From: Streptomyces sioyaensis
Lineage (GTDB): Bacteria > Actinomycetota > Actinomycetes > Streptomycetales > Streptomycetaceae
DNA length: 64,000 nucleotides
Reading direction: 5' to 3'
NCBI RefSeq assembly: GCF_004122735.1
Contig: NZ_SDIF01000024.1
Span: forward strand, 1 to 64,000
Shown: piece after piece, positions 1 to 64,000 of the stretch
Position numbering within the stretch: position 1 is the first letter of the stretch
Layout of the letters: each line of letters begins with the position of its first letter
The notes under the pieces: model-generated
The model's database searches: none
What the model was told of the DNA's origin: nothing
What the model saw: only the letters and a program-made list of their open reading frames with translations
Made by a program: the position numbers and the translations under genes

Positions 1-156
1 CACCCCCGTTCCCCCTTCCGTCCCCGTCACCTCGTCTCCCTGCGCCGGTCACAAGCGGTGAGCAGCACCGGCGGCAGGGCGACGAGGCCGGTGCCGCAAC
101 CCGTTACGATCGGCCCATTCATGGCCGTTGAGCGTGGCCGCTGCCGGGAGGAAGAG

Positions 157-1104
157 ATGGGCCTGTTCCGCCGAGGACCGAAGCGGGATTCCCGCGACCT
201 GGCACGCGACGGGGAGTTCAGCTTCTTCTCCGAGCGCGAGGGCGGCCTCTTCAGATCACAGGTCCGGCAGGCCTTCGCCGAGCAGGGGCTCGAAGTCACC
301 GCGTACGCGGGCGTGGTCACCGACTCCGCGGGCCGGCAGTTCGGGCTGGGCAACCTCGCCGCGGTCTGCCACCGCGACCGGCGTGGTGAGCGCAGCTGGC
401 CCGCGCTGATCCGGGATCACGTCGGCAAGGTGCTCCGGACGATGGACGGCCCGCAGCCGCTGGAGATCCTCAGCGAGGACGAGATCCGGGCCTGCCTCTA
501 CCCCCGGGTCGTCGCCCAGGAGACGCTCCCCGCCTCGGACTCCTTCCGCTACGGCCGTGCCCCGGCGCCGGGGCTGCGGGAGGTGCTCGCCCTCGATCTG
601 CCCGAGGCGGTGCAGATGCTGAGCGAGGACTCCCTGACGGACCTGGGGGACGTGGCCGAGCTGCGGATCCGGGCGATGAACAATCTGCGGGCGCTGCCGG
701 TCGAGGGGCATGAGACAGTGCGGCGCGGTGACGGCTCCGCGTTCGAGGTGCTGCTCGGCGACTCCTTCTTCACCGCGAGCCGGGTCCTGGTCCTGGACGA
801 GCTGGTGGAGCGGCTCATGGGCACCGGGCTCACGCCGGACGGTGCGCTGGTCGCCGTGCCCTTCCGGCACCAGCTGGCGTTCCACCGCATCCACGACGCC
901 CGGGTCATCCCGGCCCTGCAGGCCATGGCGCAGTTTGCGGCGGCCGGTCACGAGGACGCGGCGGGGGCCATCAGCCCCAGGGTGTTCTGGTGGCGCCGCG
1001 GCGTGATGACCCCGCTGAGCGAGCCGGACGGCAACGGGTTGCGGGTGGTGGCGGACGCGGAGTTCCAGGAGATGCTGGAACGGCTGGTGCGGCGGGAAAG
1101 CTGA
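157..1104 (+). CDS. conserved hypothetical protein, unrecognised
   Basis: This encodes a 315-residue soluble protein whose family I do not recognise. The reading frame is open further upstream, but the ATG at 157 sits directly behind a GGGAGGAAGAG Shine-Dalgarno stretch, so I take it as the start. The protein begins MGLFRRGPKR and has no signal peptide or membrane segment. It is acidic and Leu/Val-rich with no obvious catalytic motif. It appears monocistronic: a perfect 14-bp hairpin follows at 1243-1280, before the convergent DUF779 gene. Coding status is well supported by codon bias; function is unknown. Confidence 0.75.
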   Translation: MGLFRRGPKRDSRDLARDGEFSFFSEREGGLFRSQVRQAFAEQGLEVTAYAGVVTDSAGRQFGLGNLAAVCHRDRRGERSWPALIRDHVGKVLRTMDGPQPLEILSEDEIRACLYPRVVAQETLPASDSFRYGRAPAPGLREVLALDLPEAVQMLSEDSLTDLGDVAELRIRAMNNLRALPVEGHETVRRGDGSAFEVLLGDSFFTASRVLVLDELVERLMGTGLTPDGALVAVPFRHQLAFHRIHDARVIPALQAMAQFAAAGHEDAAGAISPRVFWWRRGVMTPLSEPDGNGLRVVADAEFQEMLERLVRRES

Positions 1105-1242
1105 CCGGCGAGGGGGATCCGGGGGCCGGGCACCGCCCCCCCCGCTGCCGCGCCGGCCGCGCCCACGCCGCCGCGCACAGAATTTTCTTGCGAAATCTGC
1201 ACCCTGCGGGGAACCTGCGCGCGCTCCTACCCGTTTAATGAA

Positions 1243-1280
1243 GTGAGGCCCCACGCTCTCCCCCGTGCGTGGGGCCTCAC
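1243..1280. terminator. perfect 14-bp hairpin, bidirectional terminator
   Basis: GTGAGGCCCCACGC (1243-1256) is repeated inverted at 1267-1280 with a 10-nt C-rich loop. It lies between two convergent genes, ending at 1104 (+) and 1390 (-), so it probably terminates both. There is no long T tract, which is usual in Streptomyces. Confidence 0.8.
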
Positions 1281-1389
1281 TCTGTCTCCGGTTCCGCCGC
1301 TGTTTCTGTTTCCCCGGGCCCGTCGACCGGCTTCTCCGGGCGGTTCGCCCGGCGCCGGCTGCCCGGCCGACGGCCCGGACCGCTCGGCC

Positions 1390-1815
1390 TCAGCCGCCGA
1401 GACGCGCCTGTTCCTCCTCGGTGAACAGCCGCGAGCGGATCAGGAAACGCACGCCCTCCGGTGCCTCCAGGGAGAAGCCGCTGCCCCGCCCCGGTACGAC
1501 GTCCACCGTCAGATGCGTGTGCCGCCAGCGCGCGAACTGGTCCGCCGACATCCAGAATTCCACCGGCTCCGGCACGCCCTCCACGCACAGCCGGCCCAGC
1601 AGCGCATCCGACGATCCCGTACGGAATTCCCCGGCCGGGTAGCACATGGGGGCGCTGCCGTCGCAGCAGCCGCCGGACTGGTGGAACATCAGCGGGCCGT
1701 GCTGAGCATGCAGCAGGCGCAGCAGTTCCGTCGCGGCCGCGGTGAGCGCGATGCGCGAGGCGCCCGCGCCGGCCGGGGCATCCGGAGCGGTCGCCTCCCG
1801 CTCGTCGCCGCTCAT
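1390..1815 (-). CDS. DUF779 domain-containing protein
   Basis: This is a 141-residue protein of the DUF779 family. Members are small cytoplasmic proteins often found beside aldehyde or alcohol dehydrogenase genes; their biochemical role is not settled. The family signature is visible as HQSGGCCDGSAPMCYP (around residues 45-60), a Cys cluster that could bind metal, followed by VEFWMSADQF and WRHTHLTVDVVPGRG. No dehydrogenase lies next to it here, so the usual partner is missing or elsewhere. Its ATG shares an A with the stop of a 21-codon upstream ORF (TGATG), suggesting translational coupling. Confidence 0.85.
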   Translation of the reverse strand: MSGDEREATAPDAPAGAGASRIALTAAATELLRLLHAQHGPLMFHQSGGCCDGSAPMCYPAGEFRTGSSDALLGRLCVEGVPEPVEFWMSADQFARWRHTHLTVDVVPGRGSGFSLEAPEGVRFLIRSRLFTEEEQARLGG

Positions 1816-1880
1816 CAGACGCGGCCCGATGTCATGGCGAAGCAGCTGACCAGCGGATTCTTGCGCCGAGTTCGGTACAT
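1815..1880 (-). CDS. possible 21-residue leader peptide upstream of DUF779 gene
   Basis: A short frame opens with ATG at 1880 behind a GAGAGGGA Shine-Dalgarno stretch and ends in TGA at 1815-1817. That stop overlaps the ATG of the DUF779 gene in a TGATG arrangement. The peptide is basic (MYRTRRKNP...), has one Cys in LVSC, and ends SGRV. The good ribosome site and exact coupling suggest it is translated, as a leader or a very small protein. I do not match it to a known leader family and length alone proves nothing. Confidence 0.4.
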   Translation of the reverse strand: MYRTRRKNPLVSCFAMTSGRV

Positions 1881-2151
1881 GTGGGGTCCCTCTCTTGCTC
1901 GGCTCCTACGGAGGTGATGGCGCCTGACGGTGGGGCGGTGGTGGCGGTCTGGCCCGGAACCGACCCGGAACCATGGCTCCGGTCGCCCGGGCCACTCATG
2001 CAGTGAACGCCCTGCGAGGTTGCGAGGTGGTTGCATGCGCGGGCGGAGTGCGGTCCCGGGCGGCTGCCGGCGGTGCGACCGCCGCTCCGGAAGGTACCGA
2101 ACCGTGCCGCCGTCCGAGCCGGTCGGGGGCGCGCCGCGCCGAGGGCCCGGC

Positions 2152-2991
2152 CTATGGGGCGTCCAAGAGGCGGCTGTCCTCCAGGACGCTGCGCGCGTAC
2201 GTCACATAGCGTGCGAACAATTCGGGCTGACCCGCTCTGGCGATGTCGATGACAGGCGAGTCGGCCCGCCGCACACCGGGCAGGTACGGCGCCGTACGGC
2301 AGTGGCCGGACTCGGTATCGGCATCGACCAAGCTCAGGTAGCACGTGGGCAGCTGGTGGGTGATCCGGACGGACATCCGGCCGGCGAGCCCCTCGGCATC
2401 GAAACGCCGGGTGACCGCCAGCAGCTCCCGGGCCGAGTCGGCCGCCCGGGCCGGGAGGTCGGGATCGCGGATGCTGCGGGCGTACTCGGCGAGCAGAGCC
2501 GACTCGGGGTCCGCCACCACGTAGGTGATGTTCACCCCGGCGCTCAGCAATTGGCGGACCGGCGCGGCGAAGTCCCGCTCGGGCCGTGAGACGAAGAGAC
2601 TGGCGAGACTGCGGAGTGCCACCCCGATTTCGATGATCTCCTTTTGGGCGCCCGCCAGAAACACGGCCTTCTCCGTCGGCGACGGCCGCCCCTCGGCGCG
2701 CACGGTGAGACCACGGCCGGCATCCCCACTGAGCAGCCTTTCGTCCAGCAACCGTGTCATCTCGCCGAGGAACCGCCCTCGTTCGACGTCCCGCAGGAAC
2801 AGGTCGTAGTAGAACGGGATGGCGACGCCCGCCGCGGCGAAGAGCGCAAGCTCATTGAGCGCGGACCACCAGAAGCCATGGCGGTCGTTGGACACCAGCG
2901 CCAGGCTGAGCCCTCCGAGAAGTACACACAAGGTGAGAGCACCGCGGAGCCTGCCCAGCAGACTCCGGCCGCCCGGCACCTCGCTGTTCAT
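2152..2991 (-). CDS. membrane protein with PLD-like C-terminal domain
   Basis: This 279-residue protein has two N-terminal membrane helices: one near residues 13-33 and one ending AAGVAIPFYYDLFL near residue 60. They are followed by a cytoplasmic domain. That domain contains KEIIEIGVALRSL and LLSAGVNITYVVADPES, which resembles the alternating beta/alpha layout of phospholipase-D-like or signalling domains. I see no HKD motif, so catalysis is doubtful. The longer in-frame reading through 4518 is a shadow; the ATG at 2991 follows GGGGGTGGG. It starts 17 nt after the binding-protein gene and is the last gene of a three-gene operon with the NTPase. Confidence 0.75.
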   Translation of the reverse strand: MNSEVPGGRSLLGRLRGALTLCVLLGGLSLALVSNDRHGFWWSALNELALFAAAGVAIPFYYDLFLRDVERGRFLGEMTRLLDERLLSGDAGRGLTVRAEGRPSPTEKAVFLAGAQKEIIEIGVALRSLASLFVSRPERDFAAPVRQLLSAGVNITYVVADPESALLAEYARSIRDPDLPARAADSARELLAVTRRFDAEGLAGRMSVRITHQLPTCYLSLVDADTESGHCRTAPYLPGVRRADSPVIDIARAGQPELFARYVTYARSVLEDSRLLDAP

Positions 2992-3008
2992 TGCCCACCC
3001 CCCGGCCG

Positions 3009-4556
3009 TCACGGCACCAGGTAGGGCGGCTCGGGATCCTTGAGGGGATCGGGAAGTTGGATGACGGGAATCGGTTTGTTGTGCGGCCAGCCGTTGGACG
3101 CGTCGTCGAAGCTGAGCTCTCCGCTCGCCGCGGGGACGGTGCTCGCGTCGTGCAGATTGGTGAGTTCGTTGTACACGTCCTCGACGCCGGGCGCCTCGCT
3201 GGCCGTCTGGCCGGTGACATTGCGGGTGGCCCACACGGCGGTCAGTACGGCGTCGTGGTGCATGATCGCGTATCCGTCGTCCATCACCGAGTCGTCGAAC
3301 TTCAGATCCCGCAGGGCCTGGAGGAAGGGCTTGAAGCCGGCCGGGGCGTGGACGCCGCTGGTCCACTGGTCGGGGCTGGTCGCGGAGGCGTCGACGATGG
3401 TGATCTTGTTGGCCTTGAGCAGTCCCTGCACCGCCGAGCCCTGGGCGAATGTGCCGGTGGCCCCGGTCATCACAGTGATCGGCTTGTCGTGACCGCATTG
3501 GCTGCGGGTGGACAGCGCACGGACGAAGTCGGCGAGATCGCGGTCGCGCCCGGCGTAGAAGATCACTTGCGTCTTGGTCAGACAGATGTTGTTGACGGCG
3601 CGTTGGAAGAGCTTCGGAATGCCGGCGGGTTTGTGCCCCGTCGAGCCGACGAACGAAACGCGCCGCCGGCCGATGTAGTCGCCGAATTCCTCGTCGAACG
3701 CCCTGCGCAGGGTTTTGACGTAGTTGTCGTCCCGGCTGTCGAAGACGAGGTAGCCGCGCTGCTTCGCCAGCGGGGATTCGGTCAGGAAGCGACGGAGTGC
3801 CTTGGCGTAGTCGACATTGGACGGGGACACCTTGAACAGACGTGGCGAGTTGAGATCGGTGGCGGTCAGCACCGCGCCGATCGTGGGGATCTTCAGCCGG
3901 CTGAGTTCGTCGGCCGCCGCCTGGGTCTCCGGGATGCTGACGCCCATACCGGTGACCGCGACCAGCGGATGCTCGCCCTTGGTCAACTCGGCCAGCTGTT
4001 TCACCACCGGCTGCCATTGGGTTTCGTCGCGGCCCTCGTTGGCCAGGACGAGCTCGATCTGCGGGGTCTTGCCCTGGATGCCGAGGGACCTGGTCGCGGG
4101 CAGCTGAGGGCAGCCGTTCGCCCGGCACTGTGCGATGAAGGAGCCTTGCAGGCTGGTGACTATTTCCTTCATGGGCAGCGCGCTGGTGTCGCTGTCCGTC
4201 ATGGGTGTCAGGACGGCGACCTTGACGTACGGGACGCGGCTCTTGCCCTTGTCGGGCTTCTCCCACTGCTGACGGACCCGTCGGTTCTCCTGCGTGATCC
4301 GGTCGGTGATCCCCTTGAGCTGCGGATCGAAGGTGTACGTCGTTTTGTCCATGAGGCCGACGCACTCGCGCTGCGTGCCCTCGCCGGCCCAGCGCAGCCC
4401 GGGAACGCCCGGCGCGCAGCCGGTGTCCTCCTCGGCGGGCCAGAAGTACCAGAGCCCGCCGGCGAGGAGGATGAGGGAGAGCGCCAGGGCGCCGATACCC
4501 TGCCACCCCTTCCACCACGGGGGGAGTGAGTCGGCAGGTTGCGGGGTCAGATGCAT
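3009..4556 (-). CDS. membrane-anchored type 1 periplasmic-binding protein
   Basis: This 515-residue protein has one uncleaved-looking membrane anchor (GALALSLILLAGGLWYFW, about residues 22-39) and a large extracytoplasmic domain. The domain resembles branched-chain amino-acid type substrate-binding proteins (type 1 periplasmic-binding fold): LVAVTGMGVSI, IPTIGAVLTATDL and RLFKVSPSNVDYAKAL correspond to the usual hinge and ligand-pocket segments. There is no lipobox and no transporter permease or ATPase beside it. It sits between a STAND-like NTPase gene (37 nt upstream) and a membrane-protein gene (17 nt downstream), so I infer a ligand sensor rather than an importer component. Confidence 0.8.
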   Translation of the reverse strand: MHLTPQPADSLPPWWKGWQGIGALALSLILLAGGLWYFWPAEEDTGCAPGVPGLRWAGEGTQRECVGLMDKTTYTFDPQLKGITDRITQENRRVRQQWEKPDKGKSRVPYVKVAVLTPMTDSDTSALPMKEIVTSLQGSFIAQCRANGCPQLPATRSLGIQGKTPQIELVLANEGRDETQWQPVVKQLAELTKGEHPLVAVTGMGVSIPETQAAADELSRLKIPTIGAVLTATDLNSPRLFKVSPSNVDYAKALRRFLTESPLAKQRGYLVFDSRDDNYVKTLRRAFDEEFGDYIGRRRVSFVGSTGHKPAGIPKLFQRAVNNICLTKTQVIFYAGRDRDLADFVRALSTRSQCGHDKPITVMTGATGTFAQGSAVQGLLKANKITIVDASATSPDQWTSGVHAPAGFKPFLQALRDLKFDDSVMDDGYAIMHHDAVLTAVWATRNVTGQTASEAPGVEDVYNELTNLHDASTVPAASGELSFDDASNGWPHNKPIPVIQLPDPLKDPEPPYLVP

Positions 4557-4593
4557 GGTGCCTGCTCCTAGGGGAGGGGATGCTCCGGTGCGC

Positions 4594-6591
4594 TCACACG
4601 TACTTCGCGGCCTCGTGCATGAGCCCGATCCGGGTGGGCACGGAGCGCATGGCCAGGTCCTGGAACATCGCGTTGATGGTGCGGTTGAGCTCGGGGTTCG
4701 CGTCGGGCAGCCGATTGCGCGGGTCGGACGCCAGCCACAGCGAGATCACCAGCAGGGTCAGGGGCGTGTGCGCCGCGAACGCGCGCGGCGCGAGCTCCGC
4801 GGCCAGCTCCTCCGCCCGCAGCGTGGCGGACTGCTCCGGCAGCACCGCTTCACGCAGCGGTGCGGCGGTGATGGTGTACAGCTCGTACAACCAGACATTG
4901 GTGTCGGAGAGTTCGACCAGGCGCTGGGCGAGATGCTCGATGACATCGTCCACCCGGTGCAACGCCAGTGAGTGGTACAGCACTTCCAGCGGGTGGCCGT
5001 GCTCGATGTGCCAGGTCCGCAGCTTTCCGTGGACGGCCGTCCAGCGGTCCGGGCCGGCGGCGAGCTCCCGCAACAGCAGCAGGCGGAGCCACGGGTGCAG
5101 CACCGAGCCGCCCCGCAACGGGTTCGGATGGACCCGTTCCAGATATCCCGAGCCGCGGCCGCCACGGGTCTCGGCATCCTGGGGGACGGGGTCGGTCAGC
5201 CATAATCGGGTCGCGACCACCCGGGCCAGCGAATCGCGGGTGTGCAGCTGGAAGCGGTCGAGGAGCCCCGCGTCGCACGCCGCGTCGAACTCGCGGGCGG
5301 CACAGCACTCGACGAGCGCACGCCGCTGGTCGTCGGTCAGATCACGGAGCAGATACTCCCGCGCCTCCGCCTCCAGCGACGGCCCCTCGTCGGCGTCCGC
5401 CGCGGACGGTGTGGTGCTGGAGAGCACCGCGCGCAACAGCGCCTCCGGTCGCTCGCGGCCCACGATGCGGGCCGAGGCGGTCAGCAGCTGCCGGACGCTC
5501 CACGGATGCCCGTCGGTCAACCGGTGGGCGAGCAGCGGTGCCTCCGGCAGCCGCGCGGCGATGTTCGTACCGAGCTGGGCGGTCTCCCCGGCCGTCAGAC
5601 CGCGCAGCTGGACGCAGTACCAGCGCCAGGAGCGGTTCGGCGGCGGGTCGGGGACGGACCGTTCCCAGTCGGCGTAGCCGGCCTGTTCGGGGGAGCGGAC
5701 CTGCACGCCCGCCGGTCCGGTGGCGAACATACCCGGCACCCGGCCGACGTTCGAGGCGGCGGCCAGGGCCAGCAGCGGATCGGGCTCGCCGGCGGCGTCC
5801 CGGAGTTCCATCAGCAGGTCGAGGAACTCCCGTCCGCCGGGAGCATCGATGTTGTCCAGCAACACCACGCAGTTGCGGTCGCGTTGGCGCCGTGCGTACT
5901 CGCCGCGCAGATCGGCGAGGAACGCCTCGCACAGCCGCCGGTCCACCGCGGCCCGGTCCGCCGGGTCCTCGCTCTTGCTGAGCTGGTTGAGTTCGACCAG
6001 GGCGTCCATCGCGGCCAGCGGGCCGGCGTACCAGGCGAATCCGGTGTGCCGGGTCACCCGCAGCGGCATGCTGGGCGGCTGCCGGATGAGGCTGGCCAGC
6101 AGGCTGATGCCGGGGATCCGGACGAGGTTGAGGTCCTGCAGCAGCCCGGCGACCGCGACGACCCGGTCGGCCGCGGGCTGCGGATCCTGGGGTCCGCGCA
6201 GCGCCTGGCGCAACTGCTTCCTGGCCCGCTCGGGGTCCGTCGGGTTGAGGAACAGCTCGGGAGCCACCACGAACAGGCCGAGCGTCAGCCGCGGGAAGAG
6301 CAGCGGGGTCTGCCGGGGAAGGCGGTGGGACAGCCCGTAGGCGAGGCGGCCGGCGACCTCATGGGGGCGGCGGGGCGCGGCGGAGCCGAAGTCGAAGTAC
6401 ACATGGGGACGCCGAGAGCCGAGGTAGCCGAGCCATTTCAGGGTGCTGGTCTTGCCGCTGCCGTGCGGTCCGACCAGGACGATCGCGGGGAGCCCGGGCC
6501 CCGGCGGCGCGGTCCTGTTGTCCTGTACGCGGGTGCGGCACTCCTCGTAGAGGGCCTCGATCCCCTGAATGCCCAACGGACGCTCCGTCAT
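4594..6591 (-). CDS. STAND-like P-loop NTPase
   Basis: This 665-residue cytoplasmic protein has a Walker A motif GPHGSGKTS (about residues 42-50) and a Walker B-like NCVVLLDNIDAP (about residue 235-246). A winged-helix or HETHS-like middle follows, and then a long helical Leu/Ala-rich C-terminus of the kind seen in STAND regulatory ATPases. There are no clear TPR or WD repeats and no recognisable effector domain. The ATG at 6591 is preceded by GGGGGGATGAG. It is the first gene of an operon with a membrane-anchored binding protein and a membrane protein, which suggests a sensing system in which an external ligand modulates NTPase state. The role is inferred. Confidence 0.75.
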   Translation of the reverse strand: MTERPLGIQGIEALYEECRTRVQDNRTAPPGPGLPAIVLVGPHGSGKTSTLKWLGYLGSRRPHVYFDFGSAAPRRPHEVAGRLAYGLSHRLPRQTPLLFPRLTLGLFVVAPELFLNPTDPERARKQLRQALRGPQDPQPAADRVVAVAGLLQDLNLVRIPGISLLASLIRQPPSMPLRVTRHTGFAWYAGPLAAMDALVELNQLSKSEDPADRAAVDRRLCEAFLADLRGEYARRQRDRNCVVLLDNIDAPGGREFLDLLMELRDAAGEPDPLLALAAASNVGRVPGMFATGPAGVQVRSPEQAGYADWERSVPDPPPNRSWRWYCVQLRGLTAGETAQLGTNIAARLPEAPLLAHRLTDGHPWSVRQLLTASARIVGRERPEALLRAVLSSTTPSAADADEGPSLEAEAREYLLRDLTDDQRRALVECCAAREFDAACDAGLLDRFQLHTRDSLARVVATRLWLTDPVPQDAETRGGRGSGYLERVHPNPLRGGSVLHPWLRLLLLRELAAGPDRWTAVHGKLRTWHIEHGHPLEVLYHSLALHRVDDVIEHLAQRLVELSDTNVWLYELYTITAAPLREAVLPEQSATLRAEELAAELAPRAFAAHTPLTLLVISLWLASDPRNRLPDANPELNRTINAMFQDLAMRSVPTRIGLMHEAAKYV

Positions 6592-6699
6592 GGCTCATCC
6601 CCCCGGTTCCGGCCAGCGACATGACCGCTGGCTGATTACAGAAGGTTGGCACGCGTAAGCGCAACGTGCCACCGGTTCACCCAAGGTGCCGAAGGTGGC

Positions 6700-7515
6700 T
6701 CATGTTCCTGAGTGGAGGCGTGTGGTTCCGCTGCCGGCCGGCCGCGCGGGCCGGGGCGGCCGGGCGAACTCCCATGTCGCAAGGCCCCGGGTCGGGCCGC
6801 CGAGCAGGACCACCGAGACGGCCTCCGCCACGCAGGGGGGAACGGGGAGCGGTGTGCGGGGCGCGGGGACCTCGGCTGCCCCGTCCGCGGCGGGCCGGAC
6901 GGCGGCCGGGGACGGGCCGGCGGCAGCGGCCTCGGACAGCCGGCGCAGGAGCCGGTCCAGGCCGCGGTGGTGCCGCGCGAACGCGCGTCGTGGTGCGCGC
7001 CGGCCGCGGGACTCCTGACCCGACAGCGCTTCGGCCCTGCCCACGTCCAGCAGGACCAGATGCAGGGGACGGCCCCGGCGCCCCGCCGCCCGGGCCATCC
7101 AGCGGCGCACCCAGGGGCGGCTGCCGCAGTCGTGGACCAACAGCGGTCCGTCGCCCCGGAGTTCGCGGTGCAGCCAGCGGATGTGCCGCCACCGTGCCCA
7201 GGGCCGGTAGAGGCCGTACGGCAACCAGCCCGGCATCACCGCTTCGCAGGCGACATGGACGGCCCGCGGATCGATGACGGTCGCCTGCGCGGGGGCGCGG
7301 CGCAGCAGGGTGCTCTTGCCGCTGCCCGGCAGGCCGGATACCACGACCACGGCGTTCGCCGGATAAGCCATGGTGAACGGGGACGACGGGGCCGGCCCGG
7401 CGTCGGTCCGGCCGCGCAGGTCGAGCAGTCCGCGGTGCCCCGCGAGGGACGGTGCCTGGGGTGAGCCGGACGGCGCCGCACCCGCCTCCGGCATGCCAGA
7501 GCCTCTGCTGTGCAC
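6700..7515 (-). CDS. P-loop kinase-like ATP-binding protein
   Basis: This 271-residue protein has a clear Walker A motif GLPGSGKST at about residues 60-68, preceded by the beta strand NAVVVVS. Later come PLLVHDCGS and LHLVLLDVG, consistent with a small AAA or zeta-toxin/kinase-like P-loop fold. The GTG start at 7515 has GGGGGAGG five bases upstream. The C-terminal third is Pro/Ala/Arg-rich and probably disordered. It is divergent from the PadR gene and separate from the STAND operon downstream (gap of about 110 nt). The substrate is unknown. Confidence 0.65.
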   Translation of the reverse strand: MHSRGSGMPEAGAAPSGSPQAPSLAGHRGLLDLRGRTDAGPAPSSPFTMAYPANAVVVVSGLPGSGKSTLLRRAPAQATVIDPRAVHVACEAVMPGWLPYGLYRPWARWRHIRWLHRELRGDGPLLVHDCGSRPWVRRWMARAAGRRGRPLHLVLLDVGRAEALSGQESRGRRAPRRAFARHHRGLDRLLRRLSEAAAAGPSPAAVRPAADGAAEVPAPRTPLPVPPCVAEAVSVVLLGGPTRGLATWEFARPPRPARPAGSGTTRLHSGT

Positions 7516-7575
7516 CGTTGCCTCCCCCGATTCCCCTTCGACGTCATCGTCGCACGGCGTGACGGGCGGCGGGTC

Positions 7576-7640
7576 CGTCCTTGAGAGGGAGCCGTCTTTG
7601 AGGGAGTCGTCTTTGAAGGGGCTCGTCCTTGAGAGGGCGC
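7576..7640. repeat. four imperfect tandem repeats, 15-17 nt unit
   Basis: Units beginning CGTC(C/T)TTGA at 7576, 7593, 7608 and 7624 run head to tail in the spacer between two divergent genes. The units have the form CGTCYTTGAGAGGGAGC with small indels. Confidence 0.7.
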
Positions 7641-7650
7641 GGACGCCGCG

Positions 7651-7684
7651 GCCGCGCGGGTGAGCCGCGTCTCACCCGCGCGGC
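7651..7684. other. 14-bp perfect hairpin between divergent genes
   Basis: GCCGCGCGGGTGAG (7651-7664) and its reverse complement (7671-7684) enclose a 6-nt loop. A terminator is unexpected here because the flanking genes diverge. It lies 11 nt before the PadR operator, so it may insulate the two promoters or belong to a leader. Confidence 0.5.
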
Positions 7685-7694
7685 GCCCCTTGTT

Positions 7695-7712
7695 TATGCA
7701 ACTCGTTGCATA
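7695..7712. promoter_or_regulatory. PadR operator candidate, perfect 18-bp palindrome
   Basis: TATGCAACTCGTTGCATA is a perfect dyad 13 nt before the PadR start codon. PadR-family regulators typically autoregulate by binding ATGxAAC/GTTxCAT-like dyads, so this is very likely the protein's own operator. It would also control the downstream acyl-CoA dehydrogenase gene if the two are co-transcribed. Confidence 0.75.
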
Positions 7713-7725
7713 GAAGGATCGGGGC

Positions 7726-8283
7726 ATGGCGCTCGACCACGCGATTCTCGTCTCCCTGCTGGAGAAGCCGGGCTCCGGCTATGAGCTGGCCCGGCGGTTC
7801 GAGCGGTCCATCGGCTACTTCTGGACCGCCACCCACCAGCAGATCTACCGCGTTCTCAAGCGCATGGAGAGCGACGGCTGGATCGATGTCCGAGAGGTGC
7901 CGCAACAGAGCCGCCCGGACAAGAAGGAGTACTCCGTCGCCGCGCTCGGCCGGACCGTCCTCGCCGAGTGGCTGCACGAGCCGATCGAACCGGAGAGCGT
8001 CCGGCACGAGCTCGCGGTGAAGATCCGCGGTGCGGCCTTCGACGACCCGGCCGCGCTGATCCGCGAGGTCGAGCGGCACCACCACAAGCACACCGAGCGG
8101 CTCGCGCACTATCTCGCGGGCGAGCGGCGGGACTTCACCGGACCGGACGCCCCCGAGGCCCTCGATACCGGAGAAGAGCTCCAGCACGTCGTGCTGCGCG
8201 GCGGCATCGCGTACGAGCGGATGACGATCGCCTGGCTGGAGGACGTGCTCGCCACCCTCCGCCGGCTCGGCACCGCCCCCTGA
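7726..8283 (+). CDS. PadR family transcriptional regulator
   Basis: This 185-residue regulator has the PadR winged-helix domain at residues 2-80. Signatures are LDHAILVSLLEKPGSGYEL, the recognition region HQQIYRVLKRME and the wing KKEYSVAALGR. A Vir-type C-terminal helical domain (about residues 90-180) serves for dimerisation. Such proteins usually repress a neighbouring gene and respond to small phenolic or lipophilic ligands. The start at 7726 follows AGAAGGATCGGGGC. The acyl-CoA dehydrogenase gene begins 104 nt downstream on the same strand and is its probable target. Confidence 0.92.
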   Translation: MALDHAILVSLLEKPGSGYELARRFERSIGYFWTATHQQIYRVLKRMESDGWIDVREVPQQSRPDKKEYSVAALGRTVLAEWLHEPIEPESVRHELAVKIRGAAFDDPAALIREVERHHHKHTERLAHYLAGERRDFTGPDAPEALDTGEELQHVVLRGGIAYERMTIAWLEDVLATLRRLGTAP

Positions 8284-8387
8284 ACCCGGCGCCGACGAGC
8301 CACCCGCCGCCCGGCCGCCGCGCTCACCGGCACGCCCGCACGTCCCTTGACCTCCACCCTCCCCGACGAACCGGAAAGGCGAACACC

Positions 8388-10109
8388 ATGGCCGACCCGC
8401 TGCTGTTCAACCCGCGGACCTACGACCCCGCGCACTTCGACCCCGAGACCCGCCGGCTGCTGCGCGCCACCGTCGACTGGTTCGAGGGCCGCGGCAAGCG
8501 CCGGCTGATCGAGGACTACCGCTCCCGCGCCTGGCTGGCGGAGTTCCTGGAGTTCTCCACCAAGGAAGGGCTGTTCGCGACCTTCCTCACCCCGGCCTCC
8601 GCCGCCGACGGAAACCAGGACAAGCGCTGGGACACCGCCCGGATCGCCGCCCTCAACGAGATCTTCGGCTTCTACGGGCTCGACTACTGGTACGCGTGGC
8701 AGGTCACCATCCTGGGACTCGGCCCGGTCTGGCAGAGCGACAACGCCGCCGTCCGCACCCGCGCGGCCGAACTCCTCGACCAGGGCGAGGTGTTCGCCTT
8801 CGGCCTGTCCGAGAAGGCGCACGGTGCCGACATCTACTCCACCGACATGCTGCTGGAGCCGGACGGCGACGGCGGCTTCCGCGCCAGCGGATCCAAGTAC
8901 TACATCGGCAACGGCAATGCCGCCGGACTCGTCTCCGTCTTCGGCCGCCGCACCGATGTCGAGGGCCCCGACGGCTATGTCTTCTTCGCCGCCGACAGCC
9001 GCCACCCGGACTACCACCTGGTCAAGAACGTCGTCGACTCCTCGAAGTACGTCAGCGAGTTCCGCCTCGACGGCTACCCGGTCGCCGAGGCCGACATCCT
9101 GCACACCGGCCGGGCCGCCTTCGACGCCGCCCTCAACACCGTCAACGTCGGCAAGTTCAACCTCTGCACGGGCGCGATAGGCATCTGCGAGCACGCGATG
9201 TACGAGGCCGTCACCCACGCGCAGAACCGCATCCTCTACGGCCGTCCGGTCACCGCGTTCCCGCATGTGCGCCGCGAGCTGACCGACGCCTACGTCCGTC
9301 TCGTCGGGATGAAGCTGTTCAGCGACCGCGCCGTCGACTACTTCCGCTCCGCGGGCCCGGACGACCGCCGCTACCTGCTCTTCAACCCGATGACGAAGAT
9401 GAAGGTGACCACCGAGGGCGAAAAGGTCATCGACCTGATGTGGGACGTCATCGCGGCCAAGGGCTTCGAGAAGGACACCTACTTCGCCCAGGCGGCCACC
9501 GAGATCCGGGGACTGCCCAAGCTGGAGGGCACCGTCCACGTCAACCTCGCGCTGATCCTGAAGTTCATGGGCAACCACCTGTTGAACCCGGCCGAGTACC
9601 CGCCCGTACCGACCCGCCTCGACGCGGCCGACGACGCGTTCCTCTTCCGGCAGGGGCCGGCCCGCGGTCTGGGCGCCATCCGCTTCCACGACTGGCGCGC
9701 CGCCTACGACGCCTATGCCGCCGTCCCCAACGTCGGCCGCCTCCGCGAGCAGGCGGACGCCCTGTGCGAGTTCGTCACCACCGCCGCGCCCGACGAGGAG
9801 CAGAGCCGCGACCTCGATCTCCTCCTGGCCATCGGCCAGCTGTTCGCGCTGGTCGTCCACGGTCAGCTGATCCTGGAGCAGGCGCGGCTGACCGGGCTCG
9901 ACGAGGAGGTGCTCGACGAGCTGTTCGCCGTCCTCGTCCGTGACTTCTCCGCGCATGCCGTGGAGCTGCACGGCAAGGACTCCGCCACGGAGGAGCAGCA
10001 GCGCTGGGCACTGGGCGCGGTCCGGCGCCCGGTCGTCGACGAGGCCCGCTCGGCCCGTGTCTGGGAGCGCGTCGAAGCGCTGGCCGGTGCGTACGAGATG
10101 GCCCCGTAA
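8388..10109 (+). CDS. acyl-CoA dehydrogenase family protein
   Basis: This 573-residue protein is longer than a classical acyl-CoA dehydrogenase (about 380-400 residues) because of an extra C-terminal helical region, as in acyl-CoA oxidase-like members. FGLSEKAHGADIYSTD matches the flavin/substrate-loop region, ASGSKYYIGNGNAA the central beta domain, and YGRPVTAFPHVRREL the C-terminal helical bundle. It should use FAD to oxidise an acyl-CoA thioester; the substrate is unknown. The ATG at 8388 has GGAAAGGCG upstream. A 23-bp hairpin follows the gene. Its regulator is probably the PadR protein encoded just upstream. Confidence 0.9.
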   Translation: MADPLLFNPRTYDPAHFDPETRRLLRATVDWFEGRGKRRLIEDYRSRAWLAEFLEFSTKEGLFATFLTPASAADGNQDKRWDTARIAALNEIFGFYGLDYWYAWQVTILGLGPVWQSDNAAVRTRAAELLDQGEVFAFGLSEKAHGADIYSTDMLLEPDGDGGFRASGSKYYIGNGNAAGLVSVFGRRTDVEGPDGYVFFAADSRHPDYHLVKNVVDSSKYVSEFRLDGYPVAEADILHTGRAAFDAALNTVNVGKFNLCTGAIGICEHAMYEAVTHAQNRILYGRPVTAFPHVRRELTDAYVRLVGMKLFSDRAVDYFRSAGPDDRRYLLFNPMTKMKVTTEGEKVIDLMWDVIAAKGFEKDTYFAQAATEIRGLPKLEGTVHVNLALILKFMGNHLLNPAEYPPVPTRLDAADDAFLFRQGPARGLGAIRFHDWRAAYDAYAAVPNVGRLREQADALCEFVTTAAPDEEQSRDLDLLLAIGQLFALVVHGQLILEQARLTGLDEEVLDELFAVLVRDFSAHAVELHGKDSATEEQQRWALGAVRRPVVDEARSARVWERVEALAGAYEMAP

Positions 10110-10140
10110 CCAGCGGGCAAACCCGGCCCTTCGGTTCACC

Positions 10141-10191
10141 GCCCGCACAGACTCGGCCGACCCAGCCCGGGTCGGCCGAGTCTGTGCGGGC
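10141..10191 (+). terminator. 23-bp perfect hairpin terminator
   Basis: A perfect 23-bp inverted repeat (10141-10163 and 10169-10191) with loop AGCCC starts 32 nt after the acyl-CoA dehydrogenase stop. It is one of the strongest hairpins in the window and is a factor-independent terminator by position. Confidence 0.9.
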
Positions 10192-10589
10192 TCGGGAGCG
10201 AACGGGCGGGCCCCGGGCGGAGCGCGGCGTCCGCAGGCCGGGCGCTCCGCGAACCTGAGTACCTACCCTCCGGCGCCGCGCCCGCACCCTCGTCGTGACA
10301 CGTACGGAAGCACCGTCCGCCGACCTCGCCGCCGAAGCGCCGGACTGTGCCTGCGGCATGGGCCACCGGATGCCGGACGGGCCGTGCGATGCGCCCTCTC
10401 CACGCCCCGCGCGCACCACGCATGCGCTGTTCACCACCGGTCTCCGCCGGCCGCGCGGACCGCGTTTCGCTTGCCGGTACGGGCCTTCACACCTTCTGCT
10501 GAAGGCCCCTGGAGGCAGCCGTGCTGCCGGACGGAATCGACAGATCCTTCTTTCGGACCGGGCGCGCCGGGCGCCCACGACGGAAGGAC
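10192..10589. other. 398-nt spacer without a convincing gene
   Basis: This stretch lies between a strong terminator and a secreted-protein gene and probably carries that gene's promoter. A GTG-initiated frame from 10295 shows an early CACGMGH segment but has no ribosome site and runs into the next gene out of frame, so I do not call it. Confidence 0.5.
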
Positions 10590-10595
10590 ATGGCT

Positions 10596-11078
10596 ATGCG
10601 ACGCACCATCGTCGGCACCTGCGCCGCCCTCGCGGTTCTGGGTATCGGTCCGGCCGCCCCGGCCGTTGCCGCCCCGGTTCCGGTGACCGCGCTCAACTGC
10701 GATGGCGACACCTATAAGTGCACGGCCAATCTCCGTTACGGCGACAACAATTGGAAGGCCCGGTGGGACGCGTCCATCTTCCACCAGGCGAACCGGTCCG
10801 CCTCCCGCGCTCCCGTACCGGCCACGAGCCTCAGCTGCGACGGTGACAACGGCACCTGCGTGGCCACCCTGATGTTCGGTGACGGACGCTGGCGGGCCAG
10901 CTGGCCCGCGACCGTCTTCCATCCGGCGCTCCGGTCCGCCGAAGGCAGGCTGGTCGCACCCGTACCGGCGAACAGCCTGAACTGCGACGGCGACACCGGC
11001 CGGTGTTCGGTCAACCTCCAGTTCGGCGACGGGGGTTGGAAGGCCGCCTGGGCCGCCACCATTTACCACCAGCCGTAA
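10596..11078 (+). CDS. small secreted protein with three Cys-pair repeats
   Basis: This encodes about 160 residues: a Sec signal peptide (MRRTIVGTCAALAVLG, cleavage near APAVAA) and then three head-to-tail repeats of about 45 residues. Each repeat contains (N/S)CDGD followed by a second Cys three or four residues on, then a YGDNNWKARW-like segment and an aromatic (I/V)(F/Y)H close. The paired cysteines probably form one disulfide per repeat. Two ATGs are possible; GGAAGG at 10582-10587 gives correct spacing to 10596 rather than 10590. It stands alone, with a hairpin downstream. I do not recognise the repeat; a cell-wall or extracellular binding role is a guess. Confidence 0.7.
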   Translation: MRRTIVGTCAALAVLGIGPAAPAVAAPVPVTALNCDGDTYKCTANLRYGDNNWKARWDASIFHQANRSASRAPVPATSLSCDGDNGTCVATLMFGDGRWRASWPATVFHPALRSAEGRLVAPVPANSLNCDGDTGRCSVNLQFGDGGWKAAWAATIYHQP

Positions 11079-11116
11079 TACAGGCCCCGTGGGACCGGGG
11101 CCGAGGACCACGAGCA

Positions 11117-11151
11117 GGCCCGGGGACGTGCGACGCGCGCGTCCCCGGGCC
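11117..11151 (+). terminator. 12-bp GC hairpin terminator
   Basis: GGCCCGGGGACG (11117-11128) pairs with its reverse complement at 11140-11151 across an 11-nt loop, 38 nt after the secreted triple-repeat gene stop. Confidence 0.75.
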
Positions 11152-11457
11152 GCGCGCATGAATCCCGCATGAACCGAAATTGGGGCTGCGAAAGCACCGT
11201 GCCGGGCGGCTCGAATGACGGGGCCGCGGAATAACGGCGCGCGCCGTTGCAGAATGCGGGAGTGACGCTCATCTACGTATTGTCATTTTGATCGCCGAAC
11301 GCATCATTGCTGTCGCGTACGCGCCTTTTTCCGATCTATCGAGAACCTTACTGTCGCAGGCATCCACCATTCGACGGCAGCACCTTCCGCTCCGGAAAGA
11401 TCCGTTCACGAATGGGTTCGTGCGCGGAAACGAAGCGGGGCTGCCCAGGGAGAAGCC
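11152..11457. other. 306-nt spacer upstream of TIG-repeat gene
   Basis: This contains a locally AT-richer segment (about 11265-11290, CTACGTATTGTCATTTTGAT) that is a plausible promoter for the gene at 11458. No gene is seen. Confidence 0.4.
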
Positions 11458-12567
11458 ATGTCCGCAGTCGTACAGCAGGCAGCACTTGTGCAGTCCACGG
11501 GTTCCTGGCCCGGCGGGGACGGAGGCGGGGGGAACTGGCCCAGATATCCGAGACTCTTCGAGGCCACCCCCAACTCGGGCCCGATCGCCGGAGGAAACAC
11601 CGTCCAGCTCACCGGGTCAGGTCTGCAGGGCGCAACCCTGGTCACCTTCGGCGGTACCCCCGCCACCATCGTCGCGGTCGACCCCTACGGCAACTGGATC
11701 ACCGTGCTCGCGCCGGCGCACGCCGCGGGCGTCGTCCAGGTCGTCGCCACCACACCCAGAGGCACGTCCAACCCGGTGTATTACACGTACGTCCCGCCGG
11801 CCGGCCCGACCGTCACCTCTCTCGTGCCCAACACCGGGCCCACCACCGGCGGCACCGCGTTCGCCATCACCGGGACGGGCCTCACCGGCGCGACGGTCAC
11901 CTTCAACGGGGTGCCGGCCACCGGAGTGTCCGTCAACGCCGCGGGCACCCTGCTCACCGGAACCACACCGGCCGGCCCCGTCGGCAACGTCCCGGTCGTC
12001 GTCACCACACCGGCCGGGAGCACCCTCGTCCCCGGCGGGTTCACCTACACCGCACCCCCGCCCGTGGCGGTGTCCATCTCGCCGTCGTCGGGGAGCGCGG
12101 CGGGTGGTACGGCGTTCGTCATCTCGGGGAGCAGTCTGAACGGGGCGTCGGTCACGTTCAACGGGGTGCCGGCGACGGGGGTTGCGGTGAATGCCGCGGG
12201 TACGTCCCTGGTGGGCTTCACCCCCGCCGGAGCGGTCGGCAACGTGCCGGTCGTGGTCACCACGCCGGGTGGCAGCACCACCGTCCCCGGCGGCTACACC
12301 TACACGCCGCCGCCCCCGCCCGTGGCCACGTCCATCTCGCCGGTGGCGGGGACTGCGGCGGGTGGTACGGCGTTCGTCATCTCGGGGAGCAATCTGAACG
12401 GGGCGTCGGTCACGTTCAACGGGGTGCCGGCGACGGGCGTTTCGTCGAATGCCGCGGGCACGTCCCTGGTGGGCTTCACCCCGCCCGGACCGCTCGGCAA
12501 CGTGCCGGTCGTGGTCACCACCACGGGCGGCAGCACCCTCGTCCCCGGCGGTTACACCTACGTGTGA
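11458..12567 (+). CDS. IPT/TIG-repeat protein
   Basis: This 369-residue protein is a string of four IPT/TIG (immunoglobulin-like, transcription-factor/plexin) domains of about 85 residues after a Gly-rich N-terminus. Each domain shows the pattern P-x-x-G-x-x-x-G-G-T, then GxxLxGAxVTFxGxPA, and ends in a VPGGYTYxxPP linker. There is no obvious signal peptide or anchor, although TIG repeats are usually extracellular. Repeats 3 and 4 are nearly identical at DNA level (258-bp period), indicating a recent duplication. The ATG at 11458 follows AGGGAGAAG. A surface or adhesive role is inferred from the domain type only. Confidence 0.85.
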   Translation: MSAVVQQAALVQSTGSWPGGDGGGGNWPRYPRLFEATPNSGPIAGGNTVQLTGSGLQGATLVTFGGTPATIVAVDPYGNWITVLAPAHAAGVVQVVATTPRGTSNPVYYTYVPPAGPTVTSLVPNTGPTTGGTAFAITGTGLTGATVTFNGVPATGVSVNAAGTLLTGTTPAGPVGNVPVVVTTPAGSTLVPGGFTYTAPPPVAVSISPSSGSAAGGTAFVISGSSLNGASVTFNGVPATGVAVNAAGTSLVGFTPAGAVGNVPVVVTTPGGSTTVPGGYTYTPPPPPVATSISPVAGTAAGGTAFVISGSNLNGASVTFNGVPATGVSSNAAGTSLVGFTPPGPLGNVPVVVTTTGGSTLVPGGYTYV

Positions 12568-12686
12568 GCGGTGACCCGGCCACCTTCCCGCGGGGACCGG
12601 CGGCGGCCGCGTGCGGGGCCGCCGCCGGGAGCCCCGGGTGGGCGGACGAGGTCGGTCCGCTCACCCGGGGGCGGGGCGTTTCCCGT

Positions 12687-12722
12687 CCGGCTGCGGCCCG
12701 TCAGACGGCGGGCCGCAGCCGG
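12687..12722. terminator. 14-bp hairpin overlapping the P450 stop codon
   Basis: CCGGCTGCGGCCCG (12687-12700) pairs with 12709-12722 across an 8-nt loop that contains the P450 stop. It lies between convergent genes and probably terminates the TIG gene, and possibly the P450 transcript. Confidence 0.65.
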
Positions 12723-13939
12723 ACCGGCAGGCGCTTGTGCCCGTAGGTGAGCAGCGAAGGCACCGGCTCCAACTCATCGGCGGGTACGGCCAGTTCCGCC
12801 TCGGGGAAGCGCGCGAACAGGGCTCGCAGCGCGGTGACGGCTTCGAGGCGGGCCAGCGACGCCCCGAGGCAGTAGTGGACGCCGTGGCCGAACGCCAGGT
12901 GTTCCGGTCCCGGTGCGGTGCGGGTGAGGTCGAAGCTGCCGGCGCGGTCGCCGTGCCGGCCGGGATGGCGGTTGGCCGCGGCGTACGAGGCGAGGATCGC
13001 TTCGCCTGCGGGGATGACCTGTCCGTTGGGCAGCGGAATGTCCCGCACGGCGAAGCGCAGGGGCAGGTGCTTGATGGCCGGCTTCAGACGCAGGGTCTCC
13101 TCCACCACCTCGGCCCAGCCGGCGCGGCCGGCACGGACATGGGCGAGCTGCTCGGGGTGGGTCAGCAGCGCGACGACGGCCTGATCGATCAGGTTGACGG
13201 TGGTCTCGTACCCTGCCGAGATCACCAGCAGGAGGGTGTCGCGCAACTCGTCGTCGGTCAGCGCCGATTCCCCGCCCTCCACGTCCCGCGCGGCGATGAG
13301 CAGCGAGGTCATGTCCGCGCCCGGCTCGGCCCGTTTGGCGGCGATGAGCCGGTCGAGCACGGCGTAGAGGCGCGCCGTGTTCGCCGCCGATTCCTCGGGC
13401 GTGAACGTGGTCGCGAACACCCCGTCGACGACGTCGCGGAAGCCCTCGCGCTGATGCGGTGGCAGCCCCATGAGGTGGCTGATGACCTGGATCGGCAGCG
13501 GGTAGGCGAAACGCTCCCGCAGGTCGACCGGCTCGCCGGGCGCGCTGGCCGCCAGGTCGTCGAGCAGGCCGGTGACGACGGTCTCGATGTGCCCGGCGAG
13601 CGCGGCCACCCGGCGTGCGGTGAAGGCGGGTGCCACCAGGCGGCGCAGCCGTCGGTGCTCACTGCCGTACGCGGTGAACATGTTCTTCACCGTGATCCAC
13701 AAGGCGAGTTGCCAGGTCGCACTGACCTCCTCGAAGCGTGGCCAGTGCTGCCGGGCGTCCTTGGACACGTCCGGGCTGGTCAGCAGCTCTCTCAGCAGGT
13801 CGGGGTCGCTGACGGCCCACGCGGTGACGCCGAGGACGTCGACGCGGGCCGCGGGCCCCAGGGAGTGCAGCGCGCGGATTTCGGCGTCCGGGTCGGCGCC
13901 GTGGGCGTCGAGGACGAGGACTTCGGGCTCGTGGGGCAT
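12701..13939 (-). CDS. cytochrome P450 (first of three)
   Basis: This 412-residue class I bacterial P450 carries the I-helix oxygen-activation motif SAGYETTVN, the K-helix ExxR as EETLR, and the heme-binding loop FGHGVHYCLG with Cys357 as axial ligand. Length and motifs match the soluble actinobacterial CYP105/CYP107-like group, which hydroxylates or epoxidises secondary metabolites or xenobiotics using separate ferredoxin and reductase. Neither partner gene is adjacent. It appears monocistronic, with a hairpin at its 3' end and about 470 nt of spacer upstream. The substrate cannot be inferred. Confidence 0.93.
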   Translation of the reverse strand: MPHEPEVLVLDAHGADPDAEIRALHSLGPAARVDVLGVTAWAVSDPDLLRELLTSPDVSKDARQHWPRFEEVSATWQLALWITVKNMFTAYGSEHRRLRRLVAPAFTARRVAALAGHIETVVTGLLDDLAASAPGEPVDLRERFAYPLPIQVISHLMGLPPHQREGFRDVVDGVFATTFTPEESAANTARLYAVLDRLIAAKRAEPGADMTSLLIAARDVEGGESALTDDELRDTLLLVISAGYETTVNLIDQAVVALLTHPEQLAHVRAGRAGWAEVVEETLRLKPAIKHLPLRFAVRDIPLPNGQVIPAGEAILASYAAANRHPGRHGDRAGSFDLTRTAPGPEHLAFGHGVHYCLGASLARLEAVTALRALFARFPEAELAVPADELEPVPSLLTYGHKRLPVRLRPAV

Positions 13940-14411
13940 GGCGGACTTCCTTGCCTACGTCGGTCCGGTGGGTGAACGGGCGCGGCGCGCGGCGCCGGCC
14001 GGCAACTCGGCGGTGCGGGGTAACGGCAGGGAGGGCGCGGACGGTTGTCTCCGTCACCAAGCGTTGATAGCGCCGCCACGCAGGCTGCTGGGGGAGAACG
14101 CGAGGGCGCTCACCCCGGCGAGTGGCAAGTCATACCGGGGCGGCAGCGGCCGCGGTTCCTCCGGTCGGCCGGCCGACCCGAACCGTGCGGCCCGTACAGG
14201 CGTGTGATCCGCGCCACTCTCCCGCGTCCCCTTTTCCCCAACGCCGCAGGTCAGAAGCTCAACGTGAGCATCCGACTGCGGGCCGTCATATCCGGTCCCC
14301 GGATCTGATTAACAATTTCGGCTTCGCGAACGGTTTACGGACAAGAAAGCGGTCTCCCTGGCGTCGCCCGGATGCCGGGGAGTTGGCCGCGACACCTCGA
14401 AAGGAGAGGCA
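13940..14411. other. 472-nt spacer between divergent P450 and sigma operon
   Basis: This holds the divergent promoters. A locally AT-rich stretch near 14303-14345 (GATTAACAATTTCGG onward) is the best promoter candidate for the sigma operon. No convincing gene on either strand. Confidence 0.4.
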
Positions 14412-14660
14412 GTGGACCACCAGTGGCCCTGGGACGCGCCGGCCATGGGCGGCGCGGCCAGGACGACTCCGGCCGTGCGCCGCGCCCGTGTGCGCGAGAG
14501 CACCCACACCGCCTCGCGGACCTGCGGCCCGCCGGCCTCCAGCCCCTTGCACCCACCGGCCCTCGGAAGCCGGTGGAGTTGCGAAAGTGATCTTCGTACG
14601 CGGGTCCACCCCGGTGCCGTCCGCCCGCCCGTGGCAGGCCGAGGGACGGCCGCCCGGTGA
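14412..14660 (+). CDS. possible small upstream ORF of the sigma operon
   Basis: An 82-codon frame begins with GTG at 14412 behind AAGGAGAGG. It ends in a TGA that overlaps the GTG of the sigma-factor gene by four bases (GTGA). The predicted peptide starts MDHQWPWDAP and is Pro/Arg/Ser-rich with three Cys. Third-position GC is high for the first half and weak later, so the end may be non-coding. The strong ribosome site and the coupling geometry argue for translation. I do not recognise it. Confidence 0.4.
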   Translation: MDHQWPWDAPAMGGAARTTPAVRRARVRESTHTASRTCGPPASSPLHPPALGSRWSCESDLRTRVHPGAVRPPVAGRGTAAR

Positions 14661-15235
14661 GCGATTACGGAGACGGACAGCAGTTGCGACCCGACCCGAT
14701 GGACCGGCTCCGGGTCGACTTCACCGCCTTCTTCAAGGAGGTGCAACAGGGCTACCTCGGCTACGCGATACAGATGCTGCGGCACCGTCAGGACGCCGAA
14801 GACGTGGTCCAGATAGCCGGGATGAAGATCCATGCGAAGTGGGACGAGTTCCTGGCCCACAGCGACTACCGGGCCCTGGGCCTGCGGATCCTGCGTGACG
14901 TCATCAAGGACCACATCCGCTCGCGCAACCGGGTGGCCCGCCGCGAACAGGCCGCCGCCGCGGAGGCCGGGCTCCACCAGTCCTGCGTCGACCAGATCCT
15001 GCACCTGGGCACCTACGACGCCCTCGACCGTGCCATGGACGAACTGGCCCGGCGCGAACCGGTGCAGGCGGACTGCGTCCGGCTCCGCGTGGCCCAGCTG
15101 AGCTACGAGGAGATCGCCGAGACCCTCGGCATCACTCCCGGCACGGCGCGCACCTACTACTCCCGCGGCCGCCAGCTCGCCAAGGACCTGGCCGCCTCCT
15201 ATCTCCGGCACGATCAGGAAGGAGAACCGTCGTGA
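14657..15235 (+). CDS. ECF-like RNA polymerase sigma factor
   Basis: This 192-residue protein has two sigma-70 segments. Region 2 is near residues 20-85 and contains the helix around RQDAEDVVQIAGMKIHAKW. Region 4 is near 125-180, with a helix-turn-helix in LSYEEIAETLGITPGTARTY. That layout matches an extracytoplasmic-function type sigma factor, although region 2 is divergent. It directs RNA polymerase to a specific promoter set. Its stop overlaps the next start by four bases (GTGA), so the following protein is translationally coupled and is a candidate regulator of it. Confidence 0.85.
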   Translation: MSDYGDGQQLRPDPMDRLRVDFTAFFKEVQQGYLGYAIQMLRHRQDAEDVVQIAGMKIHAKWDEFLAHSDYRALGLRILRDVIKDHIRSRNRVARREQAAAAEAGLHQSCVDQILHLGTYDALDRAMDELARREPVQADCVRLRVAQLSYEEIAETLGITPGTARTYYSRGRQLAKDLAASYLRHDQEGEPS

Positions 15236-15906
15236 CCATCGAAGACATTCTGCAAGCCGAAGCCGATGAGGTGGGTCGCGTACTGGCCGACCACGATCCT
15301 GAAGCCTTCACTCGCCGACTGGCCGAGCGGATCGCCGAGGCGCAGGGGCAGACGCCCGCGGCCCGGCCGGTCCCCGAAGGGCGGCACGAGCGCGGCCCGG
15401 CACCGGCCCGCCCCGGCCGCGCGAGGCCGCTGCCCCGGAGGCCGCGGCCCCGGCCGTTCCCCGGCCCCACGGCCGGACCGGAGGAGCTGCGCCGGCATCT
15501 GCGTACCCTCTGCGAGTCGGTGCTGCGCGGTGGGCACATGGGACGCCTGGAGAAGTTCGCCAGGGACTACGACGCGGCCGGCGCCCGGACCTTCGCGTGC
15601 CTGCTCTACTCCCTCAACCGCCACGAGGCGGCGGTCTTCTGGTGGCGGTTCGCCGCCGGCGCCGAGGACCAGCTCTCCGCCCATTGCCTGGCGATCCATC
15701 ACGCGGCCGACGACAACTTCATCGACGCCCGGTTGTGGCGCACCATCGCCACCGCCCTGGGGTACTCACCGCGCCGGCATCTGCCCAACCCGGCCCCCGG
15801 CGCCCCGCTTCCGGACCCCGTGTGGCTGCTGGCCCGCTCCGGGCCCGAGCTCCAGCAGTTCGCCGAGCCCCAGGCCCCGCTGCCCGTGGGGTGCGCGGGG
15901 CGCTGA
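15232..15906 (+). CDS. sigma-operon protein, possible sigma regulator
   Basis: This 224-residue protein is encoded four bases into the sigma-factor stop. The N-terminal 45 residues are acidic and helical (EDILQAEADEVGRVL), followed by a Pro/Arg-rich linker (about residues 45-80). The C-terminal helical domain contains FACLLYSLNRHEAAVFWWRF and AHCLAIHHAADDN. There is no membrane helix and no classic zinc anti-sigma HxxxCxxC motif. Position suggests it controls or assists the sigma factor, but no family is recognised. Confidence 0.7.
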   Translation: MTIEDILQAEADEVGRVLADHDPEAFTRRLAERIAEAQGQTPAARPVPEGRHERGPAPARPGRARPLPRRPRPRPFPGPTAGPEELRRHLRTLCESVLRGGHMGRLEKFARDYDAAGARTFACLLYSLNRHEAAVFWWRFAAGAEDQLSAHCLAIHHAADDNFIDARLWRTIATALGYSPRRHLPNPAPGAPLPDPVWLLARSGPELQQFAEPQAPLPVGCAGR

Positions 15907-15923
15907 CCGAAGCGGGACGACCG

Positions 15924-15965
15924 CTCACCCACGACCCACCATCACTCACCCACGACCCACCACCG
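15924..15965. repeat. two 21-nt direct repeats
   Basis: CTCACCCACGACCCACCATC plus A (15924-15944) is repeated at 15945-15965 with three terminal changes. The pair fills the spacer just before the 53-codon membrane-protein gene. Confidence 0.8.
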
Positions 15966-15980
15966 ACCAGGGAGAAGCCC

Positions 15981-16142
15981 ATGACGGACCGTGCGGAGGA
16001 CGAGCCCTCCCTCCCGCGTGTTCCCCGGAAGCCACGGCGCCCGTGGCTCAGGAAGTACGCCCGCTTCACCGCCGCCCACGCCATCGAGGGCGCGGCCGGA
16101 GCCGTCATCTCGGCTCTGATGCTGTACCTGATCCAGCGGTAG
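15981..16142 (+). CDS. 53-residue single-pass membrane protein
   Basis: This very small gene encodes an acidic start (MTDRAEDEPS), a basic stretch (RKPRRPWLRKYAR) and one membrane helix (GAAGAVISALMLYLI), ending QR. The ATG at 15981 follows GGGAGAAG at good spacing. It is the last gene of the sigma-factor operon, about 75 nt after the preceding stop. The positive-inside rule places the N-terminus in the cytoplasm. It could tether the regulator to the membrane, but that is speculation. Confidence 0.65.
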   Translation: MTDRAEDEPSLPRVPRKPRRPWLRKYARFTAAHAIEGAAGAVISALMLYLIQR

Positions 16143-16169
16143 CCGGCCGGGTCCGGGCAATCGGTGGTC

Positions 16170-16253
16170 GCCGTACGCCGGCCGGCGGGTGCCGTACGCC
16201 GGTCGGCGATTGGTGCACGCCGGCCGGCGGTTGACGTACGCCGGCGCGGGCCG
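16170..16253. repeat. four 21-nt tandem repeats
   Basis: Units start at 16170, 16191, 16212 and 16233. The first is GCCGTACGCCGGCCGGCGGG plus T, and the others differ at two to five positions. The array is immediately upstream of a P450 gene. Confidence 0.85.
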
Positions 16254-16386
16254 GCCGCCGGCCCGGCTCCCGCGTGGTCAAGGACCGGCCTATCGGCGGG
16301 CGTCGTGGTTAGTGGCTCCTCCGCCGGGGAGGGATTCCCCACATGTGGCCGTACCGAGGCCAAGGGCACGAGGGGGAGGAGGCCGG

Positions 16387-17604
16387 ATGGCAACGCAACC
16401 GGTGGAGACGCTCGATCTGTCGGCAATGGGGGAGGACTTCGTCCGCAACCCGTACGCGGTGTACGCGTCGCTGCGCGAGCAGGGCCCGGTACACCGCGTA
16501 CGTCTCCCGGAGGGCACGGTCGTCTGGCTGGTCGTCGGATACGACGAGGTGCGTGCGGCGCTCAGCGACCCGCGGCTGTCGAAGGAGTGGCGGCACGCCT
16601 CGTCCGCGCAGCCGATGCAGCCGGTGACCATGGGCGTGACGATGCTCCGCTCCAACACGCCGCACCACACCCGGCTGCGCGGCCTGGTGGCCCGCGCCTT
16701 CACGGCCCGCCGGATGGCGTCCCTCACGCCGCGCATCCAAGAGCTGACCGACGAACTGCTGGCGGCGATGCTCGCCGCGCCCGACGGCCGTGCCGATCTC
16801 GTCGACGCACTGTCCTTCCCCCTGCCGATCACCGTCATCTGCGAGCTGCTGGGCGTTCCGTTCCTGGACCGGGAGGCCTTCCGCGCCTGGACCGACGTCC
16901 TGCTCGTCGGCGCCGCGACGCCGGAGGCCAGGGAAGCCCTGGCGGCCATGACCGGCTACCTCGACGAGCTGGTGAAGAAGAAACGGGCCTGCCCCGGCGA
17001 CGATCTGCTGAGCGATCTGATCGCGGTGAGCGACGAGGACGGCGACCGGCTCAGCGAGCAGGAACTCCTGGGAATGGCCCAGCTGTTGCTGATCGCGGGC
17101 TATGAGACGACCGCCAATCTCATCTCCAACGGCGTCCTGGCTCTCCTCACCCACCCGGCGCAACTCGCCGCGCTGCGCGCCGATCTGTCCCTCATCGACA
17201 ACGCGGTCGAAGAGATGCTGCGCTACGAGGGACCGATCGAGACCTCCACCTTCCGTTTCACCACCGAGGCGACCGAGATCGCGGGAACGGTGATCCCCGG
17301 CGGCGGCGAGGTCGTCCTCCCCGTGATCGCCGACGCGGGACGGGACCCGGTCCGCTTCGGTGACCCCGGGCACTTCGACATCACCCGCGACGCCCGCGGC
17401 CATGTGGCCTTCGGCCATGGCATCCACTTCTGCCTCGGCGCCCCGCTGGCACGCATGGAGGCACGGATCGCGGTGCGCACGCTCCTGGAGCGCTGCCCGA
17501 CGCTGGAGCTGGACGCACACCCGGCCGATCTGCGCTGGCGGTTGGGTGCGTTGCTCCGCGGCCCGCGGCACCTTCCGGTCCGCTGGTCGCCGAAGGCCGG
17601 GTGA
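16387..17604 (+). CDS. cytochrome P450 (second of three)
   Basis: This 405-residue soluble P450 has I-helix IAGYETTAN, K-helix EEMLR, and heme loop FGHGIHFCLG with Cys349. The start is the ATG at 16387 behind GGGGGAGGAGG; the longer frame upstream would translate a tandem repeat array and is rejected. It is closest in style to actinobacterial CYP107-like enzymes. No ferredoxin or reductase gene is adjacent. It is preceded by a 4 x 21-nt repeat and appears to be transcribed alone. The substrate is unknown. Confidence 0.93.
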   Translation: MATQPVETLDLSAMGEDFVRNPYAVYASLREQGPVHRVRLPEGTVVWLVVGYDEVRAALSDPRLSKEWRHASSAQPMQPVTMGVTMLRSNTPHHTRLRGLVARAFTARRMASLTPRIQELTDELLAAMLAAPDGRADLVDALSFPLPITVICELLGVPFLDREAFRAWTDVLLVGAATPEAREALAAMTGYLDELVKKKRACPGDDLLSDLIAVSDEDGDRLSEQELLGMAQLLLIAGYETTANLISNGVLALLTHPAQLAALRADLSLIDNAVEEMLRYEGPIETSTFRFTTEATEIAGTVIPGGGEVVLPVIADAGRDPVRFGDPGHFDITRDARGHVAFGHGIHFCLGAPLARMEARIAVRTLLERCPTLELDAHPADLRWRLGALLRGPRHLPVRWSPKAG

Positions 17605-17730
17605 ATTCCCCGCGCCTCTCGTGATCCGGCGGACTACCGACCACGCTCCGTAGTCAACAGGGCGCTTCGGGTGCGCGGCTCCGGGGATCGCGCCGTGCCC
17701 GGGGCACCCTCACGGAGGGCGACCCGGGCC

Positions 17731-17786
17731 GGGACCTGTCGGGACCTACCGGGACCTGCCGGGACCTCGACCTGCCGGGACCTGCC
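17731..17786. repeat. decamer repeats GGGACCTGCC
   Basis: Copies of GGGACCT(G/A)(C/T)C start at 17731, 17741, 17751, 17761 (degenerate end) and 17777, between the P450 and the DUF6480 gene. Confidence 0.8.
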
Positions 17787-17834
17787 ATGCTCCCCACCGG
17801 CGTGACCCGCGGATGACCAAGCCGACGCCACGAT

Positions 17835-17866
17835 CACCGCGTCACCGCGTCACCGCGTCACCGCGT
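17835..17866. repeat. four perfect 8-nt repeats CACCGCGT
   Basis: CACCGCGT occurs four times head to tail, and a degenerate fifth copy runs into the stop codon of the minus-strand DUF6480 gene. Confidence 0.85.
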
Positions 17867-18087
17867 CACAGTGTCACGGTCACCGCGTAGGCGATGAAGA
17901 AGGCCGCGCAGAGCACGACGATGATGCCGAGGATGATCACCGGGCCCTTGGCCCAGCCGCGGGTCTGCCGGTCAGCAGGGCCGGTTTCCGAGCCCGTGCT
18001 GCCCTCACCCGCAGGGGTTTCGCCGGGTGGTACCCCGCCGACGCCAGGACGGTTGCGGGGATCCGGATCCGGGGTTTGTGTGTCCAT
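17866..18087 (-). CDS. DUF6480 family small membrane protein
   Basis: This 73-residue protein has the hallmark N-terminus of Streptomyces DUF6480 proteins: MDTQTPDPDP, then GVGGVPPGETPAGEGST. A disordered acidic region follows, and then one C-terminal membrane helix (VIILGIIVVLCAAFFIAYAV). The N-terminal region probably faces the cytoplasm. The family is common and uncharacterised. A DUF6131-type gene lies just upstream on the same strand, and such small membrane proteins often occur in groups. Confidence 0.85.
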   Translation of the reverse strand: MDTQTPDPDPRNRPGVGGVPPGETPAGEGSTGSETGPADRQTRGWAKGPVIILGIIVVLCAAFFIAYAVTVTL

Positions 18088-18234
18088 ACCGGAGAGCTCT
18101 TCCTTGCGTACGGTGCACGCGGGCCGTTTCCCCGGTGGGTGCCGGAAGCGACGGGCGCGTGCGGGAAGTGACGGGCGCGTGCGGAACAGCGGATACCGGC
18201 GCGTGGGCGGGTGCCTGCGGGCCGGTGGCCGGAG

Positions 18235-18390
18235 CTAGTAGTAGTGCCGCCGCCCGAAGACCGCGTGCCCCAGCGAGCCGAGAATCCAGCAGATCGCGCC
18301 AAGGACAGCGAGCACGATCCCGATCGTCCACAGGATCCCGATGCCGGCCACGAAACCGATGATGAGCAAGATGACGCCGAGAATGATCAT
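18235..18390 (-). CDS. DUF6131 family 51-residue membrane protein
   Basis: This tiny hydrophobic protein begins MIILGVILLIIGFVAGIGIL and ends GRRHYY, giving two short membrane helices joined at a Trp. The ATG at 18390 is behind GGAGAG; the longer frame upstream adds an unlikely basic tail and is rejected. The sequence matches the Streptomyces DUF6131 pattern (MIxLGxILLIIGF). It precedes the DUF6480 gene by about 150 nt. Function is unknown. Confidence 0.85.
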   Translation of the reverse strand: MIILGVILLIIGFVAGIGILWTIGIVLAVLGAICWILGSLGHAVFGRRHYY

Positions 18391-18942
18391 GATGCTCTCC
18401 GATCTCGCATACGTTCCCCTTCTCACTGTGATCCCGGCTCGTCGCAAGGGCAACTGCTGATCCCCGACGCCCGGCCACCCCCACCGGTCACTCGGCCGGC
18501 CCGGCTTCCTCGCCGTGACCGCGCTCGCCGTACGGCGTCAGCGGGTGTGGACCGTCGGGCGGCTGCACCCCGACGTCTCTGTGAGGGCGTAGACCCGGCC
18601 TTACGGGCCCGGAACCGGCCGCCCGCTTCCCGGCGGCGGGGTCCGGGCCCGTACGGCTCTGCGGGCACGCGGACCGCCGCCAGGGAGGGGTGGCGGGAGC
18701 TGCCCACACCGCAATCGGAGCCAACTCCCGCTCCCTGCATACCTCTTGACGCCCGGGAATTCCATTGGTTGAGTGGCTCATCCACTGAGCCACTGTTGCC
18801 GATCCACGCCGGTGAGGAGCTGTCGGATGCAGAGCACGCCCACGCAGGAGAGGCCCGGGTGCCCGCCGGGCGCCGTCGCGACGGGTGGCTCGGCGGGCCC
18901 GGTCCGGCGTCGGGCGGCCGGCCGCCGAGGGGGCGTCACCCG
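18391..18942. other. 552-nt spacer with divergent promoters
   Basis: This separates the minus-strand small membrane-protein genes from the plus-strand operon starting at 18943. Frames here lack ribosome sites and codon bias. A locally less GC-rich stretch at 18725-18795 (around GAATTCCATTGGTTGAGTGG) is the likeliest promoter region. Confidence 0.4.
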
Positions 18943-20352
18943 ATGACGGAGCGCCGTCCGATGGCGAAGCGCCGCACACGGTTCACCGAGACCATGACCG
19001 GCAGCGTACGGCTGACCGGGGAGCGGGAGACCCGGCCGGTCCGGCTGGATCTGGAGGTCCGGACCGACACCTTCTTGCTGCCCTGGCGCACCACGGAGGC
19101 GCGGGTCCGCGGCCGGCTGCGGGTGTGCGGCTGGGGCGAGGAGGCCTCCGTGGAGGGCGAGATGGAGATCTCGCCGCTCGCCCGGCGCCGCATCGGCTAC
19201 CGCCTCTCCTTCCGTACGGCCGGGCGTACGTACCTGCTGGACGGCTGGAAGTCCCTCTCGCCGAGCCGCCCGCTGCACTCCCTGACCGTCCTGCCCTTCA
19301 CCGTCCACGACGACGCGCAGCAGGAGGCCGGGCGCGGCACGGTGCGCTTCTCGCTCGCCGGCGCCCTGCTGCCGTTCCTCGCAAGCTTCCGTTTCCCGGC
19401 CGCGGACCGTGGCCCGGAGCAGCTCGCCCCGGGGTGGAACGGCCGGCCCGGCCGGACGGAGGTCTGGTACACCACCGTCACCGAGCCGTCGACCGGCACC
19501 GGCCTCTGGCTGCACCACGAGGTGACCGCCCCCGAGGACGGGAGCGGCGGCTACGCGCACGGCTGGGTGGCCGTGTGCCCGCCCGGCGGACCGGTCGCCC
19601 ACGCCCGCTTCGGTCCCGAACCGGTCACGCCCGATGCCACCGGGTTCCGGGCCACCGGCGTCGCGGCCGGACCCGGCCGGCTGCGCGGCAGCTGTGGGCC
19701 CTACACCTGGGACCTGACGGAGGATCAAGAAGGGCCCACGCTGCACACCTTTCCCGCCTGGGCCTGGCGCCGCCCCCTGCTGCCGGCCGCGCAGATCGTT
19801 CCGGGCGGCCGGGCCCGCTACACCGGGACGGTCCGCGGCCCCGGCACCGACCTCACCCTGGCCGGTGCCCCCGGTGCCACCGGACGGATCTACGGCCACG
19901 GCAACGCCCGGCGCTGGGCCTGGCTGCACGCCGACCTCGGTGGCGGTGACGTCCTGGAGGTGGTCGTGGCGGTGGCCCGCCGCCGGGGCCTGGACCGGCT
20001 GCCCCCGCTGGTGTTCCTGCGGCTGCGCCGGGCGGGCCGCGACTGGCCCCGGCGCGGCACCCGCACCGCGGTCGGCTGGTTCGGGCTGGGCCGCTTCCGG
20101 GCGGACGTGGGCCTGCCCTCCTGGACCGTCGCCGGACGGGCCGGCCCGCGCCGGATCCGGGTCACGGTGCACCAGCCCGAAGAACGCACCCTGGCGCTGG
20201 AGTACACCGACCCGGACGGCAGCCGTGCGGTGTGCCGCAACAGCGTCACGGCCGACGCCCGGGTCGTCCTGGAGCGGTGGTGGGGCGGCTGGCGCCCGGA
20301 GGCCGCGTGGACCCTGCGCGGCACCGCGCACGCGGAGGTGGGGGAGCGATGA
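18943..20352 (+). CDS. unrecognised beta-rich protein paired with GMC oxidoreductase
   Basis: This encodes 469 residues with no signal peptide. The sequence is rich in short Trp/Tyr/Gly strands (GLWLHHEVTAPEDG, YAHGWVAVCPPG, YTWDLTEDQEG, NARRWAWLHADLGGGD). It resembles the twin lipocalin-like barrel of AttH/CrtC-type hydratases, but I cannot assign it. The ATG at 18943 follows GAGGGGG at about nine bases; MAKRR at 18961 is an alternative. The stop overlaps the next start as ATGA, so the pair is translationally coupled, implying joint action on a lipid-like or sterol-like substrate. Confidence 0.7.
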   Translation: MTERRPMAKRRTRFTETMTGSVRLTGERETRPVRLDLEVRTDTFLLPWRTTEARVRGRLRVCGWGEEASVEGEMEISPLARRRIGYRLSFRTAGRTYLLDGWKSLSPSRPLHSLTVLPFTVHDDAQQEAGRGTVRFSLAGALLPFLASFRFPAADRGPEQLAPGWNGRPGRTEVWYTTVTEPSTGTGLWLHHEVTAPEDGSGGYAHGWVAVCPPGGPVAHARFGPEPVTPDATGFRATGVAAGPGRLRGSCGPYTWDLTEDQEGPTLHTFPAWAWRRPLLPAAQIVPGGRARYTGTVRGPGTDLTLAGAPGATGRIYGHGNARRWAWLHADLGGGDVLEVVVAVARRRGLDRLPPLVFLRLRRAGRDWPRRGTRTAVGWFGLGRFRADVGLPSWTVAGRAGPRRIRVTVHQPEERTLALEYTDPDGSRAVCRNSVTADARVVLERWWGGWRPEAAWTLRGTAHAEVGER

Positions 20353-22205
20353 ACACCGCGACCGAGGGGCTGCTGGCCGCGCTGCTGGCCGAGGACGACC
20401 CGGCGACGGTGCGCGCGGTGGCCCGCCGCCTCGATGCCGCCCTCGCCGCCATGCCGCGCGCCACCCGTGCGGCGATGGCCGCGGCGGCGACCGCCGTCGA
20501 CGCCACCGCCCGCGCCCGTCACGGCCGGCCGCTCGCCCGCCTCACCCCACAGGAGCGGGAGCGCACCGTCACCGGCCTGGTGCGCCGGCCGGGTACGGCG
20601 TACCTCCTGGACCTGGTCAAGATTCCGGTGCTCCTCGCGGCCGGTACGGAATACCACGCGCGCCGCAGCACCCCGGTGGCCCGTCCGGCAGCGCCCGCGG
20701 ACCCGCCGCTGGACTGTGTGCCCTCGGCGGAGTGGCCGCAGAGGCAGCGCGCCGACGCCGTCGTCGTCGGCTCGGGTGCCGGCGGCGCCGTCGCCGCCCG
20801 AACCCTGGCCCGGGCCGGACTGCGGGTGCTGGTGCTGGAAGAGGGACGCCACCACAGCACCGCCGAGTTCGCCCGCCGTACCCCGCTCGACCGGTTCGGC
20901 GAGCTCTACCGGGACGGCGGGGCGAGCGTGATGCTGGGGGTGCCCGGTGTGCTGCTGCCGACCGGGCGGGCGGTGGGCGGCACCACGCTCGTCAACTCCG
21001 GTACCTGCTACCGCACTCCGGACCGGGTGCTGGCGCGCTGGCGGCAGGACTTCGGCCTGCCGCTCGCCGACGCCACGGAGTTCGGCCGACAGCTCGACGA
21101 GGTCGAACGCACCCTGTCCGTGGCCCGGCAGCCGACCGATGTCCTGGGGACCAACGGCCGCCTCGCGCTGCTCGGCGCCGAGCGGCTGGGCTGGGGGGCC
21201 GACGCCCTGCGCCGCAACGCGCCCGGCTGCCGGGGCTCGTGCGAGTGCGTCGTGGGGTGCCCGACGGGAGCCAAGCAGAGCGTGCAGCTGTCGGTGCTGC
21301 CCGACGCCTGCGCGCACGGCGCCCGCATCGTCACCTCGGCCCGGGTGCGGCGCCTCCTGGTCGAGCGGGACCGCCCGGGCGGTCCCCGGGTGGCCGGGGT
21401 CGCGGCCCGGCGGCCGGACGGCACCACCTTCGAGATCCTCGCCCCGCTGGTGGTCGTGGCCGCCGGTGCGCTCCAGTCACCGCTGCTGCTGCGCCGCTCC
21501 GGCCTCGGCGGCCATCCGATGACCGGCCGCAATCTCGCGGTCCACCCCGCGACCAGCGTGGCGGGCCGCTTCGCCGAGCCGGTCGCCGGCGCACCGTCGG
21601 TGCTGCAGAGCGCCGGCGTCGAGGAACTCCACGACCAGGGAATCCTGTTGGAGGCCACCGCTCCGCCGCCGGGCCTGAGTTCGTTCGTGCTGCCCGGGGC
21701 GGGCCGGGCGCTGCGCGCCGGCCTCGACCGCTCCGGCCATCTCGCCACCCTCGGCGCCATGATCTCCGACCGGCCCGGCGGCCGGGTGACGGGCCGGGAG
21801 CGGGCGGTCTCCTGGTACCGCCTCGACCCGCGCGACGGCCGGCGACTGCTGCGCGCCGTACGGGCCATGGGGGAGCTGCTGCTGGCGGCCGGCGCCGAGG
21901 AGGTGTTCACGGGGGTACCGGGCGCTCCGTCCGTCCGGACCACCCGCGAGCTGGACGCCGTCCTCGAACCGGTCACCCCGCGCCAACTCCACCTGTCCGC
22001 CTTCCACCCGACCGGGAGCGTCGCCCTGGGGGCCGACGCCCGGCGGGCACCCGCGGATCCGCTCGGCAGGCTGCGCGGGGTGCGGGGCGTGGTGATCGCG
22101 GACGGCTCCGCGCTGCCCAGCTGCCCGGAGGTCAACCCGCAGCTCACCATCATGGCGTTGGCCCGCGCCGTGTCCGAGGCGGCCTGCCGGCCGGACGGCG
22201 GCTGA
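20349..22205 (+). CDS. GMC family FAD-dependent oxidoreductase
   Basis: This 618-residue flavoenzyme has a helical N-terminal extension of about 130 residues. The ADP-binding Rossmann motif VVVGSGAGGAVAARTLA is near residue 138. The C-terminal catalytic region contains FHPTGSVALG and DGSALPSCPEVNPQLT, the GMC signatures. A Cys cluster, CRGSCECVVGC, sits mid-protein as in long-chain alcohol oxidase-like members. It should oxidise an alcohol or sterol-like substrate, passing electrons to oxygen or a carrier. The ATG overlaps the stop of the preceding gene. Confidence 0.9.
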   Translation: MNTATEGLLAALLAEDDPATVRAVARRLDAALAAMPRATRAAMAAAATAVDATARARHGRPLARLTPQERERTVTGLVRRPGTAYLLDLVKIPVLLAAGTEYHARRSTPVARPAAPADPPLDCVPSAEWPQRQRADAVVVGSGAGGAVAARTLARAGLRVLVLEEGRHHSTAEFARRTPLDRFGELYRDGGASVMLGVPGVLLPTGRAVGGTTLVNSGTCYRTPDRVLARWRQDFGLPLADATEFGRQLDEVERTLSVARQPTDVLGTNGRLALLGAERLGWGADALRRNAPGCRGSCECVVGCPTGAKQSVQLSVLPDACAHGARIVTSARVRRLLVERDRPGGPRVAGVAARRPDGTTFEILAPLVVVAAGALQSPLLLRRSGLGGHPMTGRNLAVHPATSVAGRFAEPVAGAPSVLQSAGVEELHDQGILLEATAPPPGLSSFVLPGAGRALRAGLDRSGHLATLGAMISDRPGGRVTGRERAVSWYRLDPRDGRRLLRAVRAMGELLLAAGAEEVFTGVPGAPSVRTTRELDAVLEPVTPRQLHLSAFHPTGSVALGADARRAPADPLGRLRGVRGVVIADGSALPSCPEVNPQLTIMALARAVSEAACRPDGG

Positions 22206-22376
22206 GCCCCGGTCCGGTCCGCGCGGCGCCGTTCCCGCGTCCGGCCGTACGCCGAGGTGTCCGGTCGGACGTACGGCGGGCGTGACCACCGCACGGACCG
22301 GCTCGGCGCCCTTGTACGGTGGGGCGCGCACGGCAACGGAGGACGGCCGCCCGGGCGGCGCGGGGTGGGGGGAACG

Positions 22377-23099
22377 GTGGCGGCACCGATGGACGATCCG
22401 ATCACTCGTGACACGACGGTCGACGCCCTGGAGCGCCGGCTGCGGGACGCGATCATCGACGGCCGGCACCCGGTGGGTGCCCTGCTGCCGCCCGAGCGCG
22501 AGCTGGCCGCCTCCTACGGGGTCAACCGCACCACGCTCAAGCATGCGTTCGTCCGTCTGATGCAGGCGGGCCTGGTCGAGACCCGGCACGGAGTGGGCAC
22601 CCGGGTCCGGGACTTCTGGCGGCTGGGGACCGCGGAGCTGTTGCCGTCCCTGGTGCTGCGGGACGGCGCCTGGCTGGCGGAGATCTTCGAGGTGCGACGC
22701 CAAGTGGGCACGCTGATCGGCGAGTTGGCCGCCCGCCGGGCCACCGCGCGGGACGTCGCGGCGCTGCGGCAGCAGGTCGCCGCGGTACGGGCCGGCGGCG
22801 ACGCCGACCAGGTGCAGCTCGCCGACGCGGAGTTCCACCGCACCCTGGCCCGCGCCACCGGCAACCGCGTCTACCTGCTCATGACGAACACCCTGCTCGG
22901 TGGCTACCTCCCGGTCCGCCAGGCGCTCGCCCGGCCGTTCCAGGACGCCGCTGCCGCCGCGGACCGCCTCCACCCGGTGGCGGAGGCGGTGGCCGCGGGC
23001 GACGAGCGCGCCGCCCGCCGGGCCCTGGAGGCCTACATGACCGACACCGAAGGCCTCATGCGCACCACGGACGGACAGCGGCCGGGCCGGGAGCCCTGA
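22377..23099 (+). CDS. GntR family regulator, FCD type
   Basis: This encodes about 240 residues. A winged helix at residues 12-80 (LPPERELAASYGVNRTTLKH, then LVETRHGVGTRV) precedes an all-helical FCD ligand domain (about residues 90-225) with EFHRTLARATGN, whose acidic/His residues usually bind metal and an organic acid. Start choice is uncertain: GTG at 22377 is spaced correctly from GGGGGGA, while ATG at 22389 lies farther away. It is downstream of the GMC gene by about 170 nt and may regulate that operon. Confidence 0.87.
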   Translation: MAAPMDDPITRDTTVDALERRLRDAIIDGRHPVGALLPPERELAASYGVNRTTLKHAFVRLMQAGLVETRHGVGTRVRDFWRLGTAELLPSLVLRDGAWLAEIFEVRRQVGTLIGELAARRATARDVAALRQQVAAVRAGGDADQVQLADAEFHRTLARATGNRVYLLMTNTLLGGYLPVRQALARPFQDAAAAADRLHPVAEAVAAGDERAARRALEAYMTDTEGLMRTTDGQRPGREP

Positions 23100-23160
23100 C
23101 CGCGGACCGGCCGGGAGGGGTATCCGGAGCGCAAACCCGGCGGGACGGTACGGAACCGGC

Positions 23161-23895
23161 CTAGGAGTCGATGGCCCCGGCGCCGGAGGCCCCGGCGTCG
23201 GCCTGCCCGGTGTCCTGGGTCGGGATACGGGCGTCCGCCCACCCTTGTACCGTCGGCTCCTCCAGCGAGTCGACCCACCAGTCGGCCAGCGCCTGCTCCT
23301 TCTCGCCGGGCTGTGCGCCGACCCCGAGCACCCGCATGCCGGCGGCCGCGGCGGCCTGCACGCCGCAGTGGGAGTCCTCGACGGCCAGGGCGTCCCCCGG
23401 GTCGACTCCGCAGAGCCGGGCCGCGGTGACGTACACGTCGGGGTGCGGTTTGGGCCTGATGGCGGCGTCGGGCACCACGATGTGGCGGAAGCACTCCCGG
23501 AGTCCGGCCAGGCCCAGGCAGGACTCGACGACTTCCAGTGGGCAGTTGCTGGCCACCGCCAGCGGGGCGAACTGCACGGCCGAATGCACCAGTTCCGGCG
23601 CGCCGGGCATGGTGGTGGGGTTGGCGGCCACGAGCTCGCGGAAGCGGTCGAGCAGGGTGTCCGTCATGTCCTTGGTCAGGTCGGGGCGGTCGGCCGCCTC
23701 GGCCATCAGGCGCCCGCATTCGGTGTAGTGCAGTCCCCGGGCCTGTTCGGAGAATTCGGCCGAGGGGGTGCAGCCGTATTCGCGCAGCACCATGTCGCGG
23801 GCGTCCACCCAGTGGCGTTCGGTGTCCATCAGGGTGCCGTCGCAGTCGAAGACCACGGCGGCGGGTGTCCAGGAGAAAAAGCGATGTGCGGTCAT
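23161..23895 (-). CDS. HAD superfamily hydrolase, beta-phosphoglucomutase-like
   Basis: This 244-residue phosphatase has all four HAD motifs: VFDCDGTLMDTE (nucleophile Asp and acid Asp), VASNCPLE, the Lys motif RPKPHPDVY and VEDSHCGVQAA. A four-helix cap lies between motifs I and II, typical of the phosphoglucomutase/phosphatase subclass. The ATG at 23895 (MTAHRFF) places motif I near residue 14; the longer frame is rejected. It ends convergently to the GntR gene. Its substrate is probably a sugar phosphate, unidentified. Confidence 0.9.
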   Translation of the reverse strand: MTAHRFFSWTPAAVVFDCDGTLMDTERHWVDARDMVLREYGCTPSAEFSEQARGLHYTECGRLMAEAADRPDLTKDMTDTLLDRFRELVAANPTTMPGAPELVHSAVQFAPLAVASNCPLEVVESCLGLAGLRECFRHIVVPDAAIRPKPHPDVYVTAARLCGVDPGDALAVEDSHCGVQAAAAAGMRVLGVGAQPGEKEQALADWWVDSLEEPTVQGWADARIPTQDTGQADAGASGAGAIDS

Positions 23896-24052
23896 CCGGG
23901 TTTCCGTTCCGACAGGCCCGGAGCGGCGAATGACCGGTCGCGTTGCGGGGCGAGGCAGCGTCGGATGACGGCCGCCGGGCACCGGGCTGGGGGTTTCCGG
24001 CAGAGGGCAGCCACCGCGAAAGGGGGAACCTGGTGCGCTCTGCAGCGGAAAA

Positions 24053-24064
24053 TAACGATCGTTA
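24053..24064. promoter_or_regulatory. 12-bp palindrome upstream of HAD gene
   Basis: TAACGATCGTTA is a perfect palindrome in the spacer between the HAD start and the butyrolactone-synthase stop, followed by GTTACGGAC. It may be an operator of the HAD promoter. No cognate regulator is evident. Confidence 0.35.
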
Positions 24065-24123
24065 CGTTACGGACGGCAACTCGGCGTGGTCAATAGGCTC
24101 CTAATTGTCCATATTGTATGGTC

Positions 24124-25044
24124 CTATGAGTAACTCAGGGTTCCGTAGGCCGTCCGTGTGTCGTCCTGGGTGACACGGAAGACGCAGGTCGAGTCGTACT
24201 GCGTGCACAGCACCCGTGCGGGCGGGGCGAGTTCGGTGAACCGGACGGCCTTCAGGCGGCCGGCGCGCGGCCGGCCCAGGGCGCCCCCGCTGCCGTACGC
24301 GGCGGCCTGCCGCGCGGCCTCCAGGAGTGCCATGCCCGGCACATGGTCGGTCGGGTGGTCGAAGAGGAACGGGTGCAGCGGGTCGGCCGGCGAGAGGAGC
24401 AGCCCGCTCCCGGCGACGGCAAGGACCGCGTCCTGCGGGTGGTTCACCGACAGCTCCGCCGCCGGCGGGCGGTATGCCGCCTCCGGGGCGGCGGCCACCA
24501 TGCCCACGCGGGCCGACCTGCCGCGCAGCGCGCGGTACTGCGCGTCGCTGAGGAACCGCACACCGCCGCCTCCCTGCCCGAAGGCCAGCCCGCAGACGGT
24601 GAAGGCGGCGTCCAGGCGCAGGCCGGAGACGCGGCGGCCCGGGCTGCGCCGCACCGCGCTCACCCACGCGCGGCAGGTGACCTCGGTCGCTCCGGCGCGG
24701 GCAGGTGGCTCGTTGCCGGGCGCGAGGCGGAAGTACAGGTCGGTGATGACCGCGTGGCACGCCGCGGGAACGGCGTAGAACCGCAGCGGGATGTAGAGAC
24801 CGAGCTGACGCAGCGTCTCCACCAGGATCAGCGGGCTGTGCCGCGGTGATCCGTCGCGGGGGAACGTCGCATGGGCGCGCGGCCACGACGCGGCCGCGGC
24901 GAAGACATGGGGGGTGTCCGTCCGCCGTACATCCGTAAGGAGGACCTCCGCCACGGAAGTCCGGTGCACCAGCTCCCGCTCGACGGTGCGGGACCAGCTG
25001 AGCGGCTCACTCTTTCCGGCGGTGCCAGCAGTTGAGGAACTCAT
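24124..25044 (-). CDS. gamma-butyrolactone biosynthesis protein, AfsA/ScbA type
   Basis: This 306-residue AfsA-family protein has two hotdog-like repeats. The first is near residues 25-150 (LVHRTSVAEVLLTDV, SPLILVETLRQLGLYI) and the second near 190-290 (VNHPQDAVLAV, HPFLFDHPTDHVPGMALLEAARQAA). AfsA-family enzymes condense a beta-ketoacyl thioester with dihydroxyacetone phosphate to make the signalling butyrolactone. The gene diverges from a TetR-type receptor gene with about 105 nt between starts, the classic signalling pair. A candidate ARE operator lies 23 nt upstream of its start. Confidence 0.92.
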   Translation of the reverse strand: MSSSTAGTAGKSEPLSWSRTVERELVHRTSVAEVLLTDVRRTDTPHVFAAAASWPRAHATFPRDGSPRHSPLILVETLRQLGLYIPLRFYAVPAACHAVITDLYFRLAPGNEPPARAGATEVTCRAWVSAVRRSPGRRVSGLRLDAAFTVCGLAFGQGGGGVRFLSDAQYRALRGRSARVGMVAAAPEAAYRPPAAELSVNHPQDAVLAVAGSGLLLSPADPLHPFLFDHPTDHVPGMALLEAARQAAAYGSGGALGRPRAGRLKAVRFTELAPPARVLCTQYDSTCVFRVTQDDTRTAYGTLSYS

Positions 25045-25067
25045 ACGACCAGGGAATATCGAAATTC

Positions 25068-25085
25068 GAACATGCGCACCTGTTC
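25068..25085. promoter_or_regulatory. candidate ARE operator for the butyrolactone receptor
   Basis: GAACATGCGCACCTGTTC is an imperfect palindrome; the half-sites match at 8 of 9 positions. It lies between the divergent synthase and receptor genes. Receptor proteins of this family bind about 22-bp AREs with TGTT(T/C)-type ends. Its position over the most upstream ATG of the receptor frame favours a later start for that gene. Confidence 0.6.
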
Positions 25086-25149
25086 ATTCCGGGTGGCGCA
25101 GCGCGATAGATTGCGGGCCGCCGGCACGAGAACGACATCTGAGGTGTAC

Positions 25150-25803
25150 GTGCAGATCCGGGCGAAGACGACACGCAGGTTCCTTCTGGAGGCGGCGGCG
25201 GCCCTGTTCGACGAGCGAGGGTACGCCGGCACCAGCATCAGCGATATCAGCGCACATTCCGGCCGCACCAGCGGGGCGATCTATTTCCATTTCGCCAGCA
25301 AGGAGAAGCTCGCCCTCGCCATTGTCGAGGAGCATTTTGCCACCTGGCCGCAATTGATCACCCGGTACCGCAAGCCCGGTCTGCCCGCCCTGGAGAAACT
25401 CGTCGGACTCAGCTTCGACGTGGCCCGGGCGTTCCGTGACGACATCGTGGTACGCGCCGGATCCCGTCTCTGGGCCGAACGCAAGGCCATCGAAACCGAG
25501 CTTCCCGCCCCCTTCCTCGGCTGGATCGACCTGGTCACCCAGCTCCTCGAAGAGGCCGGCGACAACGGTGAACTCGCCGCCGGTGTGCCGCCCGCCGCCA
25601 CCGCGCACAGCGTCGTCTGCGCCTTCTTCGGACTGCACACCGTCTCCGACGCCCTGGAGGGGCGCCGGCACATCGAGGCCCATCTGCACGACCTGTGGCT
25701 GCTGCTGCTCCGCGGCCTCCAGGCCGAACCGGACCCCGCGGGCCTGCTCGACCGGGTACGCCGGCGGGCCCGTACGGGCAGGCCGGCACCCGAACCGGCA
25801 TAG
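25150..25803 (+). CDS. TetR-type gamma-butyrolactone receptor
   Basis: This encodes about 217 residues. The N-terminal TetR helix-turn-helix domain (residues 5-55) contains RFLLEAAAALFDERGYAGTS and SGRTSGAIYFHFASKEKL, the strongly conserved form of ScbR/ArpA receptors. The helical ligand domain follows. It should repress the divergent synthase and downstream targets until butyrolactone binds. The start is uncertain: GTG at 25150 has GAGG five bases upstream; 25144 (GTG) and 25072 (ATG) are in frame, but the last lies inside the candidate operator. Confidence 0.88.
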   Translation: MQIRAKTTRRFLLEAAAALFDERGYAGTSISDISAHSGRTSGAIYFHFASKEKLALAIVEEHFATWPQLITRYRKPGLPALEKLVGLSFDVARAFRDDIVVRAGSRLWAERKAIETELPAPFLGWIDLVTQLLEEAGDNGELAAGVPPAATAHSVVCAFFGLHTVSDALEGRRHIEAHLHDLWLLLLRGLQAEPDPAGLLDRVRRRARTGRPAPEPA

Positions 25804-25821
25804 TTGCCACGCGCGGCACCC

Positions 25822-25858
25822 GGCCCGTGCGGTCGCCCCGCCGCGCACGGCACGGGCC
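25822..25858 (+). terminator. hairpin after butyrolactone receptor
   Basis: GGCCCGTGC (25822-25830) pairs with GCACGGGCC (25850-25858) across a 19-nt GC-rich loop, just after the receptor stop at 25803. Confidence 0.55.
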
Positions 25859-25920
25859 GCGTCCGGAACGACCGCCGCGCGCGGTCTCGCGCCACCAGGG
25901 TCCCCACGCCATGGCCGCGG

Positions 25921-25934
25921 TGCAATTTATTGCA
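25921..25934. promoter_or_regulatory. AT-rich inverted repeat, operator or promoter candidate
   Basis: TGCAATTTATTGCA has perfect 6-bp arms around TT. It lies in an unusually AT-rich patch between the receptor gene and the next plus-strand gene at 26096 and is probably part of that gene's control region. Confidence 0.4.
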
Positions 25935-26095
25935 TGACATCAGCAGTTAGTTGCACCGCAGTGCGCTTATGTCTATCGTCTCGATGCGGGGCCGTCGAAA
26001 GATGGCCATAGGGGGACGGCCAGTGACCGTCATAGCTTCTGCGGCCAAGCCGGATACGGCTGTTGCCGCATGCCGAACCACGACGGGAGACCCGC

Positions 26096-27043
26096 ATGGC
26101 GGCTGATCGCAGCAGTTCTCTCTCCGGCAGCCGCCGAGAGCGAATTCCCTTCCTCGTCGCCCAGGGAAAGCCGGCGGACGACACGGCATTGCGCACGCTG
26201 CTGCCCGCCGCCGCGCACAAAGGGGCAACGGGCGCTCAGGAAGCGCCGTTCGGGATAGGCGCCGCCTGGCAACTCGGCGAAAGCCTCTACACGCAGGTGC
26301 AGGACAATTCCACCGGGCGGCTGGCCGTATTCGCCACGCGCGGCTCCGGGCACATAGAGCGCGTCACCGGCTACACCTGGAACGTCGCCCCCGTCTGGCG
26401 GCTGCTCACCGGACCGGCTGCTCCGTGTGATCTGTGGTCCCAACTGCGCTACGAACACTTCCTGCGGCACTCTCCGGTGGCGGATCACGTCCCGGAGTGT
26501 GCGGACCACTGCGGCGGTCGCCCGGAGGGCGGTGCGCCCTCCCCGGACGCCGCGGACGTTTCCCCGTGCGACGAGGCGCCCGCGCCGCCGTGGTCCCGGG
26601 CCGGCGATCCGCTCGAAGAGCTCTGGGAGGCGTCGTGTCCGAAGGGGTCGGCACCCCAACGGCTCCAGGAGGGCGCGGAGTTGCTGCGCCGGCGGGTGGC
26701 CCACCTGCTGGCCGACTGCCCGGTCCCGCCGCTGCACGAGCGTCCGCACGCCGAGCATCTCGACGCTGAACTCTCCCACCAACTCCTGCGGGCCTACGAC
26801 GCCTTGAGGGGGGCGCTCGCGCTGCACTGCCCCCGGCAGAGCGGCTGGCTCGGCTCCTGGGCCTATGGCATCGCCGAGGAACTGATCTGGCGCGGCCGTC
26901 TGGGAGCCGCGCGCAGCGCTGCCGAACGGACCGCACGGGAGTCGATGGCGGTGGAATCCGCCCTGTCGTCCCCGTGGCCGCTGCCGGCCCCGCACATCTG
27001 CCCCGGGCTGCTCACCGTGCACGACGAGGCCCCGGGTATCTGA
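26096..27043 (+). CDS. unrecognised soluble protein
   Basis: This encodes 315 residues with no signal peptide or membrane helix. The N-terminal part (about residues 20-110) is mixed alpha/beta (IGAAWQLGESLYTQVQDN, RLAVFATRGSGHIERV). A Cys-containing acidic linker follows (about 120-170), and the C-terminal half is helical with SGWLGSWAYGIAEELIWRG. The ATG at 26096 follows GGGAGA with five bases of spacing. It lies between the butyrolactone pair and the XRE cassette, and no family is recognised. The antisense frame is a codon-bias shadow. Confidence 0.65.
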   Translation: MAADRSSSLSGSRRERIPFLVAQGKPADDTALRTLLPAAAHKGATGAQEAPFGIGAAWQLGESLYTQVQDNSTGRLAVFATRGSGHIERVTGYTWNVAPVWRLLTGPAAPCDLWSQLRYEHFLRHSPVADHVPECADHCGGRPEGGAPSPDAADVSPCDEAPAPPWSRAGDPLEELWEASCPKGSAPQRLQEGAELLRRRVAHLLADCPVPPLHERPHAEHLDAELSHQLLRAYDALRGALALHCPRQSGWLGSWAYGIAEELIWRGRLGAARSAAERTARESMAVESALSSPWPLPAPHICPGLLTVHDEAPGI

Positions 27044-27230
27044 CCGGTCGCCCGATTCGGCCGGCGGACCGCTCCGTTCCGGCCGAACCGGACTCCGGCG
27101 GGCGGGATTCCCGCAGCCGAGGCCGGGCCTCTCGTCCCGCGTACGCAGGTCAACGGTGCCGCGTACCCTGCACCGGGGGGCACCGTGCCGCGTGCGACCC
27201 TTTAGTGCACACGCCACGGAGGGGACAAGG

Positions 27231-27731
27231 TTGGACCGCCACGAATTCGCCAGGGCGGCAGGCACGTCCGCCGGTCCGGACGGGGCCGCGCACGCCGCCA
27301 AGACCGCCATCGCCCGCAGGCTCCGGCACATCCGCCACCACCACCCCGAAGGCCCCTTCACCCTGGCCCGGCTGGCGGAACTCGCCGGGGTCTCGAAGCG
27401 CACCCTGGCCGCTGCCGAATCCGCGGACGGAACCAACCTGACCGTGGAGACCCTCGTCAAGGTGGCCCACAGTCTGGGCGTCTCCCGGGTGGCCTACTTC
27501 CTCGACGAGCAGGTCTTCGACGATGTCAACTCCGAGCTGGAGCTGCTCAGGAAGATGCGTACGCACCGCGTCGAGAGCGTGGCGCTGCGGCAGACGGGCC
27601 CTGCCGCCCCCGACTCCTCGCTGAGCGAACTGAGCCATCTCATCACCCGGTTGGTCAGCACCGCCGAGGCCGCCCGCGCGACCCTGGAGGACCTGCCGGG
27701 GCAGGGCCGCAATGACCGCTCGCCGCAGTGA
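27231..27731 (+). CDS. XRE family helix-turn-helix regulator
   Basis: This 166-residue regulator starts at TTG 27231, placed six bases after a strong GGAGGGG site; upstream codons lack a ribosome site. A helix-turn-helix sits near residues 35-90 (FTLARLAELAGVSKRTLAAAE, then TVETLVKVAHSLGV). The C-terminus is helical (SSLSELSHLITRLVSTAEAA). Its stop overlaps the GTG of the ImmA/IrrE-like gene. XRE plus metallopeptidase pairs usually work together, with the peptidase cleaving the repressor in response to a signal. Confidence 0.88.
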   Translation: MDRHEFARAAGTSAGPDGAAHAAKTAIARRLRHIRHHHPEGPFTLARLAELAGVSKRTLAAAESADGTNLTVETLVKVAHSLGVSRVAYFLDEQVFDDVNSELELLRKMRTHRVESVALRQTGPAAPDSSLSELSHLITRLVSTAEAARATLEDLPGQGRNDRSPQ

Positions 27732-28303
27732 TGGTGATGCGCTGGCGGCACAAAGACGCGGACCCGCAGGCGACGCGGCTGCGCGAACAGTGCGAACGAC
27801 GGGTCGACGCCCTCGGGCTGCCCGCGCACACGAAGCTGTCCATCGACGACCTGTGCGCACACCTCAGCCGGAGCTCCGGACGGCCCATCCAGCTCCTGCC
27901 CTGTCCGCTGCCGCTGGGCAGCCCGGACGGCCTGTGGGTCTCCACCGCGAGCACGGAGTACGTCGTCTACGAGCAGCGGCTCGCGCCGGTGCACCAGCAG
28001 CAGGTCATCCTGCACGAGCTGGGCCACCTCATCTGCGACCACGAGGCGAGCCCGGTCCTCACCCCCGAGGCCTCCCGGCTCCTGCTGCCCTCGCTCGACC
28101 CGGCTCTGATCCGCCGGACGCTGGGGCGCGAACACGCCCGGTCCTGGGCGGAGACCGAAGCCGAGTACGTCGGCTCGCTGATCGGGCGCCGGATCGGCAG
28201 CTGGACCGCCGACCACGTCCGGCCCGTCCCACCCGCGATGCAAGAGCTGGTCTCCCGGCTCGGTGCGCTGGACAACCCCGCCTTCCGAGGAAGCAATGAA
28301 TAG
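27728..28303 (+). CDS. ImmA/IrrE-like metallopeptidase
   Basis: This 191-residue protein has the zinc-peptidase motif LHELGHLICDHE (HExxH with a later acidic residue) near residue 98, as in ImmA/IrrE (M78-type) proteins that inactivate XRE repressors. The C-terminal half is helical (SWAETEAEYVGSLIGRRIG). It starts with GTG at 27728, overlapping the XRE stop by four bases, and its 3' end overlaps the next start by eight bases. In Streptomyces this family commonly sits between an XRE gene and a MAB_1171c-type gene, exactly as here. Confidence 0.88.
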   Translation: MMVMRWRHKDADPQATRLREQCERRVDALGLPAHTKLSIDDLCAHLSRSSGRPIQLLPCPLPLGSPDGLWVSTASTEYVVYEQRLAPVHQQQVILHELGHLICDHEASPVLTPEASRLLLPSLDPALIRRTLGREHARSWAETEAEYVGSLIGRRIGSWTADHVRPVPPAMQELVSRLGALDNPAFRGSNE

Positions 28304-29486
28304 CGTTCTCTACCCCTTGTGTGCTGCCGTCGCCGGCCTGGCGCTGCTGTACAAACTGCGCGTACTGCGCACGGACCGCTCCGTGACGCAGGTCGCGCTG
28401 CTCGCCAACTTCTTCTTCCTGTTCGTCACCTACACCGTCTCCACCCCCGCGGTCTGGGCGGCGACCAGCAGCGCCGTCGGCATCGTCAACTTCTCCGGGT
28501 TGCTGTCGCAGAGCTGCGTCATCCTGCTGACGGCGTGCCAGCAGATCGTGCTGCTCCACCTCAGCCATGAGGCCCCGGTCGCCTGGCGCAAGGCACGCCC
28601 CCGGCTGATCGGACTCGGGCTCGTACTCGTCGCCATGGTCGTGCTGTTCACCGTGGCCACCAGCCGCGGGGAGAAGCCCGACGACTTCGCCATCGACAGC
28701 GCCCAGTACTACCCCGCCTACCTCGCCCTCTACCTGCTCGCCTATGCCGCGAACCAGGTCGACGTGGGCGTCCTCGGCTGGCGTTACGCCAGGATCGCTC
28801 CGCAGCCCTGGATGCGTCGCGGGCTGTACCTCATCGCCGCGACGCTGCCGTTCGCCCTCGTCTACACCGGATGCCGGGCCGCGGACATCGTGGCCGCCCA
28901 GTTCGGCGTCGGTGGGCAGGCCTGGGAGCCGGTGGCCCAGGTCGCCGTCACCATCGCGACCCTCAGCAAGACACTGGGCTGGATCCTCCCCGACTGGGGC
29001 CGCCATCTCACCGCGCTGTGGCAGCGGTTCACCGACTACCGCGCCTTCCGGGAGCTGGGCCCGCTGCACCGCGAGGTCACCGCCCAGATTCCCGAACCGG
29101 TGCTGCACCTCGAACCCGACACGGATCTGCGGACCCGGCTCTACCGCCGACTCGTCGAGATCCGCGACGCCCAATGGGCGCTCCGCGTCTGGATCCCGGC
29201 CGATGTGGCCGACGCCGCCGACGCGCGCGCCCGGGCGGCCGGCCTGGACGGCACCGACCTGGCCGCCACCGTCGAAGCCGCTCAGCTCAGGGCCGCGCTG
29301 GCGGCGCGGGCCGGGCAACGACGGCCCGCCGTCCACCCGCCCACGCCCCGCGTGGCGGAGCCCCAGGACCTCGCTGCCGAACTCGCCTTCCAGCGCAAAC
29401 TGGCGCGAGCATTCACCACGTCCCCGATCGTCCGGGCCGCGGCCGCGCACCCCGCCGCCGGCCCGGCAACCCAGGAACGCACATGA
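28296..29486 (+). CDS. MAB_1171c-type multi-pass membrane protein
   Basis: This 396-residue protein has an N-terminal half with about seven hydrophobic helices (LYPLCAAVAGLALLYKL, LLANFFFLFVTYTVS, LGLVLVAMVVLFTV, AYLALYLLAYAANQV and others). The C-terminal cytoplasmic half is about 160 residues with LRTRLYRRLVEIRDAQWALRVW. That arrangement matches the MAB_1171c family, labelled putative transporters but without proven function. The start (ATG at 28296) overlaps the ImmA-like stop, and its own stop overlaps the P450 start (ATGA). Four genes are thus coupled without gaps. Confidence 0.85.
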   Translation: MNSVLYPLCAAVAGLALLYKLRVLRTDRSVTQVALLANFFFLFVTYTVSTPAVWAATSSAVGIVNFSGLLSQSCVILLTACQQIVLLHLSHEAPVAWRKARPRLIGLGLVLVAMVVLFTVATSRGEKPDDFAIDSAQYYPAYLALYLLAYAANQVDVGVLGWRYARIAPQPWMRRGLYLIAATLPFALVYTGCRAADIVAAQFGVGGQAWEPVAQVAVTIATLSKTLGWILPDWGRHLTALWQRFTDYRAFRELGPLHREVTAQIPEPVLHLEPDTDLRTRLYRRLVEIRDAQWALRVWIPADVADAADARARAAGLDGTDLAATVEAAQLRAALAARAGQRRPAVHPPTPRVAEPQDLAAELAFQRKLARAFTTSPIVRAAAAHPAAGPATQERT

Positions 29487-30682
29487 CCCAGCAGACCCCG
29501 GCACCGCCCCTCGGCCGCCCCTTCGACCAGGACTTCTTCCAGGACCCCTACCCCACCTACGCCCGGCTGCGCAGCGCAGGGCCGGTGCACCGGATCGCGC
29601 TGCCCGACGGGTCCCCCGTCTGGCTGGTCACCCGGGAGCGCGACGTCCGGGCCGGGCTCACCGACACGCGGCTGTCGGTGAACAAGGCCCATTCCACCAA
29701 CGGTTACCAGGGGTTCTCCCTGCCGCCCGCGCTGGACGCCAATCTCCTCAACATCGACCCGGACGATCACCTGCGGCTGCGCCGGCTGGTCTCGAAGGGC
29801 TTCACCCCACGGCACGTCGAGCAGCTCCGCGCGCGGGTTGCCGAGGTGGCAGGTCAATTCGCCGACCGGCTGGCCGAGGTGGGGCAGGCCGATCTGGTCA
29901 CGACGTTCGCCCACCCGCTGCCGCTGGTCATCATCGGCGACCTGCTGGCCGTGCCCGAGGCGGACAGCCGGACGTTCTCCGGATGGGTCGCCGCCATGTT
30001 CGCCCCCGAGTACCCGGGGCACACCGCCGAAGCGATCGGACACATCCACCGCTACCTCCTGGACCTCATCTCCGCCCGCCGCGCACACCCCGCGGACGAC
30101 CTGCTGTCCTCCCTGATCGCCGCCCGGGACGACGGTGCCCGGCTCAGCGAGGACGAACTGGTCTCGCTGGCCTTCCTGATCCTCATGGCGGGCAGCGAGA
30201 ACACCCAGCACCTGATCAGCGGCGGACTGCTCACCCTGCTCCGCCATCCCGACCAGCTGACCACCCTGCGCGCCCGCCCCGAGCTGATGCCCGAGGCCGT
30301 CGAGGAGCTGTTCCGCTTCGCCCATCCCAACCAGATGGCGATCCGGCGCTTCCCCACCGAACCCGTCGAGATCGGCGGCGTACGGATTCCGACGGGCGAC
30401 ACCGTGCTGCTCGCGCTCGCGTCCGCGCACCGGGACCCGTCCCGCTACCCCGAACCGGACCGCTTCGACATCCACCGGGCCGACAAGACGCATCTCGCGC
30501 TCGGCCACGGCGTCCACTACTGCCTGGGCGCCGCCCTGGCCCGGCTGGAAATCCGCACCGCCCTGAGCACCCTGCTCGACAGGTTCCCGGGGCTGCGGCT
30601 CGCCGTGCCGGACGAACAGCTGGAGTGGCGCGCGTCGTTCCGCTCGCACGCACTCAAGCAACTGCCCGTCGCCATCGGGTAA
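29483..30682 (+). CDS. cytochrome P450 (third), end of XRE cassette
   Basis: This 399-residue P450 has a K-helix ExxR as EELFR, an I-helix MAGSENTQHL and a heme loop LGHGVHYCLG with Cys347. Two signatures deviate. The usual Phe seven residues before the Cys is Leu, and the I-helix has AGSENT in place of the common AGxxTT, so the oxygen-activation Thr pair is reduced to one Thr. It starts at ATG 29483 overlapping the MAB_1171c stop, so it belongs to the XRE/ImmA cassette. Its substrate is unknown. Confidence 0.92.
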   Translation: MTQQTPAPPLGRPFDQDFFQDPYPTYARLRSAGPVHRIALPDGSPVWLVTRERDVRAGLTDTRLSVNKAHSTNGYQGFSLPPALDANLLNIDPDDHLRLRRLVSKGFTPRHVEQLRARVAEVAGQFADRLAEVGQADLVTTFAHPLPLVIIGDLLAVPEADSRTFSGWVAAMFAPEYPGHTAEAIGHIHRYLLDLISARRAHPADDLLSSLIAARDDGARLSEDELVSLAFLILMAGSENTQHLISGGLLTLLRHPDQLTTLRARPELMPEAVEELFRFAHPNQMAIRRFPTEPVEIGGVRIPTGDTVLLALASAHRDPSRYPEPDRFDIHRADKTHLALGHGVHYCLGAALARLEIRTALSTLLDRFPGLRLAVPDEQLEWRASFRSHALKQLPVAIG

Positions 30683-30996
30683 GCCGTCTCGCGGGGCAGT
30701 CGCGTGGGGAGGCGCGGCGGCCCCGGCGGTGGTGACCGGCGGTAGGGAGCCGTACGAGCCGGGCGTCGTGGCTCCACGCGCCCGGTGAGGTCGGTGCCCG
30801 CGGGCCGGCCGTGCGGCGGAGGGCGAGCCTTGACCAGCGAAAAAGGATGCGATTGCCTGGGGTCACGGGAAGTTGGTCCGGAACGGATCCGGATCGCGGT
30901 CCGCTCCCGGGGCGGTGGGGGAGGACCGCGGCTGCCGTGCGGGACCTCAGGTCCCCACACCACTGCCCACCCCCCCACAAAGGATGCAGCCCGAGT
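30683..30996. other. 314-nt spacer before the GH18-like gene
   Basis: No gene is seen. The final 20 bases hold AAAGGATG, a weak ribosome site for the ATG at 30997. The promoter is presumably within this stretch. Confidence 0.4.
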
Positions 30997-32124
30997 ATGA
31001 CGAACCACACGCAAGAGCCCGCTGTGCGCAGGAGCCGCACCCGGATACCGGCCACCGCCGCGGCGGCAACGGCTGCGGCACTCGCCGCGTCGCTGCTCGC
31101 CGGCTGCTCGACCGGGGACCAGGAGGACGCCAAGAGCCCCGCGCCGGTGGCGTCCTCGCCCCACAGGAGCAAGGCCCCCGCCCCGAAATCCCCGTCCCCG
31201 AAGGCGCCCACGCACGCTCCCTCCACCCCCGCCCCGGCGTCCCCCGCCTTCGCGCCGTACGTCGACACCTCGCTCAGGCCCTCCTACGACCTCCTCAAGG
31301 GCGCCCGGGAGACCGGGGTGAAGGAGTACAACCTGGCGTTCGTCTCGCCGGGGGACGGCTGTGTGCCCAAGTGGGGCGGCCGACAGGAGCTGGCCGACAA
31401 CCCGGTGGCCCGGCAGGCGGACCGACTGCGCGCCCAGGGGGGCGAGGTGCGGATCTCCTTCGGCGGTCAGAGCGGAAACGAACTGGCCCGGGTCTGCGGC
31501 TCGGTGGACAAGCTGGTGGCCGCCTACCGCAAGGTCATCGACGCCTACCACCTGACGAAGGCCGACTTCGACATCGAGGGCCCCGCCCTGACGGACACCA
31601 AGGCCAACGACCTGCGCGCCCGGGCGATCGCCCGGCTCCAGCAGCGCCGGAAGCTGGATGTCTCCTTCACGCTGCCGGTGATCCCCTCCGGCCTGAACCG
31701 GGACTCCCTCGCGGTGCTGAACAGCGCGAAGAAGAACGGCGTCCGGGTCTCCGCCGTGAACATCATGGCCATGGACTACGGCACCTACTACGACGGTGAC
31801 ATGGGCAAATACGCCATCGACGCCGCCACCGCCACCCACCGGCAGATCAAGGCGGCGCTGGGCATCCACAGCGAGGCCGCGGCATGGAAAACCGTGGGGG
31901 TCACGCCGATGATCGGGGTGAACGACGTCAAGGGCGAGGTCTTCCGGCCGGACGACGCGGTCGAACTCACGGCGTTCGCCGAGAAGAAGGGGCTCGGCCG
32001 GCTGTCGATGTGGTCCCTCACCCGCGACAAGCCCTGCCCGGAAGGCGCGAACATCAAGGCGCAGGCGACCTGTTCCAGCATCGGGAAGAACTCCAACGAG
32101 TTCGTGCGGGCCTTCACCGGCTGA
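30997..32124 (+). CDS. secreted lipoprotein with GH18 chitinase-like domain
   Basis: This 375-residue protein has a lipoprotein signal (AATAAALAASLLAGC, modified Cys near residue 36), then a Pro/Lys/Ser linker (about residues 45-80), then a TIM-barrel-like domain. The domain carries KADFDIEG, matching the GH18 DxxDxDxE loop with its catalytic Glu. VRISFGGQSGNEL and NIMAMDYGTYY fit the chitinase beta-3 and beta-6 strands. It is probably a surface chitinase or a non-catalytic chitin-binding relative. It is monocistronic. The enzymatic call is moderate because the domain is compact. Confidence 0.8.
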   Translation: MTNHTQEPAVRRSRTRIPATAAAATAAALAASLLAGCSTGDQEDAKSPAPVASSPHRSKAPAPKSPSPKAPTHAPSTPAPASPAFAPYVDTSLRPSYDLLKGARETGVKEYNLAFVSPGDGCVPKWGGRQELADNPVARQADRLRAQGGEVRISFGGQSGNELARVCGSVDKLVAAYRKVIDAYHLTKADFDIEGPALTDTKANDLRARAIARLQQRRKLDVSFTLPVIPSGLNRDSLAVLNSAKKNGVRVSAVNIMAMDYGTYYDGDMGKYAIDAATATHRQIKAALGIHSEAAAWKTVGVTPMIGVNDVKGEVFRPDDAVELTAFAEKKGLGRLSMWSLTRDKPCPEGANIKAQATCSSIGKNSNEFVRAFTG

Positions 32125-32181
32125 CGAGCCGGCGGCTGCCGCGGCCCTCTGCGGTTTCCACGCCGTCACCATCGACGCGCC

Positions 32182-32207
32182 CGGCCACGGCGGCCGGCCA
32201 CGGCGGC
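32182..32207. repeat. two 13-nt tandem repeats
   Basis: CGGCCACGGCGGC occurs twice head to tail between convergent genes. It can also fold as part of a GC hairpin. Confidence 0.65.
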
Positions 32208-32240
32208 CGGCCGCGCACCGAGGCCGACTCCGCACCGGCC

Positions 32241-32507
32241 CTAAACATGCCAGCTGACGGTCCCGTCGGCCGCGGTCAGGACGACGAGCAGCACGAGATC
32301 GAGCACGCCGAACGCCAGGCCCAGCCAGGCGCGCAGCCGACGGATCGTGCCCCGGGAAAGCGCCAGGACGCCGAACAGGACGGCGCACGGGCCGAAGAAG
32401 ACATTGAAGATCACGGTCCCCAGCAGGCCGCAGACGAAGGCCGCGACGGCCATCCGGTCGGCCTGCGGACGGGGGCCGGTCTTCAGCGGGATCCAGGTCG
32501 ATGTCAT
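32241..32507 (-). CDS. DUF4190-type small membrane protein
   Basis: This 88-residue protein has two membrane helices: MAVAAFVCGLLGTVIFNVFF and LGLAFGVLDLVLLVVLT. The GxxG pattern around GPCAVLFGVLALSRG is the DUF4190 signature. The ATG at 32507 sits behind GGGAG and overlaps the stop of the preceding 55-residue membrane-protein gene by four bases, so the two are coupled. Members are uncharacterised. Confidence 0.75.
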   Translation of the reverse strand: MTSTWIPLKTGPRPQADRMAVAAFVCGLLGTVIFNVFFGPCAVLFGVLALSRGTIRRLRAWLGLAFGVLDLVLLVVLTAADGTVSWHV

Positions 32508-32671
32508 CGCGAGGCTCCCTTCATGCCGCTCTTGCGGCGTTCCCGCAGGAAGAACACCGTGAGCCAGGCCGTGACGGCGATACCACCGACCACGGTGACG
32601 GACACGGGGACATGGCCTGCGGTCCCGAGCAGCGCACCGAAGAGGAAGAGGGCGACAACCAGGAAAAGCAT
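32504..32671 (-). CDS. 55-residue membrane protein
   Basis: This small hydrophobic protein begins MLFLVVALFLFGALLGTAG and ends with the basic tail RERRKSGMKGASR. It has two membrane helices (near residues 1-20 and 25-42). GAAAGGCACAGC precedes the ATG at 32671; the longer frame is rejected. Its stop overlaps the DUF4190 gene start (ATGA). The family is not recognised. Confidence 0.65.
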   Translation of the reverse strand: MLFLVVALFLFGALLGTAGHVPVSVTVVGGIAVTAWLTVFFLRERRKSGMKGASR

Positions 32672-32779
32672 GCTGTGCCTTTCGTGCGAAGGCCGGCGCA
32701 TGCCGCGGCCGGCCCGAGCGGGCACCTGCCGCTCCGTTGCGGCGGCTTGCGTGAAGCCGGGTACCCGCATCTCGCACTC

Positions 32780-33211
32780 CTATGGGCGCCCTCCGCCTTC
32801 CACGGTCTCGGGTGCGGGACGGGGCGTGTGCCGGTAGTGGTCGAGCTGTGTGATGCCGTTGTAGCCGTAGCTCTCGGGGTGGAGTTCGTACAGCGCGACC
32901 CCGGCAACCGGCGGCAGCACGCCCAGGGTCTCCCGCAGCAGCGCGTAGGCCCCGGTGATGAACTGCCCCTTCTCTTCAGCGCTGTTGGTGCCCGCGGTGA
33001 TGCTCACCTCCACGTGCGCGCCGGTGGCCTCCCGGACGGGGCGTCCGGCGACGAAGAAGTGGTCGGCCGGGGCCGGGTGCACATGGACCGTGGTGCGGGC
33101 GGCGGACTTTCCGAGCGCGGAGACGGCCAGGTCCGTCAGCCCTTCCGCGAGCGCGAGTCGACGGGCGGGCGCCAGGTCCGGGTCGGAGACGGTGACGCGG
33201 ATGTACGGCAT
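32780..33211 (-). CDS. tautomerase family protein
   Basis: This 143-residue protein begins MPYIRVTVSDPD, so Pro2 is exposed as catalytic base after Met removal, as in 4-oxalocrotonate tautomerase and MIF-type enzymes. The rest has AEGLTDLAVSALGKS and VHVHPAPADHFFVAG, matching the beta-alpha-beta unit, and length suggests a fused or trimeric form. It diverges from a LysR regulator, with three CTCATGA repeats in or beside the shared spacer. LysR proteins commonly regulate the divergent gene, so control by it is likely. Confidence 0.85.
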   Translation of the reverse strand: MPYIRVTVSDPDLAPARRLALAEGLTDLAVSALGKSAARTTVHVHPAPADHFFVAGRPVREATGAHVEVSITAGTNSAEEKGQFITGAYALLRETLGVLPPVAGVALYELHPESYGYNGITQLDHYRHTPRPAPETVEGGGRP

Positions 33212-33244
33212 GGGGCGATGCCTTTCCAAGAGGGGGAGTGGATG

Positions 33245-33317
33245 CTCATGACCCTTTCCGGTCAGGGAAGATGAGTCCAACGCGGAGGGTTGATGGGCTC
33301 ATGAGGGAGCCTCATGA
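33245..33317. promoter_or_regulatory. three CTCATGA boxes in the tautomerase/LysR spacer
   Basis: CTCATGA occurs at 33245-33251, 33298-33304 and 33311-33317, between the divergent starts at 33211 and 33337. These are candidate LysR-type binding half-sites; the dyad is imperfect. Confidence 0.45.
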
Positions 33318-33336
33318 CGTGGGGTGGGGAGGCATC

Positions 33337-34245
33337 GTGGCGCTGAATCTGCCGCAGTTGCGCGCGTTGGTCGCGGTCGTGGATGCGGGCGGGTTCGGTA
33401 GCGCGGCGGCGGACCTGGGGCTGAGCCAGTCGGCGGTCTCGCACGCCGTCGCCTCGCTGGAACGCACCCTCGCCGGCCCGCTGCTCGTCCGCTCGACTCC
33501 CGTACGCACCACGGCACTTGGAGACGCGGTCCTGTCCCACGCCCGCACGGCGCTGGCGGCGACGGACGCGGTCGTCGACGCCGCGGCCCGACACACCGCG
33601 ACGGCGGACGGCACGGTGCGCCTCGCCGCCACCCCCACGGTCTGCCAGGGACTGCTGCCCTCGCTGCTGCGCCACTGGTCCGAGCGGCTGCCGGCCCTCC
33701 GCATCCGCGTTTTCGAAGGCAGCGGCGAGGAGACCGAGGCCTGGCTCGCGAGCGCGGCGGCGGACGCCGCCATCGTGGTCGACCCGCCCCCGGCCGCCGG
33801 CCGGGAAGACCCCCGTGCTGGCAGTGGCGCGCTGCTGGCGACCGACCCCTTCCTCGCCCTGCTCCCGCAGGACCACCCGCTGGCGGGCGAGGAGACCGTC
33901 CACGTCGCCGACCTCGCGGACGACCCACTGATCCTCTCGCCGAACGGCTGCGAGCGGCACATCCGCACCCTCCACCAACTGGCGGGGGAGGAGTACACCC
34001 CGGCCCATCGCGTGCGGGACCTCGGCACGCTCATCAGCATGGTCCAGGCCGGCCTGGGTGTAGCGATCCAGCCGGAGGTCTCCCGCCCGCTGGTCCCGGA
34101 CGACCTCGTCCTGGTGCGGATCACCCCGCACCACAGCAGGAGACTGGTGCTGTGCGGCCCGCAGAACCGCCCCTGGCAGCCGGCCGTGCGGGCCCTCGTG
34201 GACTCGGTGGCGCAGCTGCCCACGGGCGCGAGCGGCGTCGTCTGA
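33337..34245 (+). CDS. LysR family transcriptional regulator
   Basis: This 302-residue regulator has an N-terminal winged helix (NLPQLRALVAVVDAGGFGSA, then SQSAVSHAVASLERTLAGPL) and a type 2 periplasmic-binding-like effector domain (about residues 90-295, including VRLAATPTVCQGLLPSLL). The GTG at 33337 follows GGGGAGG; the longer frame would add 33 residues with no ribosome site nearby. The divergent tautomerase gene is the probable target. A 10-bp hairpin follows at 34326. Confidence 0.9.
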   Translation: MALNLPQLRALVAVVDAGGFGSAAADLGLSQSAVSHAVASLERTLAGPLLVRSTPVRTTALGDAVLSHARTALAATDAVVDAAARHTATADGTVRLAATPTVCQGLLPSLLRHWSERLPALRIRVFEGSGEETEAWLASAAADAAIVVDPPPAAGREDPRAGSGALLATDPFLALLPQDHPLAGEETVHVADLADDPLILSPNGCERHIRTLHQLAGEEYTPAHRVRDLGTLISMVQAGLGVAIQPEVSRPLVPDDLVLVRITPHHSRRLVLCGPQNRPWQPAVRALVDSVAQLPTGASGVV

Positions 34246-34325
34246 CGGCGCCCCGCGACAGCCACCGGGGCAGCCACGTGCCCTCCGCTCAGCGGCCGGT
34301 CACCTTGCCGCCAACGAACGGCGCT

Positions 34326-34351
34326 CTCCTGGGCGTTGCGCCGCCCGGGAG
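34326..34351. terminator. hairpin between convergent LysR and sugar ABC genes
   Basis: CTCCTGGGCG (34326-34335) pairs with CGCCCGGGAG (34342-34351), 9 of 10 bases, with a 6-nt loop. It sits between the convergent stops at 34245 and 34363. Confidence 0.7.
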
Positions 34352-34362
34352 CCGGGTCAAGC

Positions 34363-35514
34363 TCACCTACCCCAGATCTTCCGATAGGCCGCGCGGTAGC
34401 CGGGCGGGTCCCACGTGGTGGCGCCGCCGCTGTCGGCCGCCGTGGTGATGTGCACGGGGGCGACGTATCCACTGGCGGGCCTGCCGGAGAAGGCGCGGTT
34501 GAATTCGTCGAGGATCTGCCAGCCCTGCTGGGCGAAGGGTTCGGGAACGGTGGCCGCCTGGAACTCCCTGCTGTTGATGCGCTGGAAGGCGGACGGATCG
34601 CCGTCGCCCGCACCGATGTTGAACGGCGCTCCGCCGCCCTTCTTGCGTGCGGCCCGCAGCGCCGGGGCGGCATCGGCGAAGTACACGTCGTTGATGGCGA
34701 CGGAGTGGGTCCAGCGGTCCCGGAAGCGGGAGAGCAGCGAGGAGACCTCCTGGGGGGTCCGGCTGCTCGTGTCCGGGATCGGGATGTTCTCCTCGGCCAG
34801 CAGCCGGATGCCGGAGCAGGTGGCCAGCGCCTTCTTGATCAGCTCGGACTTGTTCCTGGCGAACGGGATCGAGGCATCGGTGAACACGACGACCCCGGCG
34901 TGGCCGTGGGAGTGCGCGATGATCCAGTCCGCGCTGATCCTCGCGACGTCCTGGACCCGGGTGGTGACGTTGCTGAAGAGCTTGGGGTCCTTGCTGGGGC
35001 CGGGGGCGTCGACGGCGTGCCAGCCGACGAGCGGGATGTGTGCGGCATTGGCCTTCGCCACCTGCTGTGCCGTCAGATGCGGGTCGAAGCCGCCGATGAC
35101 GATGCCCGAGGGCCGCAGGGTGATGGCTTGGCTGAACGCCGCCTGGATCCCGGCAGGGGTGCCCTGGCCGTCGATCACCCGGACGTTCCAGCCGATGGTC
35201 TTCGCCGCCTCCTGCACGCCCTTGGCGGCACCGGCGACCCCGGGGTTGTTCATGGTCTGCGCGACATAGACGATCCGCTTGCCGGGCACCGCCCGGGGGC
35301 CGGTGGTGGGGCCGTCCCATGCCGAGTGGGTCGTCATGGCCCGCTGCACGGCCGCCCGGGCACCGGCCAGGACGGTGGGGCAGCCGGTCCGTGCCGGCCC
35401 CGGCGAGTAGGACCCGCCGCCGGTCGAGGTGCCGCGCTCGCAGCCGGTGAGCACGGTGGCCACCACCGCCAGAACGACGGCGCCGGCGCGGGCGGTCCTG
35501 CGGTGCGAGGGCAC
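34363..35514 (-). CDS. sugar ABC transporter substrate-binding lipoprotein
   Basis: This 383-residue protein has a lipobox in VVLAVVATVLTGC and a type 1 periplasmic-binding domain (KRIVYVAQTMNNPGVAGAAKG, SGIVIGGFDPHLTAQQ), as in RbsB-type sugar receptors. The GTG at 35514 is preceded by AAGGAG with five bases between, better than the longer ATG frame. It is the last gene of an ATPase-permease-receptor operon, with the permease stop about 45 nt upstream. The ligand is probably a monosaccharide or nucleoside-like sugar, not assigned. Confidence 0.88.
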   Translation of the reverse strand: MPSHRRTARAGAVVLAVVATVLTGCERGTSTGGGSYSPGPARTGCPTVLAGARAAVQRAMTTHSAWDGPTTGPRAVPGKRIVYVAQTMNNPGVAGAAKGVQEAAKTIGWNVRVIDGQGTPAGIQAAFSQAITLRPSGIVIGGFDPHLTAQQVAKANAAHIPLVGWHAVDAPGPSKDPKLFSNVTTRVQDVARISADWIIAHSHGHAGVVVFTDASIPFARNKSELIKKALATCSGIRLLAEENIPIPDTSSRTPQEVSSLLSRFRDRWTHSVAINDVYFADAAPALRAARKKGGGAPFNIGAGDGDPSAFQRINSREFQAATVPEPFAQQGWQILDEFNRAFSGRPASGYVAPVHITTAADSGGATTWDPPGYRAAYRKIWGR

Positions 35515-35558
35515 GGGCACTCCTTGCGGAGGGGCGACACGGTGGGGACAGCCGGCCG

Positions 35559-36599
35559 TCACGGGGTGGTTTGCGGCACGTCATGGCGGGGCCGGGGAGG
35601 CGCCGCCCGCCCCCGGCGCAGCTGTCGGCGCGCGGCATAGCCGGCCATGCCGACGGCGATGAGCAGGGTCGCGCCGTTGAACAGCGGGGTGACCCAGAAC
35701 TGGGCGCCGAGCTGACCGATGCCGGCCAGGCCGATGGCGAGGATGACGACGGCGACCAGGGTGCCCAGGGCATTGGCGCGGCCGGGTCTGATCGCGGTGG
35801 AGCCGAGCAGCGCACCGACGAAGGCGGGCAGCAGGTAGTCCAGGCCGACGCTGGGGTTGCCGATGCGCTGCTGCGCGGCCAGCAGGACCCCGGCGACACC
35901 GACGACCAGACCCGATCCGGCGAAGGCGTAGACGACGTAGCGCCGGGTGGGGATGCCCACCAGCTCGGCGGCGCGGGGGTTGGAGCCGATGACGTACAGG
36001 TACCGGCCCAGCGGCAGTCGTTCCAGGAGCAGCCACAGCACGGCGGTGAGGGCGAGGACGTAGTACGCGGAGACCGGCAGGCCGAGGAACCTGGAGTCGT
36101 AGAGGTCGGTGAACGCGGCCGGCAGGCCCTGCGGGCCGGGGACGATCCGGGCCCCGTTGGTGATCCAGCCGGTGACGGCGTACAGGATGCTGCCGGTGCC
36201 GAGGGTGGCGATAAAGGAGTCGATCTTCGCGAATTCGACGACGACACCGTTGAAGGTGCCGACGACCGCCCCGCCGAGGACCACCACCAGGCAGGCGAGC
36301 GGCCACGGCCACCCCTCGTTGGCGATCAACTGCATCGTCATGACGTGCGCGAGGCCGAGCCCGTAGCCGATCGACAGGTCGAAGTTCGCGGTGACGATGG
36401 GGATCATCGCGCCGAGCGCGAGGATGGCGGGGATCGACTGGTTGGACAGCACCTGGGAGATGTTGTCCAGGGTGGGAAAGGTGTCCGGCAGCGCCAGCGA
36501 GAAGGCCAGGAACAGCAGGACGGTGAGGGCCAGGAGACCGTAGGCACCGAGGAGGTGACCCCACCGGCGGCCCAACGGGGGCCGGGAGAAGGGCGTCAT
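35559..36599 (-). CDS. sugar ABC transporter permease
   Basis: This 346-residue RbsC-type permease has about nine hydrophobic helices, including LLALTVLLFLAFSLAL, PAILALGAMIPIVTANFDLS and LLIAVGMAGYAAR. The characteristic loop GxNPRAAELVGIPTRRY couples to the ATPase. The GTG at 36605 is also in frame, but ATG 36599 has GAGG five bases upstream and lies just beyond the ATPase stop, so I chose it. It acts with the tandem-domain ATPase and the binding lipoprotein. Confidence 0.9.
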   Translation of the reverse strand: MTPFSRPPLGRRWGHLLGAYGLLALTVLLFLAFSLALPDTFPTLDNISQVLSNQSIPAILALGAMIPIVTANFDLSIGYGLGLAHVMTMQLIANEGWPWPLACLVVVLGGAVVGTFNGVVVEFAKIDSFIATLGTGSILYAVTGWITNGARIVPGPQGLPAAFTDLYDSRFLGLPVSAYYVLALTAVLWLLLERLPLGRYLYVIGSNPRAAELVGIPTRRYVVYAFAGSGLVVGVAGVLLAAQQRIGNPSVGLDYLLPAFVGALLGSTAIRPGRANALGTLVAVVILAIGLAGIGQLGAQFWVTPLFNGATLLIAVGMAGYAARRQLRRGRAAPPRPRHDVPQTTP

Positions 36600-36601
36600 C
36601 G

Positions 36602-38131
36602 TCACCTCGTCCCGGTGAGTGCGGCCATGGCCGAGGAGGCGCGGGCGAGCCCGGCCGCCGTGAGGGCTTTGCCGCTCAGCTGCACGGTCACCCGCCCGCG
36701 GACGAACACCAGGGCCCGGTGGCACACGTCGGCGACCTCCTCGAAGTCGGTGGAGAGGAGGAGGACCGCGAGGCCGTCGGCCAGCGCCTCCTGGAGCAGG
36801 CGGTAGATCGCCGTCTTGGCGCCGACGTCCACCCCGGCGGTCGGCTCTTCGAGGATCAGCAGGCGTCGGTGCGTCCCGAGCCACCGGCCGACCAGGACCT
36901 TCTGCTGGTTCCCGCCGGACAGGGTGGCGATCGGTGCCTCGGTGTCCGTGGGGGACACCGAGAACCGCTCGACCAGGGCGGCGGCTTCGGCGCGCTCACG
37001 CCGGGGGCCGGTCCAGCGGAAGGCCGGCACCCCGCCCGCCCGGGGGTTGGCCAGGAAGTTCTCCCGCACCGTCAGTTCGGCGGCGCAGCCCTCTTCCTGA
37101 CGGTTGCTGGTCACCAGGCCCACGCCGGCGGCGACGGCGGCGGCGACCGTGCCCGGTGCGTACGGGCGCCCGTCGAGCAGGGCGCGGCCGCCGAGGAGGT
37201 GGCCGGCGCCGGCGAGGGCGCGGCCCAGTTCCATGTGCCCGGCGCCGGTGAGGCCCACCATGCCGAGGATCTCCCCGCTGCGCAGTTCCAGGCTGACCGG
37301 CGCGGTGTTCTCGGTCCGTACCCGGTCCAGGCTCAGGACGGCCGGGCCCGCGGCGGGTGCGAACCGGTAGCCGCCCGGTGCGTGGCCCACGATGTCGTGC
37401 ACCAGCCGGGCCGGGGAGTAACCGGCGAGCGGGCCCTGGCTGATGAGGCGGCCGTCGCGCAGCACGGCGAAGACATCGGCGACCTTGTACACCTCGTCGA
37501 TCCGGTGGGTGACGTGGACGAGGGCGTGGCCCTGGTCGCGCAGGGTGTGCAGGACGTGGAAGAGCCGGTCGCAGTCTGCTGCCGGGAGGCTGGCGGTCGG
37601 CTCGTCGAGCACGATGAGTGCGGCCCGGGTGGACAGTGCGCGGGCGATGGCGACCAGGGAGCGTTCGGCGCGCGGGAGGTCGGTGAGGGGGGTGCCCGGG
37701 TCGAGATGCGCGGCGACGATGTCCAGGGCCGCGGTGCCCTGCCGGCGGGTCCGCCGCCAGGAGAGCAGCCCCGCGCGGCGGGGATACCCGGTGCCCAGCG
37801 CGATGTTCTCGGCGACCGTCATCCACTCGACCAGTCCCAGGTCCTGGTGGATGAAGGACATGGCGCGGGCGGCCGCTTCGGTGCCGAGCGGGTGCCCGGC
37901 GACCGTCACCTCGCCCTCGTCCGCGTGGTGGACGCCCGCGAGCACCTTGATGAGGGTGGACTTCCCGGCGCCGTTGGGGCCGAGCAGGGCGAGGATGCGG
38001 CCGGGGCGGATGTCGAGGTCGACGGCGTCGAGGGCGAGGGTGCCGCCGAACCGTTTGCTGAGACCGCGTACGCGGACGAGGGGCTCCGGGGCACCGCGCG
38101 GGGGAGGGCTGCTGTCTGGAGCGTCATGCAC
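36602..38131 (-). CDS. sugar ABC transporter ATP-binding protein, tandem domains
   Basis: This 509-residue RbsA-type protein has two ABC domains. The first has Walker A GPNGAGKST (about residue 50), a degenerate signature (LPRAERSLVAIARAL) and Walker B ALIVLDEPTA. The second has a degenerate Walker A (GLTGAGHMEL) but a canonical LSGGNQQKV signature and RRLLILEEPTAGVD. One weak and one full site is normal for sugar ABC ATPases. It is the first gene of the operon; its stop and the permease start are nearly adjacent. Confidence 0.92.
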   Translation of the reverse strand: MHDAPDSSPPPRGAPEPLVRVRGLSKRFGGTLALDAVDLDIRPGRILALLGPNGAGKSTLIKVLAGVHHADEGEVTVAGHPLGTEAAARAMSFIHQDLGLVEWMTVAENIALGTGYPRRAGLLSWRRTRRQGTAALDIVAAHLDPGTPLTDLPRAERSLVAIARALSTRAALIVLDEPTASLPAADCDRLFHVLHTLRDQGHALVHVTHRIDEVYKVADVFAVLRDGRLISQGPLAGYSPARLVHDIVGHAPGGYRFAPAAGPAVLSLDRVRTENTAPVSLELRSGEILGMVGLTGAGHMELGRALAGAGHLLGGRALLDGRPYAPGTVAAAVAAGVGLVTSNRQEEGCAAELTVRENFLANPRAGGVPAFRWTGPRRERAEAAALVERFSVSPTDTEAPIATLSGGNQQKVLVGRWLGTHRRLLILEEPTAGVDVGAKTAIYRLLQEALADGLAVLLLSTDFEEVADVCHRALVFVRGRVTVQLSGKALTAAGLARASSAMAALTGTR

Positions 38132-38313
38132 GGACTTCTCCGGGGGTCGGCCTCGTGGTTCTTCCTGCGTGTCCCGACGGGCCGGGCCGCGCTGTTGGGC
38201 GTTCCGCGGCGGTGCGGGCGGCGCGTGGGGGGATTCCGTGGTGCGCCATTCGTACCGGTATCGACAATTCCGTCATGGTACGGCCCGCTGGGGCGCTGCG
38301 GCCGGATGGGCCA

Positions 38314-41172
38314 CTAGAGGGCGGGGATGTCGTCGAAATACTTCTCGGTGGCGTCGGCGTTTCCGGGCGCCTCCAGTGCGCACTCGGCCCAGATGACCTT
38401 GCCGTCGGCGGTGTAGCGGGTGCCCCATGCCTGGGCGAGTTGGGCGACGAGGAACAGACCGCGGCCGCCCTCGTCGGTGCTGGCCGCGTGGCGCAGATGC
38501 GGGGCGGTGCTGCTGGTGTCGGAGACCTCGCAGATCAGCGTGCGGTCGTGGAGCAGGCGCACCTGGATGGGGCCGTTGCCGTAGCGGACGGCATTGGTGA
38601 CCAGCTCGCTGAGCAGGAGTTCGGTGGCGAAGACGACCTCCTCCAGCCCCCATGCGGCCAGTTGGCGGGTCACGGCGGCGCGGATACCGGAGACCAGTGA
38701 CGGGTCGGCGGGCAGCTCCCAGGTGGCGATCCGCCGGGGGTCCAGGGCGTGGGTGCGGGCGACGAGCAGGGCGATGTCGTCGTCGGGGTGCTCGGGCACC
38801 ACCGTCCGGACCACTTCCGCGCAGGTGTCCTCGGGCGACCGGCCCGGGTGAGCCAGCGCCCGGCGCAGCTGGTCGAGGGCCGTATCGACGTCACGGTGGC
38901 GGTCGCCGATGAGCCCGTCGGTGTACAGGACGAGCCGGCTGCCTTCGGGGAGGTGGAACGCGGCGGTCTCGAAGGGGAGACCGCCCAGGCCCAGGGGCGG
39001 GCCGGCGGGCAGGTCGGGGAAGGTGACGGTGCCGTCGGGGCGGACCAGCGCGGGCGGGGGATGGCCGGACCGGGCCATCACACACACCTGCGAGGTGGGG
39101 TCGTAAATGGCGTACAGGCAGCTGGCGCCGATGATGCCGGTGCTGTCGCAGGAGGCGTCCTCGGTGCCTTCGTCCCGGTCGAGGCGTCCCACGAGGTTGT
39201 CGAGGTGGGTGAGGACTTCGTCCGGGGGGAGGTCCAGTTCGGCGAAGTTGCGCGCGGCGGTGCGCAGCCGGCCCATGGTCGCGGCGGCGTGCAGCCCGTG
39301 CCCGACGACATCCCCGACGACGAGGGCGACGCGGGTGCCGGAGAGCGGAATGACGTCGAACCAGTCGCCGCCGACCCCGGATGCGGCCGGCAGATAGCGG
39401 TGGGCGACCTCGACGGCGCTCTGTTCGGGGAAGCGCTGCGGCAGCAGGCTGCGCTGCAGGGCGAGGACCACGGTGTGTTCGCGGGTGAAACGGCGGGCGT
39501 TGTCGACGCAGATGGCCGCGCGGGTGGCGAGCTCCTGGGCCAGCGAACGGTCGTCGTCTCCGAAGGGGGCGGGGTCCTGCGAGCGGTAGAAGCTGGCGAT
39601 GCCCAGGGCGATGCCGCGGGCGAGGAGGGGCACGGCGATCAGGGAGTGGATGCCGTGGTCGAGCAGCTGCCGGGCGTGTGCGGCGTCCTGGGCGATCCAG
39701 TCCGTGGCGACCGTCAGATCGGGTTCGAGGATGGGCTGACGGTCAGTCAGACACCGGATCTGCGGGGTGGTCGGGCGAAGGGTGACCCGTCCACCGGCAG
39801 GGTAGAAGGGGCAGTCCGCACGAATGCCGTGGACCACCGTGCGATGCAGGCCGGTGTGCAGGTCGGTCGGCTCCTCGCCGCGCAGCACCGCCTCGGGAAG
39901 GTCGATGGTGACGTAGTCGGCCAGCCGCGGGACGGCCATCTCGGCGAGTTCCCGGGCGGTACGGCTCACGTCCAGGGTGGTGCCGATCCGGGTACTGGCC
40001 TCGGACAGCAGCTCCAGCCGGCGCCGGGCCGCCACGGCGTACGAGCCCACCCCCGGCTCGCCGATCAGCACCACCCCGCCGGTCGCACCGCCGGTGGCCG
40101 GTTCGGTGGTGCCGGCCGTGCCCGGCGGGCGGGCGGTCGTGACCGGCCGGCCGGGTTCGGTGGCGTAAAGGTGCCCGGGCGGCCCGGGCGGCGGAACGGC
40201 GGGGGCGGCGGCCTGCGGCGCCAGGGCGCCGGCCGGGGCGCCGACGTCGGTGAGGACCGCGAGGTGCCGATGCGGGGTGGGGAGGACCGCCTCGATGACG
40301 ATGCCCTCCAGTCCGGAGGAGCTGATCACCGGGCGGCTCAGCAGGGTGGCCCGCCGGCCCCCGGGCAGGAAGACCTCGACGGCGGCGCGCTGGGCGGAGG
40401 CGATCAGATCCGCGGCCTTCTCCTTGAGGATCATCTCGTCGCGCCAGTCCAGTCCGGTCCCGGCTGCCTCATCGGACTGACCGTTGCCCGTCGTCTCGCG
40501 GGACGGGGCGCGGCTCCTGGCGTCGAGGTACGCCTGCAGCAGGGCGCGTTCGCGCATCGAACTCTGGTCCAGCAGCCGTCGTTCGATGGCGCCGGCCGCC
40601 CGGCTGATCACGGTGTTCAGCGCCGCGTCCGCCTCGGTGGGCGGGTAGCCGAAGCACAGGACGCCTTCGATGCGTCCGCTGAGCGGGTCCCGGACGGGAA
40701 TGGCCGCACAGGCATTGGTCTGCGAGCGTTCGGCGAAGTGCTCGGCGCCGTAGACGGTGATCAGCTGCCGTTCCGCCAGCGCCAGTCCGATGCCGTTCGT
40801 CCCGCCGAACTGCTCGGCGAACACGAAGCCCGGGACGCTCTGGATCGCCGCCAGATGTCTGACCAGCGAGGCTTCGCCGAAGCGGCGTTGCAGCACCGCC
40901 CCGTGTCCATCGGCGAGGCACACGTTCATGTTTCTGCCCGTGAACCTGGCCTGGAGCCGGTCCAGCACGGGGCCGGCGGCACGGACGAGCCGGCCGTCCA
41001 GATCGATGTCCTGACGGAAGGGGAGCTCGCACCCCTCCGGGGTGAGCCCCAGGGACCGGGAACGCTGCCATGAATTCAGGATCGGGCTGCGCACGGTCCC
41101 CTCGACCGGCCCACCGTGAAGGAACTGGTCACGGGCGTGTGCGGGGCCGAAGTCGCCTGCCCCAAGCCCCAT
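38314..41172 (-). CDS. SpoIIE-type phosphatase with GAF and anti-sigma kinase domains
   Basis: This is a 952-residue multidomain regulator. An N-terminal GAF-like region (about residues 25-200) resembles AcoR-type sigma-54 activator input domains (LNSWQRSRSLG, EQFGGTNGIGLALAE). A GAF-like domain follows near 380-560, then a PP2C/SpoIIE phosphatase (about 590-790: GGDWFDVIPL, VVGDVVGHGLHAAA, DDDIALLVART). A C-terminal HATPase like RsbW (about 810-930: LLLSELVTNAVRYG, DEGGRGLFLVA) closes the protein. It likely dephosphorylates an anti-anti-sigma factor in response to a bound signal. ATG 41172 follows AGGTGA; ATG 41190 is the alternative. Confidence 0.85.
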   Translation of the reverse strand: MGLGAGDFGPAHARDQFLHGGPVEGTVRSPILNSWQRSRSLGLTPEGCELPFRQDIDLDGRLVRAAGPVLDRLQARFTGRNMNVCLADGHGAVLQRRFGEASLVRHLAAIQSVPGFVFAEQFGGTNGIGLALAERQLITVYGAEHFAERSQTNACAAIPVRDPLSGRIEGVLCFGYPPTEADAALNTVISRAAGAIERRLLDQSSMRERALLQAYLDARSRAPSRETTGNGQSDEAAGTGLDWRDEMILKEKAADLIASAQRAAVEVFLPGGRRATLLSRPVISSSGLEGIVIEAVLPTPHRHLAVLTDVGAPAGALAPQAAAPAVPPPGPPGHLYATEPGRPVTTARPPGTAGTTEPATGGATGGVVLIGEPGVGSYAVAARRRLELLSEASTRIGTTLDVSRTARELAEMAVPRLADYVTIDLPEAVLRGEEPTDLHTGLHRTVVHGIRADCPFYPAGGRVTLRPTTPQIRCLTDRQPILEPDLTVATDWIAQDAAHARQLLDHGIHSLIAVPLLARGIALGIASFYRSQDPAPFGDDDRSLAQELATRAAICVDNARRFTREHTVVLALQRSLLPQRFPEQSAVEVAHRYLPAASGVGGDWFDVIPLSGTRVALVVGDVVGHGLHAAATMGRLRTAARNFAELDLPPDEVLTHLDNLVGRLDRDEGTEDASCDSTGIIGASCLYAIYDPTSQVCVMARSGHPPPALVRPDGTVTFPDLPAGPPLGLGGLPFETAAFHLPEGSRLVLYTDGLIGDRHRDVDTALDQLRRALAHPGRSPEDTCAEVVRTVVPEHPDDDIALLVARTHALDPRRIATWELPADPSLVSGIRAAVTRQLAAWGLEEVVFATELLLSELVTNAVRYGNGPIQVRLLHDRTLICEVSDTSSTAPHLRHAASTDEGGRGLFLVAQLAQAWGTRYTADGKVIWAECALEAPGNADATEKYFDDIPAL

Positions 41173-41409
41173 GCCGATCACCTGCCACATCGGTACGTGC
41201 TGCTATGGCCGCCCGTCCGTCCGTTCGGAGCAGCTGCACCGTCAGGTCTAATTGTAGAGCTTTGTACATATATCGGTAGCGAGTGCGGACGGGGTGGACG
41301 GAGGGGGAGCAGGGGCCTGGGCCGGTCGGCTCACGGGGCTCGGCCCCGCTCCCGCCGACGGGGAGACCGGGCCGGCCCGCCGCCGCGATCACGACGGTGA
41401 CCTCGGCCG

Positions 41410-42378
41410 TCACAGGACCGCGACCGGCGTGACCGGCGAGCCCGTGCCGCCCGGGATGTGCAGCGGAGCCACCACGAGGAGGAACGTGTAACGGCCCTCC
41501 TCGGCGCCGGCGGCGGAGAGCGCTTCGAGGTCGAGGTTGTCCAGGAGCGGCACGCCCATCGCGGCGAGGGCGAGCGCGTGGACCGGCGAATGCAGGCCCT
41601 CGACCGGCGAGGGCCGGACATCGCTGTCGCCGTCGCCGCCGAGCAGGGCGATACCCCGCCCGGCCAGCAGGGGCATGGCGTCCACGTGCAGCCCCGCGCT
41701 CGCCTCGCCGGGGTCCCAGGCGCCCTCCTCCTGGCGGCGACGGAGGCTGCCGGTCCGCAGCAGCACCGCGTCGCCCGCGCCGATGGTCACGCCGAGTGCC
41801 TGCTCCGCGGACACGATGTCGTCGGCGTGCACCGCCCGTCCGGGCGTCAGCCACCGGCAGCCCAGAACGGCCGGCAGGTCGAGGAGTACGCCCCTGGTCA
41901 CGAGGGGGCCCAGCGCCGAGACGGCACCGAAGCGGGCGCCTCCGGCGTCGACGCAGTCCCGCGCCGTGCGGCCGTCGTAGAGCTGCCCGCGGTAGGCCAC
42001 GTGGGACAGGGCGTCCAGATGGCTGACGGCCTTGCCGTGGTAGTCGACGGCGATGAAGTCCTTGTGGGTGGACGGCTCGGCGGCTTCGAGGTCGCCGAGG
42101 TCGGACATGTAGTGCAGGGCGGGCCGGCTGTTGTCCGGTCCGGGGGAGGTGTCCCAGGGGCGGGCCATCGGGACGACCGTGCCGGAACGGACGAGGGCGG
42201 TGGCCCGCCGTACCAGGTCCGGGGTCACCCGGTTCCAGGCGCCGCGGTCGGCGGGGGACCAGCGGCCCCATGCGCGGACCGTCGCGAACAGCGCGTCGAA
42301 CTCCTGGCGGGAGACGGCGGGCCCGTTGTCCGTACCGGTCGGCGGGGGCGTCGGTGCCTCGCTGGGGTGGCGGGTCAT
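41410..42378 (-). CDS. cyclase family protein, kynurenine formamidase-like
   Basis: This 322-residue metal-dependent hydrolase of the cyclase/KynB superfamily has HGKAVSHLDALSHVAY (about residues 114-129), close to the family's HxGTHxDxPxH metal motif though the middle Thr is replaced. It also has GDAVLLRTG, and the C-terminal LLDNLDLEALSAAGAEEGR matches the substrate loop. Such enzymes hydrolyse amides or cyclic esters. Its start lies about 40 nt downstream of the PAS/SpoIIE gene stop, so the two are probably co-transcribed, an unusual partnership. Confidence 0.85.
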   Translation of the reverse strand: MTRHPSEAPTPPPTGTDNGPAVSRQEFDALFATVRAWGRWSPADRGAWNRVTPDLVRRATALVRSGTVVPMARPWDTSPGPDNSRPALHYMSDLGDLEAAEPSTHKDFIAVDYHGKAVSHLDALSHVAYRGQLYDGRTARDCVDAGGARFGAVSALGPLVTRGVLLDLPAVLGCRWLTPGRAVHADDIVSAEQALGVTIGAGDAVLLRTGSLRRRQEEGAWDPGEASAGLHVDAMPLLAGRGIALLGGDGDSDVRPSPVEGLHSPVHALALAAMGVPLLDNLDLEALSAAGAEEGRYTFLLVVAPLHIPGGTGSPVTPVAVL

Positions 42379-42416
42379 CTGCTCAGCGCTCCAAGGGGGA
42401 CGGGCCGGGTGCCGCG

Positions 42417-44504
42417 CTACGAGCCGGGGCCGAAGGGCTGGGTGCGGGCGATGAGCAGCGCCACATCATCGGGATCGTCGGGACGCCGGAGCTCGGCCAG
42501 GAGCCGGTCGCAGGTCTCCTCCAGGGAGCGGTCGGGCGCGTCCAGCAGGCGGCGAAGGGTTTCGAGCCGCTCGTCGATGGGATGGTGGCGGGTTTCGACC
42601 AGTCCGTCGGTGTACAGGACCAGTTGGTCGCCGGGGTCGAGGCCGACGGTGACGGTTTCGAAGGGGACGCCGCCGACGCCGAGCGGGGTGCCGGTGGGCA
42701 GGTCGAGGAGTTCGGGGTGCTTGCCGCGGCGTACCAGGACGGGGGGCAGATGACCGGCGGTGGCGAGGTGGCAGGTGGCGTCGTGGGGATCGTAGGTCGC
42801 ATAGACGCAGGTGGCGATGTAGTGCTCCAGCCCTGAGGTGATCTTGTCGAGGTGCTGGAGGACCTGGGCCGGATCGAGGTCGAGGTCGGCGAAGGCACTG
42901 GTGGCGGTGCGCAGCCGGCCCATGGTCGCGGCGGCGTCGATACCGCTGCCCATCACGTCGCCCACGACGAGTGCCGTCTTGTCGTCGTCGAGCGGGAGGA
43001 CGTCGTACCAGTCGCCGCCGATCTCGTAGGTGGCCTGCGCGGGCCGGTACCGGGAGGCGATCTGCAGACCGGGGAGGTGCGGCGGGTGGTCGGGGAGCAG
43101 GCTGCGCTGCAGCGTCTCGGCGGCGGTGCGCACGCTCTGGTGCGAGCGGGCGTTGTCGATGCACACGGCCGCGCGGGAGGCCAGCTCGACGGCGAGGGCG
43201 AGGTCGTCCTCGTCGAACGGCTGAGGGTTGCGGGCCCGGGTGAGCCCCAGGCAGCCGAGGATGTGGCCACGGGCGATGAGCGGGGCCAGCAGGTAGGAGT
43301 GCACTCCGGCGCGGGCCAGCAACGTGGCCGCATGGTCGCTGCGGGCGATGCGCGCCAGGTCGTCGCCGTCCGCGTGGGAGACCAGGATGGGGCGCCCGGT
43401 ACGCACGCACTGCGTGGCCAGGCGGTCGGCCTCGTAGGCGGCGGTCTGACCGGGAGGGTCGGCCGCCTGGACCGCCACGGTGGGGTAGGCGGCCTTCACG
43501 GCGAGCGCGCGGAAGACCGCGGGGCCCTCACCGCGGGGCCGGCGGTGCTCGTCCAGGACCGAGTCGAGCACATCGACCGTGACCAGGTCGGCGAGTTCGG
43601 GCACCGCGACCTCGGCCAGCTCCCGGGCGGTCTGCTCGACCTCCAGGGTGGTGCCGATGCGCGCCGAGCCGTCCGCGACCAGGGCCAGGCGCCGCCGGGC
43701 TTCGGTGGCCTCGATGGCCGCCTGATAACGGTCGGTGACGTCCACCACCAGGTCGGCCACTCCGAGCACGCGCCCCTGGGGGTCCTCCAGCCGGTACAGC
43801 GAGATCGACCAGGCGTGCTTGTGCTCCGGGTCGGAGGGCGTCCGGCCGACGACCGTGGCCTGGTCGACCATGGGGGCCCCGGTCTCCAGGACCTGCCGCA
43901 TCGCGGCCTCGGGCACCTCGAACTTCGCGGCGGTCATGATCTCGCGGTAGTGCCGGCCGAGATGGTCCTTCGCGGGGATGCCGTGCATCCGTTCCAGGGC
44001 GGGGTTGACGGCCACATAGCGCAGCTCGGTGTCGAGGATCGCCAGCCCGATGGGGGACTGCGAGATCAGCCGGGTGGACAGCGCGACATCGCGCTCCACC
44101 TCGCGCAGCGTCGGTGAGTCGGTGGCGAGCCCGAGCGCGTAGAACTCGCCGTGGTCGTCCGTCAGCCGCATGGTGCGCAGTTCCACCAGCCGTGCGGCAC
44201 CGTCCTTGTGCCGGACGGGAAAGGTGCCGCCCCAGCTCGTGCCGGTCTCCATGACGTCGGCGAACTTCTTGATCACCAGGCCCCAGTGCTCCTGGTGGAT
44301 GAGCAGCGGCGCCGCGTACTGCCCGAGGGCTTCCTCGGCGGAGTAGCCGTACAGCTCCTCGGCCTGCGGGCTCCAGAGCACGATCCGCCCCTCGTCGTCC
44401 ACCAGCACCGCGGCGACGGCGAGCAGGTCCAGCAGCCCGCTCGGCTGCGACGACCTTCCGTCCGGTTCACCGGCGTCAGCGGGACGCAGGTCGGCTGCGC
44501 TCAC
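42417..44504 (-). CDS. PAS-GAF-SpoIIE phosphatase
   Basis: This encodes 695 residues: two PAS domains (about 35-130, LLDLLAVAAVLVDDEGRIVLW; and 145-255, AILDTELRYVAVNPALERMHG), a GAF domain (about 275-430) and a C-terminal PP2C/SpoIIE phosphatase (about 460-690, GGDWYDVLPL, VVGDVMGSGIDAAATM, DDPDDVALLIART). There is no anti-sigma kinase domain, unlike the neighbouring phosphatase. The GTG at 44504 follows AAGGAG at eight bases; the longer frame upstream is non-coding in character. It likely controls an alternative sigma factor via an anti-anti-sigma substrate. Confidence 0.87.
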   Translation of the reverse strand: MSAADLRPADAGEPDGRSSQPSGLLDLLAVAAVLVDDEGRIVLWSPQAEELYGYSAEEALGQYAAPLLIHQEHWGLVIKKFADVMETGTSWGGTFPVRHKDGAARLVELRTMRLTDDHGEFYALGLATDSPTLREVERDVALSTRLISQSPIGLAILDTELRYVAVNPALERMHGIPAKDHLGRHYREIMTAAKFEVPEAAMRQVLETGAPMVDQATVVGRTPSDPEHKHAWSISLYRLEDPQGRVLGVADLVVDVTDRYQAAIEATEARRRLALVADGSARIGTTLEVEQTARELAEVAVPELADLVTVDVLDSVLDEHRRPRGEGPAVFRALAVKAAYPTVAVQAADPPGQTAAYEADRLATQCVRTGRPILVSHADGDDLARIARSDHAATLLARAGVHSYLLAPLIARGHILGCLGLTRARNPQPFDEDDLALAVELASRAAVCIDNARSHQSVRTAAETLQRSLLPDHPPHLPGLQIASRYRPAQATYEIGGDWYDVLPLDDDKTALVVGDVMGSGIDAAATMGRLRTATSAFADLDLDPAQVLQHLDKITSGLEHYIATCVYATYDPHDATCHLATAGHLPPVLVRRGKHPELLDLPTGTPLGVGGVPFETVTVGLDPGDQLVLYTDGLVETRHHPIDERLETLRRLLDAPDRSLEETCDRLLAELRRPDDPDDVALLIARTQPFGPGS

Positions 44505-45055
44505 CCCGGCACTCCTTCCGTCTGCCGGACCGGGACCCTTCCCCTCGCTCCGTTCCGTGGCCTGCCCACGTATCCGTCCGGTGGCCTGCCCTGCCCGGCG
44601 ACTGCTCCGGCTTCCATGGTCCTCCTGGAGCGCCCGACCGCACCTCCGTCCGGGCGTGCACCGGCCGGCGCCGCGGCCGGGTGCGCCCGCGCGGCGTGCG
44701 CTCGGAATGGACGCGACGCGCGGATTTCCCGGGACAACTGCCGTGTGAGTTCTGAAATGTGCCCTGTTCCCTTGCCCGGAAATTCGAGTTTCCGACACGG
44801 GGCGGGGGCGCACGCAAAGCCCTCGGCGAGTCCGCCGCCCGTAAGGCAAATGAACGGCAAATTGTTAATTAAGCAACCTTTGGGGCCGCGGAAACTCCGA
44901 CAAAAGAAACCCATGGTCAGACCGCAACTCGCGGTGCCTAACCTCCCTATGGGCCTCGGCTCACGGGGCACACGAGTACGTCGCGTCACCGGGTGTGTGC
45001 GGATACCGCCGCACCCGATGCCTTTTCATGCAACGCCCAACGGGGAGGGTCCTTC
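44505..45055. other. 551-nt divergent promoter region
   Basis: No gene is seen. An unusually AT-rich patch at 44841-44885 contains two GGCAAAT boxes (44845-44851 and 44856-44862) and TTAATTAA, a plausible promoter or operator for one or both flanking genes. The last 20 bases contain the strong GGGGAGGG ribosome site of the gene at 45056. Confidence 0.5.
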
Positions 45056-46267
45056 ATGTCGGGATTTCAGGCGCCATCGCAGGATGAATTTCATGAGTAC
45101 GCCGGCCTGACGTCCAAGCAGGCCGGTCATCTCGCCGACATCCAGAGCTACAGCAGTCACCATTGCCGCAAGGACGACGATCTGGACGGCCTGCTGCTGC
45201 CCCTGCGCCTGCTCGTGCCGGCGACCGCGGACTACTTCTCCGGCAAGCTCGCCCAGTGCCACCGTGGCATGGGCGTCATCGAGGACAAGATCCACCGGAC
45301 CGGCAGCGACTACGCCACGGCCGATCACCAGGCCATGACGGACCTGCACTCCATATACCCGGGAGCGATCTCCCACTTCCCGAACATCGGCAGCCTTCCG
45401 GGCGCCTCCCGGGCCGCCAACTTCACCGATGAGGCGGTCTCCCTCAAGGAGCCGGCCAACGCGGCGGAGGTCACCGGGAAGAACATCCACCACCAGCTCA
45501 TGATGCTGGGCCTGAAGAGTGAACTGAAGACCGCTGACAAGGTGTTCAAGTTCTTCACCGGCCAGAGCCTGATCGAACTCCTCCTCAAGCCGCTGACCGG
45601 TGACTACGGCCGGCTGATGGCGCTGCACGACGCGTACGACACCGTGGGCGAGGCCGTCTACACCGTCGCCGGAACCCTGCGCAAGGGCTCCTGGGCCCTC
45701 GGAAGCGAGTGGAAGGGGCAGACCGGTACGGCCTTCGACTCCTATCTGTTCCGCTGGACGATGGGCATCGGGGGCGTCGGGGACGCCGCCAAGACCGTGG
45801 CCACGGCGTACAAGGACGCCTACGACGTCGTCATCGTCCTCGTCCACCAGGCCCTGCGGAAGCTTGAGGACCTGATCCAGCAGGAGATCGAGCAACTGGC
45901 CAAGCAGGGCGCGGAGATGCTGGCCGGGGATGCCGCCATCGAGGCCGTCGGACTCGGCCCCGAGGACCCGCTGGCGGACGTCGGCGCCGGTCTGTACTCG
46001 GCCTACAAGCTCTACGAGATGTACAAGACCATCAGCAAGATCATCACCATCATCAATGTCATCGAGGGCATCTACAAGGCGATCGAAGCGGCGATCAAGG
46101 GAATCGAGTCCACGGTCAAGAAGGTCACCGAGGCGCTGAACTCCCCGATGCCGACCGTCGACAGCCTGATCGACGACGTGGAACGGCGGGGCTTCGAGTT
46201 CGAGAAGAGCGGTGGTTGGAGCGCCACCGCGGGCGCCGCCCGCATCGGCATGCTCCCCGCGGCCTGA
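45056..46267 (+). CDS. WXG-like large protein, type VII secretion substrate candidate
   Basis: This 403-residue helical protein has no signal peptide. Near residues 220-240 it carries SEWKGQTGTAFDSYLFRW, a W-x-G turn between long helices as in WXG100/ESX-type proteins. The C-terminal third is rich in Ile/Lys helices (KTISKIITIINVIEGIYK). The strong GGGGAGGG site and ATG at 45056 fix the start. Streptomyces export such large proteins through type VII secretion, often with small partners and immunity-like genes. The two genes downstream may fill those roles. No toxin domain is visible. Confidence 0.65.
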   Translation: MSGFQAPSQDEFHEYAGLTSKQAGHLADIQSYSSHHCRKDDDLDGLLLPLRLLVPATADYFSGKLAQCHRGMGVIEDKIHRTGSDYATADHQAMTDLHSIYPGAISHFPNIGSLPGASRAANFTDEAVSLKEPANAAEVTGKNIHHQLMMLGLKSELKTADKVFKFFTGQSLIELLLKPLTGDYGRLMALHDAYDTVGEAVYTVAGTLRKGSWALGSEWKGQTGTAFDSYLFRWTMGIGGVGDAAKTVATAYKDAYDVVIVLVHQALRKLEDLIQQEIEQLAKQGAEMLAGDAAIEAVGLGPEDPLADVGAGLYSAYKLYEMYKTISKIITIINVIEGIYKAIEAAIKGIESTVKKVTEALNSPMPTVDSLIDDVERRGFEFEKSGGWSATAGAARIGMLPAA

Positions 46268-46335
46268 ACACCGGGCCGACCCACCGGGATCACCGCCCGC
46301 CACCCCTCTCACCCTCCCACTCCCAGGAGCGCACC

Positions 46336-46620
46336 ATGTCCGCGTACCACTCCCTCAACTCCCCGTATCCCGGGACGCCCGAGCCGCCCCGGGACCCCGC
46401 CGCCGAAGAGCGGATCGCGGCCACGGACCGGCTCGGTGACGAGCTGCTGGAGCGTAAGACCGCCCGCCAGGACGACGTCACCAGGGAAATCTACGAGCAG
46501 CTCCGGGCCGGTTCCCAGGTGGACGACATCAAGCACCTCATCGCCAGGCTGAGCCGGGCGGGCACCGAGGACGCCGCCAACCGGCCGGACGCCGGGCGGA
46601 ACAGGGGCGGCCGGCCGTGA
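46336..46620 (+). CDS. small protein downstream of WXG-like gene
   Basis: This 94-residue acidic and helical protein has the centre DELLERKTARQDDVTREIYEQLRAGS and Pro/Tyr-rich ends. The ATG at 46336 follows CAGGAGC. Its stop overlaps the next start by four bases (GTGA). It could be a helical-hairpin partner of the WXG-like protein, but it lacks a WxG turn. Confidence 0.6.
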   Translation: MSAYHSLNSPYPGTPEPPRDPAAEERIAATDRLGDELLERKTARQDDVTREIYEQLRAGSQVDDIKHLIARLSRAGTEDAANRPDAGRNRGGRP

Positions 46621-47216
46621 TCGAGTCACTCAACTCCTTCACCGTCAGCGTCGAGTACGCCCGCACCCACACCACCTTCCTGGTGCGGGCGGACGGGCAG
46701 CGGGAGCCGGTGGCCCGGGTGCACAGGGAGGTGCACTACGAGGGCCTGCGCCCCTACACCGTCACCGCGGGACCGGGCCTGACCGAGTGCGTCGGCCACA
46801 TCAACGAGTGGAAGGCATGGCTGCCCGACCGCACCCTCGTGGGAACCGTGGAGCACAGCCGCCGCACGAACAGCGCGGACCGCTGGACGTTCGCCCAGCA
46901 CGACCTCGGGGAACTGACCGGCGCACCGGTGGGCGCCGGCAGCCGGCTGCGTCATGCCTCCCCCTTGCGGATGGCCTTCGACGCCGTGCAGGTCAACAAC
47001 GTCCTCTCGCACCGCCTCCGGTTCCGCTCGGACGAGTCCGAGGGCTTCGAGCTCTCCCGGCCCGCCGGAGTCCGTTCCGCGTACGAGGTGACGGTGCACG
47101 ACCCCCGCGTCAGCCGTCTCCTGGTGCTCGCCTGCCTCGCGCAGTTCAACCGGTATGTCGCGTCCGACCCGCGCAAGAACCTGGTCGACCTGGTCTCCAA
47201 CCCCCTCAAGGAGTGA
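46617..47216 (+). CDS. LURP/Tubby-like hypothetical protein
   Basis: This 199-residue mostly beta protein has strands such as LNSFTVSVEYARTHTTFLV and VARVHREVHYE. The final helix (RLLVLACLAQFNRYVAS) resembles the buried helix of LURP1/Tubby-like barrels. The match is by pattern only. It is translated from a GTG overlapping the preceding stop. It is the third gene of the WXG-like operon; an immunity or accessory role is inferred from position. Confidence 0.5.
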   Translation: MIESLNSFTVSVEYARTHTTFLVRADGQREPVARVHREVHYEGLRPYTVTAGPGLTECVGHINEWKAWLPDRTLVGTVEHSRRTNSADRWTFAQHDLGELTGAPVGAGSRLRHASPLRMAFDAVQVNNVLSHRLRFRSDESEGFELSRPAGVRSAYEVTVHDPRVSRLLVLACLAQFNRYVASDPRKNLVDLVSNPLKE

Positions 47217-47338
47217 GCGCGGCCCGGCTGCCCTGCCGGTCCGTGAGGCAGCCGGTCATCGGTGCCACAATCGCCGAGGCCGCCCCGCGGGGTGCGCCCG
47301 GTGGTGTGGTCCAGCCGGTGAGGGAGAGGCTCTGAGCC

Positions 47339-48055
47339 ATGGCGACGTTCGTCCTCGTCCACGGAGCGATGCACGGGGGATGGGCCTGGCGCGAGGTACG
47401 GGCGCGACTCCAGCGAGCCGGGCATCTGGTGTTCACCCCGACCCTCACCGGGCAGGGCGAACGCCGTCAGTCGCTCACGCCCTCCGTCGGCGTCGAGACG
47501 CACCTCGCCGATCTCACCGAGCTGCTCTGGTTCGAGGATCTGCGCGAGGTGCACCTGGTGCTGCACAGCTACGCGGGAATCCTCGCCGGGCCGTTGGCGC
47601 AGCGGGCCGGCGACCGGCTGGCCGGCCTGGTCTTCCTCGGCGCCTTCCTCGCCGGTCCCGGGCAGTCGCTGCTGGACGTCGAACCCGCTGAGACCGCTGC
47701 CCGCTACCGCCGTACGGTGGCCGCCGGGGACGGGTGGCGGCTCCCGGCGAGCCCGGACTTCCTCGACCTGTGGGGTGTCACCGACCCCGACCTGCGCGCA
47801 TGGGTCGCACCGCGGCTGACCGACTTCCCGCTCCGCTGCCAGACGGACCGGGTCGACCACGACCCCTCCGCCCTCGACCGGATCCGCAAGGTCTACGTGC
47901 GGCACACCGCCCCGCCCCTGCCGAGCCTGACGGGCTTTTACGAACAGGCCCTGGCCGCCGGCTGGGAGACGTACGACCTGCCGTGCGGCCACGACATGAT
48001 GCTCGCCGCGCCGGAGGCAACAGCGGATCTGCTCTCGCGCATCGCCGGGGGCTGA
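47339..48055 (+). CDS. alpha/beta hydrolase
   Basis: This 238-residue hydrolase has the oxyanion-hole motif LVHGAMHGGWAW near residue 6, a nucleophile elbow LHSYAG (Ser near residue 78), and a C-terminal His in CGHDMM. It resembles plant-type esterases and hydroxynitrile-lyase-like small hydrolases (MES family: HGAMHGGWAW). It likely hydrolyses an ester. It stands alone, about 120 nt after the WXG-like operon, and is followed by a GC-rich hairpin. Confidence 0.9.
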   Translation: MATFVLVHGAMHGGWAWREVRARLQRAGHLVFTPTLTGQGERRQSLTPSVGVETHLADLTELLWFEDLREVHLVLHSYAGILAGPLAQRAGDRLAGLVFLGAFLAGPGQSLLDVEPAETAARYRRTVAAGDGWRLPASPDFLDLWGVTDPDLRAWVAPRLTDFPLRCQTDRVDHDPSALDRIRKVYVRHTAPPLPSLTGFYEQALAAGWETYDLPCGHDMMLAAPEATADLLSRIAGG

Positions 48056-48548
48056 CCGGCCGGGGCCTCGGCGTGCCCGGCCCCGCCGTGCCCGGGCCCC
48101 GGCCGCGCGGGACGTAGGGCCCGAGGAAGGTGCCGAAGGGCCCGACGGGGCGGGCACTTGGCCCCGCCCCGCAACCGGGACCGGTCGCCCCCCTGATCAG
48201 GCCGATCGGACGTGGTCCTGGGCGGCTGGGTGGGCTCTACTGAAAATGACGAGGAACACAGGAACACAGGGCGAGGAACACGGGGAATGCGGCACAACGG
48301 AGACTCCGTGCACCGCGCAGTCAGGGCCCGCGGGAAGCGGGCAGCCCTCCTCGCCACGTTTCAGGCCGTCGTTTCTCCAGGTGAGGGTGGCGCGCCGTCC
48401 GTGCCTTCGGTACGGGCGGCGCGCGGGTCCGTACACCCACGGGCCCGCCCACCCGCGGCACGTCCGAGGAGGGGAGAGAGACGACACGGCCGACCGAACC
48501 GGCGATGCCAGGAAAACCGTCCGGGCACGCCCAGTTGCGGAGGTGACC
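48056..48548. other. 493-nt spacer with hairpin and AGGAACAC repeats
   Basis: A hairpin with arms GGCCGGGGCC (48058-48067) and GGCCCCGGCC (48095-48104) follows the hydrolase. AGGAACAC occurs at 48252, 48260 and 48274 in a locally AT-rich patch. No gene is seen despite open frames on both strands. Confidence 0.5.
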
Positions 48549-49094
48549 ATGAACAGCCAGCCGAACGGACATGACACCCGGCCGAACGGAAGCGACATCC
48601 AGCCGAGTGGAAGCGACAATCAACCGAGCGGAAGTGACAGTCGGCCGGACGGACATGAGTGCATCGTCGTGGGGGTCGACGGCTCGGAGTCGTCCAAGGA
48701 TGCCCTGCACTGGGCGGTACGCCAGGCGGAGTTGGACCACTGCACCGTCCACGCGGTGCTGGCCTGGGAGTACCCGCCGCTGTACGGCTCGATCGGCTGG
48801 ATCGACGCACCGCAGCACCTTGCGGCCGACCTGAAGGTACGGGCGGATCAGACTCTGGACGGTGCCATCGGCGAGGTCGTCCGCGCGCATGACGCCCCGC
48901 GGGTCTCTGCCACCGTGGCGTACGGGACCCCCTCCGGTGTGCTCCACCATGCGGCGCGGGACGCTTCGTTGCTGGTCGTGGGCCGCCGCAGGCGCAGGAT
49001 CCTGGGCGCGCTCGGCGGATCCCTGAGCCGGCACGTCACCCGGCGCGCGCCGTGCCCGGTGGTCGTCGTCGGCGAACGGAGCCGGCGGGTGTAG
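48549..49094 (+). CDS. universal stress protein with heptad-repeat N-terminus
   Basis: This 181-residue protein has a disordered N-terminus with about five 7-residue repeats (P(N/S/D)G(S/H)(D/E)xx), encoded by a 21-nt DNA repeat. It is followed by a single Usp domain: [19 protein letters not shown] at its start and [18 protein letters not shown], the G-x2-G-x9-G(S/T) ATP-binding motif. The ATG at 48549 follows GGAGG. Usp proteins with this motif bind ATP and are induced by stress. The repeat tail is unusual. Confidence 0.88.
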
Positions 49095-49266
49095 GTGCCG
49101 CGAGTGGCCCACGCACTGCGAGCGGCAAGGAGTTGCCCACGCGTGCCGTGCGATCCGCCCCACGTGCGCCACTCCGCCCGTCACGCCGGCCGGCACGCCG
49201 TCCGCCACCACTGCCCACGGCTCGCGGCGAGTCGTACGCAGGGACAGCAGAGAGAGAATTGCCGAT

Positions 49267-50025
49267 ATGCCTTTCTCGTACCTCTCCGCCGCATTGTTCG
49301 ACGTCCACAATGGTCAGGGGCTGCGCCAGTTCACCGAGTTGGCGCTGGCCCTGCTGCTGTCCTCGTTGATCGGTCTGGAGCGTCAGGCGAGACAGCAGAG
49401 CGCCGGACTGCGCACCCATACGCTCGTCGGGGTGGGCAGCGCGCTGTTCATGGAGGTGTCGATCCATGGCTTCAGTTCGGTACTGGGCACCACGGGCGTG
49501 ACGCTCGACCCGTCCCGGGTCGCCGCACAGGTCGTCTCCGGCATCGGCTTCATCGGCGGCGGCCTGATCTTCGTCAGGAAGGACGCGGTCCGGGGGCTGA
49601 CGACAGCCGCCACCGTCTGGCTGACCTGCGCCATCGGCATGGCCTGTGGAGGTGGCCTGCCGCTGCTGGCGATCGGCGCGACGGCCGTGCACTTCCTGGT
49701 CATCCGAGGCTTCCCGAAGCTGTCGGACCGGGTCTCCTCGCCCCCGTCCCTGGCCCGCATCGAGCTACGCGTCAGCTACCGCTCACGCCACGGGGTGCTC
49801 GGACACTTGCTGGAGACCTGTACCGGCAGCGGCTTCCGGGTCACCAACGTCCGGACGGAGACGGGTACGGCCGAGGAAGGCGCACCGGCTGACGAAGGCG
49901 CCCCGGCCGAGGTGGTGCTCCGCATGGAGGGGACGGCGTCCCCTTACGCGCTGGTCGAGAAGCTGTCCGAACTGACGGGGGTGTACGGGGTCACGCTGGG
50001 ACGGCAGGGCGACAGCCCGGAATGA
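49267..50025 (+). CDS. MgtC/SapB family membrane protein
   Basis: This 252-residue protein has an N-terminal MgtC domain (about residues 20-145) with four to five membrane helices and signatures [20 protein letters not shown] and [13 protein letters not shown]-terminal ACT-like cytoplasmic domain follows ([18 protein letters not shown]). Family members help cells cope with low magnesium or control membrane ATPase activity. It is preceded by 172 nt of untranslated DNA, and the universal stress gene lies upstream. Confidence 0.88.
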
Positions 50026-50048
50026 GCCCGTCCGTCGCCGGTTGCGGA

Positions 50049-50092
50049 CATGCGGGGATCATGCGTGGGTCATGCGGGGGTCATCCGGGGGC
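50049..50092. repeat. four 11-nt tandem repeats
   Basis: CATGCGGGGAT and three variants (starts 50049, 50060, 50071 and 50082) run head to tail between the MgtC and phosphoesterase genes. Confidence 0.85.
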
Positions 50093-50098
50093 GCTCCG

Positions 50099-50710
50099 TC
50101 AGTCGGCGTCCTCGGCGGCCACCTGCCGGAGGGTGCGCCCGCTGTGCACCGACCGGGCCCGCCAGGGGTCGGGGGTGCCGCCACGACCGGCCCGGTCGTC
50201 CTTCTCCTTCACCAGCAGCCAGGCCTCGCGTGCCCCGGAGTCCTTGCCGCCACGGAACCGGGTGAGGGCGTAGCCGCCGCGGAGCTTGCGGCCGTCCAGC
50301 CAGAAGGAGGCGTGGCCGTCCTCCAGCGACTGGCCGAACGAGAGCGTGCGGCCCTTCTTCTTCCGGGCCAGCGGCCGGTAGGTGCCCTCGTCCCAGACGA
50401 TCACGGTGCCCCCGCCGTATTCGCCCCGCGGGATGACGCCCTCGAACGCGCGGTACTCCAGCGGATGGTCCTCCGTCGGCATCGCGAGCCGTTTGTCCTG
50501 GGGGTCGGTGGAGGGGCCCTTGGGGACGGACCAGGATTTCAGCACGCCGTCGACCTCCAGCCGGAAGTCGAAGTGCAGCGTGCTCGCGTCATGGATCTGT
50601 ACGACGAAGCAGGGGGCCTCGCCGGCGTCCGCCTGCTCGCCCCGCGGCTCGCGGGTGCGGTCGAAGTGCCGTTTGCCGCGGTACGCCGTCAGTCCGTCGT
50701 TGCCGCCCAC
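50099..50710 (-). CDS. stand-alone LigD-type 3'-phosphoesterase domain
   Basis: This 203-residue protein is built on the phosphoesterase domain of bacterial NHEJ ligase D. VQIHDASTLHFDFRLEVDG contains the catalytic His/Asp residues, and LKSWSVPKGPS and PRGEYGGGTVIVWDEG are conserved strands. The domain removes 3' phosphates and ribonucleotides from DNA ends. No ligase or polymerase domain is fused and no ku gene is adjacent. It shares its upstream region with the divergent DUF2231-Rieske gene. Confidence 0.88.
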   Translation of the reverse strand: MGGNDGLTAYRGKRHFDRTREPRGEQADAGEAPCFVVQIHDASTLHFDFRLEVDGVLKSWSVPKGPSTDPQDKRLAMPTEDHPLEYRAFEGVIPRGEYGGGTVIVWDEGTYRPLARKKKGRTLSFGQSLEDGHASFWLDGRKLRGGYALTRFRGGKDSGAREAWLLVKEKDDRAGRGGTPDPWRARSVHSGRTLRQVAAEDAD

Positions 50711-51016
50711 GTGACCGCCTCCCCTTCCGTCCGAGGGCCACCTCTCTCACTGTGGCGCGCGACGGGCGGGGCCGCATGCGCGCACCCGGGCGGCGATCAT
50801 CCGGGCAGCCCCTTCGACGGGCGAGGGCGGCCCGTCTTGTGCATGCTTTTCTGGAGCCCTGGGGACACCGGCGCGCATGCGCCGAGGACGTCCCCCTTTT
50901 CGGGCTTCCGTGTGTTTCGCGTGTGCCGTGCTTTCTGTTCCGTGCTTTCTGCGTGTTCCGTGTTTTCCAGGTTTTCGTGCCCATGCAGGTTTTCGTGCCC
51001 ATGAAGGAGGCAGCAC
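50711..51016. other. 306-nt divergent spacer with two 18-nt repeats
   Basis: CAGGTTTTCGTGCCCATG is repeated perfectly at 50968-50985 and 50986-51003, directly before the AAGGAGG site of the gene at 51017. The preceding 70 bases are unusually T-rich (GTGCTTTCTGTTCCGTGC). Confidence 0.8.
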
Positions 51017-51898
51017 GTGGAACGTGACAGGTCCGGCGAAGCCGCGTTCCTGAAGCCGCTCGACGCCCTGGGCGATATGCAGGTACTGGATCCGGTGATC
51101 AGCGTCCTCCAGCGGGCGGTACGGGCCGTGCCGTGGGGGCGGTACCGCGATGTGCTCCACGGCCGCCAGCTGGGACATCCGCTCCACCCGGCCCTCGTGC
51201 AGCTCCCGATGGGGGCCTGGCTGTCCGCCGCGCTGCTGGATGCCGTTCCCGGTACGCGGAGGAGCGCACGGCTTCTGGTGGGCGCGGGCCTGGTGGCAGC
51301 CGTGCCCGCCGCCGTGTCCGGCTCCGTCGACTGGGCGGAGCAGCAGCCACAGCAGATGCGCACCGGCCTGGTACACGCCGCCTCGAATGTGGTGGCTGTC
51401 GGGCTCTACGCCGGCTCATGGGTGGCTCGCGGCCGCCGTCGGTACGGCTGGGGCAGGGCCCTGGGATACGCGGGGCTGGGCATGGCGAGCGCCGGCGCGA
51501 TGCTGGGCGGCCACCTGGCATTTCGGCAGGCGGCCGGGCCCAACAAGACGGAGCCGGTGCCGTACCTCCTGGAGCCCGGGTGGCAGGCCGTGGGCGCGGT
51601 GGAGGACTTCCCCGTCGGTGAGGCGGTGCGCCGGGAACTGGGGGAGGTGCCCGTGCTGGTGGTCCGGGAGAGCGACGGGGACTTCTCGGTCCTTGCGGAC
51701 AGGTGCAGCCATCTCTCGGGGCCGTTGTCCGAAGGCAGGCTCGTGGACGGCTGTGTGGAGTGCCCCTGGCACGGCAGCGTTTTCCGGCTGAAGGACGGCT
51801 GGAACGTGCGCGGCCCGGCCACCGCCCCGCAGCCTTCCTTCGAAACCCGGGTGAGTGCGGGCGGCGTGGTGGAGGTGCGGCTGCCGGGCGCCGGCTGA
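51017..51898 (+). CDS. DUF2231-Rieske fusion protein
   Basis: This 293-residue protein has an N-terminal DUF2231-type membrane domain with about four helices (residues 50-175), including HPLHPALVQLPMGAWLSAALLD. A C-terminal Rieske [2Fe-2S] domain carries CSHLSGPLSEG and CPWHGSVF, the Cys-x-His pairs that bind the cluster. It is probably a membrane-bound electron carrier. GTG at 51017 follows AAGGAGG by six bases. No partner oxygenase or quinone-oxidase gene is adjacent. Confidence 0.88.
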   Translation: MERDRSGEAAFLKPLDALGDMQVLDPVISVLQRAVRAVPWGRYRDVLHGRQLGHPLHPALVQLPMGAWLSAALLDAVPGTRRSARLLVGAGLVAAVPAAVSGSVDWAEQQPQQMRTGLVHAASNVVAVGLYAGSWVARGRRRYGWGRALGYAGLGMASAGAMLGGHLAFRQAAGPNKTEPVPYLLEPGWQAVGAVEDFPVGEAVRRELGEVPVLVVRESDGDFSVLADRCSHLSGPLSEGRLVDGCVECPWHGSVFRLKDGWNVRGPATAPQPSFETRVSAGGVVEVRLPGAG

Positions 51899-51950
51899 CC
51901 CCACGGCCCGGCCCGAAACGCCGGCTCGGACGGTCGGCGGCCCGGGCAGC

Positions 51951-52739
51951 TCAGACCGCTGCCGGCTGACACCGAGGGCACCACACCGTGCGTCGGCCGG
52001 CCGTACGCCCGCTGCGGAGCCGTTCGCCGCAGCGCGGGCAGACCGGATCGGCATCGTCACGGCGGCCGGTGAGCCACGCTCTGCGCGGCGGTACCCGGCC
52101 GGCCGCCACCGCCGACCGCAGCGTCCGGCGCATGCTCGGGTACAACCGGGCCAGCTCCTGGCCGGTGAGTGTGCCGACCGGCCGAGCGGGGTGCAGCCGC
52201 GCACGCCACAGGATCTCGTCGGCCAGCAGGTTGCCGAGGCCGGCCAGGACCGACTGGTCGAGGAGTGCCGACTTGATGCCGCCGCGTCGGCCGGACAGCG
52301 CGTCCTCGAAGCCGGGCCGGTCGACCGACAATGCGTCCGGTCCCTGACCCTTCATCATGCGAGTCACCGCGGATTCGTCCGCCAGCCAGAGACCCTTGAG
52401 CTTGCGCTGATCGCGGTAGCGGAGCTGCCGGTCGGGACCGACCGTGAACGTCACGCGGTCATGAGGGTGCAGCGCCTCGGCCGGGCGACAGCAGAGGAGC
52501 TGTCCGGTCATGCCGAAGTGCAGCATCAGGGTCGGGCCCTGCTCGGTGGGCGCCAGCAGCCACTTTCCCCGCCGCTGGGGCTCGGCGAACCGCCGCCCCT
52601 CCAGCGAGCGCCGCAGCCCGCGGGCGCTCACACCGTGGAGCACACCCTCGTCGTGCACATCGATCCGCCGCAGCGGGACGCCCCGCGCACAGGAGTCGAG
52701 AACCCTGCGGAAGGCCTCCACATCGGGCAGCTCAGGCAT
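51951..52739 (-). CDS. Fpg/Nei family DNA glycosylase
   Basis: This 262-residue protein begins MPELPDVE, whose Pro2 and Glu3 are catalytic for base excision and strand cleavage. The middle has the helix-two-turn-helix (SVLAGLGNLLADEILWRARLHP), and the C-terminus a zinc finger (CPRCGERL...WCPRCQ). It excises oxidised bases. The longer frame upstream is rejected because it would bury the Pro. It lies on the opposite strand to the DUF2231-Rieske gene, convergent to it. Confidence 0.92.
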   Translation of the reverse strand: MPELPDVEAFRRVLDSCARGVPLRRIDVHDEGVLHGVSARGLRRSLEGRRFAEPQRRGKWLLAPTEQGPTLMLHFGMTGQLLCCRPAEALHPHDRVTFTVGPDRQLRYRDQRKLKGLWLADESAVTRMMKGQGPDALSVDRPGFEDALSGRRGGIKSALLDQSVLAGLGNLLADEILWRARLHPARPVGTLTGQELARLYPSMRRTLRSAVAAGRVPPRRAWLTGRRDDADPVCPRCGERLRSGRTAGRRTVWCPRCQPAAV

Positions 52740-53012
52740 CCAGCCCTCCGTCGATGGTGCGCGGGAAGCCTTCGGGCGAGGCACGCGGGCCCCAGGCGCG
52801 CCGCCCGGCGGCTCCCGCCGGCCACGTACCGGGAAAGCACCGCACGGATGTCACGAGTTCCCGGCCCTCCCCGGGGCTAACGAACCACTACGGGAATTGC
52901 TCCGGATGCACCCGCCGGCACCCCGGTGCGCAGTGCGGAGCGTTCGCCGGGTGCTCGGCTTGCTCGGCCCGTCATCGCCGGACAGCGCGCGGCCCACCAC
53001 GGATCCCGGGGA

Positions 53013-53909
53013 CTACGTACCCGACCGGCGCCGTGTGCGGGGTGCCCGGAGGGCATCGACGGCGATACGGGCGGCGGTGCCGATGACCGCGTCGGCCGCG
53101 GGGAGGGTGGCGGCGGTGTTGGCGGCCCGGGTGAAGACGGCGACGGCGTAGCGGCCGCCGTCGGGGTATTCGACGACGCCGACCTCGTTGCGCAGCGTGG
53201 GGAGGCTGCCGGTCTTGCCGGCGACGTGCACGTCGTCGAACGGGAAGCCGGAGGCGAGGCGGTGCGGCCAGACCTGGAGCCCGAGGAGCCGGCGGATGGC
53301 GGCGCCGTGGTCGGGGGTGCCGGCCTCGTCACGCCAGATGCAGGACAGCAGGCGGGTCATGTCCCGCGGGGTGCTGCGGTTGGTGCGGGCGGGGTCGAGA
53401 GCGGTGAGCCGGGTGATGGTGTGCGGATCGCTCAGCGCCCGGGTGCCGCTCGGTCCGGCGTCCTTCTTGATGGTGTCGAGGAGTTGACGAAAGGTGTGCA
53501 CGGCGAGGGTGTGGGCGAGGCCGAGCTGCGTGGTGGTGCGATTGACGGCGTCGAGGCCGACCCGTTCCAGGAGGAGATCGGCGGCGATGTTGTCGCTGAC
53601 GCTCATCATCAGGTAGGCGGCGTCGCGCAGTGACACCCGCGCGGGATCGAGCATGGCGCCCAGGCCCGTGAGCCCGAAGGTGCGGCCGGTGGGCGGCACC
53701 TCGATCTGCTCGGTGAGGTCGAAGTCGCCTTGTTCGGCGCGCTGGTGGAGGGCGACGAGCAGGCAGAGCTTGTGGACGCTGGCCGTGACGACCGGATGGT
53801 CGGGGTGGAGACCGACCTCCGCGCCGGTGTCGATGTCGCAGGCGTGCAGCCAGCCCGTGACAGCCGCGTCCGCGAAGGCGGTTCGGATGTGGTCCTGGGT
53901 GCGGGTCAT
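53013..53909 (-). CDS. cytoplasmic penicillin-recognising serine hydrolase, BlaB-like
   Basis: This 298-residue class A beta-lactamase-fold protein lacks a signal peptide. All three active-site elements are present: SVHK (Ser44), SDN (105-107) and KTG (232-234). The omega-loop ExxLN with the deacylating Glu is not visible, so hydrolysis may be weak or absent. It starts at ATG 53909, overlapping the LysR stop by four bases. This matches the blaA-blaB arrangement known from Streptomyces cacaoi, where BlaB has penicillin-recognising motifs but acts in regulation. The assignment as BlaB is inference. Confidence 0.8.
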   Translation of the reverse strand: MTRTQDHIRTAFADAAVTGWLHACDIDTGAEVGLHPDHPVVTASVHKLCLLVALHQRAEQGDFDLTEQIEVPPTGRTFGLTGLGAMLDPARVSLRDAAYLMMSVSDNIAADLLLERVGLDAVNRTTTQLGLAHTLAVHTFRQLLDTIKKDAGPSGTRALSDPHTITRLTALDPARTNRSTPRDMTRLLSCIWRDEAGTPDHGAAIRRLLGLQVWPHRLASGFPFDDVHVAGKTGSLPTLRNEVGVVEYPDGGRYAVAVFTRAANTAATLPAADAVIGTAARIAVDALRAPRTRRRSGT

Positions 53910-54865
53910 AGCCAGTACTCCGCTGTGGGGCGTAGGTGGAGAGGGGGCAGGGGCTGGTCCATGCTCACTGTGTCAGTGCCCCACAGCGCCTGGGTGACCG
54001 CTTCGGCGAAGGCGTCGACCGCGGCGTCCCGGTGCCCCTGGCGCCAGGCGACCGAGTGACGCCAGGCCAGGGGAGTGCCGGCCAGGTGGCGCCAGATGAT
54101 CTGCGGGTGTGGTGGCGCGGGTTGGGTGTCCCTGGGGCTGAAGGCGACGGCCTGCGAGGAGAGGATCAGGCCGCGGATGAAGCTCGGGCTCTGGCCGTGG
54201 CGGACCGCGGTGGGCGTGTAGCCGTTGCGGGCGCAGGTGGTCAGCAGCTCGTCATGCAGCGCGGGGGCATCGGCCCGCGGGAAAAGGACCAGGTCATGGC
54301 CGGTCAGGGCGGCCAGTGGCACGTCGGTCAGCTGGGCGGCGGGATGGTCGTGCCGCAGGAGGACGCCGAGCTCGCGCCGCAGCAGGGGGCCGATCTCCAG
54401 CCCGGACACGTCGCAGGGATGGTGCACGAGCCCGACATCGAGGGCTCCCGCGCCGAACCGGTCGAGTTGCTGGGCGGTCGTCAGCTCGTGCAGCTCCAGC
54501 TCCGTGCCGGCCTGGCGGTCCGCGAAGTCCGCCAGGAGCGCGGCGATGGTCTCGCCGGAGACGTCGGGAGGGAGCGCGGCGCGCAGGAGTCCGCTCTCAC
54601 CGTCGCGAATCCGGCGGGCGGTGGCCAGCAGCGCTTCGGACCGGGTGAGGATCTCGCGCGCCTCCGCCAGCAGCAGGGTGCCGCCGTGGGTGATCGTCAC
54701 GTGTCGGCTGGAGCGCTCGAAGAGCCGGATGCCCAGTTCGCGCTCCAGGCGCTGGATGCGCTGCGACAGCGGCGGCTGGCCCATGCCCAGGCGCGCTGCC
54801 GCCCGGCCGAAATGTGACTCTTCGGCAACAGCCACAAAGCACCGGAGATGCCCCAATAGGTCCAT
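53906..54865 (-). CDS. LysR regulator of beta-lactam locus, BlaA-like
   Basis: This 319-residue regulator has a winged helix at residues 1-60 (LGHLRCFVAVAEESHFGRAA, QPPLSQRIQRLERELG) and a LysR effector domain (about 90-300). The start is the ATG at 54865; the longer upstream frame gives a hydrophobic artefact. Its stop overlaps the BlaB-like start, and it diverges from the PBP and beta-lactamase genes. By analogy with blaA of S. cacaoi it should activate the beta-lactamase on antibiotic exposure. The target promoter was not located with confidence. Confidence 0.85.
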   Translation of the reverse strand: MDLLGHLRCFVAVAEESHFGRAAARLGMGQPPLSQRIQRLERELGIRLFERSSRHVTITHGGTLLLAEAREILTRSEALLATARRIRDGESGLLRAALPPDVSGETIAALLADFADRQAGTELELHELTTAQQLDRFGAGALDVGLVHHPCDVSGLEIGPLLRRELGVLLRHDHPAAQLTDVPLAALTGHDLVLFPRADAPALHDELLTTCARNGYTPTAVRHGQSPSFIRGLILSSQAVAFSPRDTQPAPPHPQIIWRHLAGTPLAWRHSVAWRQGHRDAAVDAFAEAVTQALWGTDTVSMDQPLPPLHLRPTAEYWL

Positions 54866-55103
54866 GAGCAGCAAGAATATCAAAAACAGATGGTTACGTG
54901 CACGATATGCATCTTGGACATGAACGGCTCTCTGATGCTCTTCTCGGGGCATGTCCGCACCTTCCGATGCTCATCGGCGCGGGGATCCCGCCTCGGCGCA
55001 GTCCTCGCCGCCTCGACGGCCATGGCCCCGGCGCCGACGTGGCGCATCACGGCAGCGGTCCGCAGCCGGTCGCCCGCCCGCGGCAGGAAAGCCGCGCCAC
55101 GGC
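54866..55103. promoter_or_regulatory. divergent control region of the beta-lactam locus
   Basis: The 238-nt spacer between the LysR and PBP starts includes an AT-rich core at 54870-54930 with CGTGCACG (54896-54903) and ATGCAT. It is the likely site of LysR binding. I cannot define the operator further. Confidence 0.5.
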
Positions 55104-56558
55104 ATGAACAGGCCACTGCGCCGGGTCGCGGTCTGCTTCCTGGTCATGGTGCTTGCCCTGATGGGGAGGGCCACCTGGATCCAGTTCTTCAAGGCGGACA
55201 CGTACCGGTCCGACCCGCACAACCCGCGCCTGGCCATCGACCGGTACAGCCACCCGCTGGGCAACATCCTCGTCGACGGCGCCCCGGTGACCGGATCCGC
55301 GAAGACCGGCGGGACGCTGGCGTACAAGCGCACCTACACCGACGGGCCGCTCTACGCACCGATCACCGGCTTCTCCTCCCAGATCTACGGGAGCACTCAA
55401 TTGGAGGGCGTCTACCGCGAGGTCCTGGACGGCAGCGACTCCCGCCTGGCCCGGCCCTCGGACGCCCTCCTGCGCAAGCGGCCCAAGGCGGGGGACGTCA
55501 GTACCACCGTCGACGCCCGCGTGCAGAAAGCCGGATATGCCGCGCTGAAGGGGAAGAAGGGCGCCGCGGTGGCCCTCGACCCCGCCACCGGCAAGGTGCT
55601 CGGCATGGTGTCGACCCCTTCCTACGACCCCGGAGCCTTCGCGGGCTCGGCTCCCGCCGACCGAGCCGCCTGGGACAAGCTGGAGAAGGACAAGAACAAG
55701 CCCAACATCAACCGCGCCATGCGGCAGTCCCTGGCTCCCGGCTCACCGTTCAAGGTCGTCGTCGGTGCCGCCGCGCTGACCTACGCGCCCGGCACCTACC
55801 CCGACGTCGACAGCCGCACGGATGCCGACAGCCCCTACCCGCTGCCCGGAACGAAGCGCTCGCTGCCGAACGAGGACCCCACGGCCCCGTGCGAGGACGC
55901 CACCCTCCGCGTGGCATTCCAGTACTCCTGCAACAACGTCTTCGCCAAGGCCGCCAACACCCTCGGCCAGGACAAGATCCAGCAGATGGCGGAGAAGTTC
56001 GGCTTCAACGACCCCAAGCTGGACATACCCGTGCGCGCCGCGAAGAGCGTCTATCCGACCGGCATGGACAAGCCCTCCGAGGCCATGTCGGGCATCGGAC
56101 AGTACAACGACATGGCCACCCCGCTGCAGATGGCCATGGTCGCCTCCGCCGTGGCCAATGACGGGACGCTGATGAAACCGATGATGGTCGACGAGCTGAC
56201 CGACGGCAGCGGCACCAGCATCCAGAGCTTCCAGCCCACGCAGTACAGCAAGCCCGTCACGCCCACCGTCGCCCGCTCGCTCCAGTCCGCCATGCGGACC
56301 GTCGCCACATCCGGAACGGGAACCAGTGTGCAGATTCCGGGACTTACGGTCGGCGCGAAGACCGGCACCGCACAAAACGGCGTGAACAACAGCGGCACCC
56401 CTTACGCCTGGTTCCTCTCCTGGGCAAAGAACCCCGACGGCAAGAAGGTTGCCGTCGCCTCCATCGTCCAGCAGTCCGACGCCGCGCGCGCGGAAGTGTC
56501 CGGCGGCAGCCTGGCCGGCCCCGTGGCCAAGGCGATGATGAAAGCCGCACTCCAGTGA
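55104..56558 (+). CDS. penicillin-binding protein (PbpA/FtsI type) with SPFK motif
   Basis: This 484-residue protein has one N-terminal membrane anchor (RRVAVCFLVMVLALMG), a short non-penicillin domain (to about residue 150) and a transpeptidase domain. Active-site motifs are SPFK (Ser214-Lys217), SCN (275-277) and KTG (419-421). PbpA-type enzymes usually carry STFK or STMK; here Thr is Pro just after the nucleophile. The start is the ATG at 55104, with AGGAAAG upstream. It lies between the divergent regulators and the beta-lactamase gene, suggesting a drug-tolerant PBP in a resistance locus. Confidence 0.88.
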   Translation: MNRPLRRVAVCFLVMVLALMGRATWIQFFKADTYRSDPHNPRLAIDRYSHPLGNILVDGAPVTGSAKTGGTLAYKRTYTDGPLYAPITGFSSQIYGSTQLEGVYREVLDGSDSRLARPSDALLRKRPKAGDVSTTVDARVQKAGYAALKGKKGAAVALDPATGKVLGMVSTPSYDPGAFAGSAPADRAAWDKLEKDKNKPNINRAMRQSLAPGSPFKVVVGAAALTYAPGTYPDVDSRTDADSPYPLPGTKRSLPNEDPTAPCEDATLRVAFQYSCNNVFAKAANTLGQDKIQQMAEKFGFNDPKLDIPVRAAKSVYPTGMDKPSEAMSGIGQYNDMATPLQMAMVASAVANDGTLMKPMMVDELTDGSGTSIQSFQPTQYSKPVTPTVARSLQSAMRTVATSGTGTSVQIPGLTVGAKTGTAQNGVNNSGTPYAWFLSWAKNPDGKKVAVASIVQQSDAARAEVSGGSLAGPVAKAMMKAALQ

Positions 56559-56626
56559 GAGGCCACCGGTGACAGGCCACCGGCGGCAGTACACCCCCTC
56601 CACTCGCGCAGTGCGACCGAAATCTT

Positions 56627-56660
56627 TTCCCTGACCGAGGTCCTTCCCTGACCGAGGTCC
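56627..56660. repeat. two 17-nt direct repeats
   Basis: TTCCCTGACCGAGGTCC is repeated perfectly at 56627-56643 and 56644-56660, followed by a short CCAAGTT duplication. The array sits between the PBP stop and the beta-lactamase start. Confidence 0.85.
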
Positions 56661-56709
56661 CTTCCCTGTCCCAAGTTCCCAAGTTCCTTGATTTCAGATG
56701 GAGATGACT

Positions 56710-57627
56710 ATGCACGCCACAGGAACGAACACCTCTCGGCGTACCGTGCTCGCGCTGGGCACCGGGGCCTTACTGGCCGTTGCCACGCCCCTGAGGGGCA
56801 GCGCGTACGCCGGAACACCGCGTGCCGACGAGCTCTCGCGCCGGCTGACGGACCTTGAGCAGCAGCACTCCGCCCGCCTGGGGGTGTTCGCCCACAACCC
56901 CGCCACCGGCCGGAGCGTGCTCCACCGCGCGGACGAGCGCTTCCCCATGTGCTCGCTCTTCAAGACGCTCGCCGCCGCGGCCGTCCTGCGGGATCTCGAT
57001 CACCACGGCGAGTTCCTGGCCAAGCGCATCCGGTACACCGCGAAGGACGTCAGGGACGCGGGCTACGCACCGGTCACCGGTACGCCCGAGAACCTCGCCC
57101 GCGGCATGACGGTCGCCGACCTGTGCGCCGCCGCGATCGCCGCCAGCGACAATGCTGCCGGCAACCTCCTGCTCCGTGAGCTGGGCGGACCGACCGCGAT
57201 CACCCGGTTCTGCCGCTCGATCGGGGACCGGACCACCCGGCTCGACCGGTACGAGCCCGACCTGAACTCGGCCGAACCGTGGCGTATCACCGACACCACC
57301 AGCCCCCGCGCCATCGGACAGACCTACGCGCGCCTCACCCTCGGTACCGCGCTGACCCCCAAGGACCGCAAGCGGCTCACCGAGTGGCTGCGGGCCACCA
57401 CCACCGGCGGCGAGAAGTTCCGGGCCGGCCTGCCGTCCGACTGGACCGTCGCGGACAAGACGGCGGGCGGCAAGTACGGGACCAACCACGACGCGGGCCT
57501 CACCTGGCCGCCCGGTGGCTCACCGATCGTCATGGCCGTCCTGACGACGAAACGCGAGCCCGATGCGACGGCCGACAACCCCCTGATCGCCAAAACAGCC
57601 GCGTTGCTGGCCAAGGTGCTCACCTGA
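56710..57627 (+). CDS. class A beta-lactamase, Tat-exported
   Basis: This 305-residue protein has a twin-arginine signal (TSRRTVLALGTG) and class A motifs: SLFK (Ser82-Lys85), SDN (146-148), EPDLN with Glu182 as the deacylating residue, and KTA at 250-252 where most enzymes have KTG. The ATG at 56710 is best supported by GGAG six bases upstream; ATGs at 56698 and 56704 are in frame. It is downstream of a PBP gene and of regulators similar to BlaA/BlaB, and a hairpin follows. Confidence 0.92.
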   Translation: MHATGTNTSRRTVLALGTGALLAVATPLRGSAYAGTPRADELSRRLTDLEQQHSARLGVFAHNPATGRSVLHRADERFPMCSLFKTLAAAAVLRDLDHHGEFLAKRIRYTAKDVRDAGYAPVTGTPENLARGMTVADLCAAAIAASDNAAGNLLLRELGGPTAITRFCRSIGDRTTRLDRYEPDLNSAEPWRITDTTSPRAIGQTYARLTLGTALTPKDRKRLTEWLRATTTGGEKFRAGLPSDWTVADKTAGGKYGTNHDAGLTWPPGGSPIVMAVLTTKREPDATADNPLIAKTAALLAKVLT

Positions 57628-57672
57628 CGCCCGGCGGTCGCACACTTCCCAACTGCCGTTCAAATCCCGGCT

Positions 57673-57708
57673 ATTGGTGGAAGCCCGGGCCCCTTCGGCT
57701 CCACCAAT
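57673..57708 (+). terminator. hairpin after beta-lactamase gene
   Basis: ATTGGTGGAAGCC (57673-57685) pairs with GGCTCCACCAAT (57697-57708) with one bulged A and an 11-nt loop. It lies 46 nt after the beta-lactamase stop. Confidence 0.75.
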
Positions 57709-57826
57709 TCGGCCGATGGGCCCCCGGTCGGTGCGGCGGGTTGTCGGTGTGAACCCGGCGCGCCCGCGCAGCAAAAGCGCGGGCGCGCCGGGAGGCGCGC
57801 TGGGTAGTCTCACGTCGAACCACAGC

Positions 57827-57891
57827 GATGCACCCCATCGATGCACCCCATCGACGCACCACAGCGACTCGCCCCATCGACCCACCCCGAC
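57827..57891. repeat. five 13-nt tandem repeats
   Basis: GATGCACCCCATC occurs twice exactly (57827, 57840), then in three diverged copies (57853, 57866, 57879). The array ends 17 nt before the start of the dienelactone-hydrolase-like gene. Confidence 0.88.
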
Positions 57892-57908
57892 CAGGACGGT
57901 GGCCATCC

Positions 57909-58763
57909 ATGGCAGATCACGATCTCACCGGGTTCGACCGCGGCACCTTCACCCATGACGGCAGCACCCGCCGGATCCTGCGGCGCGGCACGGGACCCGC
58001 GGTGATCGTGATGGCGGAGATTCCGGGGATCACGCCCAAGGTGCTGGAGTTCGCGGAACGCGTGGCCGCCCTCGGCTGCACCGCCGTGCTCCCGGTGCTC
58101 TTCGGCAAGCCCGGCCGCGATGCCAACCCCGCGGCCCACGGCCGGCTGAACTCCGCGCTCTACACGGCCTCGTCGATGTGGCAGGTGTGCGTGAGCCGGG
58201 AATTCACCGTGCTGGCCACCGGGAAGACCTCCCCCGTGGTGACCTGGCTGCGAGCCCTGGCCGCGCACGAGCATCAGCGCTGCGGCGGCCCCGGCGTCGG
58301 GGCCGTCGGCATGTGTCTCACCGGCGGCTTCGCCCTCGCGATGGCGGCCGACGAGCGTCTGCTCGCCCCCGTCGTGTCCCAGCCGTCCCTGCCGCTGGCC
58401 CTCACCAGGAGCCGGGCCGGCACCATCGATGTCGCCCCCGAAGACCTCGCCGCCGTCCGGGGCCGGTGCGAGCGTGCGGGCCTGCGGGTCATGGGGCTGC
58501 GGTTCCGCGGCGACCGGTTGGTGCCGGGCGACCGGTTCGCCTATCTGCGCCGCGAACTCGGTGCGGCGTTCATCGCCGTCGAACTGGACGATTCCGCCGC
58601 GCATCCCGACGCCGTGCTGCCGCCGCACTCCGTACTGACCGAGCACCTCATCGACGCACCCGGCCAGCCGACCCGCGCGGCGCTGGACGAGGTGCTCGAC
58701 CTCTTCCGCACCCGCCTGCTCGATGAGCAGCACCGCGACACGGCGGCGGTGCGGGGCACCTGA
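57909..58763 (+). CDS. dienelactone hydrolase family protein
   Basis: This 284-residue alpha/beta hydrolase has Cys as nucleophile in VGMCLTGGFALAMA (Cys near residue 137), as in classical dienelactone hydrolases, and LPVLFGKPG near residue 60. Family members open lactone rings in aromatic degradation. The expected Asp and His partners are not obvious to me. The ATG at 57909 follows GGACGGTGG; the longer frame would translate the 13-nt repeat array. It appears monocistronic. Confidence 0.87.
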   Translation: MADHDLTGFDRGTFTHDGSTRRILRRGTGPAVIVMAEIPGITPKVLEFAERVAALGCTAVLPVLFGKPGRDANPAAHGRLNSALYTASSMWQVCVSREFTVLATGKTSPVVTWLRALAAHEHQRCGGPGVGAVGMCLTGGFALAMAADERLLAPVVSQPSLPLALTRSRAGTIDVAPEDLAAVRGRCERAGLRVMGLRFRGDRLVPGDRFAYLRRELGAAFIAVELDDSAAHPDAVLPPHSVLTEHLIDAPGQPTRAALDEVLDLFRTRLLDEQHRDTAAVRGT

Positions 58764-58864
58764 CGGAGAGCACCGGGTCAGGGCGCCGTCGGACCGTCAC
58801 CGGAACAGCGCGCACACGGCAACAAACGTGGCGGCGGCAGGCGTCGCCGCCCGGACCTCCGCCG

Positions 58865-59641
58865 TCAGCTGAAGATCGCCAAGGGCCGGACTTCCAGGAC
58901 TGCGTCCGCGGGCCTCCACCTTCGGACCTTGCCCAGGCAGAGGGCGAAGAAGGGGCCGGAGTCCGGTTCCACCTCCTCCTCCGAGCGCAGGCCCGCAGTG
59001 CGACAGGCGAGGCGTACGCGGGCGGTTGCGGTGGACCCGTACGGGGCCGTGAGGACGGTGCGGGTGGCGGACGAGGCGGCCTCGTCCCGTTCGAAGTCGC
59101 CGGTGAGGAGGACGAACCCGCGGTCGATGACGCTGAGGCGGGCCGGCTCCCTCCGGGAGCCCTCTGAGCAGGCCTTGGTCAGTGCCGCATTGCGGCGTAC
59201 GGTGCCGCGGCGCAGGTTGGCGTGGACGACGGCATCGCTGCGCTCCAGGCCGTCGACGAGGACGCTGATCACGGAAACGGCTTCGGCCACCTCGATGTAG
59301 TTGGTGACGACCTCGCGGCTGCGCTCGTAGTCGGCGCTCGGCTGGAGGAACGACGGCACGAGCATCTGGAGCCTGGCGGTCCAGCTGGTCCTGGTCCGCT
59401 GCTCGACCTCCTTGCGGAGCGCCGTGGCGTACCGGTTCATCTGGTACACGTCCATGATCTTCCGGTCGTCGAGGTAGATGCAGGTGCTGTCACCCACCAG
59501 CCGCTCCGATGGCCGCCTGCGCCGCCGCCGGGCGCCGTTGAGCAGAACCAACAGAACCGCCATGCACGCCGCGGTCGTCAGCCACACCAGCATCCAGCGC
59601 CAGTTGAGGTCCCACCACAGGCGGTCGCTGAAGACGGGCAT
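58865..59641 (-). CDS. single-pass membrane protein, unrecognised
   Basis: This 258-residue protein has one N-terminal membrane helix (LVWLTTAACMAVLLVLLNG), a basic RRRRRR stretch and a soluble cytoplasmic domain. The domain contains TCIYLDDRKIMDVYQMNRYATAL and RGFVLLTGDFERDEAAS. The family is not recognised. Its start lies about 20 nt after the stop of the binding-protein-like gene, so the two form an operon. The motif LDDRKIMDVYQ is unusual and may guide a search. Confidence 0.7.
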   Translation of the reverse strand: MPVFSDRLWWDLNWRWMLVWLTTAACMAVLLVLLNGARRRRRRPSERLVGDSTCIYLDDRKIMDVYQMNRYATALRKEVEQRTRTSWTARLQMLVPSFLQPSADYERSREVVTNYIEVAEAVSVISVLVDGLERSDAVVHANLRRGTVRRNAALTKACSEGSRREPARLSVIDRGFVLLTGDFERDEAASSATRTVLTAPYGSTATARVRLACRTAGLRSEEEVEPDSGPFFALCLGKVRRWRPADAVLEVRPLAIFS

Positions 59642-59660
59642 ACGGTCACCCCCTCGGTTT

Positions 59661-60920
59661 CTATTGGCCCTGGCCCTGGCCCGACACCGGCTTCGGACAC
59701 CGCTTGATGGCTGCGATCATCTGCTCCAGCACCTGCCAGTCGGGCATTTTCGCGACCGTCTGCTCGCCGCCGGCGGGCTGCGGGGCGGGGATGCCCTCGC
59801 CGTTCAGATACGTGGCCAGCTCGTCGACGCTGTCGGACGGGACGAGCTGGTAGCCGAGCTGCGTCTCACGGCGGCGCAGCTCGGGGTCGGTCTCCAGCAA
59901 CTTGCCGAGCTGGTCGGCCTGGTGATTCAGGGCGATGAAGTGCGGCTGCGACATCATTTCCGCCCGTGGGTAGAGCAGTACCCGCTCGGTGTCCGGCGTG
60001 CCGTGTGCGGCACGGTACGTGGCCTGGTAGGCCAGGTACTGGTGCTCGTACAGGACGGCGATCGGGTCCTGGCTGATGCCGTTGGAGTCGATGTAGTACG
60101 TGTACAGGCTGTCGCTGGCGCTGCCCTGACTGAGCAGCAGCGACGAGATGCCGCGGGCCAACGTGCGGGCCGACGTGGATTCGGTGGGCGGAGCGTTGTG
60201 GTGCCGGGTGGAGGCGACCAGACCCAGGTAGCTGTCCGCCGAGTTGGACTGGCAGATGTCGGAGGTCTGGGCGACCACGAGGTTGCCGTTGCTGATGCCG
60301 TAGCGGTCGACGTGGAGGTCGTTCCAGCTGAGGCGCTGCCGGGTCAGGCTCAGAAACCTGTCCATGTCGAGCGTGTAGTAGAGCGGCGCTCCGCCGCCGG
60401 GAGTGCGCTGGGGCAAGGCCACATGCCGGGCGTGCAGCGCTTCCGCGTACGGACGGAAGCTGGCCAGGACCAGGGGACTGTCGAAGGGGTGGAAGTTCTT
60501 GCTGTATTCCCCGGCTGCCTGCCGTGCGTCGTTGATCCGGTCCGCGGCGGGCTTGCCGGAAGGGAAGACGAAGTCGAGGCCCTTCAGGCTGCCGGTCGCC
60601 ACCTGGCGGGAGCCCGCATTGAAGGCCTCCACCCGCAATCCGTGCTTGCGCAGGATCCGGATGACCTGCGGGTCCTCGAAGAAGTCGCTGATGGACGCCA
60701 GCCGGCCCTTGAGGGTGGTGACCCGTTCGAACGGCAGCAGGAGGTGCCCCGTCATCGTCAGACAGACGATCCCCGTCACCGTCAGGGCCATGACCACGGC
60801 CAGCGTCAGCGCACGGAGGACGCGCGGCCATAAGGAGCGAGGGGCTCGTACAACGGCCAGTGACGGTTCGGCCGTTGGCGAAGCCGGAGCTGGATCGGTC
60901 AGCGGAGCCGGGTCGTCCAC
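59661..60920 (-). CDS. membrane-anchored extracytoplasmic binding-protein-like protein
   Basis: This encodes 419 residues with one membrane anchor (ALTLAVVMALTVTGIVCLTM, residues 36-55) and a large outside domain. LRVEAFNAGSRQVATGSLKG, GLDFVFPSG and GNLVVAQTSDICQSN resemble type 2 periplasmic-binding folds. There is no lipobox and no transporter genes are adjacent. It is followed by the membrane gene at 58865, so the pair echoes the binding-protein operon at 2152-6591. Function is unknown. Confidence 0.7.
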   Translation of the reverse strand: MDDPAPLTDPAPASPTAEPSLAVVRAPRSLWPRVLRALTLAVVMALTVTGIVCLTMTGHLLLPFERVTTLKGRLASISDFFEDPQVIRILRKHGLRVEAFNAGSRQVATGSLKGLDFVFPSGKPAADRINDARQAAGEYSKNFHPFDSPLVLASFRPYAEALHARHVALPQRTPGGGAPLYYTLDMDRFLSLTRQRLSWNDLHVDRYGISNGNLVVAQTSDICQSNSADSYLGLVASTRHHNAPPTESTSARTLARGISSLLLSQGSASDSLYTYYIDSNGISQDPIAVLYEHQYLAYQATYRAAHGTPDTERVLLYPRAEMMSQPHFIALNHQADQLGKLLETDPELRRRETQLGYQLVPSDSVDELATYLNGEGIPAPQPAGGEQTVAKMPDWQVLEQMIAAIKRCPKPVSGQGQGQ

Positions 60921-61132
60921 TCATTCCCCCCGAAGCCGACGCACGTGCACGAGAACACCAGCGCATCAGAGCATGCCGCCACAGGGTGTACTGGGGGCGG
61001 CGATTGCGCAATCCCGGTGTGAACATGAATCAGGATTCCCCCGATGCGGCCCTGATGCGGCTCCGATATGGCCCCGATGCCGCCGGAAACCCGAGCAGGA
61101 AGCCGGAGCGGCGTCGCGCACCCTCGCGAGCC

Positions 61133-61729
61133 TCACCTCCTGTCGAGTCGACCCCCGGCTTCGAGTGTGGTGAGCCACTGGGCGACGACGACGTCGATGA
61201 ACTCGTCGGTCACGTGGCTGCGGTCGAGGAAGAGCCGGGCGAGGACCGGCCCGTAGAGCAGGGTGTACTCGGCGTCGTCGATCTGGAGGCCTGACGGCTC
61301 CAGCAGTTTGTTCAGCGCCGCGCGGCGATCCTGGCCGATGCGCACCAGGGCCTGGGCGCTGTCGGGGTCGTGGTCGGCTTGGGCGGTGACGGCCAGCACT
61401 GCGGTGCGGATGGCCGGTTCGCTGATGCCATCGCGCAGGCTCTTCAGCCAATCCGTGGCAACGGTGCGTACGTCGCTGCCCGGCTCGGGGTAATTGCCGA
61501 GGTCAGGGCCTTCGAGGATCAGGTCGAAGAGCAGCGCGGCCCGGTTGGGCCAGTGGCGGTAGAGAGTCTGGCGGGTGACGTCGGCGCGCTCGGCCAACAG
61601 TGCGTACGTCAGACCGGCCGGTCCGACCTGGGGCAGCAGTTCACGCGCGACGGTCAGAACGCGATGGCGGGTCCGCTGGACACGCGGGTTGCTCGGGGTC
61701 GGCTGGCGCCGATGGAGGGGCTGCGGCAT
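61133..61729 (-). CDS. TetR family transcriptional regulator
   Basis: This 198-residue regulator has a helix-turn-helix near residues 15-65 (VLTVARELLPQVGPAGLTYA, RADVTRQTLYRHWPNRAAL) and a helical ligand domain. The ATG at 61729 is preceded by GTGGGG; GTG 61738 is the alternative. It diverges from two oxidoreductase genes. Three operator-like repeats lie in the shared spacer, suggesting it represses them and itself. Confidence 0.9.
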   Translation of the reverse strand: MPQPLHRRQPTPSNPRVQRTRHRVLTVARELLPQVGPAGLTYALLAERADVTRQTLYRHWPNRAALLFDLILEGPDLGNYPEPGSDVRTVATDWLKSLRDGISEPAIRTAVLAVTAQADHDPDSAQALVRIGQDRRAALNKLLEPSGLQIDDAEYTLLYGPVLARLFLDRSHVTDEFIDVVVAQWLTTLEAGGRLDRR

Positions 61730-61747
61730 GGACCCCACTCTACCGAC

Positions 61748-61831
61748 GAATCATACGGCACGTGTGATTCAAGCCACACATCAAATCATACGCCACGTGT
61801 GATACAAACAAATCACACGCACTGGATGATT
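61748..61831. promoter_or_regulatory. three TetR operator-like repeats
   Basis: Imperfect inverted repeats lie at 61748-61770 and 61783-61805. The left arms, GAATCATACG and AAATCATACG, face right arms CGTGTGATTC and CGTGTGATAC. The left and right arms match at 9 of 10 in the first copy. A third, weaker copy is at 61811-61831. They lie 19 nt or more upstream of the TetR start, facing the oxidoreductase genes. Confidence 0.8.
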
Positions 61832-61848
61832 CATCGAGCGTGCGGTCG

Positions 61849-61891
61849 GTCCACTCCACTCCTCTCCTTTCCTCTCCTCTTCCTCTCCTCA
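61849..61891 (+). promoter_or_regulatory. polypyrimidine leader before oxidoreductase gene
   Basis: The leader is a run of CCTCTCCT-type repeats just before AGGAGG. Each repeat is complementary to the ribosome site, so the leader could mask it. See findings. Confidence 0.5.
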
Positions 61892-61903
61892 GGAGGTTGT
61901 CCG

Positions 61904-62812
61904 ATGTCCACTGCAATTACCTTCTCCGAGTACGGCGGGCCCGAGGTCCTCGCCCTGTCCCAGGTCGCCACCCCCGAACCGGGGCCGGGCCAGGTCCGCA
62001 TCCGCGTGCGGGCGGCCGCGGTCAACCCGATCGACGTGCGGATCCGCGCCGGGGCGATGCAGGGCGTCTTCCCGGTCGCCTTCCCGATGGTCCCGGGCTG
62101 GGACGTGGCCGGTGTCGTCGACAAGGCCGGCGAGGGTGCCACCGCCTCGGTCGGCGATGAGGTCTTCGGCGTCGCCTCGGCCGGCGGCTACAGCCAGTAC
62201 GCGGTGCTCGACCGGCCCTTCGCCAAGCCCGCGGAGGTGTCGTTCGAGACCGCGGCCGCGATGGTCACGGTCGGTGAGGCCGCCTGCCGGGCGATCGAGC
62301 ACCTCGGCGTACAGCCGGGACAGACCCTGCTCATCCACGGCGCCGGCGGCAGCGTGGGCACCGTCGCCGTGCAGGTGGCCGCCGCGCGCGGAATCACCGT
62401 GATCGGCACTGCCGCCGAGCAGGACACCGAGCGCGTTAACGCCCTCGGCGCGCTCGCCGTGCGCTACGGCGACGGTTGGGTGGAGCGGGTCAAGGCCGCC
62501 GCCCCGCGTGGCGTGGACTCCGTGTTCGACGCCTCGGGCGCGGGCGTACTCGCCGACTCCGTCGCCCTGGTCGGCGATGCGGGCAAGGTCATCACCATCG
62601 CCGACCCGTCCTTCGCCCGGCACGGCGTGCGGTTCACCGGCATGGACCCGGCCGACCGTTTCCCCGAGGCGCTGCCGCGGCTGGCAGCCCTGATCGCCGC
62701 CGGCAAGCTCGACGTCCCCGTCTGGCACGCGTACCCGCTCGCCGAGGCCGCCCAAGCACACGCCGACATCGAAGCCCGCCGCAACCAGGGCAAAGTCGTC
62801 CTCCTTCCCTGA
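61904..62812 (+). CDS. NADP-dependent quinone oxidoreductase-type protein
   Basis: This 302-residue MDR-superfamily enzyme (zinc-free) has GxGxxG-type NADP binding in LLIHGAGGSVGTVAVQVA and N-terminal catalytic-domain strands (VRIRVRAAAVNPIDVRIRAG). No zinc Cys cluster is present, so it is of quinone-oxidoreductase type. The ATG at 61904 follows AGGAGG. It is under probable control of the divergent TetR regulator, and a second MDR gene follows after 36 nt. Confidence 0.88.
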   Translation: MSTAITFSEYGGPEVLALSQVATPEPGPGQVRIRVRAAAVNPIDVRIRAGAMQGVFPVAFPMVPGWDVAGVVDKAGEGATASVGDEVFGVASAGGYSQYAVLDRPFAKPAEVSFETAAAMVTVGEAACRAIEHLGVQPGQTLLIHGAGGSVGTVAVQVAAARGITVIGTAAEQDTERVNALGALAVRYGDGWVERVKAAAPRGVDSVFDASGAGVLADSVALVGDAGKVITIADPSFARHGVRFTGMDPADRFPEALPRLAALIAAGKLDVPVWHAYPLAEAAQAHADIEARRNQGKVVLLP

Positions 62813-62848
62813 CCCGAGCCGTCACCTCAACCATCGATAGGAAATGAC

Positions 62849-63802
62849 ATGAAGGCCGCTCAGATCACCGGCTTCGGCGCACCAGATGTCCTGCAGATCA
62901 ACGACGTTGACCGCCCGACCCCCGGTGCAGGTGAGGTCCTGGTATCGGTCGAGGCGTCAAGCGTGAACGGGCTCGACACGATCGTCCGCGCAGGGGGATT
63001 GCGGCTCGTGACCGGACACCGGTTCCCGATCGGTGTGGGACTGGACTTCGCCGGGGTCGTCGCCGCGACCGGCGCGGACGTTCCGCAATACCAGGTGGGA
63101 GACCGAGTGTGGGGCACGGTGCACCCGCTCAAGCGGCACACTCTCGGTGGAGCTGCCGAATACGTCGTGGTCCCCGCGGACCGTATCGGGCCCGCGCCGG
63201 CAGGTGTCTCGCCGGTGGAGGCGGCTTCCCTGGTCGTCGCAGGAACGACCGCGCTGCTCGCACTACGGGACACGCTGCACCTCACGAGCGGTGAACGCCT
63301 CCTGGTCCGTGGCGCCGCCGGCGGAGTCGGCACGGCCGCCGTACAACTCGCCCACGCGATGGGCGGGCACGTCACCGCGCTGTCCCGCGGCCGCCATGCC
63401 GGGGCGCTGCGTGAGCTGGGCGCGGACGAGGTCTTCGACTACGGCGCCACCACGCCGGAGCAGCTCGCACCATTCGACGTCATCCTGGACACGGTCGGCT
63501 CGCAACTGAACTCCTACCGGCGTCGACTGAGCCCCGAAGGCCGAATGGCCACGATCGCGCTGTCGGCCTCCTCCATGGCCGCGATCGCCGCGTCGAGCGT
63601 GCACGGCGGCCGCCGCATCCGCACGTTGAGCGCCAACCCCGACTCCGCCCTGCTGCTTGAACTGGCCGACTACGTGACCTCTGGCGGACTGCGGCCCGTC
63701 ATCGACAGCGTGTATCCGCTGGCAGACATCGCCTCGGCGCATCAGGCCTTCGCACGAGGCGGAGTGGTAGGCAAGCAGGTGATAGCCGTGTCCGGGGAGT
63801 AA
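62849..63802 (+). CDS. NADP-dependent quinone oxidoreductase-type protein, second
   Basis: This 317-residue zinc-free MDR enzyme has LLVRGAAGGVGTAAVQLAHAMG as its nucleotide-binding motif and the N-terminal strands VLVSVEASSVNGLDTIVRAGG. It is co-transcribed with the preceding gene (gap of 36 nt) and differs from it enough not to be a recent copy. The pair probably handles quinones or reactive carbonyls induced via the TetR regulator. Confidence 0.88.
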   Translation: MKAAQITGFGAPDVLQINDVDRPTPGAGEVLVSVEASSVNGLDTIVRAGGLRLVTGHRFPIGVGLDFAGVVAATGADVPQYQVGDRVWGTVHPLKRHTLGGAAEYVVVPADRIGPAPAGVSPVEAASLVVAGTTALLALRDTLHLTSGERLLVRGAAGGVGTAAVQLAHAMGGHVTALSRGRHAGALRELGADEVFDYGATTPEQLAPFDVILDTVGSQLNSYRRRLSPEGRMATIALSASSMAAIAASSVHGGRRIRTLSANPDSALLLELADYVTSGGLRPVIDSVYPLADIASAHQAFARGGVVGKQVIAVSGE

Positions 63803-64000
63803 CTCATATGCCCTGAGGGGCTGGATCAAGAGCCTGGAGTGAGTAGTCCCGTCGATCGCGAGCCGCTTTCCGGCGGAGCCGCGGACAGAAATCTCCGAGT
63901 GTGAGTAAAACTTTCGCACCTTGGCGAACGGCAATAGGAGTGACGAGGCACTCCCATGTCTCTCGTCTGGTCTGGTTGCCGGGCTTCGGGCAAGGAATGG
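63803..64000. other. 198-nt window tail without a defined gene
   Basis: An ATG at 63956 opens a frame that runs off the window (MSLVWSGCRASGKEW). It is too short to judge. No hairpin of note follows the oxidoreductase gene. Confidence 0.35.

What the first reader, a model, noticed from the sequence alone, without database searches (positions are those of the whole stretch)
27231..30682. Gap-free cassette: XRE regulator, ImmA/IrrE-like peptidase, MAB_1171c membrane protein and P450
Four genes overlap start-to-stop, so they are translated as a unit. An anti-repressor peptidase with a multi-pass membrane protein suggests a membrane-sensed signal that relieves XRE repression, with a P450 as output. 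The arrangement is recurrent in Streptomyces, but I know of no proven function.
Basis: partly seen in the sequence, partly recalled or inferred. Interest (0 to 1): 0.6.

Follow-up and report, generated by a model that had tools for sequence, protein, structure and literature searches.

The report
Receptor-protease-regulator cassette with swappable enzyme
Four overlapping Streptomyces genes look like a complete small-molecule response unit: a seven-helix membrane protein predicted to fold like our own hormone receptors, a protease, a gene switch and an enzyme, and the enzyme differs from one version of the unit to the next.

Summary
In detail: four same-strand genes overlap by 1, 8 and 4 nt. 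They encode an EspR-like XRE regulator, a minimal IrrE/ImmA metalloprotease, a MAB_1171c/DUF6545 membrane protein and a CYP107-like P450.

The survey changes the picture. An ImmA protease lies just upstream of the membrane protein in 113 of 125 loci. The next gene is a small-molecule enzyme of eight kinds in 86 of 128 tree rows (P450, amidase, amidohydrolase, aldo/keto reductase and others). The enzyme kind tracks the membrane-protein phylogeny (11 changes; shuffles mean 62.8, minimum 57). The P450 is kept in 18 of 21 close orthologous loci, yet 75-80% identical P450s stand alone elsewhere.

The 'putative transporter' label looks wrong. A confident AlphaFold model (pLDDT 93) is a seven-helix bundle, N-out/C-in by charge; the 50 PDB fold matches listed are all GPCRs or designed GPCR-like folds, though none is significant on its own and no sequence homology was found. 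The protease fold matches IrrE/PprI and CapP but lacks PprI's sensory GAF domain.

Best reading: a receptor gates a protease that inactivates the regulator; the enzyme processes the ligand. Proteolysis, ligand and substrate are untested. A mycobacteriophage carries the same unit with a distant P450.

The parts
27218..27224 (+). candidate ribosome-binding site GGAGGGG before the TTG start of the XRE gene
   Evidence: read from the sequence; a similar purine run precedes the start in S. kronopolitis
27231..27731 (+). XRE/EspR-like DNA-binding regulator, 166 aa
   Evidence: HTH_3 30.5 bits; profile of 41 cassette regulators matches EspR at E 2e-40; this protein alone E 2.5e-4 to EspR
27731..28303 (+). 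ImmA/IrrE-type (M78) metalloprotease, 190 aa, protease domain only
   Evidence: Pfam, alignment, model and fold match to IrrE/PprI/CapP
28013..28027 (+). HExxH zinc motif (H95 E96 H99 of the protease); E141 at 28151-28153
   Evidence: invariant in 48 of 48 aligned proteases
28296..29486 (+). MAB_1171c family membrane protein, 396 aa
   Evidence: NF042915 214 bits
28308..29015 (+). seven-helix membrane bundle, residues 5-240 of the MAB_1171c protein
   Evidence: AlphaFold model, fold search, loop charges
29031..29417 (+). cytosolic DUF6545 domain, residues 246-374
   Evidence: Pfam: 97 of 98 family members matched
29483..30682 (+). CYP107-like cytochrome P450, 399 aa; AGSEN in the I helix (Asn where Thr is usual), haem cysteine codon at 30521-30523
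   Evidence: Pfam/NCBIfam, PDB relatives, motif alignment

Best explanation
A one-operon chemical response unit. The MAB_1171c protein is not a transporter but a seven-helix receptor of GPCR-like fold with its amino end outside and a conserved cytosolic DUF6545 output domain. It senses a small molecule, different for each clade. On binding it switches on the neighbouring minimal IrrE/ImmA protease, which has no counterpart of the sensory GAF domain that makes PprI respond to single-stranded DNA. The protease cleaves or strips off the EspR/XRE-type regulator, raising expression of the operon. The last gene, here a CYP107-like P450, chemically modifies the sensed molecule or its precursor, closing a feedback loop (most likely inactivation or conversion). 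Shown: gene order, overlaps, families, conserved catalytic residues, predicted folds, recurrence, and the tie between enzyme class and receptor clade. Inferred: ligand sensing, receptor-protease contact, cleavage of the regulator, and that the enzyme acts on the ligand.
For: Receptor: AlphaFold pLDDT 93.2, pTM 0.86. The 50 Foldseek PDB rows shown are all GPCRs and the 50 VIA rows shown are GPCRs or designed GPCR-like folds, Z 16.2 to 14.4, top row rmsd 3.9 over 225 residues. Loops at the cytosolic side carry 19-24% K/R against 4-7% outside. Of the 8 invariant or near-invariant columns 7 lie behind the membrane part and one (G228) in TM7. Protease: HExxH plus E141 invariant in 48 of 48; best VIA rows IrrE Z 10.6 and 10.4, CapP 10.1, PprI 9.6 and 8.5, aligned to residues 6-173 of the targets at most; PprI needs its GAF-like domain for ssDNA activation (PMC10904395, passages). 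Regulator: EspR E 2e-40 by profile. Module: ImmA within 700 nt upstream in 113 of 125, XRE and ImmA in 81 of 125; 86 of 128 tree rows have an enzyme of eight classes as partner; partner class changes 11 times on the receptor tree against 57 or more in 500 shuffles; P450 next in 18 of 21 loci with receptor identity of at least 54%. Phage Adler has the same order with a distant P450.
Against: No Foldseek match of the membrane protein reaches E 0.001 and PDB is rich in GPCRs, so other seven-helix bundles may list them too (no such control was run); no sequence homology to GPCRs found. No proteolysis shown; I know of no report (recalled) that EspR of M. tuberculosis is cleaved. 28 of 128 tree rows were scored as without a same-strand partner within 350 nt. 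The P450 is interleaved in its tree with stand-alone copies of 57-80% identity, so it is not dedicated to the cassette. Label shuffles do not keep relatedness. No palindromic operator beyond shuffles in the window.
Confidence: 0.45

Rival explanations
1. Sense-and-export or import: the MAB_1171c protein is a transporter as annotated, moving the P450 product or substrate, and XRE-ImmA is ordinary operon control.
For: NCBI family name 'putative transporter'; the M. abscessus MAB_1171c knockout has about half the biofilm and a lower cefoxitin MIC (4 against 16) and the authors speak of transport of biofilm constituents (PMC8707978, passages); the transporter family TctB hits 2 of 98 members weakly.
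Against: Seven helices with a GPCR-like arrangement; among the 25 Pfam families shown for 98 members at E 0.1 no transporter family hits more than 2; conservation is higher in the cytosolic domain than in the bundle (0.295 against 0.238). The passages seen of the paper do not report a transport assay.
Confidence: 0.17
2. The last enzyme is a signal maker: the P450 (amidase, amidohydrolase ...) finishes a hormone-like autoinducer which the receptor senses, a quorum-type loop.
For: Receptor clade and enzyme class evolve together; one enzyme per operon; in the window a gamma-butyrolactone synthase/receptor pair ScbA/ScbR lies about 1.4 kb upstream of the XRE gene.
Against: ScbA/ScbR was found beside the cassette only in the closest relative S. 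kronopolitis (1 of 15 clade loci with up to 6 kb flank, two of them cut short upstream) and in none of the 80 loci searched; several partner classes are hydrolases, which fit breakdown at least as well; the P450 often stands alone.
Confidence: 0.2
3. The P450 is an accessory sensor or modulator (as suggested for CvnE P450s of conservons), not a catalyst: its haem site binds the signal and it talks to the membrane protein or the regulator.
For: In actinobacterial G-protein systems a P450 or GAF protein follows the core genes and goes with kinases that lack a sensor domain (PMC13343842, passages). Most members of the window's P450 clade have Asn in place of the I-helix Thr and Leu in place of Phe in the haem loop.
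Against: Partners in other clades are hydrolases, reductases and a ligase-like protein with no common ligand site; the haem Cys and ExxR are kept; P450s with Asn at this site are active elsewhere (P450cin, recalled).
Confidence: 0.1
4. A toxin-antitoxin-like or mobile stress module in which XRE-ImmA is the addiction pair and the other genes are cargo.
For: COG2856-Xre pairs have been listed as TA-like modules (PMC2701414, passages); the cassette sits on plasmids and on phage Adler.
Against: No toxin family in the four genes; PADLOC gave only four weak DNA-binding-domain hits for the regulator (best capH, E 1.8e-5) and none for the other three; membrane protein and enzyme class are tied by phylogeny.
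Confidence: 0.06

Closest known systems
PprI(IrrE)-DdrO of Deinococcus and CapP-CapH of CBASS islands
   Same: XRE-type regulator with an M78 metalloprotease; the protease model matches 3dti/3dte, 8sln/8slm and CapP 7t5t best.
   Different: 190 aa, no match to the GAF-like sensor domain; a seven-helix membrane protein is the third gene; the regulator profile scores EspR (E 2e-40) far above DdrO (E 4e-4); no CBASS gene among the four.
ImmA-ImmR of ICEBs1 and phages
   Same: Protease gene next to its presumed XRE substrate (ImmA-ImmR as told in PMC2701414, passages).
   Different: Added receptor-like membrane gene and metabolic enzyme; widespread in genomes, often several copies.
BlaR1/MecR1-BlaI
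   Same: Membrane sensor, zinc protease and repressor in one pathway (recalled); BlaR1 appears low in the protease fold list (Z about 3).
   Different: In BlaR1 sensor and protease are one polypeptide (recalled); here three separate proteins, other protease family, other membrane fold.
Bacterial 7TM receptors (HisKA_7TM, 7TMR-DISM, 7TMR-HD, LytS/BtsS)
   Same: Seven membrane helices with a cytosolic output domain.
   Different: No detectable homology to HisKA_7TM (hhalign probability 3.7%); output is taken to be a separate protease, not a kinase, cyclase or HD domain. 7TMR-DISM, 7TMR-HD and LytS were not compared.
Conservons / actinobacterial G-protein systems
   Same: Actinobacterial multi-copy signalling operon with a variable last gene that can be a P450 (PMC13343842, passages).
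   Different: The four genes match none of CvnA-D: no kinase-like protein, roadblock protein or GTPase.
EspR of Mycobacterium tuberculosis
   Same: The cassette regulator profile matches EspR over nearly its whole length.
   Different: In the window's own regulator the HTH is of a different type, and the protein alone matches EspR only at E 2.5e-4.

Membership tests
M78 / IrrE-ImmA metalloprotease | HExxH plus a distal Glu ligand | tested here: met
   H95, E96, H99, E141 invariant in 48 of 48
M78 / IrrE-ImmA metalloprotease | family profile and fold | tested here: met
   PF06114 25.3 bits, cut-off 22; IrrE, CapP, PprI are the five best VIA rows, Z 8.5-10.6. Against: Foldseek's best E is 0.018, none at 0.001, and a sequence-profile search of PDB found no IrrE
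M78 / IrrE-ImmA metalloprotease | cleaves a cognate XRE regulator | not testable with these tools
   needs an assay
PprI/CapP-type DNA-damage sensor protease | C-terminal GAF-like domain needed for ssDNA activation | tested here: not met
   190 aa; matches end at residue 153 of IrrE; the PprI GAF-like domain is 177-277 (PMC10904395, passages)
EspR family regulator | whole-length similarity to EspR | tested here: inconclusive
   profile of 41 cassette regulators E 2e-40; the window's own protein E 2.5e-4, HTH differs
NF042915 MAB_1171c family | score over curated cut-off | tested here: met
   214.3 bits against 100
Transporter | known transporter fold or family | tested here: inconclusive
   only scattered weak hits in 98 members; the 50 fold matches shown are GPCR-like; no transport assay possible
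GPCR (as homologous family) | seven-helix fold, N-out | tested here: met
   model, fold search and loop charges; a predicted likeness of fold only
GPCR (as homologous family) | significant sequence or fold score to GPCRs | tested here: not met
   no PDB Foldseek E at or under 0.001; no GPCR family among the 25 Pfam families shown for 98 members; no PDB sequence hit better than E 0.048, none a GPCR
HisKA_7TM sensor domain | profile-profile similarity | tested here: not met
   hhalign probability 3.7%, 18 against 11 sequences
Cytochrome P450 (CYP107-like) | P450 profile, haem Cys, ExxR | tested here: met
   106 bits; motifs; PDB relatives 7wex, PikC, CYP107A1/EryF
Conservon (AGPS) | cvnA-D core | tested here: not met
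   the four genes match HTH, M78, DUF6545/MAB_1171c and P450 families only
CBASS CapP-CapH | CBASS genes in the same operon | tested here: not met
   PADLOC on the four proteins: weak HTH hits for the regulator only (best capH); neighbouring genes were not scanned with PADLOC
Gamma-butyrolactone locus | conserved adjacency to ScbA/ScbR | tested here: not met
   1 of 15 clade loci, 0 of 80 loci

The most novel reading that the evidence does not exclude
Actinobacteria hold a large family of receptors with GPCR-like fold that signal through a detached IrrE-type protease rather than through a G protein or kinase, in operons where receptor, regulator type and ligand-processing enzyme are exchanged together: a modular hormone or xenobiotic receptor system spread over chromosomes, plasmids and a phage.
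Probability: 0.35. Interest if true: 0.9.

Novelty: new variant of a known kind. Interest (0 to 1): 0.68.

Why it matters
If right, hundreds of 'putative transporters' in Streptomyces are receptors: 100 of 121 genus genomes hold at least one match, up to 11 in one genome. They would each come with a built-in clue to the ligand (the partner enzyme) and a simple read-out (regulator cleavage). It would be a route from orphan receptor to signal molecule in the main antibiotic-producing genus, and would show how a DNA-damage-type protease switch was re-wired to a membrane receptor.

Tried and rejected
Link to the ScbA/ScbR butyrolactone pair beside the cassette: rejected, adjacency seen only in S. 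kronopolitis. Conserved operator: GGTGCAACATGTTGCACC-like palindromes lie before the XRE gene in S. triculaminicus (two loci) and a similar one in Streptomyces sp. SAJ15, but the window shows none beyond shuffles, and the mean longest palindrome arm over 89 upstream regions is 5.6 against 5.25 in shuffles; left open. HisKA_7TM homology: rejected. Homology to phage proteins by sequence: tblastn of two membrane proteins against 50,697 phage records found nothing at E 10, but the protease led to phage Adler. A PDB sequence search with the membrane profile gave only chance-like hits (best E 0.048), and with the protease profile only BepA at E 0.18 or worse. Defence system: no support. Exclusive pairing of the P450 with the cassette: rejected. 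An earlier count said P450 adjacent in 8 of 11; the correct reading is 7 of 11. In print: 10 paper searches listed one paper for MAB_1171c and none for DUF6545; none of the titles and abstract starts listed described this module; only the best-ranked part of long lists was shown, and most subscription papers are not in the library.
Full report
OBSERVATION. Four same-strand genes overlap without gaps: XRE 27231-27731, ImmA 27731-28303, MAB_1171c 28296-29486, P450 29483-30682. Family assignments are over curated cut-offs for HTH_3, Peptidase_M78, DUF6545, NF042915 and p450. The overlaps are 1, 8 and 4 nt. A tight same-strand junction is common in these genomes (154 of 891 background pairs), so the interest lies in recurrence, not in one locus.

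DISTRIBUTION. NF042915 matches occur in 100 of 121 genomes of the genus, 43 of 197 in a draw from the class (30 over the cut-off) and 14 of 148 in a draw from the phylum (6 over the cut-off, all six of the window's genus). The window's own genome has five matches; two of these are partial genes at contig ends (C62, profile 4-91; C77, profile 88-362) and may be one gene, so probably four cassettes.

NEIGHBOURHOOD SURVEY. From the loci held at that point (L001-L222 and the window) 129 different MAB_1171c genes of at least 250 aa were extracted (200 hits before removing duplicates and short ones). Of the 125 with at least 1450 nt upstream, 113 have an ImmA-type protease within 700 nt upstream on the same strand and 81 have both ImmA and an XRE protein found by my profile within 1600 nt; missing XRE may be due to the 1500-nt flank of many loci or to other gene orders. 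The set is biased: it was taken mostly from the top of score-ordered lists. Next gene downstream (129 loci): 51 same strand within 10 nt, 41 of them with the 4-nt overlap; 24 at 11-100 nt; 19 at 101-300; 13 farther; 19 opposite; 3 without enough sequence or gene. Classes were set by BLAST clusters, with Pfam/NCBIfam on representatives only: of 128 rows in the tree (the dropped row, under 300 aa, is L166 of the window's own genome, which has a P450), P450 25, amidase 18, amidohydrolase 14, PAP2-like 11 (two of three scanned representatives hit PAP2 just under the cut-off, the third hit nothing), FAD oxidoreductase 8, aldo/keto reductase 6, alpha/beta hydrolase-like 2 (below cut-off), acyl-CoA-ligase-like 2; unknown 315-aa protein 3, XRE downstream 5, second MAB 2, other 4 (one is a SAM methyltransferase in the window's own genome, L165), none 28, meaning no same-strand gene within 350 nt or an opposite gene (four XRE-downstream loci beyond 350 nt are in 'none'). 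L160 was scored P450 by hand because its P450 is broken into three frames.

ENZYME CLASS TRACKS RECEPTOR. On a maximum-likelihood tree of the 128 membrane proteins (quick method; the tool warned of several long branches) the 96 rows with one of 11 named classes need 11 changes (minimum possible 10); 500 label shuffles needed 62.8 on average and never under 57. The 86 rows with eight enzyme classes need 8 changes. Shuffles do not keep relatedness, so this shows stable clade-wise pairing, not repeated co-transfer. P450 occurs in several separate clades; P450 versus all other states needs 6 changes.

THE WINDOW'S CLADE. Counting loci whose MAB_1171c protein is at least 54% identical: window, 15 named loci, three further unnamed with P450 (L157-L159) and one without (L161), and plasmid pSGZL of Streptomyces sp. 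769, 21 in all after removing five duplicates. The P450 follows in 18 (in S. antioxidans as three frame-shifted pieces); it is not beside the gene in S. echinatus, Streptomyces sp. H27-C3 and G375. Two pairs are near-identical (window/S. kronopolitis 92%, S. nigrescens plasmid/NRRL S-337 97%). The two next relatives (49 and 46%) have an acyl-CoA-ligase-like gene instead (L162 scanned, L163 by cluster). The P450 (62-90% identity to the window's) is about as conserved as the membrane protein. Against exclusivity: P450s 75-80% identical to the window's in G378, G491, G362 and G422 have no MAB gene in the 16 kb around them, and cassette and stand-alone P450s are interleaved in the P450 tree. Within the same clade the HTH type of the regulator also changes while protease and membrane protein stay.

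THE MEMBRANE PROTEIN. A 98-sequence alignment gave an AlphaFold model with pLDDT 93.2 and pTM 0.86: seven membrane helices (about 5-26, 30-48, 66-90, 93-123, 139-167, 184-202, 208-240), the last running on into a helical cytosolic domain. Loops 18-31, 88-100, 162-180 and 232-250 carry 19-24% Lys/Arg, the opposite loops 4-7%, giving N-out/C-in. Foldseek against PDB: 857 matches to E 10, none to 0.001 (best 0.016); all 50 rows shown are GPCRs. VIA on Foldseek's best 1000: Z 16.2 at rank 1, 14.4 at rank 50, all 50 rows shown GPCRs or designed GPCR-like folds, covering residues 1-240. The tool's own yardstick for mostly helical models without a clear match is a typical best Z of 14, and at rank 50 typically 6 and up to 13, so this stands somewhat above it. 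Against viral models (best E 0.0027, none to 0.001) the first rows include roughly 240-aa membrane proteins of Gordonia phages (TM on the target 0.65, 0.63 and 0.50 for the three named, up to 0.71 for unnamed entries), a phage histidine kinase and herpesvirus GPCRs. So the fold is GPCR-like with good but not conclusive support; common descent is not shown, and profile comparison with HisKA_7TM was negative. The DUF6545 part is better conserved than the bundle (0.295 against 0.238 mean pair identity), as expected of a fixed output and a variable sensor.

THE PROTEASE AND REGULATOR. H95, E96, H99 and E141 are invariant in 48 aligned proteases. The model (pLDDT 83.9) has IrrE/PprI as its four best Foldseek rows (E 0.018-0.068) and IrrE, CapP and PprI as the five best VIA rows (Z 10.6-8.5), matching the protease part only. 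PprI needs its GAF-like domain for activation by ssDNA (PMC10904395, passages seen). The regulator profile matches EspR at E 2e-40; the window's own regulator has a variant HTH and matches EspR at E 2.5e-4.

MOBILITY. The cassette is on the S. nigrescens plasmid SNP1 and on pSGZL. Mycobacterium phage Adler carries XRE 6128-6607, ImmA 6607-7116, MAB_1171c 7113-8333 (110 bits, cut-off 100) and a P450 8326-9741 (250 bits) with overlaps of 1, 4 and 8 nt; its ImmA scores under the Pfam cut-off (15.8 against 22) but strongly with the cassette profile (E 4e-40), and its P450 shows only about 25% identity over 224 residues to the window's. This looks like an independent recruitment of a P450 to the same slot.

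MECHANISM. Shown: order, overlap, families, invariants, predicted folds, clade-wise pairing. Inferred: receptor to protease to regulator to operon, and that the enzyme acts on the ligand. The mix of partner enzymes (oxidation, hydrolysis, reduction, methyl transfer) suggests processing of a sensed compound more than a common pathway. Solved relatives of the P450 include 7wex, PikC and EryF; PikC and EryF act on macrolides (recalled), so a bulky hydrophobic ligand is a fair guess. Confidence: module real 0.97; GPCR-like fold 0.8; receptor rather than transporter 0.7; protease inactivates the regulator 0.55; enzyme acts on the ligand 0.5.

PRIOR WORK. The only paper found for MAB_1171c reports biofilm and drug-susceptibility phenotypes in M. 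abscessus (PMC8707978, passages). A variable last gene that may be a P450 is known from conservons (PMC13343842, passages). COG2856-Xre pairs were catalogued as TA-like or regulatory modules (PMC2701414, passages). Bacterial seven-helix receptors are known in other families (PMC10653868, one passage).

Noticed in passing
L260 4447-8060 (Mycobacterium phage Adler KC960489.1, 6128-9741): A phage carries the complete four-gene cassette with a P450 of another lineage; the three genes after the XRE are annotated as hypothetical.
   Followed up: partly
window 24124-25044 (-) and 25072-25803 (+): Divergent ScbA/BarX and ScbR-type butyrolactone synthase and receptor genes, with a HAD hydrolase at 23161-23982, upstream of the cassette; seen beside it elsewhere only in S. 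kronopolitis.
   Followed up: yes
window 26063-27043: Unknown protein without family match; homologs flank the cassette in S. kronopolitis (upstream) and in S. nigrescens and NRRL S-337 (convergent, behind the P450).
   Followed up: partly
window 30997-32124: GH18-like lipoprotein next to the P450; homologs also stand near aldo/keto-reductase-type cassettes in L102 and L108.
   Followed up: no
window 16387-17604: A second P450, about 42-49% identical to cassette P450s, with the usual AGxETT motif.
   Followed up: no
P450s of the window's clade: Asn replaces the conserved I-helix Thr in nearly all members, and Leu the haem-loop Phe in most, cassette-borne or not.
   Followed up: partly
L158 5662-14960 and L231 1414-8420: Two cassettes in tandem in G402 (hydrolase-like type, then P450 type) and in S. 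netropsis (the gene at 3238-3969 of L231 was not classified).
   Followed up: no
L229, L232, L226 upstream of the XRE gene: Near-perfect palindromes such as GGTGCAACATGTTGCACC, candidate operators.
   Followed up: partly
fold search: Roughly 240-aa membrane proteins of Gordonia phages are among the closest structural neighbours of the seven-helix bundle in the viral library; I did not locate their genes.
   Followed up: partly
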